The position numbers and the translations under genes are program-made. Of a stretch of DNA of 64,000 bases, positions 1-64,000 are shown piece by piece. Location of the stretch: positions 1,691,909 through 1,755,908 of the forward strand of contig NZ_KB892705.1 in NCBI RefSeq assembly GCF_000373905.1, read 5' to 3'. Position 1 is the stretch's first letter. The number at the start of each line of letters is the position of its first letter. The stretch is from Mycobacterium sp. 155 (GTDB lineage: Bacteria > Actinomycetota > Actinomycetes > Mycobacteriales > Mycobacteriaceae). A model generated the notes under the pieces. That model saw only the letters and a program-made list of their open reading frames with translations, had not been told where the DNA came from and did not search any database.

Positions 1-1
1 C

Positions 2-2074
<2,073 letters not shown>

Positions 2075-2138
2075 CCCTGGTCGGAACAACAGAACCGGCT
2101 AAGACACCCCGACACGTGCCTGCGCGAGGAGTGAACCA

Positions 2139-2726
2139 GTGCCCCGGGTGACCGACGACCATCTGGCAGCCCGACGACGCCAGATTCTCGACGGCGCCCG
2201 GCGCTGCTTCGCTCAGTACGGCTACGAGAGTGCGACCGTGCGGCGGCTCGAACAAACCATCGGGCTGTCGCGCGGCGCAATCTTTCACCACTTCAAGGAC
2301 AAGGACACCTTATTCTTCGAACTGGCCCGCGAAGACGCCGAGCGAATGGCTGACGTAGCCGCACGCGAGGGCTTGATCCAGGTGATGCGCAACATGCTGG
2401 CCACGCCCGAGCAGTTCGACTGGCTGGCCACCCGGTTGGAGATCGCCCGAAAACTGCGCAACGACCCGACTTTTCACCAGGGCTGGGCGGAACGGTCAGC
2501 TGAGCTGACCGCTGCCACGACCGAACGATTGCGCCGGCAGAAGCAGGCCGGACGACTACGTGACGATGTTCCGAGCGCTGTCCTGCACATCTACCTCGAT
2601 CTGGTACTCGACGGTCTGGTGGCGCGGCTGGCCTCCGGGGAGGATCCGAAGAATCTCAATGCGGTCCTCGACCTGGTGGAGGCATCGGTGCGGCAACAGC
2701 AGGCCACGACGTCGGCCGATCACTGA
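2139..2726 (+). CDS. acnR: TetR-family repressor of aconitase (AcnR type)
   Basis: This 195-residue TetR-family regulator has an N-terminal helix-turn-helix (about residues 10-55, with RRQILDGARRCFAQYGYES, TVRRLEQ and RGAIFHHFKDKDTLF) and an all-helical ligand/dimerisation domain. The HTH and the motif FELAREDAERMA closely resemble Corynebacterium glutamicum AcnR as I remember it, which represses the adjacent acn gene; M. tuberculosis has the same pair (Rv1474c-Rv1475c). The start is GTG at 2139, preceded by a purine-rich GAGGAG at about 2126. Its position directly after acn on the same strand suggests co-transcription and feedback control of aconitase, possibly linked to iron. The effector cannot be read from the sequence. 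Confidence 0.9.
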   Translation: MPRVTDDHLAARRRQILDGARRCFAQYGYESATVRRLEQTIGLSRGAIFHHFKDKDTLFFELAREDAERMADVAAREGLIQVMRNMLATPEQFDWLATRLEIARKLRNDPTFHQGWAERSAELTAATTERLRRQKQAGRLRDDVPSAVLHIYLDLVLDGLVARLASGEDPKNLNAVLDLVEASVRQQQATTSADH

Positions 2727-2754
2727 ATCTGACAGCGCCGCAACGACTCTGGAC

Positions 2755-2949
2755 TCAGACCCGGGCTCTGGTGCGATGATTGGGCCCGCCCCTGCTGCGC
2801 ATGGTGGTGCCCGATTCACGCAGCAAGCTGTGTATCGAACCATAGGAACGACCTGTCGTCGCAACCAGCGAGCGGATGCTGGCGCCCCTCTCATAGGCGC
2901 TGCGCAACTCGGTCAGCAATTCGTCCCGGGTCTTGTTCGTTTCCTTCAT
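2755..2949 (-). CDS. Small helix-turn-helix protein (Rv1473A-like)
   Basis: A 64-residue basic protein containing DELLTELRSAYERGASIRSL followed by TGRSYGSIHSLL and a charged tail with RSRGGPNHR. This matches a small actinobacterial HTH family annotated as possible transcriptional regulators; M. tuberculosis Rv1473A occupies the same place. An in-frame ATG lies 6 bases upstream (2955), but the GGGGAG Shine-Dalgarno abuts that ATG and is well spaced for the ATG at 2949, so 2949 is chosen. It is convergent with acnR, with 28 bases between the stops, and divergent from nothing else nearby. DNA target and function are unknown. Confidence 0.75.
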   Translation of the reverse strand: MKETNKTRDELLTELRSAYERGASIRSLVATTGRSYGSIHSLLRESGTTMRSRGGPNHRTRARV

Positions 2950-3074
2950 CGACATCTCCCCGCTGTGGACGTCCCCGACGGTTACCCAGACTAGAAACAG
3001 CTCACACGTCGGCGGGCGAAATTGGCCAACGTCTTAGGATTTGGCGTCGATCCAGTCTTGGCGACGGCAAGAGC

Positions 3075-4703
3075 TCAGGCCAGTTCGATGAGGTCGCGGT
3101 ATTCCGCCGACCAGAAATCCTCGGTGCCGTCGGGCAGCAGCACCACGCGCTGCGGGTCGAGCGCCTCCGCGGCGCCCGGATCGTGTGTCACCAACACCAC
3201 CGCACCCTGATAACTGCGCAAAGCGTCGAGCACCTGTTCGCGCGATGCCGGGTCGAGGTTGTTGGTGGGCTCGTCGAGCAGCAGCACATTGGCGGTCGAG
3301 GCGACCAGGCCGGCCAGCGCCAGGCGGGTCTTCTCGCCGCCGGACAGGGTGCCCGCCGGCTGTTCGAGCTGCGGACCGGTGAACATGAAGGCGCCCAACA
3401 GACCTCGCAGGTCCTGCTCCCCCGTGTCGGGCGCCGCATGTCGAATGTTCTCCCACACCGTGGCGTGATCGTCCAGGGTGTCGTGTTCCTGCGCGAAGTA
3501 GCCGAGTTTGAGGCCATGGCCCGGCTCCAGAGCACCTGCGTCGGCCGTTTCCGCACCCGCCAGCAGACGCAGCAGTGTGGTCTTACCGGCGCCGTTGAGC
3601 CCGAGCACCACCACTCGCGATCCGCGGTCGATGGCCAGGTCGACACCGGTGAAGATCTCCAGCGAACCGTAGGTCTTGGTCAGCCCCTTGGCGACCAGCG
3701 GCGTCTTGCCGCACGGCGCCGGGCTCGGGAATTTGATCCGGGCCACCTTGTCGGCGACCCGTTCGGCGTCCAGCTCAGCGATCATCCGCTCGGCACGACG
3801 CAACATATTCTGCGCGGCAACGGCTTTGGTGGCCTTGGCGCCCATCTTGGCGGCCTGTGCGCGCAATGCGCCCGCCTTCTTCTCGGCGTTGGCACGTTCC
3901 CGACGGCGCCGCTGCTCATCGGTCGCGCGGGCATCGAGGTATTTCTGCCAGCCCATGTTGTAGACATCGGCCTCGCCACGCACCGCATCCAGGAACCACA
4001 CCCGGTTGACGACATCGGCCAGCAGCTCGACGTTGTGACTGATGACCACCAGACCACCGGAATGGTTCTGCAGGAAGGTCCGCAGCCACCCGATCGAGTC
4101 GGCATCGAGGTGGTTGGTGGGCTCGTCCAACAGCAGGGTAGTCGCCGATCCCGAACCCGTATCGGAAGCCGCGAACAGGATGCGCGCGAGTTCGACCCGC
4201 CGCCGCTGACCACCTGACAGGGTGCGCAGTGGCTGGGTCAGGATGCGGTCGGGCAACGCCAGGCTCGCGCAGATACGACCCGCCTCGCTCTCGGCCGCAT
4301 ATCCGCCGAGCGCGGCGAAGCGCTCCTCCAGCTGACCGTATTTCCGCACGGCCTTGTCGCGGGCGGCGTCGTCGGCCACCTCGGCCATCAGCGCCTGCTG
4401 CTTCTCCAGCTGGGCCAGCAAGGTGTCCAGGCCGCGCGCCGAGAGCACCCGGTCGCGGGCCAGTATGTCGAGGTCACCTTCGCGCGGATCCTGTGGCAGG
4501 TAACCGATTTCGCCGGTACGGACAACCGTGCCGGCATACGGTTCGCCCTCACCCGCGAGGATCCGCATCGTGGTGGTCTTGCCGGCGCCGTTTCGGCCGA
4601 CCAGACCTATCCGATCGCCGGGCTGGACCCGTAGCGCCGAGCCATCGATGGACAGCAGTGTGCGCGCGCCGGCGCGGACCTCCAGGTCCGTTGCGGTGAT
4701 CAC
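3075..4703 (-). CDS. ABC-F family dual-ATPase protein (Rv1473-like)
   Basis: A 542-residue soluble protein with two ABC ATPase domains and no membrane segment, the layout of ABC-F translation/ribosome-protection factors. Domain 1 has Walker A GRNGAGKTT (about residue 37), signature LSGGQRRRVELAR and Walker B LLLDEPTNHLD. A basic, helical linker rich in Arg, Ala and Lys follows (about residues 255-330). Domain 2 has GLNGAGKTT, LSGGEKTRLAL and LLLDEPTNNLD. The start is GTG with a GGGAGA Shine-Dalgarno. The M. tuberculosis homologue was named as a macrolide-transport ATPase, but lack of transmembrane domains argues for action on the ribosome. Whether it gives antibiotic protection or has a housekeeping role cannot be told from sequence. 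Confidence 0.9.
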   Translation of the reverse strand: MITATDLEVRAGARTLLSIDGSALRVQPGDRIGLVGRNGAGKTTTMRILAGEGEPYAGTVVRTGEIGYLPQDPREGDLDILARDRVLSARGLDTLLAQLEKQQALMAEVADDAARDKAVRKYGQLEERFAALGGYAAESEAGRICASLALPDRILTQPLRTLSGGQRRRVELARILFAASDTGSGSATTLLLDEPTNHLDADSIGWLRTFLQNHSGGLVVISHNVELLADVVNRVWFLDAVRGEADVYNMGWQKYLDARATDEQRRRRERANAEKKAGALRAQAAKMGAKATKAVAAQNMLRRAERMIAELDAERVADKVARIKFPSPAPCGKTPLVAKGLTKTYGSLEIFTGVDLAIDRGSRVVVLGLNGAGKTTLLRLLAGAETADAGALEPGHGLKLGYFAQEHDTLDDHATVWENIRHAAPDTGEQDLRGLLGAFMFTGPQLEQPAGTLSGGEKTRLALAGLVASTANVLLLDEPTNNLDPASREQVLDALRSYQGAVVLVTHDPGAAEALDPQRVVLLPDGTEDFWSAEYRDLIELA

Positions 4704-4727
4704 GCTGCTGTCTCCCTACTTGTCGGC

Positions 4728-5021
4728 TTACTTGTCGTCGCTGAAAACCGCGGGTCACCGCTCCGCGCGCACAGCCACCGCTTCCTCGAAGTTCGCGGTG
4801 AGCAGGCGCACGAAGAGTTGCCCGAGGCCTTCGGCCTGCATATGCCCCTCAAGGCTAGCGGCGTCCAGTCCACTCCAAAGTGTCCGCTGGGTCAACTCGA
4901 TTCCCGGCCGGGAGAACGCCGCGATAACGGCTTGCAGAGCCTCCAGGCGGGGCACGAACCCCGCCGGCCTATGGTCAGCGGCTGCCCGACCAAGACGAAC
5001 TGGTTGCGCCCTGTCGCGCAC
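4728..5021 (-). pseudogene. echA12: 3' remnant of an enoyl-CoA hydratase gene (echA12-like)
   Basis: Only the C-terminal end of a crotonase-family protein survives. The readable part contains LEALQAVIAAFSRPGI, LTQRTLWSGLDAASLEGHM and QLFVRLLTANFEEAVAVRAE, typical of the last 80 or so residues of enoyl-CoA hydratases. An in-frame TGA at 4755-4757 interrupts it; reading through gives PAVFSDDK and then TAA at 4728-4730, a natural-looking end. No N-terminal two thirds (oxyanion-hole region) are found upstream before the thioredoxin gene. In M. tuberculosis echA12 (Rv1472) lies exactly between trxB1 and the ABC-F gene, so position and sequence agree. The upstream limit of the remnant is uncertain. 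Confidence 0.7.
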
Positions 5022-5076
5022 AGCACGCTATCGCGTTGCCCGTGAGACAAGAGCGAAGCGTCAGACCCAGGGCCTG

Positions 5077-5442
5077 TTAGACCTGCTGACCGTCGCCCTG
5101 CGCAGCGATCGCGGCATCGACGTCAAAATCCTTGACCTTCTGGACCAGCTCCTCGAGCGCGGCCGGCGGCAGGGCACCGGCCTGGTTGAACACCAGCTTG
5201 CCCTTCTTGAAGGCCATGAGCGTCGGAATGGACCGGATCTCGGCGGCGGCCGCCAGTGACTGCTCGGCCTCGGTGTCGACCTTGGCGAAGACCACGTCGG
5301 GGTGCTTCTCCGAGGCGGCCTTGAAGGTCGGCGCAAACGCACGGCACGGTCCGCACCATGATGCCCAGAAATCCACCAGCACGATCTCATTGTCGGCAAT
5401 GGTGGCGTTGAACTGCTCTGCGGTGATGTCTTGCGTGCTCAC
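5077..5442 (-). CDS. trxB1: Thioredoxin (Rv1471/TrxB1-like)
   Basis: A 121-residue single-domain thioredoxin, a cytosolic disulfide reductase. The active site WCGPC is at about residues 29-33 within VLVDFWASWCGPCR, and the conserved cis-proline region reads RSIPTLMAFKKGK. No signal peptide is present. The start is GTG at 5442. The C-terminus extends about 15 residues beyond the fold with DVDAAIAAQGDG. It is placed as in M. tuberculosis, next to the ABC-F/echA12 locus; here the hydratase gene downstream is only a remnant. Confidence 0.93.
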   Translation of the reverse strand: MSTQDITAEQFNATIADNEIVLVDFWASWCGPCRAFAPTFKAASEKHPDVVFAKVDTEAEQSLAAAAEIRSIPTLMAFKKGKLVFNQAGALPPAALEELVQKVKDFDVDAAIAAQGDGQQV

Positions 5443-5517
5443 GGTTGTCCTAACGTCGGGGCACGGTGGCCTGTTCCCAGCCTATGGTCAGTGCGAGCGG
5501 GCTAGTGTGATTTGGGC

Positions 5518-5724
5518 GTGATAGCCGCCGGAGACGTCGAGCCTGTCGTCACGCTTGCCTTCCTCGATCAGGCCGATGACCGACTGATCACCACCCAGCT
5601 CATCGCTTTGGCAGCGCTGCGCTACGTCTGGAAGATCGAACCTGTCGCGTCGATGACTGAGGACGAACTCATCAACTGGGTCGCCCCCAACGTCCAGCGT
5701 TACATCGACGGTGATCTCGGTTGA
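5518..5724 (+). CDS. Small orphan ORF resembling a TetR C-terminus
   Basis: About 68 residues from GTG 5518 (an in-frame TTG lies at 5512). The sequence MTEDELINWVAPNVQRYIDG near the end resembles the last helices of mycobacterial TetR regulators, but there is no helix-turn-helix before it, so this may be the stump of a lost regulator or a genuine small protein. A TAGTGT hexamer 8 bases before the GTG could serve as a -10 element of a leaderless transcript. It is convergent with the next gene, with 10 bases between stops. Family assignment is weak. Confidence 0.45.
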   Translation: MIAAGDVEPVVTLAFLDQADDRLITTQLIALAALRYVWKIEPVASMTEDELINWVAPNVQRYIDGDLG

Positions 5725-5734
5725 GTCTGGGCCT

Positions 5735-6271
5735 CTAACCGACTGAGCTGCCGCGCACGGTCACATCCACGTGCGCCAGTTCCATGAGGTGGCCCCAGGT
5801 GAACCCGGACCGTTGCCCCGGCACGGAACACCACGCCGTCCTGGCCCGTTCGTAGCGCTGCGAGTCCTGGGCGAGTGCACGCAGATCCTCGGTTGTGCGA
5901 ATCCCGAGCCCGACGAGGACTTGCGCAGCCTCCGTGAGCGCCACCGCCCGCAGCGGGGCATTCTTCGCCGTGGAGGTGGGCCGGCGGTTGCCGATCTCCG
6001 ATGCCCACTGTTGCGGGCCGCCGAGCGCGTCGATGTTGGCGAGAAGTTCCGGGACACCGTCGATTTCGGCGTCGCATCCCTGCCCGGCCCGGAAGCCACG
6101 GTACCGCTCGATCACTTTCTCGACGGTCACGTGCCGCGCACCGGTGACGTAGATCGCGTCAATGATGCACAGCGCCAACGAATGTGGATAACTCGCGGGC
6201 ACAGGACCGGCTGCCGGACCGCCGAGATCGCGTTCGTGTACAGCCCCCGACTGCTCAATGTCAGTACTCAT
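5735..6271 (-). CDS. Uncharacterised protein, possibly HhH-GPD-like
   Basis: A 178-residue soluble protein with no signal peptide or membrane segment. The body reads SLALCIIDAIYVTGARH, then YRGFRAGQG, and near the end VPGQRSGFTWGHLMELAHV. This pattern resembles actinobacterial proteins labelled heme peroxidase or HhH-GPD-like, in which a VPG-x-SG motif sits between helices; I cannot name a reaction. The start is ATG 6271 with GGAAGG about 9 bases upstream. A perfect DnaA-box 9-mer lies inside the gene at 6183-6191. It is separated from the upstream membrane-protein gene by a short hairpin. Confidence 0.65.
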   Translation of the reverse strand: MSTDIEQSGAVHERDLGGPAAGPVPASYPHSLALCIIDAIYVTGARHVTVEKVIERYRGFRAGQGCDAEIDGVPELLANIDALGGPQQWASEIGNRRPTSTAKNAPLRAVALTEAAQVLVGLGIRTTEDLRALAQDSQRYERARTAWCSVPGQRSGFTWGHLMELAHVDVTVRGSSVG

Positions 6272-6292
6272 GTCAGCGCCTTCCGATCGTGC

Positions 6293-6311
6293 GGGGACTC
6301 TGTCGGTCCCC
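6293..6311 (-). terminator. Short GC hairpin between two minus-strand genes
   Basis: GGGGAC (6293-6298), a 7-base loop and GTCCCC (6306-6311) form a perfect 6-bp stem downstream of the membrane-protein gene ending at 6365. There is no U-run, as is usual in mycobacteria. It is a weak terminator candidate. Confidence 0.35.
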
Positions 6312-6364
6312 GTCTCGCCGAAAACTAACGAGGACAGCCGACAAGAAAGCCCGAGGATCGGGAG

Positions 6365-6892
6365 TTATCCACAGGCTCGGTCGACATTGGCGAGCAATTG
6401 CGCCTGGCGCTTCGGCCACCAGAAAAGCTCGGCCAACAACGCCGCTAGGTAGATCACCGAAGCCACAGCATTGCCCCACGAGCCGAATACGGCATCCCAA
6501 GCTGTCGTCCCGACCGCGACGACGAGAACCACCAGCAGTAACCACCGCAGCGATCGAGCCTGCGCCGCCGCGGCATGCATACCGCGGCGATAGTCGACGG
6601 CGGCGACCATAAGCCGGGCATCCTCGATGCGGTCACCGCCGCGCGCCGCAGTGACCACCGCGACCCGGTCGGCGCTGTCGAGTTGCTTGGCTGCTGGCCA
6701 GTACCGAGCCATCCGCAGCGGCATCCATATCCCGTAGAAGACGCCGATGATCACGAACACCGCGACGCCTGCCACCCAGAACCCGGAGTCCAACAAGGCT
6801 AGGACCGCCAGACACAACCCGACACTGCCTCCGATGACCACAGCGCGATAGAAAAAACCACCTCGCCACACGAAGGCCGGGATCGTCAGCAC
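6365..6892 (-). CDS. Four-TM membrane protein of unknown function
   Basis: A 175-residue integral membrane protein. Two adjacent hydrophobic helices near the N-terminus (AVVIGGSVGLCLAVLALL and FWVAGVAVFVIIGVFYGIW) are followed by a soluble stretch of about 55 residues and two more (WLLLVVLVVAVGTTAWDAVF and AVASVIYLAALLAELFWW). The cytoplasmic loop is charged (LDSADRVAVVTAARGGDRIE). Start is GTG at 6892. No family is recognised. It sits between the SUF operon and the HhH-like gene on the same strand, 29 bases downstream of sufT, so it may be a passenger of the SUF transcript. Confidence 0.7.
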   Translation of the reverse strand: MLTIPAFVWRGGFFYRAVVIGGSVGLCLAVLALLDSGFWVAGVAVFVIIGVFYGIWMPLRMARYWPAAKQLDSADRVAVVTAARGGDRIEDARLMVAAVDYRRGMHAAAAQARSLRWLLLVVLVVAVGTTAWDAVFGSWGNAVASVIYLAALLAELFWWPKRQAQLLANVDRACG

Positions 6893-6921
6893 AACGTTAC
6901 GGAAGAGGTATGACAGCGGGC

Positions 6922-7259
6922 CTAAACGGTGAAACCGAGCGCCCGCAGCTGTTCACGACCCTCGTCGGTGATCTTGTCGGGGCCCCACGGCGGGTTCCAC
7001 ACCCAGTTGATCCGGAGCTCATCCACGAGCCCGGCGCCAACCAGCGCGGTCCGCGACTGATCTTCGATCACGTCGGTCAACGGGCAGGCCGCCGATGTCA
7101 GTGTCATGTCGATCAGCGCGACAGTGCCACTGTCCTCTTTCTCGACGTTCAAGCCGTACACCAGGCCGAGGTCGACGACGTTGATCCCCAGCTCCGGATC
7201 GACGACGTCGCGCATGGCCTCCTCGACGTCTGCCAGCAGCTCGTCATTGGCCGTATCGG

Positions 7260-7263
<4 letters not shown>
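6922..7263 (-). CDS. sufT: SufT, MIP18/DUF59 iron-sulfur assembly factor
   Basis: A 113-residue protein of the MIP18/DUF59 family, the last gene of the SUF operon, thought to help mature Fe-S proteins. It contains EAMRDVVDPELGINVVDLGL and MTLTSAACPLTDVIEDQ, the family's DPE and CP motifs, and WNPPWGPDKIT near the end. A longer frame runs upstream, but ATG at 7263 overlaps the sufU stop as ATGA, which fixes the start by translational coupling. Corresponds to M. tuberculosis Rv1466. Confidence 0.92.
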
Positions 7264-9085
<1,822 letters not shown>

Positions 9086-9086
9086 G

Positions 9087-9854
9087 TCAGGCTCCGACGG
9101 CTTGGGTGAAGCGCACGTATCCGTTCTCTTCGAGCTCGTCGGCCAGCTCGGGCCCACCGGATTCCACGATGCGTCCGCCGACGAACACGTGCACGAACTG
9201 CGGGTGGATGTAGCGCAGGATCCGGGTGTAGTGCGTGATGAGCAGAATGCCGCCGTGGGTCTCTTCCGAGTAACGGTTGACGCCCTCACTGACGACCCGC
9301 AGCGCGTCGACGTCCAGGCCCGAATCGGTCTCATCGAGGATTGCGATCTTGGGCTTGAGCAGGCTCAGCTGCAGAATCTCGTGGCGCTTCTTCTCACCAC
9401 CTGAGAAGCCCTCGTTGACGCTGCGCTCGCCGAATGCCGGGTCGATCTCCAGGTCGCTCATCGCGGCCTTGACTTCCTTGACCCAGTGCCGCAGCTTCGG
9501 GGCCTCGCCGCGGACCGCGGTGGCCGCAGTGCGCAGGAAGTTCGACATCGACACGCCGGGTACCTCGATCGGATACTGCATCGCCAAAAAGAGGCCCGCT
9601 CGCGCTCTTTCGTCAATGGTCATCGCCAGCACGTCCTGGCCATCGAGGGTGATCGAACCGGAGGTCACGACGTACTTGGGATGGCCGGCGATGGCGTAGG
9701 ACAGCGTGGACTTGCCGGATCCGTTGGGCCCCATCACCGCATGCGTCTCGCCCGACTTCACGGTGAGGTCGACGCCCTTGAGGATGGGAATCTCTTCGGC
9801 GGCATCCTTGGCCGCGACGCTGACGTGGAGGTTCTTGATTTCCAGAGTGCTCAT
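9087..9854 (-). CDS. sufC: SufC, ATPase of the SufBCD scaffold
   Basis: A 255-residue cytosolic ABC-type ATPase that drives the SufBCD cluster scaffold rather than membrane transport. Walker A is GPNGSGKST (about residues 42-50), the signature is FSGGEKKRHEILQ, and Walker B/D-loop reads AILDETDSGLDVDAL, all SufC-like. ATG at 9854 overlaps the sufD stop (ATGA). The stop at 9087 is followed one base later by the first of the mini-ORFs leading to sufS. Corresponds to Rv1463. Confidence 0.96.
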   Translation of the reverse strand: MSTLEIKNLHVSVAAKDAAEEIPILKGVDLTVKSGETHAVMGPNGSGKSTLSYAIAGHPKYVVTSGSITLDGQDVLAMTIDERARAGLFLAMQYPIEVPGVSMSNFLRTAATAVRGEAPKLRHWVKEVKAAMSDLEIDPAFGERSVNEGFSGGEKKRHEILQLSLLKPKIAILDETDSGLDVDALRVVSEGVNRYSEETHGGILLITHYTRILRYIHPQFVHVFVGGRIVESGGPELADELEENGYVRFTQAVGA

Positions 9855-11065
9855 GCGTGCGTGATTCCTTCGGTTTGCTCAAGTTCGTGTTCGATGGCCG
9901 CGGTGAGGCGCTCCCGGACCGCGGGGACGGAGATCTTCTGGATCAGCTCGCCGAAGAATCCGCGGACCACCAGGCGCCGGGCCTGATCCTCGGGGATACC
10001 GCGGGCCTGCAGGTAGAACAGCTGCTCATCGTCGAATCGGCCGGTAGCGCTGGCGTGCCCGGCGCCGATGATCTCGCCAGTCTCGATCTCCAGGTTGGGC
10101 ACCGAGTCGGCGCGCGCGCCGTCGGTGAGCACCAGGTTGCGGTTCACCTCGTAGGTGTCGGTGCCGGTAGCCGCGGCGCGGATCAGCACGTCGCCGATCC
10201 AAACGGTATGGGTGTCGGGCTTTTTCGAAGACGGATCCCCTTGCAGCGCACCCTTATACGTGACGTGCGACCGGCAGTTCGGATGGGCGTGATCGACCAG
10301 CAGCCGCGATTCGAAGTACTGACCGTCGTCGGCGAAGTACAGGCCGAGCAGTTCGGCGTCCCCGCCGGGGCCGGTGAACCGCACCCGTCCGGTCAGCCGC
10401 GCGACGTCGCCGCCGAGGGTGACCGCGAAATGCCGCAGCACGGCGTCCTTGCCCAGCGTCGCGTGGTGCGTGCTGACGTGCACAGCGTCGTCATCCCAGT
10501 CGGCGATCGACACAACCTTCAGCTGCGCAGCGTCACCGACGACGAATTCGACGTTGTCGGCGTAGGTTCCGCCGCCACGCTGGTCGAGGACCACCACGGC
10601 TTCGCCGAGCTCCTCGACCCGCACCTGCAGGTGGCCGTAGGCCGTCGAACCCTCGCCGGGACCGTTGACGGTGATCTCGATCGGTTCGGCAACCTGGGCA
10701 TTCCGCCCGACCGTAACGATCGTGGCGTGGCCGAACGACGAGAACGCCTGAGCCGCAACGCGGTCCGCGGGTACGCCGCCCTGCCCGAGCCGAGCGTCGC
10801 CACGCTCCACGGTCTCGACGGTGACGCCGGGATGCTCGGACACCTCGATCAGCGCACTGCCGGTCACTGGAGCGGACCCGTTGTGCAGGCCGCGAAGCCT
10901 CCTGAGCGGGGTGAACCGCCAGATCTCGTCGCGGCCGTGCGGTATCTCGAAGGCGTTGACGTCGAAGGACGTGAAGACCTCGCCCTTGTTGGCGGCAGCC
11001 AACGTCGAGCCGGAGCCGGCGGCAGCCAACGTCGAGCCTTCAACGGCCTCTGTCAGATTCCCCAC
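9851..11065 (-). CDS. sufD: SufD, scaffold subunit
   Basis: A 404-residue SufB/SufD-family beta-helix protein and partner of SufB and SufC. The C-terminal half holds the conserved pieces GALQGDPSSKKPDTHT, VPNLEIETGEIIGAGHAS, DEQLFYLQARGIPEDQARR and GFFGELIQKI. The N-terminus is an Ala/Gly/Ser-rich stretch containing a short internal duplication (STLAAA twice). Start GTG 11065 overlaps the sufB TAG by one base (TAGTG). Corresponds to Rv1462. Confidence 0.95.
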   Translation of the reverse strand: MGNLTEAVEGSTLAAAGSGSTLAAANKGEVFTSFDVNAFEIPHGRDEIWRFTPLRRLRGLHNGSAPVTGSALIEVSEHPGVTVETVERGDARLGQGGVPADRVAAQAFSSFGHATIVTVGRNAQVAEPIEITVNGPGEGSTAYGHLQVRVEELGEAVVVLDQRGGGTYADNVEFVVGDAAQLKVVSIADWDDDAVHVSTHHATLGKDAVLRHFAVTLGGDVARLTGRVRFTGPGGDAELLGLYFADDGQYFESRLLVDHAHPNCRSHVTYKGALQGDPSSKKPDTHTVWIGDVLIRAAATGTDTYEVNRNLVLTDGARADSVPNLEIETGEIIGAGHASATGRFDDEQLFYLQARGIPEDQARRLVVRGFFGELIQKISVPAVRERLTAAIEHELEQTEGITHA

Positions 11066-12495
11066 TAGCCGACCGCGCCTTCCATCTGCAGCTCGATGAG
11101 CCGGTTGAGCTCAAGTGCGTATTCCATAGGCAGTTCCTTGGCGATCGGCTCGACGAAGCCGCGCACCACCATTGCCATTGCCTCGTCCTCGGTCATGCCG
11201 CGGCTCATCAGGTAGAACAGCTGATCCTCACTGACCTTCGACACCGTGGCCTCGTGGCCCATCGTGACGTCGTCCTCGCGGATGTCGACATACGGGTAGG
11301 TGTCCGAGCGGCTGATGGTATCGACCAGCAGCGCATCGCATTTCACGCTGGATCGCGATCCGTGGGCGCCCTTGTTGATCTGGACCAGACCCCGGTAGGA
11401 GGAGCGGCCACCACCGCGGGCCACCGACTTGGACACGATGTTGGACGACGTGTTCGGCGCCAGGTGCAGCATCTTGGCGCCGGTGTCCTGGTGCTGACCC
11501 TCGCCGGCGAACGCCACCGAAAGCACCTCACCCTTGGCGTGCTCGCCGGTCATCCAGACCGCCGGGTACTTCATGGTGACCTTGGAGCCGATGTTGCCGT
11601 CGATCCACTCCATGGTGGCGCCGGCTTCGGCCCGGGCCCGCTTGGTGACCAGGTTGTAGACGTTGTTCGACCAGTTCTGGATCGTGGTGTAGCGCACCCG
11701 GGCGCCGGGCTTGACGACGATCTCGACGACCGCCGAGTGCAGCGAATCCGACTTGTAGATGGGCGCAGTACATCCCTCGACGTAATGCACGTAAGAGCCC
11801 TCGTCGGCGATGATGAGGGTCCGCTCGAACTGGCCCATGTTCTCGGTGTTGATCCGGAAGTAGGCCTGCAGCGGGATGTCGACGTGCACGCCCGGAGGCA
11901 CGTAGATGAACGAGCCACCCGACCACACCGCGGTGTTGAGCGCCGAGAACTTGTTGTCGCCTGCCGGGATCACGGTGCCGAAGTACTGCTTGAAGATCTC
12001 CGGGTACTCGCGTAGCCCCGAGTCAGTATCCAGGAAGATAACGCCTTGTGCCTCAAGGTCTTCGCGAATCTGGTGGTACACCACCTCCGACTCGTACTGG
12101 GCCGCCACACCTGCCACCAGCCGCTGCTTCTCAGCCTCTGGGATACCCAGGCGGTCGTAGGTGTTGCGAATGTCTTCGGGCAGTTCCTCCCAGGACGCGG
12201 CCTGCTTCTCGGTGGACCGCACGAAGTACTTGATGTTGTCGAAATCGATGCCGTCGAGGTTGGAACCCCAGTGCGGCATCGGCTTCTTGTCGAACGTGCG
12301 CAACGCCTTGAGCCGAGTCTCGAGCATCCATTCCGGCTCGTTCTTCTTCCCCGAGATGTCACGCACGACGGCCTCGGAAAGACCGCGTTGCGCGCTGGCA
12401 CCCGCGGCATCGGAATCCGACCAGCCGTAGCCGTACTTCCCCAGCGACGCGATGGCTTCTTCCTGGGTCAGTGGCGTATCGGGCGTGATGGTCAT
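11065..12495 (-). CDS. sufB: SufB, scaffold subunit, intein-free
   Basis: A 476-residue SufB, the main cluster-building subunit of SufBCD. Typical motifs are present: [72 protein letters not shown] and [20 protein letters not shown]. The frame is continuous at family length, whereas M. tuberculosis SufB (Rv1461) is split by an intein; none is inserted here. ATG at 12495 overlaps the sufR stop (ATGA), so sufR and the whole SUF set are one coupled operon. Confidence 0.97.
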
Positions 12496-13265
12496 GTCGC
12501 CGCTCCTTGATCGATAGTGGTGGCGGTCCGGGCGTGGGCTGCGCTCCGAACGTCGGACGAATGGTCGTGATCGAGTGGGACGTGGGTGGTACAGGCACAG
12601 TCACCGTTGACGATGGTGGCCAGCCGCTGCACGTGGGTTCCCAGGATTTCGGCGAACGCCTCGCGCTCCGTCTCACACAGTTCGGGGAATTCCTCGGCGA
12701 CGTGGGACACCGGACAGTGGTGCTGGCAGATCTGCACACCGCGGACAGGCCCGCTGACCGGGTTGGTGGTGGTCGCGTAGCCGGCCTTGGTCATCGCCGC
12801 GGCCACCCGATCCGCGGTCTCCGCCACATTGCCGGAGCCCACGGTCACGCCCGCCAGGATGGTGTCTATACGACGCCGCGCAAAGGTCCGGACTGCATCC
12901 TTACCGCCGATCTCGCGTAGTTGCCGGATGGCTGCGACCGCCAGATCGTCGTAGGTGTGGCCGAGCTTGGCCCGCCCGGCCGATGTCAGCTGGTAGCGCT
13001 TGGCCGGCCGGCCGCGGCCGCTGTGCTGCCAGGGCGCGGCGGCACTGGCTTGGGCATCGCCGGCATCGATGAGGGCGTCGAGATGGCGGCGCACTCCCGC
13101 GGCCGAAATGCCGAGACGCTCACCGATCTGCCCGGCAGTGACCGGACCCTCGAGCAGCAGTTGGATGATGGCGCTGCGTGTCTGACCGTCGGATACGCCG
13201 GCAACGCCGACCGGAGCCGACGAACCGGCCCCAGCCTCGCGCGTCCCGCCCGAACGGATTTTCAC
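12492..13265 (-). CDS. sufR: SufR, Fe-S-sensing repressor of the suf operon
   Basis: A winged-helix regulator of about 257 residues that in mycobacteria binds an iron-sulfur cluster and represses suf. The HTH lies in [20 protein letters not shown] followed by [17 protein letters not shown], with [20 protein letters not shown] as the wing. Cysteines near the C-terminus ([24 protein letters not shown]) fit cluster ligation. An open frame extends further upstream, but GTG at 13265 is preferred because a perfect inverted repeat covers it and a promoter-like sequence lies just upstream. Corresponds to Rv1460, first gene of the operon. Confidence 0.92.
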
Positions 13266-13278
13266 AACACCATTGTGA
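13262..13278 (-). promoter_or_regulatory. Candidate SufR operator over the sufR start codon
   Basis: TCACAACACCATTGTGA is a perfect 6-5-6 inverted repeat that includes the GTG start of sufR. SufR is a self-repressor in mycobacteria and binds a palindromic site near its own promoter, so this is the obvious candidate. A TACCCT hexamer on the minus strand (13304-13309) could be the -10 element, about 30 bases upstream of the palindrome. Confidence 0.55.
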
Positions 13279-13375
13279 CGGAATTCAGCGAGCGGTTCTA
13301 GCAAGGGTAACCTTACGTGATCTGAGCCACCCCTACCCGGTCCGTTGCCTGCCCTGACCACTCAACATTGGCGGT

Positions 13376-13387
13376 TACGCTGCTCTG
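13376..13387 (+). promoter_or_regulatory. -10-like TACGCT six bases before the mptB start
   Basis: TACGCT (13376-13381) fits the mycobacterial -10 pattern TAnnnT and is followed by exactly 6 bases and then ATG. With no Shine-Dalgarno present, a leaderless mRNA is likely. Confidence 0.45.
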
Positions 13388-15061
13388 ATGGCCAGCCGCC
13401 TGTCATCTGTCAGCTCGTCGATCGCCCGGTGGCACGGCGACGAACGTGCGGTCGGCTCGCCCCTCAACGACACCGAGGTCGTCGCACTGCGCCGGACCAG
13501 GCTGTTCGGCGCGACCGGCACCGTCCTGATGGCCATCGGGGCGCTAGGCGCCGGTGCCCGTCCGGTGGTGCAGGATCCGACGTTCGGGGTGCGGCTGCTC
13601 AATCTGCCGTCCCGCATCCAGACGGTGTCGCTGACGATGACCACGACCGGCGCGGTCATGATGGCGCTGGCCTGGCTGATGCTGGGCCGGTTCGCGCTCG
13701 GCCCGCGCCGCATGTCACGCAGCCAGCTCGACCGCACGCTGTTGCTGTGGATGCTGCCGCTGCTGATCGCGCCGCCGATGTACAGCAAGGACGTCTACTC
13801 CTACCTGGCCCAGAGCGAAATCGCGCTGCTCGGGCTCGATCCCTACCGCGTGGGCCCCGCCACCGGTCTGGGCCTCGACCACGTCTTCACGCTGTCCGTG
13901 CCCAGTCTGTGGCGAGAGACCCCGGCGCCCTACGGACCGCTGTTCCTCTGGATCGGACAGACCATCTCGGGAATGACCGGAGAAAACATCGTCGCGGCCG
14001 TGTTGTGCCACCGGCTGGTGGTGCTGGTCGGCGTCGGCCTCATCGTGTGGGCCACCCCCCGACTCGCACACCGATGCGGTGTCGCCGAGGTCAGCGCACT
14101 GTGGCTGGGCCCGTGTAACCCGCTGCTGTTCATGCACCTCGTCGCAGGTATCCACAACGAGGCACTGATGCTCGGCCTTATGCTCGCCGGCACCGAGTTC
14201 GCGCTGCGCGGCATCGATTCGAGCCGCCCACTGGTCCCCTCGCACACCTGGCCGCGCACCGCCGCCGACTGGGCCCGGTGGCAACCGATGGCGATGCTGC
14301 TCCTCGGCGCGGTGCTGATCACCATGTCTTCGCAGGTCAAACTCCCCTCGCTGCTGGCACTCGGGTTCGTTGCGATGGCGCTGGCGTGGCGTTGGGGCGG
14401 CACTGTGAAAGCATTCTTCCTCGCCAGCTTCTTCATGGGCTCGGTGTCTCTGGTGGTGATGGGCCTTATCGGATGGGCCAGCGGCCTGGGCTTCGGCTGG
14501 CTGTTCACCCTGGGCACGGCGAACGTGGTGCGCAGCTGGATGTCGCCCCCGACCCTGCTGGCGCTGGGCACCGGGCAGGTGGGCATCCTGCTTGGTCTTG
14601 GCGACCACACCACGGCGGTGCTGGCGCTGACTCGCGCGATCGGCGTCTCGATCATCGCCGTCGTCGTCACCTTGCTGCTGCTGGCGGTGATGCGCGGTCG
14701 CCTGCATCCGGTCGGCGGTCTCGGAGTTGCCCTGGGCGCCACCGTCCTGCTGTTCCCCGTGGTGCAGCCGTGGTACCTGCTGTGGGCGATCGTTCCGCTC
14801 GCCGCCTGGGCCACGCGCCCCGGCTTCCGCGGCGCCACCATCGTGCTGACACTCGTCGTGGGCATCTTCGGCCCCACGGCCAACGGCGACCGGTTTGCGC
14901 TGTTCCAGATTGTCATGGCGACGCTTGCGAGCGCGGTGATCGTGCTGATCCTGATCGGGCTGACGTGGCGCAGGCTGCCGTGGCGCGGGTCGCCCGAGCC
15001 GGCCACGGGGCCACCAGCGGCACCGGCCGCCACCTCCGACGCCTACGCTGAGTCCCCGTGA
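13388..15061 (+). CDS. mptB: MptB, alpha-1,6-mannopyranosyltransferase
   Basis: A 557-residue polytopic GT-C glycosyltransferase of the MptA/MptB family. It uses polyprenyl-phosphate mannose to build the early alpha-1,6-mannan core of lipomannan and lipoarabinomannan at the plasma membrane. A dozen or so hydrophobic helices are visible. The first extracytoplasmic loop has the GT-C signature region LLIAPPMYSKDVYSYLAQ (about residue 130), with LGLDPYRVGPA and ETPAPYGPLFLWIG after it. It is divergent from sufR across a 122-base spacer. The tail is Pro/Ala-rich. Its stop overlaps the GTG of the next ABC gene (GTGA). Corresponds to Rv1459c. Confidence 0.92.
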   Translation: MASRLSSVSSSIARWHGDERAVGSPLNDTEVVALRRTRLFGATGTVLMAIGALGAGARPVVQDPTFGVRLLNLPSRIQTVSLTMTTTGAVMMALAWLMLGRFALGPRRMSRSQLDRTLLLWMLPLLIAPPMYSKDVYSYLAQSEIALLGLDPYRVGPATGLGLDHVFTLSVPSLWRETPAPYGPLFLWIGQTISGMTGENIVAAVLCHRLVVLVGVGLIVWATPRLAHRCGVAEVSALWLGPCNPLLFMHLVAGIHNEALMLGLMLAGTEFALRGIDSSRPLVPSHTWPRTAADWARWQPMAMLLLGAVLITMSSQVKLPSLLALGFVAMALAWRWGGTVKAFFLASFFMGSVSLVVMGLIGWASGLGFGWLFTLGTANVVRSWMSPPTLLALGTGQVGILLGLGDHTTAVLALTRAIGVSIIAVVVTLLLLAVMRGRLHPVGGLGVALGATVLLFPVVQPWYLLWAIVPLAAWATRPGFRGATIVLTLVVGIFGPTANGDRFALFQIVMATLASAVIVLILIGLTWRRLPWRGSPEPATGPPAAPAATSDAYAESP

Positions 15062-16011
15062 ACTCGCGTTCCGGCTCTGAGGGCTCCCCGTCTGAAATAC
15101 CCGTGCTCCTGCGCGGCGTCACCAAGCTGTACGGCTCGACGACGGCGGTGTCCGGCCTCGACCTGCAGGTCCACCGGGCCCAGGTACTGGCCCTGCTCGG
15201 CCCCAACGGCGCGGGCAAGACCACCACCGTCGAGATGTGTGAGGGCTTCATCCGGCCCGACGGCGGCACCGTCGAGATCCTCGGGCTGGATCCCGTCACC
15301 GACAACGCCCGGCTGCGCGAGCGGATCGGCGTGATGCTGCAGGGCGGCGGTGGTTACCCGGCCGCGCGCGCCAGTGAAATGCTCAACCTGGTGGCGTCGT
15401 ATGCGGCCAACCCGCTGGATCCCGCCTGGCTGATGGACACCCTCGGGCTGACCGAATCCGCGCGCACCACCTACCGCCGGCTCTCGGGTGGGCAGCAGCA
15501 GCGGCTGGCCCTGGCGTGCGCGGTGGTCGGCCGTCCCGAACTGGTATTCCTCGACGAGCCGACCGCAGGTATGGACGCACACGCCCGAATCGTGGTGTGG
15601 GAGTTGATCGATGCCCTCCGTCGTGACGGTGTGACAGTGGTGCTCACGACGCATCAGCTGACCGAGGCGGAGGAACTCGCGGACAACATCGTGATCATCG
15701 ACCACGGTGTGGTGGTGGCCACCGGCACACCCGCCGAACTGATGCGCAGTGGCGCAGAGAACCAACTCCGTTTCAGCGCGCCCCCCAAGCTCGACCTGTC
15801 CCTGCTCGTCGGGGCGCTACCGGAGAACTACAAGGCCATGGAGAGCGCACCGGGTGAATATCTGGTCGAGGGGCACATCGATCCGCAGGTGCTGGCCACC
15901 GTGACGGCCTGGTGTGCGCGGCTGGACGTGCTGGCCACCGACATGCGGGTGGAGCAACGCAGCCTGGAGGACGTGTTCCTGGACTTGACTGGACGCGAGC
16001 TACGGGGCTGA
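15058..16011 (+). CDS. ABC transporter ATP-binding protein (Rv1458c-like)
   Basis: A 317-residue ATPase of an ABC-2 type exporter. Walker A GPNGAGKTTTVEM (about residue 47), signature RLSGGQQQRLALACA, Walker B VFLDEPTAGMD and the switch His in VVLTTHQLTEAEELAD are all present. After the nucleotide domain, about 90 residues form the accessory C-terminal domain common in drug and lipid exporters (LEDVFLDLTGRELRG at the end). GTG at 15058 overlaps the mptB stop. The permease gene follows after a six-unit 32-bp repeat. Substrate unknown. Confidence 0.92.
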   Translation: MNSRSGSEGSPSEIPVLLRGVTKLYGSTTAVSGLDLQVHRAQVLALLGPNGAGKTTTVEMCEGFIRPDGGTVEILGLDPVTDNARLRERIGVMLQGGGGYPAARASEMLNLVASYAANPLDPAWLMDTLGLTESARTTYRRLSGGQQQRLALACAVVGRPELVFLDEPTAGMDAHARIVVWELIDALRRDGVTVVLTTHQLTEAEELADNIVIIDHGVVVATGTPAELMRSGAENQLRFSAPPKLDLSLLVGALPENYKAMESAPGEYLVEGHIDPQVLATVTAWCARLDVLATDMRVEQRSLEDVFLDLTGRELRG

Positions 16012-16201
16012 CGAGCGCTTGCGCGAGGAACTAACGATACTGACGAGCGCTTGCGCGAGGAACTAACGATACGGACGAGCGCTTGCGCGAGGAACTAACG
16101 ATACGGACGAGCGCTTGCGCGAGGAACTAACGATACGGACGAGCGCTTGCGCGAGGAACTAACGATATGGACGAGCGCTTGCGCGAGGAGCCAACGATAT
16201 G
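16010..16201 (+). repeat. Six tandem 32-bp units between ABC ATPase and permease genes
   Basis: Units begin at 16010, 16042, 16074, 16106, 16138 and 16170 with exactly 32-base spacing and few differences; all share GACGAGCGCTTGCGCGAGGA. There are no spacers between units, so it is not a CRISPR. The last unit forms a mini-ORF from ATG 16167 (MDERLREEPTI) whose TGA overlaps the permease ATG (ATATGA), and it supplies GAGGAG as ribosome-binding sequence. The 32-base period equals twelve codons minus a four-base overlap. Earlier units have ACG or CTG where the last has ATG. Copy number is likely to vary between strains. Confidence 0.9.
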
Positions 16202-16993
16202 ACGGATAACGAGATGACGGCGGCCAACCGCTTCGAGCCCGGGACGTTCTCCCCCGACCCGCGACCGGCCAGTGTGCAGAAGATGCTGGGCGCGCAGTAC
16301 GAGCTCGACCTCAAACTGTTGCTGCGCAACGGCGAGCAGTTGCTGCTCACCATGTTCATCCCGATCACGCTGCTGATCGGGATGACCCTGCTGCCGCTGG
16401 GGTCGTTCGGCGAGCATCGCGCCGCCACGTTCACCCCGCCGATCATGGCGTTGGCCCTGATCTCCACGGCCTTCACCGGGCAGGCCATCGCTGTTGCGTT
16501 CGATCGCCGCTACGGCGCACTCAAGCGGCTCGGCGCCACCGCGCTACCGGTGTGGGGCATCATCGCAGGCAAAGCGCTGGCCGTGATCACCGTCGTGTTC
16601 CTGCAGGCCATCCTGTTGGGTGCCATCGGTTTTGCGCTCGGATGGCGCCCGACGCCCGCGGGTCTGGCGCTGGGCGCGGTGATCATCGCGCTCGGCACGG
16701 CCAGTTTCACTGCGCTGGGGCTTCTGCTAGGCGGCACGCTCAAGGCCGAGATCGTGCTGGCGCTGGCGAATCTGCTGTGGTTCGTCTTCGCCGGCTTCGG
16801 AGCGCTGACGCTGGATGGCAGCCTGGTGCCTTCGACATTGCGGTGGGCGGCCCGGCTCACCCCGTCGGGTGCGCTGACCGAAGCGCTGACCCGAGCGATG
16901 TCCCTGTCGGTGGACTGGTTCGGCGTGATCGTGCTGGTGGTGTGGGGCGCTGTTGCCGCGGTGTGTGCGATGCGCTGGTTCCGGTTCACCTGA
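16199..16993 (+). CDS. ABC-2 type transporter permease (Rv1457c-like)
   Basis: A 264-residue integral membrane protein with six predicted helices, for example LLTMFIPITLLIGMTLLPLG, ALALISTAFTGQAIAV, GKALAVITVVFLQAILLGAI, AVIIALGTASFTALGLLLGG and FGVIVLVVWGAVAAVCAMRW. The motif FDRRYGALKRLGATALPVWG in the loop after helix 2 is typical of ABC-2 permeases. It pairs with the ATPase upstream to form an exporter of unknown substrate. ATG 16199 overlaps the TGA of the mini-ORF ending the repeat array. Confidence 0.88.
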   Translation: MTDNEMTAANRFEPGTFSPDPRPASVQKMLGAQYELDLKLLLRNGEQLLLTMFIPITLLIGMTLLPLGSFGEHRAATFTPPIMALALISTAFTGQAIAVAFDRRYGALKRLGATALPVWGIIAGKALAVITVVFLQAILLGAIGFALGWRPTPAGLALGAVIIALGTASFTALGLLLGGTLKAEIVLALANLLWFVFAGFGALTLDGSLVPSTLRWAARLTPSGALTEALTRAMSLSVDWFGVIVLVVWGAVAAVCAMRWFRFT

Positions 16994-17010
16994 TGAGCGC
17001 ACCAGCCCCT

Positions 17011-17025
17011 ACTACGAACTGTAGT
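17011..17025 (+). promoter_or_regulatory. BlaI-like palindrome upstream of ctaA
   Basis: ACTAC, 5 bases, GTAGT is a perfect inverted repeat (17011-17025) resembling BlaI/MecI-family operators built on TACTACA/TGTAGTA. I recall that the M. tuberculosis BlaI (Rv1846c) regulon includes Rv1456c, the equivalent of ctaA, which supports the call. The -10-like TACGAT lies 11 bases downstream. Confidence 0.5.
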
Positions 17026-17036
17026 TTCGGTTCATC

Positions 17037-17048
17037 TACGATCAGCCC
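17037..17048 (+). promoter_or_regulatory. -10-like TACGAT six bases before the ctaA start
   Basis: TACGAT (17037-17042) followed by 6 bases and GTG fits a leaderless mycobacterial promoter. It lies just downstream of the ACTAC/GTAGT palindrome, where a repressor would block it. Confidence 0.45.
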
Positions 17049-18059
17049 GTGACCGTCGGACGCCTTCTTCTGCGACTGGTCGATCTGCTGCCCGAACCGA
17101 GCCTGCGGGCCCAGCGCATCATCGCGTTCCTGGTGATCCTGACCCAGGGCGGTATCGCGGTGACCGGCGCGATCGTGCGGGTGACGGCTTCCGGCTTGGG
17201 GTGCCCGACCTGGCCGCAGTGCTTCCCTGGAAGTTTCACCCCGGTTCCCCATGCCGAGGTCGCCGTGGTGCATCAGGTCGTCGAATTCGGCAACCGGATG
17301 ATCACCTTCCTGGTGGTGTTGACCGCCGCGGCGGCCGTGCTGGCAGTCACCCGGGCCCGCCGCCGCCGCGAGGTCCTGATCTACGCCTGGCTGATGCCCG
17401 CGTCCACGGTGGTGCAGGCCATCATCGGCGGTATCACCGTCCGGACCGGCCTGCTGTGGTGGACCGTGGCCATCCACCTGCTGGCCTCGATGACCATGGT
17501 GTGGCTCTCCGTTCTTCTGTACGTCAAGGTCGGCCAGCCTGACGACGGAATTACAACCGAGCGGGTGACAAAGCCATTGCGGCAGCTGACCGCACTGAGC
17601 GCCGTCATTCTGGCCGCGATCCTGGTGACGGGCACCCTGGTCACCGGGGCAGGCCCGCACGCCGGGGACAAGAGCCTCGACCGCGTCGTGCCGCGCCTGC
17701 AGGTCGAGATCACCACCCTGGTGCATGCGCATTCATCGCTGCTGGTCGCGTATCTGTCGCTGCTCATCGGGCTGGGGTTTGGGCTCACCGCGGTGCATGC
17801 GCCGCGGCCGGTCATGATCCGGTTGGGCGTGCTGCTGATCCTGGTGTGCGGCCAGGGACTGGTGGGGATCGTGCAGTTCTACACGGGGGTGCCTGCGGCG
17901 CTGGTCGCTGTGCACGTCGCCGGGGCGGCCGCGTGCACGGCCGCGACCGCGGCGCTATGGGCGTCGATGCGAGAGCGGGCCGAGCCCGAGCCGCTCCAAG
18001 GCCGATTCGATGCCGAGCGCAAATTGCCGTTCGGCGTTAGCTCGGTTGACGGGGCTTAG
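17049..18059 (+). CDS. ctaA: CtaA-like heme A synthase
   Basis: A 336-residue membrane protein of the COX15/CtaA family, which oxidises heme O to heme A for cytochrome aa3. About eight transmembrane helices are present, with conserved heme-ligand histidines in VVHQVVEFGNRM, VAIHLLASMTMVW, LVHAHSSLLVAYL and LVAVHVAGAAA. The early motif RVTASGLGCPTWPQCFPG contains the paired cysteines seen in this family. GTG 17049 overlaps the mini-ORF stop. The 3' end overlaps the convergent ATP-grasp gene by 105 bases. ctaB is 2 kb away. Corresponds to Rv1456c. Confidence 0.92.
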   Translation: MTVGRLLLRLVDLLPEPSLRAQRIIAFLVILTQGGIAVTGAIVRVTASGLGCPTWPQCFPGSFTPVPHAEVAVVHQVVEFGNRMITFLVVLTAAAAVLAVTRARRRREVLIYAWLMPASTVVQAIIGGITVRTGLLWWTVAIHLLASMTMVWLSVLLYVKVGQPDDGITTERVTKPLRQLTALSAVILAAILVTGTLVTGAGPHAGDKSLDRVVPRLQVEITTLVHAHSSLLVAYLSLLIGLGFGLTAVHAPRPVMIRLGVLLILVCGQGLVGIVQFYTGVPAALVAVHVAGAAACTAATAALWASMRERAEPEPLQGRFDAERKLPFGVSSVDGA

Positions 18060-18923
18060 CTGCCGAAAACCCAGGGACGGTTCGACGAGTTCGAGTTCCA
18101 GCAGTCGAGGATCGTCGGGACCTTTCCCCGTCGCTGCGCTCGCCCCGGCCCCGCCGATCACATCCACCCGGGCATAGAGCAGGTCGCCCGGGTCGATGTC
18201 GAACATCCGCGTCACCGCCGCGATCGCCATCCGCCCGACTTCCCAAACGTCGTCCTCGGGTTCGGCCGGGGACAGAGATTCGGTCGCGAAGGTTCCGGTC
18301 TCCTCGAACTCCGGCTCGCTACCGGCCGGCGGGAGTATCGGGCCCTTGGTGAACGCGTGGGATTCCTCGCCGTTGAGGAACACCAGGGCCGACTCGCCTG
18401 CCGCGATCCTGGCGTCATAGGGCTGCACCAGAACAGCCCGCCCGTGCGCGTGTAGGGCGGCGGCATGAGCCGCGGCGGCCGTGGCATCGATGAACCGTTG
18501 CGCGCCTCGCGAACCCGCACCGACCGCGGGTTTCACCACCACCTCGCCCGCTGGAACGGTGACTGTATGGCCGACCGGGAAATACCGCGTGGGAATCACC
18601 GGTACCCCCATCTCCGCCAGGTCGATCAAATAATGCTTGTCGGTGTTCCACGCCACCAGACTGGGCGAATTGATGAGGTTACGCACCGAACGGGTCCACG
18701 CCAGGAACTCACCGAGCCGGTCGACGTAGTCCCAGGTTGCCCGGAGCACCACCAGATCCGCATCCCGGGTCGCGGGGTCGTCCCAGGGCAGCCACCGTGC
18801 ATGCAGGCCTCGTGTGCGCAACGCCGCGATGAGACCGTCGTCGTCACCGTCGCCGTCGGGCAGTGCCGGGCAACTGGCGAACACGATGCGCGGGTGGAAG
18901 ATGTCCGGACGGGCGAGCTTCAC
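17955..18923 (-). CDS. ATP-grasp domain protein (Rv1455-like)
   Basis: A protein of about 322 residues with an ATP-grasp layout: N-terminal pre-ATP domain (RIVFASCPALPDGDGDDDGL, LVVLRATWDYVDR), central ATP-binding part (TVPAGEVVVKPAVGAGSRGA, FIDATAAAA, RAVLVQPYDARI) and a metal/ATP region with RVDVIGGAG and LLELELVEPSLGFR. It would ligate a carboxylate to an amine, but the substrates are unknown. Upstream starts exist, but GGAGG ending five bases before GTG 18923 makes that start most likely. A small insertion about 18120-18150 (GASAATGKG) is encoded by a GCGAGCGCAGCGACGGGG string more typical of mycobacterial intergenic repeats. The 3' end overlaps ctaA by 105 bases. Confidence 0.8.
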   Translation of the reverse strand: MKLARPDIFHPRIVFASCPALPDGDGDDDGLIAALRTRGLHARWLPWDDPATRDADLVVLRATWDYVDRLGEFLAWTRSVRNLINSPSLVAWNTDKHYLIDLAEMGVPVIPTRYFPVGHTVTVPAGEVVVKPAVGAGSRGAQRFIDATAAAAHAAALHAHGRAVLVQPYDARIAAGESALVFLNGEESHAFTKGPILPPAGSEPEFEETGTFATESLSPAEPEDDVWEVGRMAIAAVTRMFDIDPGDLLYARVDVIGGAGASAATGKGPDDPRLLELELVEPSLGFRQLSPVNRANAERQFALGIESALERLGLGPLSHRRP

Positions 18924-19033
18924 ACAATCCTCCATGGTCGGTACCGATCGGCGGGCCACTTCCAAGGGTGTCACGGGCCCTGGCTGCGCGTCGCGGAGCA
19001 CGGGAACTGCCGGCACTTGGCAGGATGGTCTGC

Positions 19034-20008
19034 ATGCGCGCGATCGAAGTCTCCGAGACCGGTGGACCCGAGGTCCTCAAGTTCATCGAACTGTCCGAGC
19101 CCACCCCTGGCCCCGGCGAGATACTGATCAAGGCTGAGGCGATCGGCGTCAACTTCATCGACACCTACTTCCGGTCCGGCCTCTATCCGCGCGAGTTGCC
19201 GTTCGTCGTCGGCACCGAGGTGTGTGGCACGGTCGCCGCAATCGGTGACGATGTCGCGGCGCTTGCCGTAGGCGACCGGGTGGTGACCGCCAACGCCACC
19301 GGCGCCTATGCCGAGTACTGCGTTGCCCCGGCAGATTTCAGTGCCTACGTGCCGGACAGCGTGGCTCCGGACGCGGTGGCTTCCGCATTGCTCAAGGGTA
19401 TGACCGCGCACTACCTCATCAAGTCGACCTATCCGGTGCAGCCGTCGGATACCGTCCTGCTGCACGCGGGTGCCGGCGGCGTCGGGCTGATCCTCACGCA
19501 GTGGGCCACCAGCATCGGCACCCGGGTGATCACCACGGCGTCGACGCCGGAAAAGGCCCAATTGTCCCGGCAGGCCGGTGCTGTCGAGGTGCTCGACTAC
19601 CCCGATGACCCGGCAGAATTCGCCGAGAAGATCCGCGACCTCACCGGCGGTCTTGGGGTCGCCGCGGTCTACGACGGCGTCGGTAAGTCCACATTCGACG
19701 CGAGCCTGGCCAGCCTGGCGGTGCGCGGCACGCTTGCTCTGTTCGGTGCGGCCAGCGGCCCGGTTCCACCGGTTGACCCGCAGCGCCTCAACTCGTCGGG
19801 ATCGGTGTTCCTCACCCGGCCGACACTGGCGCACTACACCCGTACGCCCGACGAATTCTCGTGGCGGGCCGGAGAACTGATCAACGCGATCGCCAACGGG
19901 ACCATCAATATCACCGTCGGTGGCCGCTACCCGCTGGCCGAAGCCGCCCAGGCGCACACGGACCTGCAGGGTCGTAAGACCGTCGGCTCGATCGTCCTGG
20001 TGCCCTAA
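19034..20008 (+). CDS. qor: Quinone oxidoreductase, zinc-free MDR family
   Basis: A 324-residue NADPH-dependent quinone reductase of the medium-chain dehydrogenase family. The N-terminal GroES-like domain reads EVLKFIELSEPTPGPGEIL and GVNFIDTYFRSGLYP; the nucleotide domain has HAGAGGVGLILTQWA (the AxxGxxG loop). The zinc ligands of alcohol dehydrogenases are absent, as expected for QOR. ATG at 19034 is taken as start; the longer upstream frame runs through the divergent ATP-grasp gene. Convergent with ctaB, 40 bases apart. Corresponds to Rv1454c. Confidence 0.93.
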   Translation: MRAIEVSETGGPEVLKFIELSEPTPGPGEILIKAEAIGVNFIDTYFRSGLYPRELPFVVGTEVCGTVAAIGDDVAALAVGDRVVTANATGAYAEYCVAPADFSAYVPDSVAPDAVASALLKGMTAHYLIKSTYPVQPSDTVLLHAGAGGVGLILTQWATSIGTRVITTASTPEKAQLSRQAGAVEVLDYPDDPAEFAEKIRDLTGGLGVAAVYDGVGKSTFDASLASLAVRGTLALFGAASGPVPPVDPQRLNSSGSVFLTRPTLAHYTRTPDEFSWRAGELINAIANGTINITVGGRYPLAEAAQAHTDLQGRKTVGSIVLVP

Positions 20009-20048
20009 CCGAATACGCTCGGGGTTCTCGGCTCCAGGGATTGCCGGA

Positions 20049-20975
20049 TCAGAACAGTGTCGGCAACGCGAGCGCCGAGTCCACGGCCAGTGCGCAGAAC
20101 ACTACCGCGAGGTAGTTGTTGGACTGCAGGAACAGCCGCAGCGGCTTGACGGGCTCGCCGCGCTTCACTCCGGAGTACAGCTGATGAGCCATCACCAGGA
20201 ACCACGCGCCGGCAAGCACCGCGACCGACGCGTACAGCCAGCCGGTGGCCAGCGCCAGCACGAGCGTTGTCAACACGGTGAGCCAGGTGTAGATGACGAT
20301 CTGCCTGGTCACCTGCAACTCGGTGGCCACTGCCGGCAGCATCGGCACCCCGGCCGCCTTGTAATCGTCCTTGTAGCGCATCGCTAGTGCCCAGGTGTGC
20401 GGCGGCGTCCAGAAGAAAATGACCAGGAACATCACCAACGCGGGCCACTGGATGGTTCCGGTGACCGCCGACCACCCGATCATCACCGGCATGCATCCGG
20501 CCGCACCACCCCACACCACGTTCTGCGAGGTGCGCCGCTTGAGCAGAAGGGTGTAGACGAAGACGTAGAACGCGATCGTCGCCAGGCCCAGCAGCCCCGA
20601 CAGCAGGTTGGTGGTCCACCACAGCCAGGCGAACGACGCCACCGTGAGCACCAAGCCGAAGATCAGCGCATGGCGGGTGGGCACCGACGCCCGGGCCAAC
20701 GGCCGGCGGGCGGTGCGCTTCATCACCTTGTCGATGTCGGCGTCGGCCACGCAGTTGAGCGTGTTGGCGCCTGCGGCGGCCATCATGCCGCCGATCAGCG
20801 TGTTCAGGATCAGCAGCGGGTCAACGACACCGCGATGCGCGAACAGCATCGCGGGGATAGCCGTCACCAGCAGCAGTTCGATGACACGCGGCTTGGTGAG
20901 TGCCAGATACGCCAGAAAAGTGGTGCGTATGCGGCTCGGCGCCCCACCGAGGGAACGGCGCTCGCGAATGCTCAC
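20049..20975 (-). CDS. ctaB: CtaB, protoheme IX farnesyltransferase
   Basis: A 308-residue UbiA-family prenyltransferase that makes heme O from heme B for cytochrome c oxidase. About nine helices are visible. The two Asp-rich catalytic motifs are [20 protein letters not shown] (about residues 85-105) and the second-loop [20 protein letters not shown]. Start is GTG 20975 with GAGGAG about 10 bases upstream. A CTAC/GTAG inverted repeat lies 33-53 bases upstream of the start, similar to the one before ctaA. Corresponds to Rv1451. Confidence 0.95.
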
Positions 20976-21559
20976 GCAAATAACTCCTCGGGTGACAGCA
21001 AGCGACTTCTACTACGGACGATGGTAGACCGCGAGGCTGAGTGCCCGTCACCGCAGGGTCGATTCAGGTGAACGGCCGGGTGATCGCAGCCCAACCAGCC
21101 TGCATCGGATGAGCTCGCGGCACCAAGCCTCGATCCACCGATCGATTTCGGCGGACACGAGGGGCGTCGCGCCGCCTGAACTGGGATGATTGGTTCTCCT
21201 GAGGCAACAGTGGCCCGGTTCGAGACAAAGCACTTCCGGCCAGTCTGAACCTCGTTGCGCGAGTTCACGTTCGGCCATGCTCCCAACTCGAGTCGATGTC
21301 CGATGAGCCATCACCGGCGCCACCAACCTGAATTGGCGGACGCCTCACAATCCACCGCGAGGCCCATCCCGAACAAACCGGAAAGGCTGCCCAAAGCAGC
21401 GGTCCCATCACGCCTACAAAGTGAAAATCAAGATCCGGCACGACCGAATCTGGGCTATCTCAGTCCATCACGTGGACTCACGCTAAGGTGTCTCACGGAA
21501 GCCGTGCGCTCGACCGCGCACGGCTCGGCATAATCGATTCAGAACTTAGGAGCGACGTA
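20976..21559 (+). other. 584-bp spacer between divergent ctaB and tkt
   Basis: No gene is supported here. Two overlapping frames of about 90 codons (21048-21326 minus, 21255-21533 plus) lack recognisable domains, good start sites or family patterns. The spacer must hold both promoters. Near ctaB it contains the CTAC/GTAG repeat at 21008-21028; just before tkt it has TTAGGAG at 21547-21553. Confidence 0.6.
21008..21028 (-). promoter_or_regulatory. Imperfect BlaI-like inverted repeat upstream of ctaB
   Basis: TCTAC (21008-21012) and GTAGA (21024-21028) form an inverted repeat with an 11-base centre. It shares CTACTACG with the palindrome before ctaA, so the two heme-A genes could share a regulator. 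The arm spacing differs from the ctaA site, so the match is tentative. Confidence 0.35.
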
Positions 21560-23650
21560 GTGACCACCGTCGAAGAGATCTCCGCCCTCACCCGCCCGAA
21601 CCACCCCAACGACTGGACGGACCTCGATTCGGTCGCCGTCGACACCGTCCGCGTGCTGGCCGCCGACGCGGTGCAGAAGGTGGGCAACGGCCACCCGGGT
21701 ACCGCCATGAGTCTGGCTCCCCTGGCGTACACGCTGTTCCAGCGCCAGATGCGCCACGATCCCAGCGACACCCATTGGATCGGTCGCGACCGATTCGTGC
21801 TGTCCTGTGGGCACTCCAGCCTGACCTTGTACCTCCAGCTGTACCTCGGCGGTTTCGGCCTGGAACTGGCCGACATCGAGGCACTGCGCACCTGGGGTTC
21901 GCTGACCCCGGGACATCCCGAGTACCGCCACACCAAGGGTGTCGAGATCACCACCGGCCCGCTGGGCCAGGGCCTGGCCTCCGCGGTCGGGATGGCGATG
22001 GCCGCCCGCTACGAGCGCGGCCTGTTCGACCCGGACGCTGCCCCCGGTGAGAGCCCGTTCGACCATTACATCTATGTGATCGCCTCCGACGGTGACATCG
22101 AGGAGGGCGTCACCAGCGAGGCGTCGTCGCTGGCCGGCACGCAGCAGCTGGGCAACCTGATCGTGTTCTGGGACGACAACAAGATCTCCATCGAGCACGA
22201 CACCCAGATCGCCCTGACCGAGGACACCCCGGCCCGCTACCGCGCCTACGGCTGGCATGTCCAGGAGGTCGAGGGCGGCGAGGACGTCGTAGCCATCGAA
22301 GTGGCCATCGCCGAAGCCAAGAAGGTCACGGACAAGCCGTCGTTCATCGCGGTGCGCACCGTCATCGGCTACCCGTCGCCCACCAAGATGAACACCGGCG
22401 ACGTGCACGGTGCGGCGCTGGGCGCCGACGAGGTCGCGGCGACCAAGAAGGTCCTCGGTTTCGATCCCGACAAGTCCTTCGATGTGCGTGCCGATGTCAT
22501 CGACCACACTCGCGAACTCGTGGCCCGCGGCAAACAGGCGCACGACGAGTGGCAGGTCTCCTTCGACGCCTGGGCCAAGCGGGAGCCGGAGCGCAAGGCG
22601 CTGCTGGACCGCCTGTTGGCCCGTGAGCTGCCCGAGGGCTGGGACGCCGACCTGCCGCACTGGGACACCGACTCCAAGCCGGTGGCCACTCGCGCCGCCT
22701 CCGGTGCGGTGCTGTCCGCCGTCGGGCCGAAGCTGCCCGAGCTGTGGGGCGGTTCGGCCGACCTTGCCGGCAGCAACAACACCATCATCAAGGGCGCCAT
22801 GTCGTTCGGCCCGCCGTCGCAGTCGACCCATGACTGGACCATGAGCTGGTACGGCCGCAACTTGCACTTCGGCATCCGCGAGCATGGGATGGGCGCCATC
22901 CTGGCCGGCATCGTGCTGCACGGCCCGACCCGGGCCTACGGCGGTACATTCCTGCAGTTCGCCGATTACATGCGCCCCTCGGTGCGGTTGGCCGCTCTGA
23001 TGGACATCGACCCGATCTACGTGTGGACGCACGATTCGATCGGGCTGGGCGAGGACGGCCCGACCCATCAGCCGATCGAGCACGTGGCGGCGCTGCGGGC
23101 CATCCCGAACCTGTCGGTGGTGCGCCCGGGTGACCCGAACGAGACCGCCTACGCATGGAAGGCCGTGCTGGAGCGCGGGGCCAACACCGGACCCGTGGGG
23201 TTGATCCTGACCCGGCAGGGTGTGCCGGTGCTGGAGGGCACCAGCGCTGAGGGCGTGGCCCGCGGCGGTTACGTGCTCGGCGGCGCCTCCGACGAGGACC
23301 CCGAGGTGGTCATTATTGCCACCGGCTCGGAACTGCAGCTGGCGGTCGCGGCCCAGAAGTCGTTGGCCGACAAGGGTGTTACGGCCAGCGTGGTGTCGAT
23401 GCCGTGTGTGGAGTGGTTCGAGAGCCAGCCGCAGGAGTACCGCGACTCGGTACTGCCACCCAGCGTGTCGGCGAGGGTCGCGGTCGAGGCCGGTATCGCT
23501 CAGCCGTGGCACAAGCTGGTCGGCGACACCGGTGAGATCGTGTCCATCGAGCACTACGGCGCATCGGCTGACGACAAGACGTTGTTCCGCGAGTTCGGAT
23601 TCACCCCCGAAGCCGTGGTGGCCGCAGCGGAACGATCCCTGAACAACTAG
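21560..23650 (+). CDS. tkt: Transketolase
   Basis: A thiamine-diphosphate enzyme of about 696 residues that moves two-carbon units in the non-oxidative pentose phosphate pathway. Hallmarks are GNGHPGTAMSLAPLAY, PGHPEYRHTKGVEITTGPLG, the ThDP-binding IASDGDIEEGVTSEASS, and in the pyrimidine domain FGIREHGMGAI and THDSIGLGEDGPTHQP. GTG 21560 is chosen over an upstream in-frame start because of TTAGGAG seven bases before it and because the protein then begins at the usual place. First gene of tkt-tal-zwf-opcA-pgl. Confidence 0.97.
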   Translation: MTTVEEISALTRPNHPNDWTDLDSVAVDTVRVLAADAVQKVGNGHPGTAMSLAPLAYTLFQRQMRHDPSDTHWIGRDRFVLSCGHSSLTLYLQLYLGGFGLELADIEALRTWGSLTPGHPEYRHTKGVEITTGPLGQGLASAVGMAMAARYERGLFDPDAAPGESPFDHYIYVIASDGDIEEGVTSEASSLAGTQQLGNLIVFWDDNKISIEHDTQIALTEDTPARYRAYGWHVQEVEGGEDVVAIEVAIAEAKKVTDKPSFIAVRTVIGYPSPTKMNTGDVHGAALGADEVAATKKVLGFDPDKSFDVRADVIDHTRELVARGKQAHDEWQVSFDAWAKREPERKALLDRLLARELPEGWDADLPHWDTDSKPVATRAASGAVLSAVGPKLPELWGGSADLAGSNNTIIKGAMSFGPPSQSTHDWTMSWYGRNLHFGIREHGMGAILAGIVLHGPTRAYGGTFLQFADYMRPSVRLAALMDIDPIYVWTHDSIGLGEDGPTHQPIEHVAALRAIPNLSVVRPGDPNETAYAWKAVLERGANTGPVGLILTRQGVPVLEGTSAEGVARGGYVLGGASDEDPEVVIIATGSELQLAVAAQKSLADKGVTASVVSMPCVEWFESQPQEYRDSVLPPSVSARVAVEAGIAQPWHKLVGDTGEIVSIEHYGASADDKTLFREFGFTPEAVVAAAERSLNN

Positions 23651-23665
23651 TAAAGAAGGCGAATC

Positions 23666-24781
23666 ATGACTCAGAACCCGAATCTCGCGGCGCTGAGTGC
23701 CGCGGGCGTGTCCGTTTGGCTCGACGACCTGTCGCGTGAGCGGCTGCAATCAGGCAACCTCACTGACCTGATCAACACCCGCAGCGTCGTCGGCGTCACC
23801 ACGAACCCGTCGATCTTCCAGGCTGCGCTGTCCAAGGGCACGGCCTACGACGCTCAGGTCTCCGAGCTCGCCCAGCGGGGCGCCGACGTGGACGCCACGA
23901 TCCGCACCGTCACGACCGACGACGTACGCAACGCGTGCGACGTGATGGCCAAGACGTTCGAGGCGTCCGACGGAGTGGACGGCCGGGTGTCCATCGAGGT
24001 CGACCCGCGGCTGGCCCACGAAACCGACAAGACGATCCTGCAGGCGATCGAGCTGTTCAAGATCGTCGACCGGCCCAACGTGCTGATCAAGATCCCCGCG
24101 ACGCTGGCCGGCCTGCCCGCCATCGCCGCGGTGATCGCCGAGGGCATCTCGGTGAACGTCACGCTGATCTTCTCGGTGGAGCGGCACCGGGCCGTCATGG
24201 ACGCCTACCTGGAGGGTCTGGAGAAGGCTCGCGAAGCCGGTCACGACCTCTCCAAGATCCATTCCGTCGCATCGTTCTTCGTGTCCCGCGTGGACACCGA
24301 GATCGATGCCCGGCTGGAGAAGATCGGTTCCGCAGAGGCGCTGGCGCTGCGTGGGCAGGCCGGTGTCGCCAACGCTCGCCTGGCCTACGCCGCCTACGAG
24401 GAGGTGTTCGGCGGTAAGCGTTACGCGTCGCTGAAGGCTGACGGCGCACGGGTACAGCGGCCGCTGTGGGCCTCGACGGGCGTGAAGAACCCGGACTACT
24501 CGGACACGCTGTACGTGACCGAGCTGGTGGCCCCGAACACCGTGAACACCATGCCGGAGAAGACCATCGAGGCCGTCGCCGATCACGGTGTCGTCACCGG
24601 TGACACCATCTCCGGCACGGCCGCGGCCTCGCAGGAGACCTTCGACAAGCTCGCCGCGGTCGGCATCGATCTGGCCGACGTGTTCAAGCTTCTCGAGGCC
24701 GACGGCCTGGACAAGTTCGAGAAGTCATGGCAGGAACTGATCGATGCAACCCAGGGCCAGCTTGACGCTGCGAAGAAATGA
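23666..24781 (+). CDS. tal: Transaldolase
   Basis: A 371-residue actinobacterial-type transaldolase (longer than the E. coli enzyme) transferring dihydroxyacetone units in the pentose phosphate pathway. It shows [15 protein letters not shown] and [15 protein letters not shown] near the N-terminus, the Schiff-base lysine in NVLIKIPAT (about residue 141) and the phosphate-binding [15 protein letters not shown]. The start has AAGAAGG about 9 bases upstream. Its stop overlaps the zwf ATG (ATGA). Confidence 0.97.
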
Positions 24782-26322
24782 GCGCTACGGAAACACCGAT
24801 GATCTGGCGTAACCCGTTGCGGGACAAGCGTGACAAGCGCATGCCCCGCATCGCGGGTCCGTGTGCGGTCGTCATCTTCGGCGTCACTGGCGACCTGGCC
24901 CGTAAGAAGCTGATGCCGGCGATCTACGACCTGGCCAACCGCGGTCTTCTGCCACCCAGTTTCGCGCTGGTCGGGTTCGCCCGGCGCGACTGGGCGGACG
25001 AGGATTTCGGCAAGATCGTTTACGACGCCGTCAAGGCGCACGCCCGCACCCCGTTCCGTCAAGAGGTGTGGGACCGGCTGGCCGAGGGTTTCCGGTTCGT
25101 GCAGGGCACGTTCGACGACGAGGCGTCTTTCGAGCGCCTGAAGGACACCCTGCACAAGCTCGACGTGGAACGCGGCACCAGCGGTAATCATGCGTTCTAC
25201 CTGTCGATCCCGCCGAACGCGTTCCCGCAGGTCTGCGAACAACTCTCCAAGTCTGGGCTGGCCGACAAACCGGAGGGCAGCTGGAGCCGGGTGGTCATCG
25301 AAAAGCCATTCGGCCATGACCTCAAGAGCGCCGAGGAACTCAACGGCGTGGTCAACAGCGTCTTCCCGGAGTCGTCGGTGTTCCGTATCGACCACTACCT
25401 CGGTAAGGAAACCGTTCAGAACATCCTGGCTCTGCGCTTCGCCAACGAGCTGTTCGAACCAGTGTGGAACTCGCACTATGTGGACAGCGTGCAGATCACC
25501 ATGGCCGAGGACATCGGGCTCGGCGGGCGTGGCGGCTACTACGACGGTGTCGGCGCCGCCCGCGACGTCATCCAGAACCACCTGCTGCAGCTGTTGGCGC
25601 TCACGGCGTTGGAGGAGCCGGTGAACTTCTCCCCCGCCGAGCTGCAGTCCGAGAAGATCAAGGTGCTCGCGGCGACGCGGCTGGTGGAGCCGTTGGACGA
25701 GACGACCTCCCGCGGGCAGTATGTCGCCGGCTGGCAGGGCGGCGAGAAGGTCGTCGGTCTGTTGGACGAGGAGGGCTTCTCCAAGACGTCGACGACCGAG
25801 ACGTTCGCAGCCATCACGCTGGAGGTGGATACCCGCCGCTGGGCCGGTGTGCCGTTCTATCTGCGCACCGGAAAGCGGTTGGGCCGCAGGGTCACCGAGA
25901 TTGCACTGGTGTTCAAGCGGGCCCCGCACCTGCCGTTCGATGCCACCATGACCAATGAGCTCGGCGAGAACGCGCTGGTGATCCGGGTGCAACCTGACGA
26001 GGGCATCACGCTGCGGTTCGGGTCGAAGGTTCCCGGCCACATCATGGAGGTCCGTGATGTCAGCATGGACTTCTCCTACGGGTCGGCATTCGCCGAGGAG
26101 TCGCCGGAGGCCTATGAGCGGCTGATCCTTGATGTGCTGCTGGGTGAGCCGTCGCTGTTCCCAGTCAATGCCGAGGTCGAATTGTCTTGGAAGATCCTGG
26201 ATCCCGCTCTCGACTACTGGGCCTCCCACGGCAAGCCGGACCCCTACGAAGCCGGTACCTGGGGCCCGGATTCTGCGTTCGAGATGCTGCAGCGAACCGG
26301 TCGGGAATGGAGGCGCCCGTGA
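24778..26322 (+). CDS. zwf: Glucose-6-phosphate dehydrogenase
   Basis: A 514-residue NADP-dependent enzyme, the entry step of the oxidative pentose phosphate pathway. The dinucleotide loop is [20 protein letters not shown] (about residue 37), the active-site signature is [19 protein letters not shown], and [20 protein letters not shown] follows. Length and motifs are full. It overlaps tal upstream. Its stop overlaps a 12-codon mini-ORF that leads into opcA. Confidence 0.97.
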
Positions 26323-26357
26323 GAAGGGCTCGCGTGAGGAACCGAGGACTCAAATGA
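26319..26357 (+). other. Mini-ORF bridging zwf and opcA
   Basis: GTG at 26319 overlaps the zwf TGA (GTGA). The 12-codon frame encodes [12 protein letters not shown] and its TGA (26355-26357) overlaps the opcA ATG (ATGA). It contains CGAGGA eight bases before the opcA start. There is no non-coding space between zwf and opcA in this reading. Confidence 0.6.
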
Positions 26358-27265
26358 TCGTCGATCTACCCGACACTAATACCGGTGCGATCAACAAGAA
26401 GATCGTCGCGTTGCGCGAAGAGGGTGGCGCGATCACCCTCGGCCGGGTGCTGACACTGGTCATCGCACCCGATACCGAAGCGCTGCTTGAGGAATCGATC
26501 GAGGCGGCCAACGCGGCCAGCCGGGAGCACCCCTGCCGAGTCATCGTCGTCCTCCCCGGCGACCGGCTGACCACCGAAGCCCGGCTGGATGCCCAGCTAC
26601 GGGTGGGCCGCGACGCCGGCGCCAACGAGGTGGTGGTGCTGCGGTTGTCCGGGCCGCTGGCCAACCATGCCAGCAGTGTGGTGATCCCGTTCCTGCTACC
26701 CGACACCCCGGTGGTGACGTGGTGGCCGGACCGCGCCCCGGAGGTTCCCGCACAGGATCCGCTGGGCAAGTTGGCCGTCCGCCGCATCACCGATGCCACC
26801 AACGGCGAGAATCCATTGGCCTCCATCAAGAGCAGGCTGGCCGGCTACTCCCCCGGCGACACCGATCTGGCGTGGAGCCGGGTGACCTACTGGCGGGCCC
26901 TGTTGGCCGCGACGCTGGACCAGGCACCCTTCGAGCCGATCACCTCCGTTTTGGTGTCCGGCCTGAAAGACGAACCGGCGCTTGACATCATGGCCGGATG
27001 GCTGGCCAGTCGCATCGATTGTCCGGTGACTCGCGCCGTGGGCGAGCTGAAGGTTCAGCTGACCCGGGCCAGTGAGACGATCACACTGACTCGGCCGCAG
27101 CAGGGAGTCACCGCCACGTTGACCCGCACCGGAGAGCCGGATGCCCGAATTCCGCTGGCCCGCAGGGAAACTCGCGATTGCCTGGCAGAGGATATGCGAC
27201 GGCTCGACGCCGACGAGATCTATTTCGAAGCGCTGCAGGGCATCGACAAGGTCACGTATGTCTGA
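26354..27265 (+). CDS. opcA: OpcA, glucose-6-phosphate dehydrogenase assembly protein
   Basis: A 303-residue OpcA/Rv1446c-type protein that supports G6PDH activity. It begins [20 protein letters not shown] and contains [15 protein letters not shown] and [18 protein letters not shown] segments typical of the family. The frame is open far upstream inside zwf, but ATG 26354 overlaps the mini-ORF stop and has a Shine-Dalgarno, so it is taken as start. The 3' end overlaps pgl by 8 bases. Confidence 0.93.
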
Positions 27266-27971
27266 GCAGGTGATCGAGACGTACGTCGACGCCGACGAGT
27301 TGGCGGCCGCGGCGGGCGCTCGACTGGTCGGGGCGATCACGTCAGCGATCGCGAGCCGCGGCGAGGCGGCCATCGTGCTCACCGGCGGCACCGTCGGCAT
27401 TGCGCTACTGCGCCATGTCGCCGGTGCTGAGATCGACTGGTCGAAGGTTCACCTGTTCTGGGGCGACGATCGCTTCGTGCCCGCCGACTCCGCCGACCGC
27501 AACGAAAAGCAGGCCCGCGAGGCGCTGTTGGAGTCCATCAACATCCCCGCGGGTAACGTGCATCACATGGCCGCCAGCGACGGCGAGTTCGGTGACGACA
27601 TCGACAGCGCCGCAGCGGCATACGAGAAGGCGCTGCCCCCGGAATTCGACGTGCATCTGCTGGGGATGGGCGGCGAGGGACACGTCAACTCGTTGTTCCC
27701 GGACACCCCGGCCGTACGGGAGGCCACCCGGCTGGTCGTCGCCGTGACCGACTCGCCCAAGCCGCCGCCCCGGCGCATCACCCTTACCCTGCCCGCCGTG
27801 CACCGGGCCCGCGAGACATGGCTCGTGGTGGCCGGCGCGGAGAAGGCTGACGCGGTGGCCGCCGCGGTGGGCGGAGCCGATCCGGTCGACGTGCCCGCGG
27901 CGGGCGCAATCGGCCGGAAGCGGACGGTGTGGCTGCTCGACAGGCAGGCCGCCGCCAAGCTGCCTGCCTGA
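27258..27971 (+). CDS. pgl: 6-phosphogluconolactonase
   Basis: A 237-residue enzyme of the NagB/DevB fold hydrolysing 6-phosphogluconolactone. The N-terminal [15 protein letters not shown], the [18 protein letters not shown] loop and [18 protein letters not shown] are signature regions. ATG 27258 lies inside the opcA 3' end, which fixes the start by coupling. Last gene of the cluster; an 87-base spacer with regulatory palindromes follows before fprA. Corresponds to Rv1445c (devB). Confidence 0.95.
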
Positions 27972-28004
27972 GTTCTGTGACGCGGATCTCCCCCGTAAAA
28001 CTTG

Positions 28005-28018
28005 CCAGGTACACCTGG
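28005..28018 (+). promoter_or_regulatory. CCAGGT/ACCTGG palindrome upstream of fprA
   Basis: CCAGGT and ACCTGG flank a 2-base centre, a perfect 6-bp-arm inverted repeat located 8 bases before the IdeR-like box. It may bind a second regulator; none can be named. Confidence 0.35.
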
Positions 28019-28025
28019 TAGTAAT

Positions 28026-28044
28026 TTAGGCTTGCCTTACCTAA
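28026..28044 (+). promoter_or_regulatory. Candidate IdeR (iron box) operator upstream of fprA
   Basis: TTAGGCTTGCCTTACCTAA matches 15 of 19 positions of the mycobacterial IdeR consensus as I know it (TTAGGTTAGGCTAACCTAA), with both outer half-site ends intact. It contains TAGGCT, a plausible -10, and lies 14 bases before the ATG at 28059. IdeR with Fe(II) binding here would repress the reductase gene. Confidence 0.65.
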
Positions 28045-28058
28045 TACGTGAGGCGGTT

Positions 28059-29414
28059 ATGAGGACGATCCAGATAGCGGTAATCGGTGCAGGCCCGGCA
28101 GGAATCTATGCCGCAGACATCCTGACCAAGGAATACGAACACGCACGTGTCGACGTATTCGACCGTCTCCCAGCACCTTACGGTCTTGTCCGGTACGGGG
28201 TCGCTCCTGACCATCCGCGTATCAAGGAGATCATCAAAGCACTGCGCCGGGTGCTCTCGCGGGACGAGATCAGATTCATCGGCAACGTGCACTACGGCAC
28301 CGATGTCACGCTGCCCGAACTGCGCCGTCACTACGATGCGGTGATCTTCTCTACCGGTGCGCGCGCGGATCGTAGCCTCGACATCCCCGGTATCGAACTC
28401 CCCGGAAGCTACGGCGCGGCCGACTTCGTGTCCTGGTACGACGGACATCCTGACGTGCCACGGAGTTGGCCGCTCACCGCGAAAAATGTCGCGGTGCTCG
28501 GCGCGGGCAACGTCGCCCTGGACATCGCCCGCATGCTCGCGAAGCCCGCCGACGAACAACTCACGACCGAGATCGCCGGCAACGTGTACCAGGGCCTGGC
28601 GGCCAACGAGGCGACCGATGTGCACGTGTTCGCCCGCCGGGGACCGGCGCAGATCAAGTTCAGCCCCATGGAATTTCGTGAGCTGTCGCACTCGCCGAAC
28701 GTCGATGTCATCGTGCATCCGGAGGGTTTCGAGATCGACGAGGCCAGCCAGCAGGCCATCAACAGCACCAAGTCGACCAAACTCGTCGTCGACACCATGA
28801 TGAAGTATCTGGAGCGCGAATCCACCGGTGCGGCGAACCGCATTCACATCCACCTGTGCCAGGCGCCGGTCGCGGTGCTGGGCACAGATCGGGTCGAGGG
28901 ACTGCGCACCGAACGCACCGAGCTGATCGGGGACGGAACCGTACGCGGCACCGGCGAATTCACCGATTGGCCGGTCGAGGCCGTGTATCGCGCGGTGGGC
29001 TATCTCTCCACGCATCTGGCGGACCTACCGTTCGATCATCACGCCGGAGTCATCCCGCACGACGCCGGCCGCGTGCTCGACATCGACGGCACGCTCATCG
29101 ATGCGACCTACGTGACCGGCTGGATCAAGCGGGGTCCCGTCGGGCTCATCGGACACACGAAGTCCGATGCCGCCGAAACCGTCAACAGCCTGCTCAGCGA
29201 CCTGCCCGGGCTGCGTATGCCCGAGATCACCGATCCCGACGCGATATTCACGCACCTGTCCGCCAAGGACGTCGACTACACCACCTGGGAAGAGTGGGAA
29301 CGCCTTGATGCGCACGAGGTCTCGCTGGGCGAGGTGCAGGGCCGCGAGCGCGTCAAGGTGGTTCCGCGTGAGGACATGATCCAGGCCGGGCGTCACGTAC
29401 TGGTCCGTGACTAG
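28059..29414 (+). CDS. fprA: FprA-type ferredoxin/flavodoxin-NADP reductase
   Basis: A 451-residue adrenodoxin-reductase-like flavoenzyme passing electrons from NADPH to ferredoxin. FAD-binding VIGAGPAGIYAADIL is at the N-terminus, APYGLVRYGVAPDHPRIKEI follows, and the NADP-binding AVLGAGNVALDIARML sits near residue 145. The ATPG-type C-terminal motif reads TGWIKRGPVGLIGHTKSDA. ATG 28059 is preferred over an upstream in-frame ATG at 28002 because the latter would place the IdeR-like box in coding sequence. Iron control would fit a role in mobilising iron or feeding P450s and ferredoxins. Confidence 0.92.
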   Translation: MRTIQIAVIGAGPAGIYAADILTKEYEHARVDVFDRLPAPYGLVRYGVAPDHPRIKEIIKALRRVLSRDEIRFIGNVHYGTDVTLPELRRHYDAVIFSTGARADRSLDIPGIELPGSYGAADFVSWYDGHPDVPRSWPLTAKNVAVLGAGNVALDIARMLAKPADEQLTTEIAGNVYQGLAANEATDVHVFARRGPAQIKFSPMEFRELSHSPNVDVIVHPEGFEIDEASQQAINSTKSTKLVVDTMMKYLERESTGAANRIHIHLCQAPVAVLGTDRVEGLRTERTELIGDGTVRGTGEFTDWPVEAVYRAVGYLSTHLADLPFDHHAGVIPHDAGRVLDIDGTLIDATYVTGWIKRGPVGLIGHTKSDAAETVNSLLSDLPGLRMPEITDPDAIFTHLSAKDVDYTTWEEWERLDAHEVSLGEVQGRERVKVVPREDMIQAGRHVLVRD

Positions 29415-29431
29415 CTTCACGGCCTGACCGT

Positions 29432-29578
29432 TCACGCTTCCTCGGCAGTGTGCCCGGGGCACCGGTCGCCCTGCGCGTCGGCCAGCGCCTCGCCGTACCC
29501 CGCCAGGTAGTCGGACAGAACCGGCTCGGGGGTGCGCTCACACCTCAATTGCCAGCGGTACGAACAGTATTTCGCCAC
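29432..29578 (-). CDS. Possible small cysteine-containing protein (48 aa)
   Basis: The space between fprA and ppc holds a 48-codon frame from GTG 29578 with strong coding character: VAKYCSYRWQLRC, then PEPVLSDYLAGYGEALAD and DRCPGHTAEEA. Three cysteines and the CPGH motif suggest metal binding or a structural role. No other start is possible, since an in-frame stop lies three codons upstream. No clear Shine-Dalgarno is seen. The family is not recognised. Confidence 0.45.
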   Translation of the reverse strand: MAKYCSYRWQLRCERTPEPVLSDYLAGYGEALADAQGDRCPGHTAEEA

Positions 29579-29638
29579 ACCGGTTCAGACGCACGAGCAT
29601 CCGGTTCGGTTCCGTTGCCGGCCGTCGCGGCAACGGGA

Positions 29639-32443
29639 TCAACCGCTGTTCCGCAACGCGGTGGCCAACCCACTCATCGTGAGCAGGATGCCACGCTGGA
29701 CCCGCTCATCGGTGTCCCCGGAACGGTAGCGCCGCAACAGCTCGACCTGCAGATGGTTGAGCGGCTCGAGATACGGGAATCGGTTGAATACCGACCGGGC
29801 CAGGGCCGGGTTGTCGGCCAGTAGATCGTTCTGACCCGTGATCAACCGGTGCATGCGGATGGTGCGCTCGTGTTCGGCGACGATCTTGTCGAATACCCGA
29901 GCTCGCAGGTCCTCATCGTCGACCAGCTCTGAATACCGCGCCGCCAAACCCATATCCGACTTCGCGAGCACCTGAGCCATGTTCGACAGCACGGTCGCGA
30001 AGAACGGCCAACGTTCGTAGAGGTCCTGCAGTACCGCCAGCCGAGCATCCTCGTTTTCCGGACCTTCCGCCGACAAGTATTCCTCGAACGCCGTCCCGGT
30101 CCCGTACCAGCCGGGCAGCATGACCCGCGACTGGCTCCAGGCCAGCACCCACGGGATGGCGCGCAGATCGGCGATCGAGGTGGTCGGCTTGCGGGAGGTG
30201 GGGCGGCTACCGATATTGAGCGCGCCGATCTCGCTCACCGGTGTGGATGCTTTGAAATAGTCGACGAAACCCGGTGTGTCGTGCACCAATTCGGCATACG
30301 CACGTTGAGCACGGGCAGCGAGATCGTCCAGTACCGCGTATGCCGGGCCGGCCTCGTCGCCGAGCCCTTCGACGTCGAGCAGCGTGGATTCCAGGGTCGC
30401 GGCCAGCAGGGTCTCGAGATTGCGGTGTGCGATCCGGGGTTCGGCATACTTGGCCGCGATCACCTCACCCTGCTCGGTGATGCGCAGCGACCCCTTCACC
30501 GCACCGGGCGGCTGCGCCAGGATGGCGTCATAGCTGGGACCCCCACCGCGGCCGACGGTGCCGCCGCGACCATGGAAGAGCCTCAACCGGATTCCGGTTT
30601 TACGCGCCGATTCGACCAGATCCAGCTCAGCCCGGTACAACGCCCAGTTGGCCGCCAGATAGCCGCCGTCCTTGTTGGAGTCCGAGTAGCCGAGCATCAC
30701 TTCCTGCTGCCGGCCGCGTGCGGTGACGATCTCGCCGTACACCGGCAGGTCCAGGGCGTCCTCCAGGATGGCCGACCCGCGCTGCAGGTCGTCGATGGTC
30801 TCGAACAGCGGCACGATGCCCACCGGGCAGTAACCGGTCGAAACATCCAGCAGCCCAGCCTCTTTCAGGAGCACCGAGGCCTCCAGCAGATCGGAGACCG
30901 ACTGACACATCGAGATGATGTAGTTGGGTACCGCCTGCGGCCCGAGCACCTTGACCGCACGCGCCGCGGCGGCGACAATGCCGAGTTCCTTGTGCGCCAG
31001 CTCCGAGAGCTGTGCGCCCTCTCCGATGAGCGGCCGCCTGGTGGCCAGCTCAGCGGTCAGCAGTTCGATCCGCTGCGGTTCAGGCAACGAGGCATAGTCA
31101 GGGTGCACTCCGGCCCAGGCCAGCAGCTCGGCGACGACCTCCTCGTGCACCTCCGAGTTCTGCCGCATGTCCAGGCCGCACAGATGGAAGCCGAAGACCC
31201 GCACGGATTCCCGCAACCGGGCCAGCCGATCGTCGGCCACTACCGCGCTGCCGTGCCCGCGCAGAGAGGCGTCGACGGTATCGAGGTCGGTGAGCAACTC
31301 TGCCGGCGACGCATACGCGGTCAGCCCCAGGTCGAGCATGTGTTCGGGCTGCTCGTCGAGGATCGCAGCGGCCGTCGCGGTGAGCCGCGCATGGATCACC
31401 CGCAGCGCCCGGCGGTACGGTTCGTCCGCGCGGGCCGGTTCGGTGCAGGTATCGGCGAGGGCTGTCAGCGCGGGGCTGACACGGACCAGCCGCGCCGACA
31501 TCGACAGCTCTTCCTCCAGCGCGGTGAGCTCGGTGAAGTAGCGTGCCAGCGCCATGTGGGCGGCGCGGCCGGTGGCCATCCGGACAACCTCTGGTGTCAC
31601 GTTGGGGTTGCCGTCGCGGTCACCGCCGATCCACGACCCGGGCCGCAGGATCGGATCCTGCAACAACCCGGCATCGGGCCAACGAGCCTGCAACGCGGCT
31701 CTTACCTGAGCGTTGACCTGGGGTATGACCTCAAAGAAGGCCGACGGGTAGTAGCGCAGGCCGGTTTCGATCTCGTCGGAGATCTTCAGCCGTGACAACC
31801 GCACCAGGGCGGTCTGCCACAGCGTGAGGATGTGCCGCCGCAATTCGACCTCGATGTCGCGGTCGTCGGCGGTGTGAGTGTGGCCGTGCAGCCTCAGCCG
31901 CATCAGCTCAGTGATCCGGTGCTGGGTGTCGAAGACGGTCCGGCGCCGGGTTTCGGTGGGATGTGCGGTGATGACCGGTGAGACCAGCGCGCCGGTAAGC
32001 GCATCGGCGACAGCAGCGGAGTCGAGTTCAGCGGAATCCAGCTTGAGGTAAGTGGCAGCCAGGCTGCTGTCCTGCGGCGGTTCCCCGGCCGCCACATGCA
32101 CCGCGCGGCGCCGCTCCCGGTGGATGTCCTCCGCCACGTTAGCCAGCAACGCGAAATGGGTGAACGCCCGGATCACCGGGATGGCCTGGTGGACATCGAT
32201 TCCGGCGAACAGCCCGGCCAACTCGGCGCGGTCGATCTCGGAGCGGCGGACCCGGAACGATTCCACCCGCGCCCGCTCTACGAGGTCGAACACCGCCTCG
32301 CCGTTCTGTTCGCGCACAGTGTCACCGAGGATGGAGCCGAGCAGCCTGATGTCCTCACGCATCGGCTCAGTGGCCTCCCGACCTACCTGGGTGCGGTACA
32401 CCGAGCCGATGGGCAACAGGGTGGTATCGGAAGCATCCGTCAT
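29639..32443 (-). CDS. ppc: Phosphoenolpyruvate carboxylase
   Basis: A 934-residue enzyme adding bicarbonate to PEP to form oxaloacetate, an anaplerotic step. Catalytic His is in [16 protein letters not shown] (about residue 155), followed by [56 protein letters not shown] and IGSRPTSRK. The C-terminus ends [12 protein letters not shown], near the usual TG end. In M. tuberculosis this gene is missing; its place beside secG agrees with other mycobacteria. The start is ATG 32443. Confidence 0.97.
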
Positions 32444-32491
32444 GGGTTCCAGTATCGACGTGGTTCGGAACGTGGCGCATGCCGGGTGGGC

Positions 32492-32515
32492 GCCGCCTAC
32501 GGTGTCGTAGGCGGC
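32492..32515 (-). terminator. Hairpin after secG
   Basis: GCCGCCTAC (32492-32500) and GTAGGCGGC (32507-32515) form a perfect 9-bp stem with a 6-base loop between the secG stop and the ppc start. It lies where the gap-pgk-tpiA-secG transcript should end. No U-run follows. Confidence 0.5.
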
Positions 32516-32547
32516 AGTACCCTACCGCCAGAGCACGACGTCCTATG

Positions 32548-32781
32548 TCAGCTGTACTTGATCTCCAGTGCGACGCCGATGATGGACACCAGCCAGATGC
32601 CGGTGACGAACAGCGTCAGCCGGTCGAGGTTCTTCTCGACCACTGTGGAACCGGACAAGCTGGACTGGACGCCACCACCGAAGAGGGTCGACAGACCGCC
32701 GCCCTTGGCACGGTGCAGCAGGACCAACAGCACGACCAGCACACTGGTCACGACCAGGATGATCTGCAGCGCCAATTGCAT
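32548..32781 (-). CDS. secG: SecG preprotein translocase subunit
   Basis: A 77-residue membrane protein of the SecYEG channel. It has an N-terminal helix (IILVVTSVLVVLLVLLHRAK), the conserved GGGLSTLFGGG loop and a second helix (LTLFVTGIWLVSIIGVALEI). Length and layout are those of actinobacterial SecG. It follows tpiA by 44 bases on the same strand, as in other mycobacteria (Rv1440). Confidence 0.95.
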   Translation of the reverse strand: MQLALQIILVVTSVLVVLLVLLHRAKGGGLSTLFGGGVQSSLSGSTVVEKNLDRLTLFVTGIWLVSIIGVALEIKYS

Positions 32782-32825
32782 GGCCGCCAGAATACCTGGT
32801 CAGGCTGCCGGTCCCGACCCCGGGG

Positions 32826-33611
32826 TTACGGCAGCGGCCCACCTGCGGCGATGGCCGACAGCGTGGCGAACTGCTCGCCGTCCAGCGACGCTCCACCGAC
32901 CAGGGCACCGTCGATATCGGGCTGAGCAACGATCTCACCGGCGTTCTTGGCGTTGACCGAGCCGCCGTAGAGCACCCGGATGTCCGCGGCGAGCTCGGGC
33001 GACGATAGGTTGCCAAGTTCGTCGCGGATGGCCTTGCAGACCTCCTGCGCGTCGGCTGCACTGGCCACCCGGCCGGTGCCGATGGCCCACACGGGCTCGT
33101 AGGCAATAACGACCTGGCCGACCTGCTCCTTCGACAGCCCGGCCAGGGAGCCGCGCAGCGAGTTCACGTTGAACTCGACGTGGTCGCCGGCCTCACGCAC
33201 CTCGAGCTGCTCACCGATGCAGACGATCGGGGTGACGCCGTGCTTCAACGCCGCGGCGGTCTTGGCGGCCACCAGCGCATCATCCTCGTGGTGATACGTC
33301 CGCCGCTCCGAGTGCCCCACCACGACGTAGCTGCAGCCCAGCTTGGCCAGGAACGCGCCGCTGATATCGCCGGTGTAGGCACCGGAATCGTGCTGCGACA
33401 GGTCCTGCGCGCCGTACGTCAGCCGCAGTTTGTCCCCGTCGACGAGCGTCTGCACACTGCGCAGATCGGTGAACGGCGGGATGACGGTGACGTCGACTTT
33501 GTCAAAGTACTTATCCGGCAAGGCGAATGCGATCTTCTGCACCAGGGCGATGGCCTCAAAGTGATTGAGGTTCATCTTCCAGTTGCCGGCGATGAGCGGC
33601 GTACGGGCCAC
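32826..33611 (-). CDS. tpiA: Triosephosphate isomerase
   Basis: A 261-residue TIM-barrel enzyme interconverting DHAP and G3P. It starts [17 protein letters not shown]; the catalytic Lys is in GNWKM, His in VVGHSERR and Glu in [13 protein letters not shown]. The phosphate loop is [14 protein letters not shown] 33611 is preceded by GAGGAG, so the longer upstream frame (into pgk) is rejected. Confidence 0.97.
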
Positions 33612-33642
33612 GGGTCTCCTCGTTGATCGTGAGTGGGACGAA

Positions 33643-34866
33643 CTACTGCAAAATTTCGATACCGGGCAGATCTTTGCCCTCAAGGTATTCCAGAGATGCA
33701 CCGCCGCCGGTGGAAATGTGCGAGAAACCATCCTCGGGCAGGCCCAGCTGACGCACGGCCGCGGCCGAATCACCGCCGCCGACGACGCTGAAGGCACCCT
33801 TGGCCGTGGCCCCGATGATGGCTTCGGCCACGCCCTTGGTGCCGGCCGAGAATGCCGGGAACTCGAACACACCCATCGGGCCGTTCCAGAACACCGTCTT
33901 GGCATTCGACAGCAGCGCGGCGAATCGCTTCACCGACTCCGGGCCGATGTCGAGGCCCATCTTCCCGTCCGGGATGCGGTCCGAAGCGACCGTCTCGGGC
34001 TCGGCGTCGGCGGCGAACTTGTCGGCGACAACAATGTCGACCGGAAGATGGATGACATCGCCGTAGGTGTCGAGCAGCCGCTTGCAGGTGTCGATCATCT
34101 CCTCCTGCAGCAGCGACGTTCCCACCGAAACACCTTGTGCAGCAAGGAAGGTGAAACACATACCGCCGCCGATGATGAGGCTGTCGGCCTTCGCCGCCAG
34201 GTTCTCGATGACAGCCAGCTTGTCGGACACCTTGGAGCCGCCCAGCACCACGGCATAGGGACGTTCGGTCGAGTTGGTCAGCTGCTCGAGCACCTTGACC
34301 TCGGCCGCCACCAACGTGCCCGCGTAGTGCGGCAGCAGCGTTGCCACGTCATACACCGAAGCCTGCTTGCGGTGCACCACGCCGAAGCCGTCGGAAACGA
34401 ATGCACCGGGCGATCCGTCGGGGCTTTGGACGAGCGCCGCCAGCTCCCGGGCCAGCGCCAGTCGCTCAGTGTCGTCCTTGCTGGTCTCCCGTGGGTCGAA
34501 CCGAATGTTCTCCAGCAGCAGCACGTCGCCGTCGGTCAGCCCCTCGGCCCGGGCGAGCGCGTCGGTACCCACCACATCACCGGCCAACTGGACGTGCCGG
34601 CCAAGTCTCTCCCCCAACGCCGCGGCAACCGGGGCCAGTGAGAACTTGGGATCCGGCCCACCCTTGGGACGACCCAGGTGTGCCGTGACGACGACCTTGG
34701 CTCCCGCCTCGGCGAGTGCCTTCAGCGTCGGGACAGAGGCGATGATGCGGCCCGGATCGGTGATGTTGCCCTGGTCATCGAGGGGGACGTTCAGATCGGA
34801 GCGGACCAACACGCCCCGACCCTCGACACCCTCGGCCAACAGATCCTCGAGAGTCTTGACAGCCAT
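33643..34866 (-). CDS. pgk: Phosphoglycerate kinase
   Basis: A 407-residue two-domain glycolytic kinase. [14 protein letters not shown] near the N-terminus is the PGK signature; [28 protein letters not shown] and the C-terminal nucleotide region [13 protein letters not shown] and [14 protein letters not shown] are present. It lies 4 bases after gap and 31 before tpiA, a standard glycolytic operon. Confidence 0.97.
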
Positions 34867-34870
34867 CGGG

Positions 34871-35935
<1,065 letters not shown>

Positions 35936-36025
35936 CTAGTGGTGCCACTCTCGGCGTGTGCGATCTGGTCAGTGCAGGACTACGCGACGCAGGACTGCGC
36001 GACGCCGTGACGGGTGACGTCTAAC

Positions 36026-37003
36026 TCAGGCGTCGTCGAGGAGATCGGGGGTGACCGCCGACTCTGTGTCGGGGATGCCGTCCTGCTTAGCCTTGCGGTC
36101 GGCCATCGACAGTAGTCGCCGAATCCGGCCTGCCACAGCATCTTTCGTCATCGGCGGGTCAGCGAGCCGGCCGAGCTCCTCGAGCGAAGCCTGTCGATGC
36201 TCTACCCGCAGCTTGCCCGCTGCCGCAAGGTGGTCGGGCACCCCCTCGCCGAGGATGTGTAACGCGCGCTCCACCCGCGCCGCGGCGGCCACAGCGGCAC
36301 GTGCCGACCGGCGCAGGTTCGCATCGTCGAAATTCGCCAACCGGTTGGCCGTGGCCCGAACCTCCCGCCGCATCCGGCGTTCCTCCCAGGTGAGCCGGGT
36401 GTCCTGGGCGCCCATCCGGGTCAGCAGATCGCCGATGGCCTCGCCGTCGCGAACCACCACGCGGTCGCTGCCGCGTACTTCACGAGCCTTGGCATTGACA
36501 CCCAGCCGCCGCGCGGCGCCCACCAGGGCCAATGCTGCCTCAGGTCCCGGGCAACTGACCTCAAGCGCCGATGAGCGACCGGGTTCGGTCAGTGAGCCGT
36601 GCGCTAGGAACGCTCCCCGCCAGGCGGCTTCGGCATCGGCCACGCTGCCGCCGACCACCTGAGCGGGCAACCCCCGCACCGGGCGACCGCGCAGATCGAG
36701 CAGGCCTGTCTGCCTCGCCAACGCTTCGCCATCTGCGGCCACCCGTACCACGTAGCGGGTGTTCTTCCGGATACCGCTGGCCGACAGCACGTGCACCACT
36801 GCGTTGTAGCCGTAGAGGTCGTGGATGTCCTTGCGAAGCCGGCGCGCGATGATGCCGAGATCGACCTCGGCCTCCACCACGACGCGCCCCGCGACGATGT
36901 GCAACCCGCCGGCGAACCTCAGCAGCGAGGCGACCTCGGCGCGGCGGGCACTCACCGAATTGACCACCAGCCGACTCAGCTCGTCCTTCACCTCGGCTGT
37001 CAT
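36026..37003 (-). CDS. whiA: WhiA sporulation/division regulator family
   Basis: A 325-residue WhiA protein: an N-terminal LAGLIDADG-homing-endonuclease-like fold without nuclease activity and a C-terminal helix-turn-helix ([20 protein letters not shown]). [14 protein letters not shown] at the start and [19 protein letters not shown] in the linker are diagnostic. GTG lies two codons upstream, but ATG 37003 overlaps the yvcK stop as ATGA, so it is chosen. In mycobacteria it lies in the uvrC-rapZ-yvcK-whiA block (Rv1423). Confidence 0.95.
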
Positions 37004-38067
37004 CGCCACGGATCGTCCCCTCTCGATCTGTTCGGTGCCGGTTCCTGCCGCAGGACATCGACCGGCCCGGCGGTGGGCGTGGGAAGAGTCGGATCCTGCA
37101 CGATGCTGCCGTCAGGTGTGCTGGCACGCAGGCCGACGCTTTCCAGGGCCGCGGCCAACCTCGCCGGGTCATGTAAAGGTGTACCAGGTCGGCAGACGTC
37201 AGCAAACTCAACGCGGGCGTCGAGGATCTTGGCCGTTCGGCTGAGCTGCTCACGCTCACGCTGACTCGGCACGCTGGTGGCGTCGACGATGATGTCATGC
37301 ACCGTGAAGCCCGGCGCATGCTGGGCCAGTACGTGAATGTGCCGCTCCACCGAGAAGCCCGCCGTCTCGCCAGGCTCGGCCACCAGATTCAGCACCAACG
37401 CACGCCGGGCCGTCGTCGCGTCGAGTGCCGCCGCCAACTGAGGCACCAGCACATGCGGAATGACGCTGGTGAACCACGACCCCGGGCCGAGCACCACCAG
37501 GTCGGCAGCCATGATCGCGTCGATGGCCTGCCGGGTGGCGGGCGGGTCACCCGGCAGCAACCGCACCCGGCGCACCTGCCCGACGGTGGTCGCGATGGCC
37601 ACCTGACCGCGGATCACCCGGCTCATCCGAGAATCGGATTCCAGCCCGGCCACGTCGGCTTCGATCCGGAGCGCGATGGGGCACATCGGCAGCACCCGGC
37701 CCTTGACCCCGAGAATCCGGCCGAGTTCGTCGAGGGCGGCCACCGGATCGGCCAGGACCTCGTTGAGCCCGGCCAGTATCAGGTTGCCGATGGGGTGCCC
37801 GGCAAGGGCTCCGCCGCCACCGAACCGATGCTGGATGATGGTTGCCCACAGCCGACCGTGCGGACTGTCGGACGCCAACGCTGCCAATGCCATTCGAAGA
37901 TCGCCTGGCGGAACCACGTCCAGCTCGGAGCGCAGCCGGCCCGACGAGCCGCCGTCGTCGGCCACCGTGACCACCGCAGTCACGTGTGGTGTGAGCCGCC
38001 GGGCCGCCGACAACGTCGCATATAGGCCGTGTCCACCGCCCAGGGCGACGATGCGGGGCGGGCTCAT
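37000..38067 (-). CDS. yvcK: YvcK/CuvA family protein
   Basis: A 355-residue protein of the CofD-like/YvcK family needed for cell-wall growth on some carbon sources; the M. tuberculosis orthologue is CuvA (Rv1422). It has [19 protein letters not shown] at the N-terminus, [18 protein letters not shown] and [11 protein letters not shown], then [13 protein letters not shown]. The ATG at 38067 overlaps the rapZ stop (ATGA). UDP-sugar binding is inferred from family. Confidence 0.94.
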
Positions 38068-38981
38068 TCGCGACCCAGATCCCGGTGCAGCACCCGCACG
38101 GTGAGTTTGTCGCCGCCCGCCAACCGCTGCGCCAGGGCTTCGGCAATCGCCACGCTGCGATGTTTGCCGCCGGTGCACCCGATGGCCACGGTCATATAGC
38201 GCTTCCCCTCCCTGCGGTATCCGTCGATCACGACGTCCAACAGCCGATGGTAGGTCTCCAGAAACTCGCGAGCTCCGGGCTGACCGAGGACGTAGTCCCG
38301 CACCGCCGCATGCTGACCGGTGTGCGGGCGCAGCTCGTCCACCCAGTGCGGATTGGGCAGGAACCGCACATCCATCACCGTGTCGGCGTCCATCGGCAAC
38401 CCGTACTTGTAGCCGAACGACTCTACTGTCACGTTGGTGTCGGACACCGCCTCGCTGCCGAACGCCCGCTCGATGCTCGCCCGCAGCGCGGGCACCGGCA
38501 GAGTCGAGGTGTCGATCACCAGGTCGGCCACCGCGCGGACCGGGGCCAGCATCGCCCGCTCCGCCGCGATCCCCTCGGCCAGGGTCTGATTGCCCTGCAA
38601 CGGGTGACTGCGCCGGTTCTGCTCGTAGCGGCGCACCAGGATGGTGTCGGACGCCTCCAGGAACAGCACCCGCGGTGTGATGTTCCGCGTGGCAAGCTCG
38701 TTGCGCACCGAGTCCAGGTCGCCGGTGAATCCCCGCGAGCGCGCATCCATCACCACCGCCAGCTGGGTGATCCGCGACCCCGCTGCAAGGCCGAACTCGA
38801 CCATCCGGGCAATCAGCTCGGGCGGCAGGTTGTCGGCGACATACCAGCCGAGGTCCTCGAGCACCTTGGCCGCGGTGCCGCGTCCCGCCCCGGACAAGCC
38901 GGTGACCAGGACCACGTCGATACCGGAATCGCCGACCGCCTCGGTGGAGTCGAGAGGGTCCCGATGTGGCTGTTCTGTCAC
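38064..38981 (-). CDS. rapZ: RapZ nucleotide-binding protein
   Basis: A 305-residue P-loop protein of the RapZ/YvcJ family. The Walker A region reads [17 protein letters not shown], with Arg where most members have Lys; I believe this is usual in mycobacteria. [20 protein letters not shown] and the C-terminal [19 protein letters not shown] are family marks. GTG 38981 overlaps the uvrC stop (GTGA). Role in mycobacteria unclear (Rv1421). Confidence 0.94.
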
Positions 38982-41017
38982 GCGCGATCCGCCTGCCGCT
39001 CGCTGTTATCCATGTCCGCCCCTGTCATCGCGCTGCCCCTCGGTTGATCATCCTGGATAACGGCTGCCGGTGCGCCGGAATCCTGTCCCCTGAGCGCCTC
39101 ACGGACAGCCCGTGCCGTCGCGACGCCGATCCCCGGCACTGCGGTGATCTCCTCCACCGTCGCATCTTTCAGCCGCGCCACCGATCCGAAATGCGCCACT
39201 AGTGCCTTGCGCCGATTCTCTCCCAACCCACGTACCGCATCGAGGGCCGACGCCGTCATCCGCTTGGACCGCTTGCTGCGGTGGTAGCTGATGGCGAAAC
39301 GGTGCGCCTCGTCGCGCACCCGCTGCAAGAGATACAGCCCCTCGCTGGTGCGCGAAAGAATAATCGGCTCCGGCGCAGATCCTTCTTCCGAGGGCACCCA
39401 CACCTCCTCCAACCGCTTGGCCAACCCGATCACCGCGACGTCGTGGACGCCGAGTTCCTCGAGCACCGCGGCCGCGGCGTTGACCTGGGGGGCGCCGCCG
39501 TCGACGACGAACAGGTTGGGCGGATAGGCGAAGCGGCGCGGCCGTTGCTCGGCCGCCGCCGTCGCATCCGGCTTGGTGTCGGCAAGATGACGGTGGAAAC
39601 GCCGTCGGGTGACCTCGGCGATGGAAGCGACGTCGTCGGAGCGTCCATCCCCGGCAGCCTCCCGGATTGCGTAGTGGCGATAGTCACTCTTGCGTGGCAG
39701 CCCGTCCTCGAACACCACGAGCGACGCCACCACGTCCGTGCCTTGGACATGGCTGATGTCGATGCACTCGATCCGCAGTGGCGCGTCCGCCAACCCCAGA
39801 GATTCCTGAATGCTCTGCAGAGCTTCGGATCTGGCGTTGAAATCCCCGGCTCGCTTGAGCTTGTGCTGGGCCAGCGCCTCCTGCGCATTGCGTTGCACGG
39901 TCTCGGCCAACGCCCGTTTGTCGCCGCGCACCGGCACCCGCAACGCCACCCGTGAGCCGCGCAACCCCGACAGCCAGACAGTCAGTTGGGCGGCGTTGGG
40001 CGGCAACACGGGCACCAGCACTTGCCGGGGCACCGGATTGGTCGCTTCGTCGGCGGCCCCGCCCAGTTCGGCCTGATCACCGTAGAACTGGGTGAGAAAC
40101 TGCTCGACCAACTGCTCCTGCCCGGACTGCTCCGGGTCCCCCGATTTCTCCACGATCCAGCCGCGCTGACCCCGCACCCGGCCGCCACGGACGTGGAACA
40201 CCTGGACGGCGGCCTGCAGATCGTCGTCGGCGAAGGCCACCACGTCGGCGTCGGTACCGTCGCCGAACACCACCGCCTGCCGCTCCAGCGCCCGTTTGAG
40301 CGCAGAGATGTTGTCCCGCAAGCGCGCCGCCCGCTCGAAATCCAGATCCTCGGCGGCGGCGACCATCTGCTGTTCCAGATCGCGGGCCAGCCGGTCGGTG
40401 CGGCCGGCCAGGAAGTCACAGAAGTCCAGGACGATCTGCCGATGCTCCTCGGCGGTGACCCTGCCCACACACGGGGCCGAGCACTTGTCGATGTAGCCGA
40501 GCAGGCACGGACGGTCGATCTGGTTGTGCCGCTTGAACACTCCGGCCGAACAGGTGCGGGCCGGGAACACCCGGGTGAGCAGGTCGAGGGTTTCGCGGAT
40601 GGCCCACGCATGCGAATACGGACCGAAGTAGCGCACACCCTTGCGGCGCGGCCCGCGGTACACCATCAACCGCGGATACTCCTCGTTGAGCGTCACCGCC
40701 AGCACCGGATAGGACTTGTCGTCGCGATAGCGGATGTTGAAGCGAGGATCGAACTCCTTGATCCAGTTGTACTCGAGCTGCAGCGCCTCGACTTCGGTGT
40801 TCACCACGGTCCACTCGACGCTGCCCGCGGTCATCACCATCTGCCTGGTGCGCGGCGCGAGGCTCGCGATGTCGGTGAAGTACGACGTCAGCCGGCCGCG
40901 CAGGCTCTTGGCCTTACCGACATAGATGACCCGCCCGTGGGGATCGCGAAACCGGTAGACACCCGGTTCAACTGGGATCGATCCGGGCGCCGGGCGGTAC
41001 GTCGCTGGATCGGGCAC
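38978..41017 (-). CDS. uvrC: UvrC excinuclease subunit
   Basis: A 679-residue nucleotide-excision-repair nuclease. The N-terminal GIY-YIG domain starts [20 protein letters not shown]; a UVR motif lies near residue 205-240 ([20 protein letters not shown]); the RNase H-like endonuclease is around [14 protein letters not shown] and [11 protein letters not shown]; two HhH motifs are near the end ([32 protein letters not shown]). It starts at GTG 41017; TAACCT seven bases upstream suggests a leaderless mRNA. Confidence 0.97.
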
Positions 41018-41024
41018 GGATTCC

Positions 41025-41061
41025 AGGTTACTGCCGCGATCAGACAGATCTCCGCTACCGT
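41025..41061. promoter_or_regulatory. Back-to-back -10-like hexamers for uvrC and ggt
   Basis: On the minus strand TAACCT (41025-41030) lies 7 bases before the uvrC GTG. On the plus strand TACCGT (41056-41061) lies 6 bases before the ggt GTG at 41068. The starts are only 50 bases apart, so both leaderless promoters would be packed into this spacer. Confidence 0.4.
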
Positions 41062-41067
41062 CTAGAG

Positions 41068-43032
41068 GTGCGGATGCTGGCGTCCACGCGATTGGTCATC
41101 GCCCTGCTCACTGGCGTCGTGTTGGTTCTCGGCGGATGCGCCGGCGACGGTCAGCGCCGTTCCACTGTCGCAGCCATGCCCTGCACCGTGGCCTCCAACG
41201 GCACACCGGTACCCAAGACTCCGGCAGCTCCCGCGCCGACCACTCCGGCAAACCTGGCTACCGCTCCTGAAGTCTCCACGGGCTACCGCCGCGACATGAC
41301 CGCCGTCCACACCGCCAGCTACGCGGTGGCCACCGCGAATCCCCTGGCCAGCGAGGCGGCCTGCAAGGTGCTGCGCAACGGCGGCACCGCCGCGGACGCC
41401 CTGGTGACCGCGCAGGCCGTGCTGGGCCTCGTGGAACCGCAGTCGTCCGGCATCGGCGGTGGCGGCTTCCTGCTGTACTACGACGCCGCGTCGGGAGCCG
41501 TGCGAGCTTTCGACGGGCGGGAAACGGCGCCCGCCGCAGCCACCGAGAACTACCTGCGCTGGGTGTCCGACACCGACCGCACCGAGCCCCGCCCCGACAC
41601 CAGGGCCTCGGGCCGCTCGATCGGCGTGCCCGGCGTCGTGCGCCTGCTCGACGACGTCCACCGCGTCTTCGGGAAGAAGCCCTGGCGGGAGCTGTTCGAT
41701 CCCGCGGTGCAGATGGCCGACGACGGCTTCGACGTCAGTCCGCGGATGGCCGAGGCCATCGCCGAAGCAGCACCCCAGCTGCGCATCGACCCCACCGCCG
41801 CGGCATATCTGCTGGAACCGGACGGCGCCCCAAAACCGGTGGCCACCAGGCTGACCAATCCCGCATACGCCAAGACGTTGGGCGCCATCGCATCCGGTGG
41901 CGCCCACGCGTTCTACACCGGCGACGTCGCCCGGGCCATCGTGGCTGCAGCGACCGACACTGCGGGCGGCCGCACGCCGAGCCTGATGACCGAACAGGAC
42001 CTGGCCGGTTACACCGCCAAGGAGCGCTCACCGCTGTGCACGAGCTACCGCGGCCGGGAGATTTGTGGCATGCCGCCGCCGTCGTCGGGCGGAATGGCTG
42101 TGGCCGCGACGTTGGGGATCCTCGAGCATTTCCCGATGAGCGCATACCGACCCACCGACGTCGACCTCAACGGCGGACACCCCACCGTCATGGGCGTACA
42201 TCTGATTTCCGAGGCCGAACGACTGGCGTATGCGGACCGGGACCGCTACGTCGCCGACACCGATTTCGTGCCGCTGCCCGGCGGCAACCCGGACACCCTG
42301 CTCGGCGGCGCCTATCTGACGGGACGTGCGGCGCTCATCTCACCCCAGCACACCATGGGTACCGCACAACCCGGTGACTTCGGTGCTCCACAAGCCACCG
42401 CGGCACCGGCTCGAGAGCACGGCACCAGCCAGATCAGCATCGTCGACAGGTACGGCAACGCGGCGTCACTGACGACCACGATCGAATCGTCGTTCGGCTC
42501 GTTCCACATGGTGGACGGTTTCCTGCTGAACAACCAGCTCACCGACTTCGCCGCAGACCCAGTCAGTCCGGAAGGTATCCCCGTGGCCAACCGGGTGCAG
42601 CCGGGGAAGCGGCCGCGCAGCTCCATGGCGCCGACGCTGGTGTTCGACGAGACCGGTGTGCAGCGCGGGCCACTCTACGCGGTGCTGGGCTCCCCGGGCG
42701 GCTCGGTGATCATCCAGTTCGTTGCGAAAACCGTTGTCGGCATTATGGATTGGGGCCTAGATCCGCAGCAGGCGGTGTCCATGGTCGATTTCGGTGCCGA
42801 TAACACTCCCGAGACCAACGTCGGTGGCGAGCATCCCGCCGTGGACACCTCCGGCCCACCGGGTGCTCAGGGCGATCACGATCCCCTGGTGGCCGGGCTA
42901 CGCAAGCTCGGCCACCGCGTCAACATCGCCGACCAATCAAGCGGGCTCTCGGTGATCATGCGCGCACAACCGGGTTGGGTGGGCGGCGTGGACCCGCGCC
43001 GGGAAGGACTCGTGATGGGCGATGCCAGCTGA
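41068..43032 (+). CDS. ggt: Gamma-glutamyltransferase, lipoprotein
   Basis: A 654-residue Ntn-hydrolase that cleaves gamma-glutamyl bonds (glutathione-type substrates) outside the membrane. A lipoprotein signal is clear: [10 protein letters not shown], a hydrophobic core and lipobox VLGGC. The mature part begins the family pattern [19 protein letters not shown] and [12 protein letters not shown]. Autocleavage is expected before the Thr in [12 protein letters not shown], which starts the small subunit; [19 protein letters not shown] is the C-terminal substrate loop. GTG 41068 or ATG 41074 may be used. It is similar to GgtB (Rv2394), though not in that genomic place in M. tuberculosis. Confidence 0.93.
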
Positions 43033-43055
43033 GTCACGGCTACGTCGCGCATTCA

Positions 43056-43113
43056 CCGAGATTCACGTCAGGGACAGATTCGAGGGCTCAGATGTCCCTG
43101 AGGTGAATCTCGG
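43056..43113. terminator. Long inverted repeat between convergent ggt and PH-domain genes
   Basis: Arms 43056-43076 and 43093-43113 pair over 21 bases with one mismatch (CCGAGATTCACGTCAGGGAC in the left arm), around a 16-base loop. It sits between two converging genes and could stop transcription from both sides. The arm sequence looks like a dispersed mycobacterial repeat, so it may also be a small mobile palindrome. Confidence 0.6.
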
Positions 43114-43151
43114 CGCGGGACACCGCCGACGAACCCGGGCGGGAACTGAAT

Positions 43152-44143
<992 letters not shown>

Positions 44144-44147
<4 letters not shown>

Positions 44148-45490
44148 TGGGCCTCACCGGAATCCACAACCTCACCGGATCCGGTCGCACTCGGCGGACG
44201 CCTGTCCCCCAGCATGTACACCGCCTCGTCATAGTCGTCCATGCTCACCGCTTCGTCGTAGTCGTCGAGCCCGACCAGGTCGTGGCCCATCCGATCGCGC
44301 TTGGTCATCAGGTAGCGGATGTTCTCGGCGTTGGCGCGCACCGGCAGCGGCACACGCTCGACGATGTGGAGCCCGTAGCCGTCCAGCCCGACGCGTTTGG
44401 CCGGATTGTTGGTCAGCAGCCGCATCGACCGGATACCGAGATCCACCAGGATCTGTGCGCCGATGCCGTAATCCCGGGCGTCGGCGGGCAGGCCGAGCTT
44501 GAGATTGGCGTCCACGGTGTCCACACCGGCGTCCTGCAGCTGATAGGCCTGCAGCTTGTGCATCAACCCGATGCCACGGCCCTCGTGTCCACGCATGTAG
44601 AGCACCACGCCACGACCCTCTCGGGCCACCATCGCCATGGCCGCGTCCAGCTGCGGACCGCAGTCGCAGCGCCGCGACCCGAACACGTCACCGGTCAGGC
44701 ATTCCGAGTGCACCCGCACCAGCACGTCCTCGCCGTCGCTGTTCGGTCCGGCGATCTCCCCGCGGACCAGTGCGACATGCTCGACGTCCTCGTAGATGCT
44801 CTTGTAGCCGACCGCACGGAATTCGCCGTGCCGCGTCGGAATACGGGCCTCGGCGATGCGCTCGATGTGCTTCTCGTGCTTGCGGCGCCACTCGATCAGG
44901 TCTGCGATGGAGATCAGCGCCAGGTCGTGGTCGTCGGCGAACACCCGCAGCTCGTCGGTGCGCGCCATGTCGCCCTCGTCCTTCTGGCTGACGATCTCGC
45001 AGATCGCACCGGCGGGCTGTAGTCCGGCCAGCCGGGCCAGGTCTACCGCGGCCTCGGTGTGCCCGGGCCGGCGCAACACGCCACCGTCCTTGGCCCGCAA
45101 CGGCACCACATGACCGGGCTTACTGAAGTCGTCGACGATGGCGGCCGGATCGGCAAGGGCGCGCATGGTGGTCGCCCGGTCCGACGCCGAAATACCAGTT
45201 CCAACACCCTTTTTGGCGTCGACGGTCACGGTGTACGCGGTGCCGTGCTTGTCCTGGTTGACCGCGTACATCGGCAGCAGGCCAAGGCGGTCGCAGATCT
45301 CGCCGTCGAGCGGCACACACAGGTAGCCCGAGGTGTACCGCACCATGAACGCCACCAGTTCCGGGGTGGCTTTCTCGGCGGCGAAGATCAGATCGCCCTC
45401 GTTCTCCCGGTCCTCGTCGTCGATCACCACCACCGCTTTACCCGCGGCGATATCGGCAATCGCCCTCTCGACGGAGTCGAGCCTGGTCAT
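44144..45490 (-). CDS. ribBA: RibBA, DHBP synthase / GTP cyclohydrolase II
   Basis: A 448-residue bifunctional enzyme supplying both branches of riboflavin synthesis. The N-terminal RibB domain ([70 protein letters not shown]) makes DHBP; the C-terminal RibA domain has the zinc cysteines in [15 protein letters not shown] and [22 protein letters not shown] 45490 matches the usual N-terminus and the longer upstream frame is rejected. An Asp/Glu-rich repeat near the end (DDYDEAV twice) is unusual. Corresponds to Rv1415 (ribA2). Confidence 0.96.
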
Positions 45491-45588
45491 CTTCGCCACC
45501 TTGCCTGTTCCAATACCACTTCCGGCACGGAACCCATCGTCATCGTGTCCAGTATGAACCACCGGAGTCCAGCGGTTATTGGCAGCTG

Positions 45589-46188
45589 TTACTGCCCGGT
45601 GCCACCCATCAGCCGCTCAACATATTTCGCAATGATGTCCACCTCGAGGTTCACCCGCGTGCCGACTGCGGCTGCGCCTAGCGTGGTGAGCTCGCGGGTG
45701 GTAGGAATCAACGACACCTCGAACCAGTCGTCATCCACGGCGGACACCGTGAGCGAAATCCCGTCGACGGTGATGGAACCCTTTTCGACCACGTACCGCG
45801 ACAGCACTCGCGGCAGCGCGATCCGCACCACCTCCCAATGCTCGGACGGGGTACGTGAAATCACCTCACCGGTGCCGTCGACATGGCCTTGGACGATATG
45901 ACCACCCAATCGGCTGTTGACCGCGGCCGCCCGCTCCAGGTTGACCTGGCTGCCCACACCGACACCGCCGAGGCTCGACCGATTGAGGGTCTCCCCCATC
46001 ACGTCGGCGGTAAAAGCACCGTCGGGCAGCACGTCTACGACGGTCAGGCACACACCGTTCACCGCGATCGAATCACCGTGGCCGGCATCGGCGGTGACGA
46101 CAGGCCCGCGGATGGTCAATCGCGCGGCGTCGGTCAGCTCTTGCTTGTCGACCAATACGCCCAGCTCTTCAACGATTCCGGTGAACAC
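45589..46188 (-). CDS. ribE: Riboflavin synthase alpha chain
   Basis: A 199-residue trimeric enzyme joining two lumazines to riboflavin; called ribC in M. tuberculosis (Rv1412). It starts [10 protein letters not shown] at GTG 46188 and has two lumazine-binding repeats: [15 protein letters not shown] with LNRSSLG, and [14 protein letters not shown] with [11 protein letters not shown]. The longer upstream frame overlaps the divergent lprG start and is rejected. No FMN riboswitch was recognised upstream. It is 98 bases before ribBA. Confidence 0.95.
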
Positions 46189-46249
46189 GGCACCCAGGGT
46201 ATTGGAAACCGCCCGCGGTCGGAGACAGCAGCCCGTCACCGTGAGCCTC

Positions 46250-46261
46250 TACGATGCAGTC
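46250..46261 (+). promoter_or_regulatory. -10-like TACGAT six bases before the lprG start
   Basis: TACGAT (46250-46255), six bases, then ATG, with no Shine-Dalgarno: a candidate leaderless promoter for the lprG-P55 pair. Confidence 0.45.
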
Positions 46262-46981
46262 ATGCAGACGCGCCCACGCTTCGCTGTCCAATCCCTGCTG
46301 GCAATCCTTTTCGCCGCGGTCGCGCTGATCGCAGGATGTTCGTCCTCGGATAAATCCGCGGGCAACGGTGAACCCCTGCCGGACGCAGCCACTCTGCTCC
46401 AGGAGTCCACCGCCACCACCAAGGCGCAGCAGAGCGTTCACCTGCAATTGACGACGCAGGGCACCGTCGACGGGCTGCCGATCCAGAAGCTCGACGGCGA
46501 CCTGACCAATACCCCCGCGGTGGCCGCCCAGGGCACTGCCGACGTGACGGTCGCGGGCCAGAAGATCAGCGATGCCAAGTTCGCGGTCGTCGACAACGAT
46601 CTGTGGGCCGCGCTGACCCCAGGTGACCCTCTGTCCAACTGGGGTCCCGCAGCCAACATCTACGACATCGCGGCCATCCTGAGCCCCGACAAAGGCCTGG
46701 CCAACATCCTGGCCAACTTCACCGATCCCAAGGCCGACGGCCGCGAGACCATCGACGGCGTCGACACCGTGCGGCTCACCGGTCAGGTCGCCGCCGACGC
46801 GGTCAACGCGATCGCCCCGTCCATCAAGGCCACCGCACCCGTCCCGGCCGTCGCCTGGGTCAAGTCCGATGGCGACCACGCCCTGATGCAAGCCAAGCTC
46901 ACACCCAGCGAGGGCAACAGCATCACCATGACGTTGTCCGACTGGGGCAAGCAAGTCACCATCGCCAAGCCCGCGGGCTGA
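46262..46981 (+). CDS. lprG: LprG lipoprotein
   Basis: A 239-residue LolA/LppX-fold lipoprotein that carries acylated lipids (triacylglycerol, lipoarabinomannan) to the cell surface with the efflux pump P55. The signal peptide ends with lipobox LIAGC (about residue 26). The mature part shows the family's amphipathic beta-strand pattern ([48 protein letters not shown]). The stop overlaps the P55 ATG (TGATG), so both are co-translated. Corresponds to Rv1411c. Confidence 0.95.
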
Positions 46982-48594
46982 TGCCGATGCCCCGGACATC
47001 GAGCCGCGGAATCGCGATCGGCGCCGGTAGCCTCGCGGTTCTCCTGGGAGCCCTCGACACCTACGTCGTGGTGACGGTCATGACCGACATCATGAAAGAC
47101 GTCGGGATCGCGATCAACCAGATCCAGCGGGTCACGCCCATCATCACGTGGTACCTGCTGGGTTACATCGCAGCCATGCCGCTGTTGGGCCGGGCCTCTG
47201 ACCGTTTCGGCCGCAAATGGGTGCTGCAGGCCAGCCTGGCCGGTTTCGCAGTCGGCTCTGTTGTCACCGCACTGTCCAACGATCTGACGATGCTCATCGT
47301 CGGCCGCGCCATCCAGGGCACTGCCAGCGGTGCGCTGCTACCGGTCACGCTGGCGCTGGCGGCCGACCTGTGGTCGGCCCGTAACCGCGCTTCGGTGCTG
47401 GGTGGCATCGGCGCGGCGCAGGAGTTGGGCAGCGTGCTGGGCCCGCTCTACGGCATCGCGGTGGTGTGGGCCCTGAACACGTGGCGCGACGTGTTCTGGA
47501 TCAACGTGCCGCTGACCCTGGTGGCCATGGTGCTGATCCAGATCAGTCTGCCGTCGCGCGAAGACCGGGAGAAGCCCGAGAAGGTCGACGTGGTCGGCGG
47601 TCTGTTGCTGGCGGTCGCCCTGGGTCTGGCCACCTGGGGCCTGTACAACCCGGCGCCTGACGGCAAGCACGTATTGCCGGCCAACGGTCCGATCCTCCTG
47701 GTGGGTGCGCTGATCGCGGCCATCGCGTTTTTTGTCTGGGAGAAGTACTCAAAGACGCGGCTCATCGAGCCGGCCGGGGTGCATTTCCGCCCGTTCCTGG
47801 CAGCGTTGGGCGCCTCACTGTGCGCCGGCGCAGCGCTGATGGTCACCCTGGTCAACGTCGAACTGTTCGGGCAGGGTGTGCTGGGCATGGACCAGAACGC
47901 GGCAGCCGCGCTGCTGCTGCGCTTCCTGGCGGCCCTGCCGATCGGCGCGCTGCTCGGCGGCTGGATCGCGACCAAGGTGGGCGACCGTGCGGTGGCCTTC
48001 TGCGGTCTACTCATCGCCGCCGGTGGCTTCTGGCTGGTCTCGCAGTGGCATATCGATGTGTTGTCGGCGCGCCACGATCTCGGGCTGTTCACCCTGCCGG
48101 CGTTCGACACGGACCTGGCCATCACCGGTATAGGCCTCGGCCTGGTGATCGGCCCGCTGACCTCGGCGACGCTGCGCGTGGTGCCGGCGGCGCAGCACGG
48201 TATCGCGTCGGCGGCCGTGGTGGTGGCCCGGATGATCGGCATGCTCATCGGCATCGCGGCCCTGAGCGCATGGGGCCTGTACCGGTTCAACCAGCACTTG
48301 GCGAGCCTGCCGCACCCCGAGTCCACGGGCTCACTCGCAGCCAGGCTTGCCGCCACTGCGGCGCGTTATCGCGAGGCCTACGTGCTGCAGTACGCCGAGA
48401 TCTTCAGCATCACAGCTGTCGTATGCATCGTCGGCGCCCTGCTCGGCCTGCTCATCGCCGGACGGCATGAACACGCCGACGAGGTTCCAGAGGTTCCAAC
48501 AGAGTCCGACGACGCCGCGACCGAGCTGATCATCGCACCGACCCATGTGACCAACGGGTCTGCCAATCACCCGGGCCGGCACAGCAGTCAGTAG
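46981..48594 (+). CDS. P55 MFS efflux pump (Rv1410c-like)
   Basis: A 537-residue major-facilitator protein of the 14-helix DHA2-type drug-efflux group. Motif A is [11 protein letters not shown] in the first half, and [17 protein letters not shown] is in helix 1. Known for M. tuberculosis P55: multidrug efflux and lipid transport with LprG. A soluble acidic tail of about 50 residues follows the last helix ([18 protein letters not shown]). Directly coupled to lprG; convergent with a small ORF. Confidence 0.95.
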
Positions 48595-48595
48595 G

Positions 48596-48772
48596 TCAGC
48601 AACGTTCGATGCCGGGCCGGATGCGCGGTGGTTCATTGCCGGCCACCGCGCGCTGGACGGGCCACGCCGGTAGTACACCGCGCAGCTGCGCGCACACCAG
48701 GGCCTTGACCGATCGCTGGGATATTCGTGGGTTCAGCGGGGACGTACTGAGCCAGTCCTGTAGAGCCGTCAC
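48596..48772 (-). CDS. Possible small protein of 58 aa
   Basis: A frame convergent with P55 (one base between the stops). From GTG 48772 it reads MTALQDWLSTSPLNPRISQR and then SVKALVCAQLRGVLPAWPVQ and a basic tail. A longer version from 48883 is possible but would run into the next gene's upstream region. AGGAAC lies about 12 bases before the GTG. Codon use looks ordinary; no family is recognised. Confidence 0.45.
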   Translation of the reverse strand: MTALQDWLSTSPLNPRISQRSVKALVCAQLRGVLPAWPVQRAVAGNEPPRIRPGIERC

Positions 48773-48919
48773 GCTCGTGTTCCTTTGCTCAAGTTCATCG
48801 GGTGCACGTTCGTCGGCGAAAGCGCTTTGGTACGAGTGTACCGAGACCGACCGACAACAGGCCGTTCCAGAACGCTCCTGCACCCGGTGAAATCGACTCC
48901 TGGCCAGAGTGCCACTCGG

Positions 48920-48955
48920 TAGTCTCCAGCCATGGCCGAGGCGTCGACATGCTGA
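48920..48955 (+). promoter_or_regulatory. -10-like TAGTCT with leaderless 7-codon upstream ORF
   Basis: TAGTCT (48920-48925) is followed by six bases and ATG 48932. That ATG opens a 7-codon frame, MAEASTC, ending with TGA at 48953-48955, which overlaps the ABC permease ATG (48949) by seven bases out of frame. A leaderless uORF could feed reinitiation at the permease start. Confidence 0.4.
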
Positions 48956-49998
48956 TAGCAGCGCTGCGTGACCTGCAGTGGCGACGCCGACGGTTCGCCA
49001 TCGCGGTCGTCGGCACCGGCCTGGTCTTCGCCATGACCCTGGTACTCACCGGCCTCGCCAATGGCTTCCGGGTCGAAGCCCAGCGCACCGTTGACGCGCT
49101 GGGTCTGGACGCGTTCATGATCAAGGCGGGTGCGGCCGGCCCGTTCCTGGGCTCGGCACCTATTCCGATGGCCGAAGTTCAACGCGCCGAACGCCTTGCG
49201 GGTGTCACGGCCGCGGTGCCGCTTGTGTACGGCAGCTCGACGATCCCCGACGGCACATCGCCGCGCAACGTGAACGTGTTCGGTGTGCCGGAGCAGGGCC
49301 CGGGTGCGCCTGCGGTGGTCTCGGGCCGCTCCCCCATGGCACCCGACGAGGTTGCCGTCTCGACGACCATGGGCCGCGGCGTCGGCGCCGATGTCGACAT
49401 CGGCGCCCGGAGACTCCACGTCGTCGGCCTTGTCGACGATTCCACGGCCCTGGCCGGTCAGGCCAACGTCTACCTCACCGTCACCGGCGCGCAGCAGCTG
49501 CTGTTCTCTGGTCAACCACTGATCTCGTCGATCGGGTTGCGCGGCAACCCCACCGGGGCCCTCGACGGCTACCGGGTGGTCGACCGCGGCGGCGCGGTGG
49601 ACGACATGGTGCGGCCGCTGCGGGGTGCCAACCAGGCGATGACCCTGATGGCGGGGCTGTTGTGGGCCGTCGCCGCGATGATCGTCGGCTCAGTGGTCTA
49701 TCTGTCTGCTCTCGAACGCACCCGCGATTTCGCGGTCTTCAAGGCGGTCGGGGTGTCCACCCAGTCGATCCTCGCCGGGCTCGCAATGCAGGCCGTCCTG
49801 GTCGCGGTGCTGGCGGCCCTGCTCGGCAGCGTTCTGTCGATCGTGCTGGGCCCGCTGTTTCCGATGCGCTGTGACGTGCCGACAGTGGCGTTCACCGCGT
49901 TGCCACTCATCGCCGTGGTGATCGGTCTGCTGGCCAGCATCGCCGGGCTGCGCCGTGCCGTCGGGGTCGATCCCGCGCTCGCGTTCGGAGGGCCCTGA
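48949..49998 (+). CDS. FtsX/MacB-type ABC permease (Rv0072-like)
   Basis: A 349-residue permease with one N-terminal helix (FAIAVVGTGLVFAMTLVLTG), a large extracytoplasmic domain (about residues 45-235) and three C-terminal helices (LMAGLLWAVAAMIVGSVVYL; LAGLAMQAVLVAVLAALLGS; LPLIAVVIGLLASIAGLRRA). The motif LERTRDFAVFKAVGVSTQSI is typical of FtsX-like domains. Length equals M. tuberculosis Rv0072. ATG 48949 is chosen because it starts the first helix. Works with the ATPase two bases downstream; called a glutamine transporter in databases, but the fold points to export or mechanotransmission. Confidence 0.85.
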   Translation: MLIAALRDLQWRRRRFAIAVVGTGLVFAMTLVLTGLANGFRVEAQRTVDALGLDAFMIKAGAAGPFLGSAPIPMAEVQRAERLAGVTAAVPLVYGSSTIPDGTSPRNVNVFGVPEQGPGAPAVVSGRSPMAPDEVAVSTTMGRGVGADVDIGARRLHVVGLVDDSTALAGQANVYLTVTGAQQLLFSGQPLISSIGLRGNPTGALDGYRVVDRGGAVDDMVRPLRGANQAMTLMAGLLWAVAAMIVGSVVYLSALERTRDFAVFKAVGVSTQSILAGLAMQAVLVAVLAALLGSVLSIVLGPLFPMRCDVPTVAFTALPLIAVVIGLLASIAGLRRAVGVDPALAFGGP

Positions 49999-50000
49999 TC

Positions 50001-50993
50001 GTGGCCGATCTGCGCATCAAGGATCTCGTCGTCGAATACTCCAGTGGTGATTACGCCGTCCGGCCCATCGACGGCCTCGACCTCGAGGTCGAGGCGGGGT
50101 CGCTGGCAATTCTGTTGGGCCCCAGCGGATGTGGCAAGACCACGCTGTTGTCCTGCCTCGGCGGCATCCTCAAACCGGCAGCCGGGCGCATCGAATTCGG
50201 CGACGTCGACGTGACGGCACTGACCAACCGGGAGCTCTCGGCCTATCGGCGCGACACCGTCGGCATCGTCTTCCAGGCGTTCAATCTCGTGCCCAGCCTG
50301 ACCGCGCTGGAGAACGTGATGGTGCCCATGCACGCGGCCGGGATGTTCCGGCAGGACGCGCGCCGGCGCGCCGAGGAGCTGCTCACCCGCGTCGGCCTCG
50401 AACACCGGATGCGCCACCGCCCAGGCGATCTGAGCGGCGGGCAGCAACAGCGCGTCGCGGTGGCGCGGGCCATCGCCCTCGACCCACCGCTCGTCCTGGC
50501 CGACGAGCCTACGGCGCACCTCGACTTCATTCAGGTCGAGGAGGTACTGCGGCTGATCCGTGAACTCGCCGAGGACGAGCGCGTCGTGGTCGTCGCCACG
50601 CACGACACCCGCATCCTGCCGCTGGCCGACCAGGTGGTCGAGTTGGTGCCGCACACCACCGAGGCCCACGAGGGGCCTGAGACCCTGCGGTTGCAGGCCG
50701 GCGACGTGTTGTTCGCCCAGGGCACGATGGGTGACCTGATCTACGTGGTGACCGCAGGTGAGATTTCGCTCTCCCGCGAATTGGCAACCGGCGGGGAGGC
50801 AATGGTCAGGATCTCCACACCTGGCGACTACTTCGGCGAGATGGGTCCGCTGTTCGGGCTGCCACGGTCGGCCACCGCGCGAGCCCGCACCGACGCCACC
50901 GTCGTGGGCTACACCGTGCAGGCATTCCGGGAACGGCTCGGCCCTGCCGGTGTGCGTAACCTCATCGAGCACCGATCGCTGGACGACGAATAG
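50001..50993 (+). CDS. ABC ATPase fused to a cyclic-nucleotide-binding domain (Rv0073-like)
   Basis: A 330-residue protein. Residues 1-215 are an ABC ATPase of the LolD/MacB type: Walker A GPSGCGKTTLLSC, Q-loop FQAFNLVPSLTALENV, signature LSGGQQQRVAVARAI, Walker B VLADEPTAHLD. Residues about 225-325 are a CAP-ED/cNMP-like domain: LRLQAGDVLFAQGTMGDLIY, YFGEMGPLFGLPRSATARAR. The phosphate-binding cassette GEMGPLFGLPRSATARA is close to the cAMP-binding consensus. Transport may therefore be gated by cAMP, which mycobacteria make abundantly. Binding itself is not proven. Confidence 0.88.
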   Translation: MADLRIKDLVVEYSSGDYAVRPIDGLDLEVEAGSLAILLGPSGCGKTTLLSCLGGILKPAAGRIEFGDVDVTALTNRELSAYRRDTVGIVFQAFNLVPSLTALENVMVPMHAAGMFRQDARRRAEELLTRVGLEHRMRHRPGDLSGGQQQRVAVARAIALDPPLVLADEPTAHLDFIQVEEVLRLIRELAEDERVVVVATHDTRILPLADQVVELVPHTTEAHEGPETLRLQAGDVLFAQGTMGDLIYVVTAGEISLSRELATGGEAMVRISTPGDYFGEMGPLFGLPRSATARARTDATVVGYTVQAFRERLGPAGVRNLIEHRSLDDE

Positions 50994-51004
50994 ACCCGAC
51001 GCTC

Positions 51005-52015
51005 TCAGCCGGGTACGAGGCTGAGCAGCACGTCGGGGCCGATCGGCTCGATCCCGTCGAAGCGCCACCGCTGGGCATGGACGATGCTGAGCACACCGAC
51101 ATCGTCGACCGCGGTGATCGGGCCGCCCAACAGGATCGGTGCTACATAGGCGACGATGCGGTTGACCACACCGGCGCGCAGGAACGCACCCGCCAACGTC
51201 GGACCGCCCTCGAGCAGCACATCGGTGCGGTCGGCGAGGAACTTGATCACCTCGTGCGGATCATGCGTGCGGATCACCATCGTGCGCGAATCATCGTTGA
51301 GCACTTTGGCTTCCGGAGAAACCTCGCGATAGCCGACCACGACGCGTAGCGGCTGATGCTCGGCGAGGCTGCCGTCGGCCAGGCGCGCCGTGAGCGCCGG
51401 ATCGTCGGCGAACACTGTGCCGGTGCCGACCACGATGGCATCGATCACCGCGCGCCTGCGGTGCACGTCGGCGCGAGCCGCCGGGCTGGTGATCCACTGG
51501 CTGGATCCGTCGGCAGCGGCGCTACGGCCGTCCACGCTGGTGGCGAACTTCCAGGTGACGTGCGGCAGGCCGGTGCGCTGCTTGTGCAGCCATTCCCGCA
51601 GCGGACCACGCGAGACGTCATCGGCCAGCACTTCGGGCACCACCTCGATGCCCGCCTCGGTCAGCCGCGCCGCGCCGCCGGCCGCCACCTTGTTGGGATC
51701 GGAGACGGCATACACCACCTTCGAAACACCCGCTGCCACAAGCGCATCCACACACGGCGGGGTGCGGCCGTGGTGATTGCACGGCTCCAGGGTGACCACC
51801 GCGGTGCCGCCAAGCGCACGCTGCCCGGCCCGGCGCAACGCCATCACCTCGGCGTGCGGCCCGCCGGGCGGCTGGGTGGCACCGACCCCGGCCACCTGAC
51901 CGTCGCGGTCGATGATGACCGCGCCGACAGGCGGATTGGGATAGGTGGTGCCCTTGACCCCGTTCGCTTGCTCGATTGCCAGACGCATCATTGTGTCGGT
52001 CGACGGTGCGCTCAT
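51005..52015 (-). CDS. ribD: RibD/RibG deaminase-reductase of riboflavin synthesis
   Basis: A 336-residue bifunctional enzyme. The N-terminal deaminase has zinc ligands in GGPHAEVMAL and LEPCNHHGRTPPC; the C-terminal reductase has WKFATSVDGRSAAADG, VVGTGTVFADDPALTAR and VLLEGGPTLAGAFLRAGVV. ATG 52015 overlaps the rsmB stop (ATGA). Called ribG in M. tuberculosis (Rv1409); it is separate from the ribE-ribBA-ribH block by about 5 kb. Confidence 0.95.
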   Translation of the reverse strand: MSAPSTDTMMRLAIEQANGVKGTTYPNPPVGAVIIDRDGQVAGVGATQPPGGPHAEVMALRRAGQRALGGTAVVTLEPCNHHGRTPPCVDALVAAGVSKVVYAVSDPNKVAAGGAARLTEAGIEVVPEVLADDVSRGPLREWLHKQRTGLPHVTWKFATSVDGRSAAADGSSQWITSPAARADVHRRRAVIDAIVVGTGTVFADDPALTARLADGSLAEHQPLRVVVGYREVSPEAKVLNDDSRTMVIRTHDPHEVIKFLADRTDVLLEGGPTLAGAFLRAGVVNRIVAYVAPILLGGPITAVDDVGVLSIVHAQRWRFDGIEPIGPDVLLSLVPG

Positions 52016-53403
52016 CGCACCCTCAGGGCCGCGGCGAACATCGCGTCGGTGCCGTGCCGGTGCGGCCACAGCTGCACGTACGGCCCGGCGCCGAGGTCGT
52101 CCGCCGGGGCGAACAGCTCTCGGGTGTCCAGCGCGGTCACCGGATGCCGTCGGACCGCGTCGGCCACCACACCGATCGTCTCGGCCAGGTGCGGGGAACA
52201 AGTCGCATAGAGCACGACCCCGCCCGGTCGAGTCAGCTTGATCGCCGCGGCCAGCAGCTCCTTCTGCAGTTTCGCCAGGCCGGGCACGTCGCCGGGTGCG
52301 CGACGCCAGCGGGCCTCCGGGCGGCGCCGCAGCGCACCGAGGCCCGTGCAGGGCGCATCGACGAGCACCCGGTCGAAGCCTGGTGTGAGGCCCGACTCGC
52401 GGCCGTCCACCCTGCGCACGTCGACATCGAGGCCGCGGGTGTTGTCCTCGACCAGGTCAGCGCGGCGCTCCCCCGGCTCGACGGCGGTGATGCTGGCGCC
52501 CGAGGCCGCCCCCATCGCGGCCAGCAGCGCGGTCTTGCCACCTGGTCCGGCGCACAGATCCAGCCACCGCCCCGTGTCGGGTCCGTCGAGCTCGGCCAGC
52601 GTCAGTGCCCGGGCCACCAACTGGCTACCCTCGTCCTGAACCTGTGCGGCGCCGTCGCGGATGGCGCTGAGCCGACCGGGATCGCCGCCGGGCAGATACA
52701 CCGCGTACGGCGAATACTTGCCGACGGTGCCGCCGGACTGTTCGGCGAGTTCGTCGGCCGTCAACGCGCCGGGCCGGGCCGCCAGATGCACCAGTGGACG
52801 CTCGTCGTCGCTGGTCAGCAAGGCGTCGAGTTCACTGGCTCGCGCACCGAGCGCGTCGGTGAACGCCTGGGCGATCCACCGCGGGTGGGCGTGCACGAAC
52901 GCCGAGTGGCCGACCGGGTCGGTGGCCGCCGCCGGGGCCAGCTCGTCGGCCCAGGCCTGCTCATCGCGCGAGGCGATGGTGCGCATCACTCCGTTGACGA
53001 AACCGGCTCTGGCCGTGTCGAATTCGATGCCAGCCTGGTCGACGGTGGTGGATACCGCGGCGTGCGGCTCGACCCGGGTACGCAGCAGCTGGTAGGCGCC
53101 CAGCCGCAGCAGATCGAGCAATACGGGGTCGATGCGATCGGTGGGCCGCCCGGCTGCCCTTTCGATCACCGCGTCGAGCAGTCCGCGGGCGCGGCAGGCG
53201 CCGTAGGTCAGTTCAGTGGCGAAAGCCGCGTCGCGGCCCTCGATTTTGCGTTCGGTCAGCAATGCGGGCAGCGCCAGGTTGGCGTAGGAGTCGCGTTCGG
53301 ACACCGCGCGCAACACATCGAACGCCGCCCGCCGTGCCGGGTCCAGCGGGGTGCGCCGCGGCTGCCGCTTGCGTTGGGGTGGCCGTTTGTCGGGGCGGGT
53401 CAT
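52012..53403 (-). CDS. rsmB: RsmB/Fmu, 16S rRNA m5C967 methyltransferase family
   Basis: A 463-residue enzyme: basic N-terminus, NusB-like RNA-binding domain ([40 protein letters not shown]) and SAM-dependent methyltransferase domain with [17 protein letters not shown], the catalytic [15 protein letters not shown] and second Cys in [14 protein letters not shown] 53403 overlaps the fmt stop (ATGA). Corresponds to fmu (Rv1407). Confidence 0.95.
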
Positions 53404-54329
53404 GAGGCCCGCACCGACTCGTCGAGCCGGGCGCCCCGCGCCCAGTCAGCGGCGTTCATGAGTTTCTTGCCCGGCGGCTGGATCTGGCCCAGCCGCACCG
53501 GCTGAGAACCCGTGCCCACCACCACATCCTTGCGGTGCACCTCGATCACGCCCGGCGCCAACGGATCTGCATCCTCGACCACCGTCACCGGCCCGACCTT
53601 GACTCGCTGGTCGCCAATCGTCGTCCAGGCGCCCGGGTTGGGTGTGACCGCGCGGATGTGGCGGTCGACGACATGGGCGGGCAGATCCCAGCGCACCTTG
53701 GCCGACTCCACGGTGATCTTCGGCGCGACGGTGATGCCGTCAGTCGGTTGCGGCACCGCGGCCAGCGAGCCGTCGGCGATCCCGTCGATCGTGGCCTCCA
53801 GCAGCGCCGCACCCGAAACGGCAAGGCGGCCAAGCAGATCGCCCGCGGTGTCGGAGCTGCCGACAGCCTCGGTGACCACGCCGTAGACGGGGCCCGAATC
53901 CAACGCCGGTTCGATGAGGAACGTGGTCGCGCCGGTCACGGTGTCGCCCGCCCCGATCGCTGCCTGCACCGGTGCCGCACCGCGCCACGCCGGCAGCAGC
54001 GAGAAATGCAGATTGACCCAGCCCCGCGCCGGGACCGCCAGCAGACGCCGGCTCAGCAGAGCACCGTAGGCCACTACGGCGCAGCAGTCTGGGGCCAGTT
54101 CGGTCAGCTCGGCGACGAATTCGTCATCGTTGGGCCGCGCCGGCCGCAGCAACGGGATATCGTGCTCCAGCGCCAGCTTCGCCACCGGCGACGGCGCGGG
54201 CTTTCCCCGGCGGCCCGCGGCGGCGTCCGGGCGGGTGAGCACGGCGATGACCTCGTGGCGCGGCGAGTCGATGAATCGGCGCAGCGACGGCAGCGCGGGT
54301 TCGGGGGTTCCGGCAAAGACGAGTCGCAC
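53400..54329 (-). CDS. fmt: Methionyl-tRNA formyltransferase
   Basis: A 309-residue enzyme that formylates initiator Met-t[23 protein letters not shown] opens the formyl-transferase domain; [20 protein letters not shown] contains the catalytic Asn/His and SLLPxxRG signature; the C-terminal OB-like domain includes [15 protein letters not shown]. First gene of fmt-rsmB-ribD, all linked by ATGA overlaps. Confidence 0.96.
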
Positions 54330-54356
54330 TGCGCCAGTGTAGTGGCGGCCCGAAGG

Positions 54357-54893
54357 CTACTTCGGCGTCTGGTAGTACTCGCGTTCGGAGACCCCGGCGA
54401 GCGGCGCCACGTACATCCAGGGGATGGTGCCGACCAAGCGGTTCAATGTGGCCACCGCGTCGTTGTAGTACTGGCGGGCAAAGGCCAGCTTGTTCTCTGT
54501 ATCGGTCAGGTTCTTCTGCAGGTCCAGAAAGTTGTTCGACGAGTTGAGCTGCGGGTAGGACGTGCCCAGCGCCAACACGCCTGCCAGGGCGCTGTCCAGA
54601 TTCTGCTCGGCCGCGCTGCGCTGGGCGACCGACTTGCCTCCGGTCGCCGAGGTCAGGGCGGCCCGCGCAGCGCTCACCCGGTCAAGGATCGCCTGCTCAT
54701 GCACGGCGAAGCTCTGCACGGTGTGCACCAGGGCCGGGATAAGCGCGGCACGACGGGTCAGTTCGACGTCGATCCCGCTGAGCGCCTCGGACACGGCGAT
54801 ATCCGCTGTACGAATCTTGTTGTAGCCCACCACAAAACCGAACAACACGAGCACAGCGAGCACCAGCACCGCGACCAGCACCACCGTCACCAT
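54357..54893 (-). CDS. lemA: LemA family protein
   Basis: A 178-residue protein with an N-terminal outside-facing anchor helix (VTVVLVAVLVLAVLVLFGFV) and a coiled-coil LemA domain: YNKIRTADIAVSEALSGIDV, RRAALIPALVHTVQSFAVHE and LDLQKNLTDTENKLAFARQY, which is the family signature. ATG 54893 overlaps the 3' end of the DUF2207 gene by 7 bases, so the longer apparent frame upstream is not used. LemA and DUF2207/TPM-type proteins often travel together; the role is unknown. Confidence 0.93.
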   Translation of the reverse strand: MVTVVLVAVLVLAVLVLFGFVVGYNKIRTADIAVSEALSGIDVELTRRAALIPALVHTVQSFAVHEQAILDRVSAARAALTSATGGKSVAQRSAAEQNLDSALAGVLALGTSYPQLNSSNNFLDLQKNLTDTENKLAFARQYYNDAVATLNRLVGTIPWMYVAPLAGVSEREYYQTPK

Positions 54894-56695
54894 GAACCTC
54901 CGCCTCCGCCTCCACCACCGCCGCCTCCACCACCGCTGGACCCTCCGCCGCTCGAGGACGACGACGACGATGACTGCGATGCGGTGTAGGCACCGATCGA
55001 TGACGACAGCGCCGAATCGAAACTGTCGAAGCCTGATCCGCCGGATCCGTCGGCGACACCCCAACTGCTATTCGACGACGCGTGGTACCAATCCGGTTGC
55101 GGGGCAACCGTACCCGTGACGTCCTGATACTTCTTGGCCCACAGTGCCGCGGTCCCAGCAGCCACCGCGAAAGGGATGTAGGCGGTGTAGAGATCCTTGC
55201 GCGCAGCGAAATCGAACCGGGTCTCGGCCGAATCCGTGGACAACAGCCGATGGAATCCGCCCACCCGCGACCAGAGTTCACGTCCCGCGGGGGTGCGCCG
55301 GGTGCCCACCCCGGCGCGCCACGAGCGTGCCGTGAGGACGAAGAACACTGCGAACGGCAGACCCCACATGGTCGCGGTGGCGCCGAACCACACCAGGAAT
55401 CCGCACAGCGCCGCGACCAATGCCACGGCGTTGGCGACGCGTAGCCACAGTTCCGCGCGCTGCCTGACCAAAAGCCCACTGTCGAAGGCCCACCTACGTA
55501 CGGCGGTGGCCAGGTCGGTCTTGGCCTTGTTGAGTTTCTCGCCGGAGCTCACCGACTTTTTGGCACGGAACTCGGCGCCGGTGTAGTTGACCTTGAGCGC
55601 GGACGCCACTGCGGACCCGACGGGGTCGACGTTGGCCCACGCCGCGTGGTTGACCAGGCCGCGGATCATCCATTGGTCGGCGTTGACCTGCCGCAACTCA
55701 ACCAGGCCGCGCTCGGCGAGATAGAACAGCGTCGCCGTCAGCGCGCTCTTGGGAACCGCTTCGGTGCGAATGTATTCGGCCTGTACGGGCCCGATCCCTT
55801 CCGGTGGTGCGTACTGCAGCGGGAAGCCGGGCGGCGGCTCATCGGTGCGGCGCGTCCAGAAGAACCCGGCCAGGCCGAGCGCCACCGTCAGTGCTGCCAC
55901 CCAGATCACCCCGGATACGGACCGGCCCAGCACCCGGTCCCAGGTGTACGGCCACGGCAGGGTGACCTGCGGCGGAGTGGGCACGTCGACACCGGCGCGC
56001 AGCGTGACCGGGGTGTGCGGATCGAGGTCGGCAGCGGTGAGCCGAACGGTGTCACCCGAGGTGGTCAGCGCCTCGCAGGCACGGCCGACGCCGTAGCCGA
56101 CGCTGCACTGCGCGCCGGTGGCCGCGGCCGGCAGCGTGAGCCTGACCGTGACGCGGTCGATCCGGTTGTTCCAGGCGGGGGCGACGACATTCCAGTAGAA
56201 CGCGGACGCGGAATTCGGCTCACCGACGGATCCTGCGAATCGTCGGTCGGCGCCGATGCGCCCAGGGTCCAGCACACCGTCGATGGTGTAGCGGATCTCG
56301 AACACGTGGCTGCCGTAGTCCAGGGTGCGGTCCGGATCGCCGATCTTGGCCACCGCGAACCGACCGCCGTCCTCGTCGAGCAGCCGATACTCCGCCGGTG
56401 CCCCATCGAGCCGGATCGAGGTGACGGTCGGTGGCTGACGCAGCCGGGGGTTGTTCGGGTTGGCCACATCCCAATACCGGAAGAGTCCGTGGCGTCCGCT
56501 CGGGAAATTCGCCGTGATGGTCTCGACGGCGGTGAGCTGCCCGTCGGCGCCGATTGAAAGATCCGCCGCGTAGTCGGTGATGACCACCGGGTCGTCAGTT
56601 GCGGCCGCGCCACCGCCGCTGGGCCAGAACGTCGGCCACAGCAGTCCAAACACGATGAGCGCCAACGTGAGCGACCAGGCCAGAACCCGACGCAT
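54887..56695 (-). CDS. DUF2207-type membrane protein with poly-Ser/Gly tail
   Basis: A 602-residue exported membrane protein: N-terminal signal or anchor (VLAWSLTLALIVFGLLWPTF), a large extracytoplasmic beta-domain (ITDYAADLSIGADGQL, ETITANFPSGRHGLFRYWDV) as in DUF2207, a transmembrane helix (VSGVIWVAALTVALGLAGFF), a cytoplasmic part and two further helices (about residues 425-465), then YTAYIPFAVAAGTAALWAKK. The C-terminus is eight consecutive serines, then glycines, including a run of 13, ending SW. ATG 56695 with GGAGGCGTA before it is taken over an ATG seven codons upstream. The displaced priA 3' end lies 46 bases upstream. Confidence 0.88.
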   Translation of the reverse strand: MRRVLAWSLTLALIVFGLLWPTFWPSGGGAAATDDPVVITDYAADLSIGADGQLTAVETITANFPSGRHGLFRYWDVANPNNPRLRQPPTVTSIRLDGAPAEYRLLDEDGGRFAVAKIGDPDRTLDYGSHVFEIRYTIDGVLDPGRIGADRRFAGSVGEPNSASAFYWNVVAPAWNNRIDRVTVRLTLPAAATGAQCSVGYGVGRACEALTTSGDTVRLTAADLDPHTPVTLRAGVDVPTPPQVTLPWPYTWDRVLGRSVSGVIWVAALTVALGLAGFFWTRRTDEPPPGFPLQYAPPEGIGPVQAEYIRTEAVPKSALTATLFYLAERGLVELRQVNADQWMIRGLVNHAAWANVDPVGSAVASALKVNYTGAEFRAKKSVSSGEKLNKAKTDLATAVRRWAFDSGLLVRQRAELWLRVANAVALVAALCGFLVWFGATATMWGLPFAVFFVLTARSWRAGVGTRRTPAGRELWSRVGGFHRLLSTDSAETRFDFAARKDLYTAYIPFAVAAGTAALWAKKYQDVTGTVAPQPDWYHASSNSSWGVADGSGGSGFDSFDSALSSSIGAYTASQSSSSSSSSGGGSSGGGGGGGGGGGGGSW

Positions 56696-56740
56696 TACGC
56701 CTCCCGTCCGGCGCACCGATGTGCTGGCGCGATGTCCCGC

Positions 56741-56782
56741 CTACCCTATGTGCATCGGGTCGATTTGGATACGCACCCTACC
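56741..56782 (-). pseudogene. priA: Displaced 3' end of priA (old C-terminus and stop)
   Basis: Reading minus from 56782, the frame gives GRVRIQIDPMHIG and a TAG stop at 56741-56743. The present PriA ends SRVQIDSLHIG. The similarity in sequence, frame and stop position shows this is the former tail of priA, cut off when the element inserted. Confidence 0.75.
56748..56769 (+). other. attL: left junction repeat
   Basis: 22-base sequence matching the priA 3' end at 60124-60145 with two mismatches; core GTCGATTTGGA at 56759-56769. The crossover should lie in this core. The 397-base gap from 56696 to 57092 holds this site, the displaced priA tail, candidate integrase arm sites and the excisionase promoter, and no other gene. 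Confidence 0.75.
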
Positions 56783-56846
56783 ATTTAGCACTTTGACCTG
56801 CATTAATAGACGGTTTCGGCTTGGTGGGCGGACCTTCTACCCTTCC

Positions 56847-56857
56847 GCTACCCATCC
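56847..56857 (+). repeat. Candidate arm-type integrase site (left)
   Basis: GCTACCCATCC here is repeated exactly at 60003-60013 near the right end, with CTACCC or CCTACCCC also found shortly before each copy. A related GCTACCCCCT is at 57031-57040. Repeats placed inside each end of an element fit integrase or excisionase arm sites. Confidence 0.4.
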
Positions 56858-57092
56858 GTGTTCGCTTTGCTCCTGCCCGATCGGTTAGCCACCCGGCCCC
56901 CGGCGAGTCCCTGCGCACATCACGCATTTTCACGCATTCTGCTATTCTCGAATTGTTCGGCCTAGCCCGCCGGAATTGCGCCACGGTAAGCGCCGAATTC
57001 AGCACGCAGGTATTCAAATTACCTGAGAACGCTACCCCCTAGAGCGTTGGCTATCCAATCGATCACGCCAACATTCGAAGGGTTTAAAGATT

Positions 57093-57296
57093 ATGCGGAA
57101 GAATCAACCTGCACAACAGGTTTCAAAGCGCCAGCTCATTTCCACCAAACAAGCCGCCGAACAGCTCAACGTCTCCCCCAACACGGTCAGAGCATTGATT
57201 GCCAACGGTCGGTTCGCCGGCTACAAAGGAGGCCGCTTGGTCAAGGTGGACGCAAACGAGGTTGAACGCTACATCGACCGAATCGCGACCAAATAG
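57093..57296 (+). CDS. xis: Excisionase-like HTH protein (recombination directionality factor)
   Basis: A 67-residue basic protein with a MerR/HTH_17-type DNA-binding domain: LISTKQAAEQLNVSPNTVRA, LIANGRFAGYKGGRLVKVDA and a final helix NEVERYIDRIATK. This is the usual form of small excisionases in actinobacterial integrative elements. It lies at the left end next to attL and points inward, away from the island's left edge. It could still bind DNA, but its integrase partner is broken. Confidence 0.75.
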   Translation: MRKNQPAQQVSKRQLISTKQAAEQLNVSPNTVRALIANGRFAGYKGGRLVKVDANEVERYIDRIATK

Positions 57297-57303
57297 GCGC
57301 GCA

Positions 57304-58469
57304 TTACCGAAGGTCTGAGCCACTCCGATTACCTTTGGGGCATCTACGAAGCTTTTCATGATAAGCATTCGCTAACGCTTCACGAACCTTCTTCTCGAAT
57401 TCCTTGCGACCCTCCTCTGTCGCAATATAAGCAAGGAATCTATGGCTTGTCGGGTCAGCTTCAATAGCCTCCGCTGTGCGTGGTCTCGATTCACTCTGGG
57501 GCCAGTTCGCTAGCTCAACTTGGTGCACAAGCCTTGGAAGTTCAAGGATGAATAGATGTGCTGCATCACGAAGGACGTTGTAGCGGCGCCCACGTTCAGC
57601 GGTAAATACGTTCCCAATTTCCAACAACAATTCGGTTCGTTCCGTATTATTCGTATAGATGTAGGAATTCAACGTCTCCACGGCGTCCGAAATATTATCG
57701 GCTGCGAGGGATAGCGTCGGAGTATATGTACGTATGTGGATAGCGTCCAGTAGATCTTGCAACGGATTGCCGGTGCCCGCCATCCACTTTTGTAGACCCG
57801 AATCGGATTCATCGCCGATCCACTTAAGCCCTTGTTCTAGCCGCTGAAGCCTCACGTATTGATCAAGTACGCGCCACGCACTTTGCAGTTGGGCCCATTC
57901 TTTCTCAGTATCATGGCCAATTGGCTCCATTACATCGTTTATCGCAACCCTCAGTTTCCCTGCCGCAACTCTCATATACTCAACTTTATCGCCAAGCTGT
58001 AGGCCGTATTCGTCATCAAATTCCACAGACTCGCCGCGAACATGCTTCAAGTACTGTTCAACAGAACCGGATACTTCATCGTAAGCGTTTTTACATCACG
58101 GGCTTGCATTTGCACCAGTCTGAATCGCTCATTAGACGCAAACTTCAAGGAAAGATCGCGGAATGTATACCAAGCATTTTGGGATAATCTATTAACTCGA
58201 TCAAGCGTCGCTTACTCTTCACGCTGAGCGGTCATGGTCGCTAATGCGACCAAAGCAAATGGAACACCAATAAGAAACCCAGTCAACCCCGCCCAGATGT
58301 TTGTTACGAAACCTAGATTCTGCGACCAATCATCTGGCGCGAAATCAGTGAATGCGCCAAATGCTACTGATATGAATCCCGCAACAACCATTCCTACTAG
58401 CAGGCGTTGCACCCAAAGGCCGTAGCTAAGGAATGACTTACTGATCGGCCACTCCTTGACATTGCTCAT
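57304..58469 (-). pseudogene. Two-TM membrane protein gene broken by a stop and a frameshift
   Basis: From ATG 58469 (overlapping the upstream gene's stop as ATGA) the frame encodes MSNVKEWPISKSFLSYGLWV, two membrane helices (LLVGMVVAGFISVAFGAF; IWAGLTGFLIGVPFALVALA) and stops at TAA 58212-58214 after QREE. Reading on in the same frame gives sensible protein (ATLDRVNRLSQNAWYTFRDL, SLKFASNERFRLVQMQARDV) until about 58082, where a missing base shifts the frame. The rest continues as YDEVSGSVEQYLKHVRGESV and on to the stop at 57304. The A5 run at 58087-58091, or the bases after it, is the likely indel site. Intact it would be about 388 residues: a two-helix anchor and an all-helical cytoplasmic domain. 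Family unknown. Confidence 0.75.
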
Positions 58470-59362
58470 TTTCGAAATCCGATCGAGGCTAAAGCGCGCA
58501 AGGCCCACCCCTTCAGTTTGAACCATTTCAAGCCCAGCCGATATCGACGGGTACCCTTCAAAGGCGGGCGCACCGCTGACGCCAACTTCACTTCCGATTC
58601 ATCAATTGCGAGGAAAGCGCCAGTCTCTGTATGAATAAGTTCAGGAGACGCGACCGTCAAGGTATTCACAGTGATGCCAGATGCATCAATTGGTTCACCT
58701 TCACCCGAATGATCGTGCGCGAATACACCGCTTCCCCTATCGGCATATGAGAAATCTTCGTAAAACTGGCCCGCACCCGCTTGATTATGGGACAGCCAGT
58801 AGAACTGCATCGCGCCAGCTTCCCGAAGGTTGTAATGCTGCACATACCCATGTCGCAATCGTATTGCGACCCACAAATGCTCTCCCCCATAACCAATACC
58901 GCGCTTAGGGAACTTATCTTTTCCAAGCCTGATTTTCAGCATATTGAATGTCAGCCGCTTTGTGTTGTAATGCATCCGTGGATTGGTGACAGTAATCGAG
59001 TACGAAAACACGGCACGGTCACGAATCTCAATAATCACCCAGGCTCCCGCAAGGCGGTAGGTTCTCGTCTCGTTGCCGCCACGTTGACCGACGAATTGCG
59101 CCACACCGAACAGTGATTCGACGTACTCGACTGAGCTTCCGCAAGCCAGTTGATCCAAGAGCTTCGCTTGTGCCCTGCGACGGCCCAACCACACAGCCAG
59201 CGGGTTCAACACAAATTTGATCGCCGCCCACGCAATACCTGCAAGGACCGTCACGCCGACGGTTGCGCTAACAACGCTGTCCCAGTGCGACCAATCCAAG
59301 GCCTTCAACCACTCCACCAACCACGACACGCAACGAATCATCGCAGCGCGTAGCGCCAACAT
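58466..59362 (-). CDS. Membrane-anchored cargo protein, ETEC_3214-like
   Basis: A 298-residue protein with one N-terminal membrane helix (SVVSATVGVTVLAGIAWAAI), then a soluble domain starting LLDQLACGSSVEYVESLFGV and passing through AGAWVIIEIRDRAVFSYSIT. This order (helix, a G-x-x-x-x-Y-x-x-x-x-LG segment, and strands with a FSVT-like motif) resembles proteins labelled ETEC_3214 domain; that is a recollection of the pattern and not a search result. An alternative start, ATG 59341, overlaps the integrase-fragment stop as ATGA. The 3' end is coupled to the broken two-TM gene, so the two acted as a pair. Its base composition is lower in G+C than its core neighbours. Confidence 0.6.
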   Translation of the reverse strand: MLALRAAMIRCVSWLVEWLKALDWSHWDSVVSATVGVTVLAGIAWAAIKFVLNPLAVWLGRRRAQAKLLDQLACGSSVEYVESLFGVAQFVGQRGGNETRTYRLAGAWVIIEIRDRAVFSYSITVTNPRMHYNTKRLTFNMLKIRLGKDKFPKRGIGYGGEHLWVAIRLRHGYVQHYNLREAGAMQFYWLSHNQAGAGQFYEDFSYADRGSGVFAHDHSGEGEPIDASGITVNTLTVASPELIHTETGAFLAIDESEVKLASAVRPPLKGTRRYRLGLKWFKLKGWALRALASIGFRK

Positions 59363-59859
59363 AGTGAACCGCCCCGAGTTTGATGCACGTGATTATTGGT
59401 GTGCAGCCTCTGATTGGGCTGTGCGTTGCGTGTGGGGTACTCAGTGCCCAAACTTGCAAACCAATCCCGCACAGCCTCAGTTGACATGTCTTTGACGGCT
59501 ACGTGTTCGAATGCCGGAACGATCAGCTTGTCCCACTTGTCCTGATACAGATCGCGGCTTGTGTCTTTGAGCTTGCGCTGTGCGATCACCTTGGAACCGT
59601 ATTCGATGAACCCCAGGGCCTTAGCTTTCTTTTCGTTCTCGCGTTCCTCGACAGTGCGCCACCGTTCGCCGGTTCCCTCGCAGCGATCAATGTAGATCTT
59701 CTCATTCAAAAGCCAAGCCTCAGCGCTCATCTTGTCGGTAAAGATGCGCGGTGCGTAGTGCCTGCGACCATCCGGCCCGTTGAAACTTGCCTGAAAGCTA
59801 GGCCGTTTCGTCGGTTGCTTTTTGATCGAGCCCCACGCTCTGTGACCTTTTTTCGCCAT
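59338..59859 (-). pseudogene. int: Truncated tyrosine integrase (N-terminal part only)
   Basis: ATG 59859 has GGAGAAGG upstream. The 173 residues contain the N-terminal arm-binding region (MAKKGHRAWGSIKKQ, RPSFQASFNGPDGRRHYAPR) and the core-binding helices (KLKDTSRDLYQDKWDKLIVP, VKDMSTEAVRDWFASLG). After EYPTRNAQ the sequence stops looking like an integrase and ends about 26 residues later. The catalytic domain with the R-HxxR-Y residues is absent anywhere downstream, so it was probably lost in a deletion that joined it to the cargo gene. Recombinase activity is not expected. Confidence 0.8.
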
Positions 59860-60002
59860 GTTGACCTTCTCCAATCCAGTTGTGACCCTTGTGAACTGAA
59901 TTGAGCAAACGAATCGTGAGGGATTCAACGCTGGCGCAGAGCTTTTCATACTGAGGGCGAAAATTGCCCCCGACCTGTATGTTTGCTGAAACCTACCCCT
60001 TA

Positions 60003-60013
60003 GCTACCCATCC
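60003..60013 (+). repeat. Candidate arm-type integrase site (right)
   Basis: Second exact copy of GCTACCCATCC, in the same orientation as 56847-56857, within the gene-free stretch between the integrase start and the priA stop (59860-60116). Confidence 0.4.
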
Positions 60014-60116
60014 AGCCTGCGCGAAACCGCTTTTCTCGCGCAACCTGAGTGCACTCCTTGGCAGGCGAAACTGATTGTGCCCCAACGGATATGCAGGTCA
60101 GAGTTTGTTTGCTGGA

Positions 60117-62117
60117 TCAGCCGATGTGCAACGAGTCGATTTGGACGCGGGATGGTTCCTGCTCGCGTCGCGCGCTGAGCACGGCCGTCGCGCGGCGCAG
60201 CGCGGCCGACAGCGCCAGCCCATCGTCGCGTGGCACGCGGACCAGCATGCGGGTCACGTCGGCATCCGGGTCGACTCCAGGCGGTCGCCGCGCACCCGGG
60301 GGCAACTCGACCGGCCCGAGCAGTTCGGCCGAATCGGGCAGTTGTGCGGAGTCCAACAGCGCGGTCACCGCCGGCCCGGTGCCGTCGACCGCGGCCATGT
60401 GCACCGCGGGCGGCAGCCCCACCTCACTGCGGGCATCGAGTTCGGCATCGGCCTGGCCGACGGGGTCCCAGCGGATCAGGGCCTGCACGGTGGGTATCGT
60501 CGCCTCGGCCACCACCGCGACCGCGCCACCGTCGCTGCGTGGGCGCACAAGGGCAGCAGCCGCCATCCACCGCCGCAGGGTGTCTTCGGCGGCACGCAGG
60601 TCCTGCCGGCCCAGCAGCGCCCAGCCGTCGAGCAACAGCGCGGCGCCGTAGCCCCCTTCGGCGACCGGTTCGGCGCCCGGCGTCGAGACCACCAGCGCCG
60701 GCCCGCCACCGACAGCGGCCACCACGTCGTCACCACTGGAGGTGATCACGCTGACGCCCGGGAACGCCCGTCCGAGTTCCTCGGCGGTGCGGCGGGCACC
60801 GACGACGACGGCGCGTACCGCGTCCGAACCGCAGCGCGCACACCGCAGTGCCGGTTCAGGTCGCCCGCACCACCGGCATTCGGCGGCCGCACTGTCGCGA
60901 TCGGGCAGGGCCATCGGGCCTGTGCAGTGCCGGCACCGGGCGATCGTGCGGCAGCGCGCACAAGCCAGCGCCGGAACATAGCCGCGGCGGGGCACTTGAA
61001 CCAGTACGGGGCGCTCCGCCTGCAATGCCGAACGAGCGGCCTGCAGCGCCATCGACGGCAGCCGTGCGGTCCGTGCGGCTGGATCGCGTTCCTGGGCGTA
61101 CCCGCTGTCTTCGATGGCCACGATCCGAGCCGCGGCCGACCGCACCACCGGCCGGGCGGCCACCAGGTCGTGAGCCCACCGGGTACGCACCAGGGCCTGA
61201 GCTTCCGCGGTGCGGGCGTAGCCGCCGATCATCGCTGCACAACGCAATTGGTGCGCGCGCAGCATCGCCACCTCGCGAGCGTGCGGGTAGGGTGCGCGCG
61301 GCTCGGCGAGGTTGTCATCGCCGTCGTCCCACACCAGTACCAGGCCGAGATCGCGGACCGGGGCGAACACCGCACTACGGGTGCCGATCACCAGCCGGGC
61401 GTCCCCGCGCAGCACCGATAGCCAGCGTCGGTACCGCTGCGCCGGGCCCAGCCCGGCCGACAACGCCGCCACGCGCGACGCCGGAACATGTTCGACCGCC
61501 GCCGCGTACAGCGCGTCGACGTCGCGCTGGTCGGGCATGACCGCCAGCACGCCCTGTCCGGCGCCGACCGCCACCGCCGCGGCTTCGGCCAGCCGCCGCG
61601 GCCAGTGTTCCCCGGGCAGCGCCTGCCACACGGCGCGGGCGGCCCGCCGGTCCTGCAATGCCATCAGGAACTGCTCGCCGCGCCCGTAACGCGCCCAGCC
61701 ACCGGTGTCGACGGCAGCCTCCGGCAGCGGATCTGGTTCGGCCGGTATCTGTTTTTCCACGGTGGCGTGGCGTGGCGGGACTGCCAGGCGCAGGACATCC
61801 GCACGCGTACCCGCGTAACGCGCCGCTACGGCGTCGACGAGCCGCCGGATCTCGGCGGTGAGCACTGTTTCCGGCGAGACCACGCGGTCCAGCCAGCCCA
61901 ACTTGCCGGTGTGATCGGTGTCCGAGCGCCGCTCCAGCACGAACGCGTCGACCAGCCGGCCGTTGAACCGCACCCGCACCCGCACCCCGGGCTGCGCATC
62001 GTCGGACTGCTCGGCCGCGACCAGATAGTCGAACTCACGGTCCAGGTGTGGCACTGACAGCATCGGCAGCACCCGCGCGATGGGCTCGTGCTCGGCGGCC
62101 TGCCGCGTCGTCGTCAC
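60117..62117 (-). CDS. priA: PriA-like primosomal protein N', helicase motifs degenerate
   Basis: A 666-residue PriA-family protein for replication restart. The zinc-binding region is intact: ACARCRTIARCRHCTGPMA followed by CRWCGRPEPALRCARCG. The expected Walker A is replaced by AVAVGAGQGVLAVMPDQ with no GKT, and the DEEH box by VLVWDDGDDN, so ATP-driven helicase activity is unlikely, as known for actinobacterial PriA. GTG 62117 is chosen because the longer frame runs into lipH. The last residues (SLHIG) are supplied by the right end of the integrated element; the older tail (PMHIG) lies at 56741-56782. Confidence 0.9.
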   Translation of the reverse strand: MTTTRQAAEHEPIARVLPMLSVPHLDREFDYLVAAEQSDDAQPGVRVRVRFNGRLVDAFVLERRSDTDHTGKLGWLDRVVSPETVLTAEIRRLVDAVAARYAGTRADVLRLAVPPRHATVEKQIPAEPDPLPEAAVDTGGWARYGRGEQFLMALQDRRAARAVWQALPGEHWPRRLAEAAAVAVGAGQGVLAVMPDQRDVDALYAAAVEHVPASRVAALSAGLGPAQRYRRWLSVLRGDARLVIGTRSAVFAPVRDLGLVLVWDDGDDNLAEPRAPYPHAREVAMLRAHQLRCAAMIGGYARTAEAQALVRTRWAHDLVAARPVVRSAAARIVAIEDSGYAQERDPAARTARLPSMALQAARSALQAERPVLVQVPRRGYVPALACARCRTIARCRHCTGPMALPDRDSAAAECRWCGRPEPALRCARCGSDAVRAVVVGARRTAEELGRAFPGVSVITSSGDDVVAAVGGGPALVVSTPGAEPVAEGGYGAALLLDGWALLGRQDLRAAEDTLRRWMAAAALVRPRSDGGAVAVVAEATIPTVQALIRWDPVGQADAELDARSEVGLPPAVHMAAVDGTGPAVTALLDSAQLPDSAELLGPVELPPGARRPPGVDPDADVTRMLVRVPRDDGLALSAALRRATAVLSARREQEPSRVQIDSLHIG
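60124..60145 (+). other. attR: right junction repeat inside the priA 3' end
   Basis: Counterpart of 56748-56769; encodes VQIDSLHI of PriA on the minus strand. The repeat keeps the priA frame and stop intact, so integration did not disable the gene. Confidence 0.75.
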
Positions 62118-62219
62118 GACGCCGATGTACCAGAACGCCCTGACATCCCGGCGAACAACCCGTAGCAGGCTCCGACCACCGCGGCGGCGGTCCACAGCCA
62201 TGCTGCGCACCGGTGTGCG

Positions 62220-62231
62220 TACGGTGACGGA
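62220..62231 (+). promoter_or_regulatory. -10-like TACGGT six bases before the lipH start
   Basis: TACGGT (62220-62225), six bases, then GTG 62232. No good Shine-Dalgarno exists, so a leaderless transcript is likely. Confidence 0.45.
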
Positions 62232-63182
62232 GTGTCTGTTGCTGACGAGAAACCGGCGGTCGATGCCATCCTGCAGAAGGTACTGCAGCTGGTGCCGTTC
62301 AAACTCTCCACCGCCAACGGCGTCGACGAGGCCCGACGGCAGTTCAGCGCACTGCCACGCCGCAATGTCCACCCCGAGGTCACGACCGAGGACCGCACGA
62401 TCGAGGGCCCGGCAGGCCCGATCCCGGTGCGGGTGTACCGGCCGCCGACGGCCGACGGGGTGACGCTGCCGGTGGTGGTGTTCATCCACGGCGGCGGCTG
62501 GTCAGTGGGCGATCTGGACACCTACGACGGCACGGCCCGCGAGCACGCGGTAGGCGCGGACGCAGTGGTGGTGTCGGTGGCTTACCGGCTGGCGCCCGAA
62601 CATCCCTACCCGGCCGCCGTCGACGACGCCTGGGCCGCGACCCGGTGGGTGGCCGAGCACGCCGCCGAACTGGATGCCGACCCAGACCGGCTGGCCGTCG
62701 CCGGGGATTCGGCAGGCGGCAACCTCAGTGCGGTCGTGGCGCAGCTGGCGCGGGATGCGGGCGGCCCGGCGATCCGGTTCCAGCTGCTCTGGTACCCGGC
62801 CACCACCGGCGATACTTCGCTGCCGTCGTTCACGGAGAACGCCGAGGCGCCGGTCCTCGACCTCGCCGCGGTCAAGGGATTCACCAAGTGGTACGTCAGC
62901 AAGGACGTCGACTTGGCTCAGCCCCCGGCCACCCTGCTGCCGGCGCGAGCCGAGAACCTGGCCGATCTACCGCCGGCCTACATCGCCACCGCGGGTTACG
63001 ACCCGTTGCGCGACGACGGTGCCCGCTACGCCGAGCTGCTCCGGGCGGCCGGCGTGCCCGTCGAGTTGCACAACGCCGAGACGCTGGTACACGGCTACCT
63101 CGGATACGTGGGGGTGGTGCCCGCCGCGACCGAGGCCTCCGACCGGGCGATGGCAGCGCTGCGAGCGGCGCTGCACGACTGA
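62232..63182 (+). CDS. lipH: LipH-type carboxylesterase, HSL family
   Basis: A 316-residue alpha/beta-hydrolase of the hormone-sensitive-lipase family, hydrolysing short acyl esters. The oxyanion motif HGGGW is at residues 86-90, the nucleophile Ser160 in GDSAGG, with Asp257 (GYDPLRDDG) and His287 (LVHGYLG) completing the triad. No signal peptide. Divergent from priA, as in M. tuberculosis (Rv1399c/Rv1402 region). Confidence 0.93.
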   Translation: MSVADEKPAVDAILQKVLQLVPFKLSTANGVDEARRQFSALPRRNVHPEVTTEDRTIEGPAGPIPVRVYRPPTADGVTLPVVVFIHGGGWSVGDLDTYDGTAREHAVGADAVVVSVAYRLAPEHPYPAAVDDAWAATRWVAEHAAELDADPDRLAVAGDSAGGNLSAVVAQLARDAGGPAIRFQLLWYPATTGDTSLPSFTENAEAPVLDLAAVKGFTKWYVSKDVDLAQPPATLLPARAENLADLPPAYIATAGYDPLRDDGARYAELLRAAGVPVELHNAETLVHGYLGYVGVVPAATEASDRAMAALRAALHD

Positions 63183-63259
63183 CTACGCACGGGATTCGGC
63201 AAGTCGACCGGCCGCGATGCCGGGCCCGTTTACTCTGGGGGCGAGCTGAGGAGGCACTG

Positions 63260-63613
63260 TTGAGCGATCACGAAGTGAAGATGATCATCCTGTCGACGGA
63301 CGACCTAGATGAATCGATCCGGTTCTACAGCGAAACCCTGGGTATGGCATTGAAGTTCCGCGATGGCGCCCACTTCGCAGCCCTGGACGGCGGGCCGGTC
63401 ACCGTGGCTCTCGCGACCGCGGTGGATCACCCGATACCCGGGAAGGTCGTGGTCGGTATCAAGACCGCCGATGTCGACGCCGCGGCGAAAGCTGTTGAGG
63501 ACAGCGGCGGCGGCATCGTGACAGGCCCTTACGACGACGCTCACGAACGCCGCGCCGTGGTCTACGACAACAAGGGCAACGGTCTGGTGTTCTACAGCCC
63601 GCTCTCGCGCTAA
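63260..63613 (+). CDS. VOC (glyoxalase-like) family protein
   Basis: A 117-residue single vicinal-oxygen-chelate domain: IILSTDDLDESIRFYSETLG opens it and AVVYDNKGNGLVFYSPLSR closes it. The start is TTG at 63260, since GAGGAGG lies five bases upstream and the next ATG is inside the first strand. A TACTCT upstream (63231-63236) may be its -10. Substrate cannot be deduced. Confidence 0.85.
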   Translation: MSDHEVKMIILSTDDLDESIRFYSETLGMALKFRDGAHFAALDGGPVTVALATAVDHPIPGKVVVGIKTADVDAAAKAVEDSGGGIVTGPYDDAHERRAVVYDNKGNGLVFYSPLSR

Positions 63614-63683
63614 GAAGCGCGGGCGGCGATTGTCCAGCCGCTCACTGCTTTTCGATGCACGCCCATCTCAAGTTCGATGCGTC

Positions 63684-63730
63684 GCTGCGGCTGTGTCAGT
63701 ACCCCTGAGGCGTACTGACACAGCCGCAGC
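63684..63730. terminator. Perfect 19-bp hairpin between convergent genes
   Basis: Arms 63684-63702 (GCTGCGGCTGTGTCAGTAC) and 63712-63730 are perfectly complementary with a 9-base loop. It sits between the VOC gene and a convergent gene and would act as a bidirectional terminator. Confidence 0.65.
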
Positions 63731-63772
63731 TTCGATCTCGTCGACTATCGATTCACCAGGCAGTCATCGGCG

Positions 63773-64000
63773 TCAGTGACCGCCGGACCGCTGGTTCGAC
63801 TGGGTCTGCCCGCCGTACTGGTTGTGCCCACCGCCATACTGGTCCTGCTCATTGGGACGCTGTTCCTGCCCGGCCGGACGCTGCGGCACGGTCTGCGTGG
63901 ACGTCTCGGTCTCGGTTTGTGTGGCGGTCGCAGTAGCTGTGTCGGTCTGCGTGACGGTATCGGTAGCCGGCGCCTGCCCCTCACCGCCCGCGTGATGGCG
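63773..64000 (-). CDS. 3' part of an unknown gene with Thr-rich and Gln/Gly-rich tail
   Basis: The 75 codons present end at TGA 63773-63775. They encode a low-complexity segment alternating Thr with other residues (TVTQTDTATATATQTETETS) and then a Gln/Gly/Asn tail (NEQDQYGGGHNQYGGQTQSN). The start lies beyond the window. Such tails occur on mycobacterial surface or membrane proteins and on anti-sigma-like proteins; nothing more can be said. Confidence 0.6.
   Translation of the reverse strand, partial: RHHAGGEGQAPATDTVTQTDTATATATQTETETSTQTVPQRPAGQEQRPNEQDQYGGGHNQYGGQTQSNQRSGGH

Follow-up and report, generated by a model that had tools for sequence, protein, structure and literature searches.

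The 3' end of priA in Mycobacterium sp. 155 adjoins a 3.4-kb islet that is, in our view, almost certainly the remains of a mobile element inserted there by a tyrosine integrase. The features concerned are located as follows in the analysed 64-kb stretch of DNA, called the window below.

54887..56716, minus strand: DUF2207 membrane protein, the host gene that adjoins priA in empty sites
56741..56782, minus strand: far attachment junction, a priA-tail copy (GRVRIQIDPMHIG-stop) followed by the original host flank; repeat unit 56745-56769
56790..56803, plus strand: left arm of inverted repeat I2 (14 nt, 93% complementary), just within the far junction
56837..56852, minus strand: arm-like motif of the far side, two GGTAG units 11 bp apart (repeat family D2)
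57093..57296, plus strand: excisionase-like HTH protein, 67 aa (TIGR01764, HTH_17)
57304..58050, minus strand: cargo A, 248 aa (ORF; lengths of relatives)
58212..58526, minus strand: cargo B, 104 aa (ORF)
58466..59362, minus strand: cargo C, 298 aa, ETEC_3214-domain protein (NF043066, 48.1 bits, cut-off 35)
59419..59859, minus strand: N-terminal remnant of a tyrosine integrase, homologous to P0009 (419 residues) over its residues 1-147 (enclosing ORF 59338-59949)
59993..60008, minus strand: arm-like motif of the priA side, two GGTAG units 11 bp apart
60091..60104, plus strand: right arm of I2, partner of 56790-56803, just within the priA-side junction
60117..60149, minus strand: attachment junction of the priA side, between host priA and islet (repeat unit 60121-60145)
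60117..62060, minus strand: live priA gene, ending SRVQIDSLHIG-stop (PF17764; comparison with relatives); the ORF is open to 62489, and the portion compared with relatives begins at 62060

The original prediction described a 22-base repeat at the priA end and 3,376 bp away from it, and both the spacing and the identity between the copies (20/22) were reproduced; the repeat extends to 25 nt, of which 22 (88%) are identical. A degenerate core pattern derived from the two copies themselves matched twice in the 64 kb and never in 100 shuffles, the live 22-mer had no further match of at least 16/22 anywhere in the window, and the repeat far exceeds chance. In minus-strand translation, the copy at the far junction stays in frame to its stop as GRVRIQIDPMHIG, against SRVQIDSLHIG in the live gene, also as predicted. 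The reading frame of the target has been rebuilt to a similar end, with DSLHIG-stop in the live gene versus PLHIG in 78 of 80 relatives (the best 80 of 526), the remaining two ending in PPQIG and PLQIG. The unusual Ser codon of live priA may come from the element or from a later change. The islet is richer in A+T than its surroundings (47–58% versus 62–75% G+C in 500-bp windows) and holds the excisionase-like gene and integrase fragment that had been noticed in it. ARAGORN found no tRNA gene in the window, and single-strand folding of the islet ends revealed nothing notable (z of 0.00 and -1.54).

Related genomes contain the site in its empty form. In Mycobacterium sp. 141 (locus L010), the nearest named relative, priA runs directly into DUF2207, whose ATG lies 45 bp past the priA stop (counted by eye), and DUF2207 begins at most 70 bp from the priA stop in 55 of the 80 named relatives. 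The nearest empty site, in genome G063, agrees with the window at 94% of 597 bp around the end of priA and carries the same letters there as L010; these empty-site references come from other genomes, not from the window's own species. Beyond the core, the far junction matched the L010 flank at 117/120 positions versus 37/120 for the live junction, while upstream of the core the live copy matched at 107/120 and the far copy at 51/120. The empty site and the junction switch support the proposal that an integrase-mediated insertion rebuilt the priA end. The accompanying expectation that priA would run into DUF2207 at an empty site was borne out, but the PMHIG ending foreseen there was not: none of the 80 relatives' priA genes ends in PMHIG or SLHIG.

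Compared with residues 1-147 of P0009, the integrase fragment shows 89.8% identity; for the remainder of P0009, which includes the catalytic domain, the islet has no significant match left. Since about 147 of some 419 residues are all that survives of the integrase and its catalytic domain is gone, the islet is most likely an immobile remnant. Relatives of cargo A are 362–401 aa long in five of six other cases, and cargo B and cargo A are probably the N-terminal and C-terminal pieces of one broken gene.

An element in the same priA end of another genome, G218, is larger (11.6 kb) and apparently intact, and it too has a second core copy. Its integrase is intact (420 aa), adjoins the priA end and is 65% identical to the window fragment; the excisionase-like protein of the islet is 73% identical over 56 residues to its G218 counterpart. 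Relative to genome G082, the G218 junctions display a similar switch (89/120 versus 32/120). This element also encodes an excisionase-like protein near the far end, a Prim-Pol protein and a phage major head protein. When nine of the G218 ORFs were scanned with PHROGs, the integrase (phrog_1, 1.4e-34) and the major capsid protein (phrog_3990, 2.9e-103) were found, and the structural or packaging matches among these nine were limited to the head protein and a weak small-terminase match (0.0046). We searched 396 genomes of the genus with the window fragment as query and inspected 30 loci (our own, G218 and 28 others), following the suggestion that integrases be sought beside priA ends. Only the G218 integrase was found there besides that of the own genome (2/30). 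The 28 further best-ranked integrase loci (L124-L151) had no priA match within about 1.5 kb on each side, and no relative of the G218 integrase was found in the 80 named priA loci, of which 19 are on contigs that end 1.6–1.9 kb past priA.

Inside each islet end, about 70–115 bp inward of the core, lies one copy of a tandem 11-bp arm-like motif (two GGTAG units 11 bp apart), and the 64-kb window has no others; since the motif was written after the islet ends had been viewed, this count of two is not an independent test. Independent tests are the background, with one occurrence in 1.45 Mb (80 priA loci), and in part the 19-kb G218 locus, which contains two copies, one near each element end, and whose ends had also been seen before the motif was fixed. 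The motifs are presumably arm-type sites of the integrase at both ends.

We favour a mechanism in which the attachment site of the element would have borne its own copy of the last priA codons. Recombination would have occurred at some point within the common core of about 22 bp (TCCAAATNGACYCGNTRCACAT on the priA strand), with the integrase presumably bound to the paired arm-like motifs as well. As a result, priA would have acquired an end and a stop supplied by the element, and its original last bases, stop and DUF2207 flank would have been displaced by 3,376 bp. Later, the integrase catalytic domain would have been lost and one cargo gene apparently broken, so that mobility by the element's own enzyme is probably gone. 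The islet would descend from an element sharing the integration module of G218.

That the islet in its entirety, and not only this module, has decayed from a phage satellite of the G218 kind is possible but less likely than not. The two share the site, the motif at both ends, a related integrase and an excisionase-like gene, and G218 has a major head protein and Prim-Pol. However, Pfam and PHROGs scans of the islet ORFs recognised no capsid, primase or packaging gene, the capsid, packaging or replication genes that mark phage satellites and PICIs were not found in the window islet, and cargo A, B and C have no match in the G218 locus. A live non-autonomous cassette, movable by a related integrase from another element, would be compatible with integrase-mediated insertion at priA, but we consider it unlikely. 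Its cores are retained, as are the two motif pairs and the excisionase-like gene, and in other genomes the same place is occupied by islets that have a priA-tail copy at their distal end and lack any match to the integrase fragment, for instance one with RelA/SpoT (G339) and one with SDR and MarR genes (named by eye; G297, G141, G128 and G300). Yet a second integrase of the subfamily is missing from the window's own genome (the next-best match to the fragment is 29% identical), the motif is not in islets L016, L023, L025, L046 and L054 nor in ten other second-copy loci (L183-L192), and the SDR islet is common to several species, as if vertically inherited. Duplication of the priA end by slippage or unequal crossing-over, with no integrase, suits L018, L024 and L065, in which a second, tandem copy of DUF2207 is preceded by a relict of the priA tail. 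For the window it is highly improbable: similarity is limited to the core of about 25 bp, the DNA between the copies is A+T-richer, holds an integrase fragment and an excisionase-like gene and has an arm-like motif near each end, and G218 is arranged identically.

Among the relatives of the integrase, P0001-P0013 are 58–70% identical to that of G218, and more distant mycobacterial integrases (39–45% identity to G218's) adjoin a tRNA 3' end. The tandem motif is present in 8 of the 29 integrase loci scanned, including that of G218 and L124 and L126-L130. Several of the tRNA-end integrases have the same motif as the window islet and G218, but their core is a tRNA 3' end rather than priA (in the own genome, tRNA-Arg(CCG) and tRNA-Arg(CCT)) and points away from the integrase, the opposite of priA, which is oriented towards it. 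The occurrence of related integrases with the same motif at a tRNA end suggests that the target switched between tRNA end and priA. Similarity between the priA core and the tRNA end was rejected as the cause of such a switch, as a fraction of 0.61–0.997 of random 33-mers from the window scored equally high. We give roughly even chances to a broader view, in which an integrase clade would have moved from tRNA-Arg to the priA 3' end while keeping its tandem arm sites, so that small satellites and cargo islets (a satellite with a capsid gene, islets with RelA/SpoT and with ETEC_3214) would repeatedly have docked at priA in the genus, each bringing a replacement priA tail.

Integration into the ends of protein genes is already known. 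At M. abscessus attB-8, PMC8092301 places an Int-Y element (MabH prophages) in the 3' end of MAB_2979, where the last seven host residues are replaced by eight of the prophage's own and the protein is likely functional. As with the window islet, a tyrosine integrase has here targeted the 3' end of a gene for a protein, but the gene is selR, a methionine sulfoxide reductase (PMC8707978), not priA, and at 43.6 and 43.9 kb the two listed prophages are of full size. Accordingly, attB-8 was rejected as a priA site; the first 6 kb of the MabH record has attP inside a repressor gene. Phage satellites such as PICIs are small, 6–18 kb according to PMC11389934, and have an incomplete complement of phage structural genes; the G218 element has 11.6 kb. 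In PMC10654092, candidate Mycobacterium PICIs were sought by an integrase plus a capsid gene, and the three mapped tyrosine-integrase examples all lie in tRNA genes. The G218 element carries an integrase and a major head protein, plus a replication protein; unlike those PICIs, it and the window element are in priA, and the window islet lacks a recognisable capsid gene. Tyrosine integrases of mycobacteriophages (e.g. Centaur, Trixie and Serenity), the best-ranked annotated phage relatives, are 32–37% identical among the matches listed, much more distant than the P0001-P0013 group. That priA is not a standard mycobacterial site, as originally supposed, agrees with the literature searched, in the main text of which priA was not found as an integration site.

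Back-translated patterns for the integrase and the head protein of G218 retrieved no relatives from IMG/VR, where the core pattern had no exact match. A search of phage records with priA-tail DNA gave 54 records at E <=10, with a best E of 0.6 among 15 listed, and 11 plasmid records matched P0009, at 22–28% identity among 10 listed. A pattern for the priA-side end matched 55 of 386 genomes with at most three mismatches and exactly only the own genome, counts that hold no frequency information since its spacing is one base off for G218, which was missed, and a reversed control matched in a number of genomes. Several near matches lay at priA ends, as is inevitable for a pattern whose first half consists of that end. 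Genome G193 (L050), in which priA is followed by TTCAGCAAAC, was rejected as a further element: 26 kb had no integrase, excisionase or cargo match, and the tandem motif did not occur in the 10 kb scanned for it. There, DUF2207 is replaced by other genes, followed by an fmt-like gene (by eye).

The mycobacterial mobilome thereby gains a docking site in a protein gene, and in a core DNA-replication gene. The core together with the paired motif provides a sequence signature for seeking such elements. The tRNA-end integrases, several of which share the motif while using a different core, offer a natural, testable case of target change, and an intact priA-specific integrase could serve integration vectors for laboratory mycobacteria.

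The two copies of the priA end, at 56745-56769 and 60121-60145, form a direct repeat that is identical at 22/25 positions with a spacing of 3,376 bp; over the 22 bases named in the original prediction they agree at 20/22, so the claimed repeat is present. The live 22-mer had no further match of at least 16/22 anywhere in the 64-kb window, and a degenerate core pattern, derived from the two repeat copies themselves, matched twice in the 64 kb and never in 100 shuffles. The live copy consists of the final priA codons on the minus strand, and the far copy, as noted beforehand, is open in frame up to a stop. The A+T-richer islet claimed between them was also confirmed, with a G+C content of 47-58% against 62-75% in the surroundings (500-bp windows). 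ARAGORN revealed no tRNA gene in the window. The features are as follows.

54887-54960: DUF2207 gene, glycine-rich 3' end, compared with contig ends in loci L010-L089
56790-56803 and 60091-60104: inverted repeat inside both junctions (14 nt, 93%)
56837-56852 and 59993-60008: tandem GGTAG pair with 11-bp spacing, just inside each core
57304-58050, minus strand: cargo gene A
58212-58526, minus strand: cargo gene B
58466-59362, minus strand: cargo gene C, ETEC_3214-domain protein

A search with PriA found 526 relatives, and the best 80 of the 526 were kept. The DUF2207 gene lay at most 70 bp from the priA stop in 55 of the 80 (3 of these with DUF2207 in tandem), while an insert of 1.4-3.5 kb separated the two genes in 5 and DUF2207 was not seen in 20 within the DNA examined past priA. 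Mycobacterium sp. 141 (L010), the nearest named relative, has an empty site in which 45 bp separate the priA stop from the DUF2207 ATG. Thus priA does run into DUF2207 where the site is empty, but the PMHIG ending foreseen for such genomes was not found: PriA ends in PLHIG in 78 of the 80 relatives, in PPQIG in one and in PLQIG in one, and the Ser codon of the live copy and the Met codon of the far copy are each absent from all 80. We then compared 120 bp on either side of the core with L010 as the reference. Downstream of the core, the far junction was identical at 117/120 positions and the priA-side junction at 37/120; upstream, the live gene was identical at 107/120 and the far copy at 51/120. 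One junction therefore passes from host to islet and the other from islet to host with the core alone in common, which is the geometry of site-specific insertion. The finding of an insertion at the priA end stands, with its predicted ending corrected. Separately, 19 of the 80 related contigs stop 1.6-1.9 kb beyond priA, close to the position of the glycine-rich DUF2207 3' end, and two of these 19 (L045 and L089) have no visible DUF2207; this stretch of low complexity may break assemblies.

The islet carries both predicted genes, since the ORF adjoining priA encodes a tyrosine-integrase N-terminal fragment and the far end encodes an excisionase-like protein of 67 residues (TIGR01764). The integrase fragment shares 89.8% identity with residues 1-147 of P0009, a public protein of 419 residues, and 35-37% with mycobacteriophage integrases among the matches listed. 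Beyond residue 147, P0009 had no significant match in the islet, the homology stopping at 59419, and the next-best match to the fragment in the own genome was 29% identical. As for the cargo, five of six other relatives of A are 362-401 aa long, compared with 248 aa for A and 104 aa for B, suggesting that A and B, which were searched separately and unmended, are probably parts of a single broken gene. Longer relatives of A/B (57304-58526, minus strand) include one in Mycolicibacterium hippocampi. For cargo C, 42 other relatives were found, and five of the six with an organism name are mycobacterial. PADLOC models gave no match to A, B or C at 0.01.

The search for integrases beside priA that had been proposed covered 396 genomes of the genus, 158 of which matched the integrase fragment at 1e-5, and it identified G218. 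The G218 protein is the best match outside the own genome (65% identity over 154 residues, open frame of 430 codons), and its gene adjoins the G218 priA end, between priA-end copies 11.6 kb apart. Compared with the empty site of genome G082 (L112), the far junction of G218 was identical at 89/120 positions and the priA side at 32/120. This element (locus L182), apparently intact and at the same priA site, encodes the following.

Integrase, 420 aa (phrog_1)
Short excisionase-like frame, 73% identical to that of the window over 56 residues
Prim-Pol protein
Major head protein (phrog_3990, 2.9e-103)
Possible small terminase (weak match, 0.0046)

Among the matches listed, head proteins of mycobacterial and Gordonia phages share 41-42% identity with that of the element. 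By gene content, with an integrase and a capsid gene within 11.6 kb, the element qualifies as a candidate Mycobacterium PICI under the working definition in the consulted part of PMC10654092. In the window islet neither a capsid nor a replication gene was recognised, and the islet is accordingly not classed here as a satellite. On their priA sides, the two elements are 86% identical over 43 bp spanning the core and stop. The motif GGTA[AG]N6GGTAG, written after the ends of both elements had been seen, occurs twice in the window and twice in the 19-kb G218 locus, in each case once near each element end, and once in 1.45 Mb of background (80 named priA loci). Judged by sequence, these pairs are putative arm-type integrase sites. 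The 10-base centre of the inverted repeat, TGACCTGCAT, was not found near the G218 element ends.

Among full-length relatives of the G218 integrase, with identities scored for the best 7,999 candidates, P0001-P0013 form a group at 58-70% identity and the next reach at most 46%. The more distant integrases at loci L256-L261 (42-45% identity) have GGTTCGAATCCTGCCGGGGGCAC upstream in 6/6 cases. The same sequence was found at 19/23 or better in 37 of 57 integrase locus rows, some genes being counted twice, and in neither G218 row. In the own genome it is the end of tRNA-Arg(CCG) and tRNA-Arg(CCT). In L256-L261 no complete tRNA was detected by ARAGORN, so the sequence there resembles copies of a tRNA end, and we infer which tRNA it represents in those genomes. 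At these loci the tRNA end is oriented away from the integrase, and in the window and L182 priA is oriented towards it. Of 29 integrase loci scanned for the tandem motif, 8 contained it (that of G218, L124, L126-L130 and L141). The priA core and the tRNA end have no detectable similarity. The simplest reading of these sequences is that the core target of the integrase would have changed, from a tRNA end to priA, with the arms retained.

The core pattern matched in 354 of the 396 genomes. We examined the 16 with two matches on one strand, leaving out G320, where the two matches are on separate contigs, and those genomes whose matches are split one per strand. A second priA-tail copy lay nearby on the same strand in 12 of the 16 (own, G218, G056, G102, G110, G128, G141, G297, G300, G301, G339 and G374), a scan that may miss more diverged relicts such as L018, L024, L054 and L065. 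Among the 11 second-copy loci L182-L192, G218 alone had a match to the integrase fragment, and G218 alone had the tandem motif. In G339 (Mycobacterium sp. DL99, identical to record L016), a 1.6-kb islet of 54% G+C (L016:11944-13603) between priA and DUF2207, bounded distally by a priA-tail copy, encodes a 410-aa RelA/SpoT-domain protein (PF04607; PADLOC candidate PDC-S33). An islet of 1.4 kb in G297, G141, G128 and G300 (its loci include L023, L025, L046 and L186) carries an SDR gene and one resembling MarR (assigned by eye) and is likewise placed and bounded; it is shared by M. porcinum, M. setense and further species and is probably one old insertion. The second copy lies 47 bp past the live one in G301 (L191) and G102 (L192), perhaps as an insertion scar or a short duplication. 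In G193 (L253:2515-7037), about 4.5 kb of other genes stand between priA and an fmt-like gene (by eye), at the usual place of DUF2207. Downstream of priA in L018, L024 and L065, DUF2207 is in tandem, with a priA 3'-end relict ahead of the second copy. Because such tandem duplication also leaves priA-tail copies, the other islets, which may be old and integrase-borne or of different origin, were not taken as proof of integrase activity.

Protein-gene 3' ends are already known as tyrosine-integrase targets in the genus: in the part of PMC8092301 consulted, attB-8 is located within the MAB_2979 3' end (selR, according to the consulted part of PMC8707978), and integration exchanges the last seven residues for eight from the prophage. 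The portion of PMC10654092 consulted lists 29 attB sites in M. abscessus, with 7 Int-Y sites outside tRNA/tmRNA genes, and, for three further Mycobacterium groups, places every predicted prophage attB site in a tRNA-Lys or tmRNA gene. The word priA is absent from the main texts of PMC8092301, PMC10654092 and PMC9934374, whose supplementary tables may list the site. None of the passages with priA in PMC6299477, PMC8616872, PMC6536676, PMC12924245, PMC7556043 and PMC5357621 gives it as an integration site; three of the six name it as a repair or replication-restart gene, and in the other three the string belongs to PRIAM or an author's name. A tyrosine-integrase element that rebuilds the 3' end of its target gene is thus of a known kind; as far as our searches of main-text literature go, three things are newly described here: priA as the site, an element there that is apparently intact, and an apparent change away from a tRNA target.
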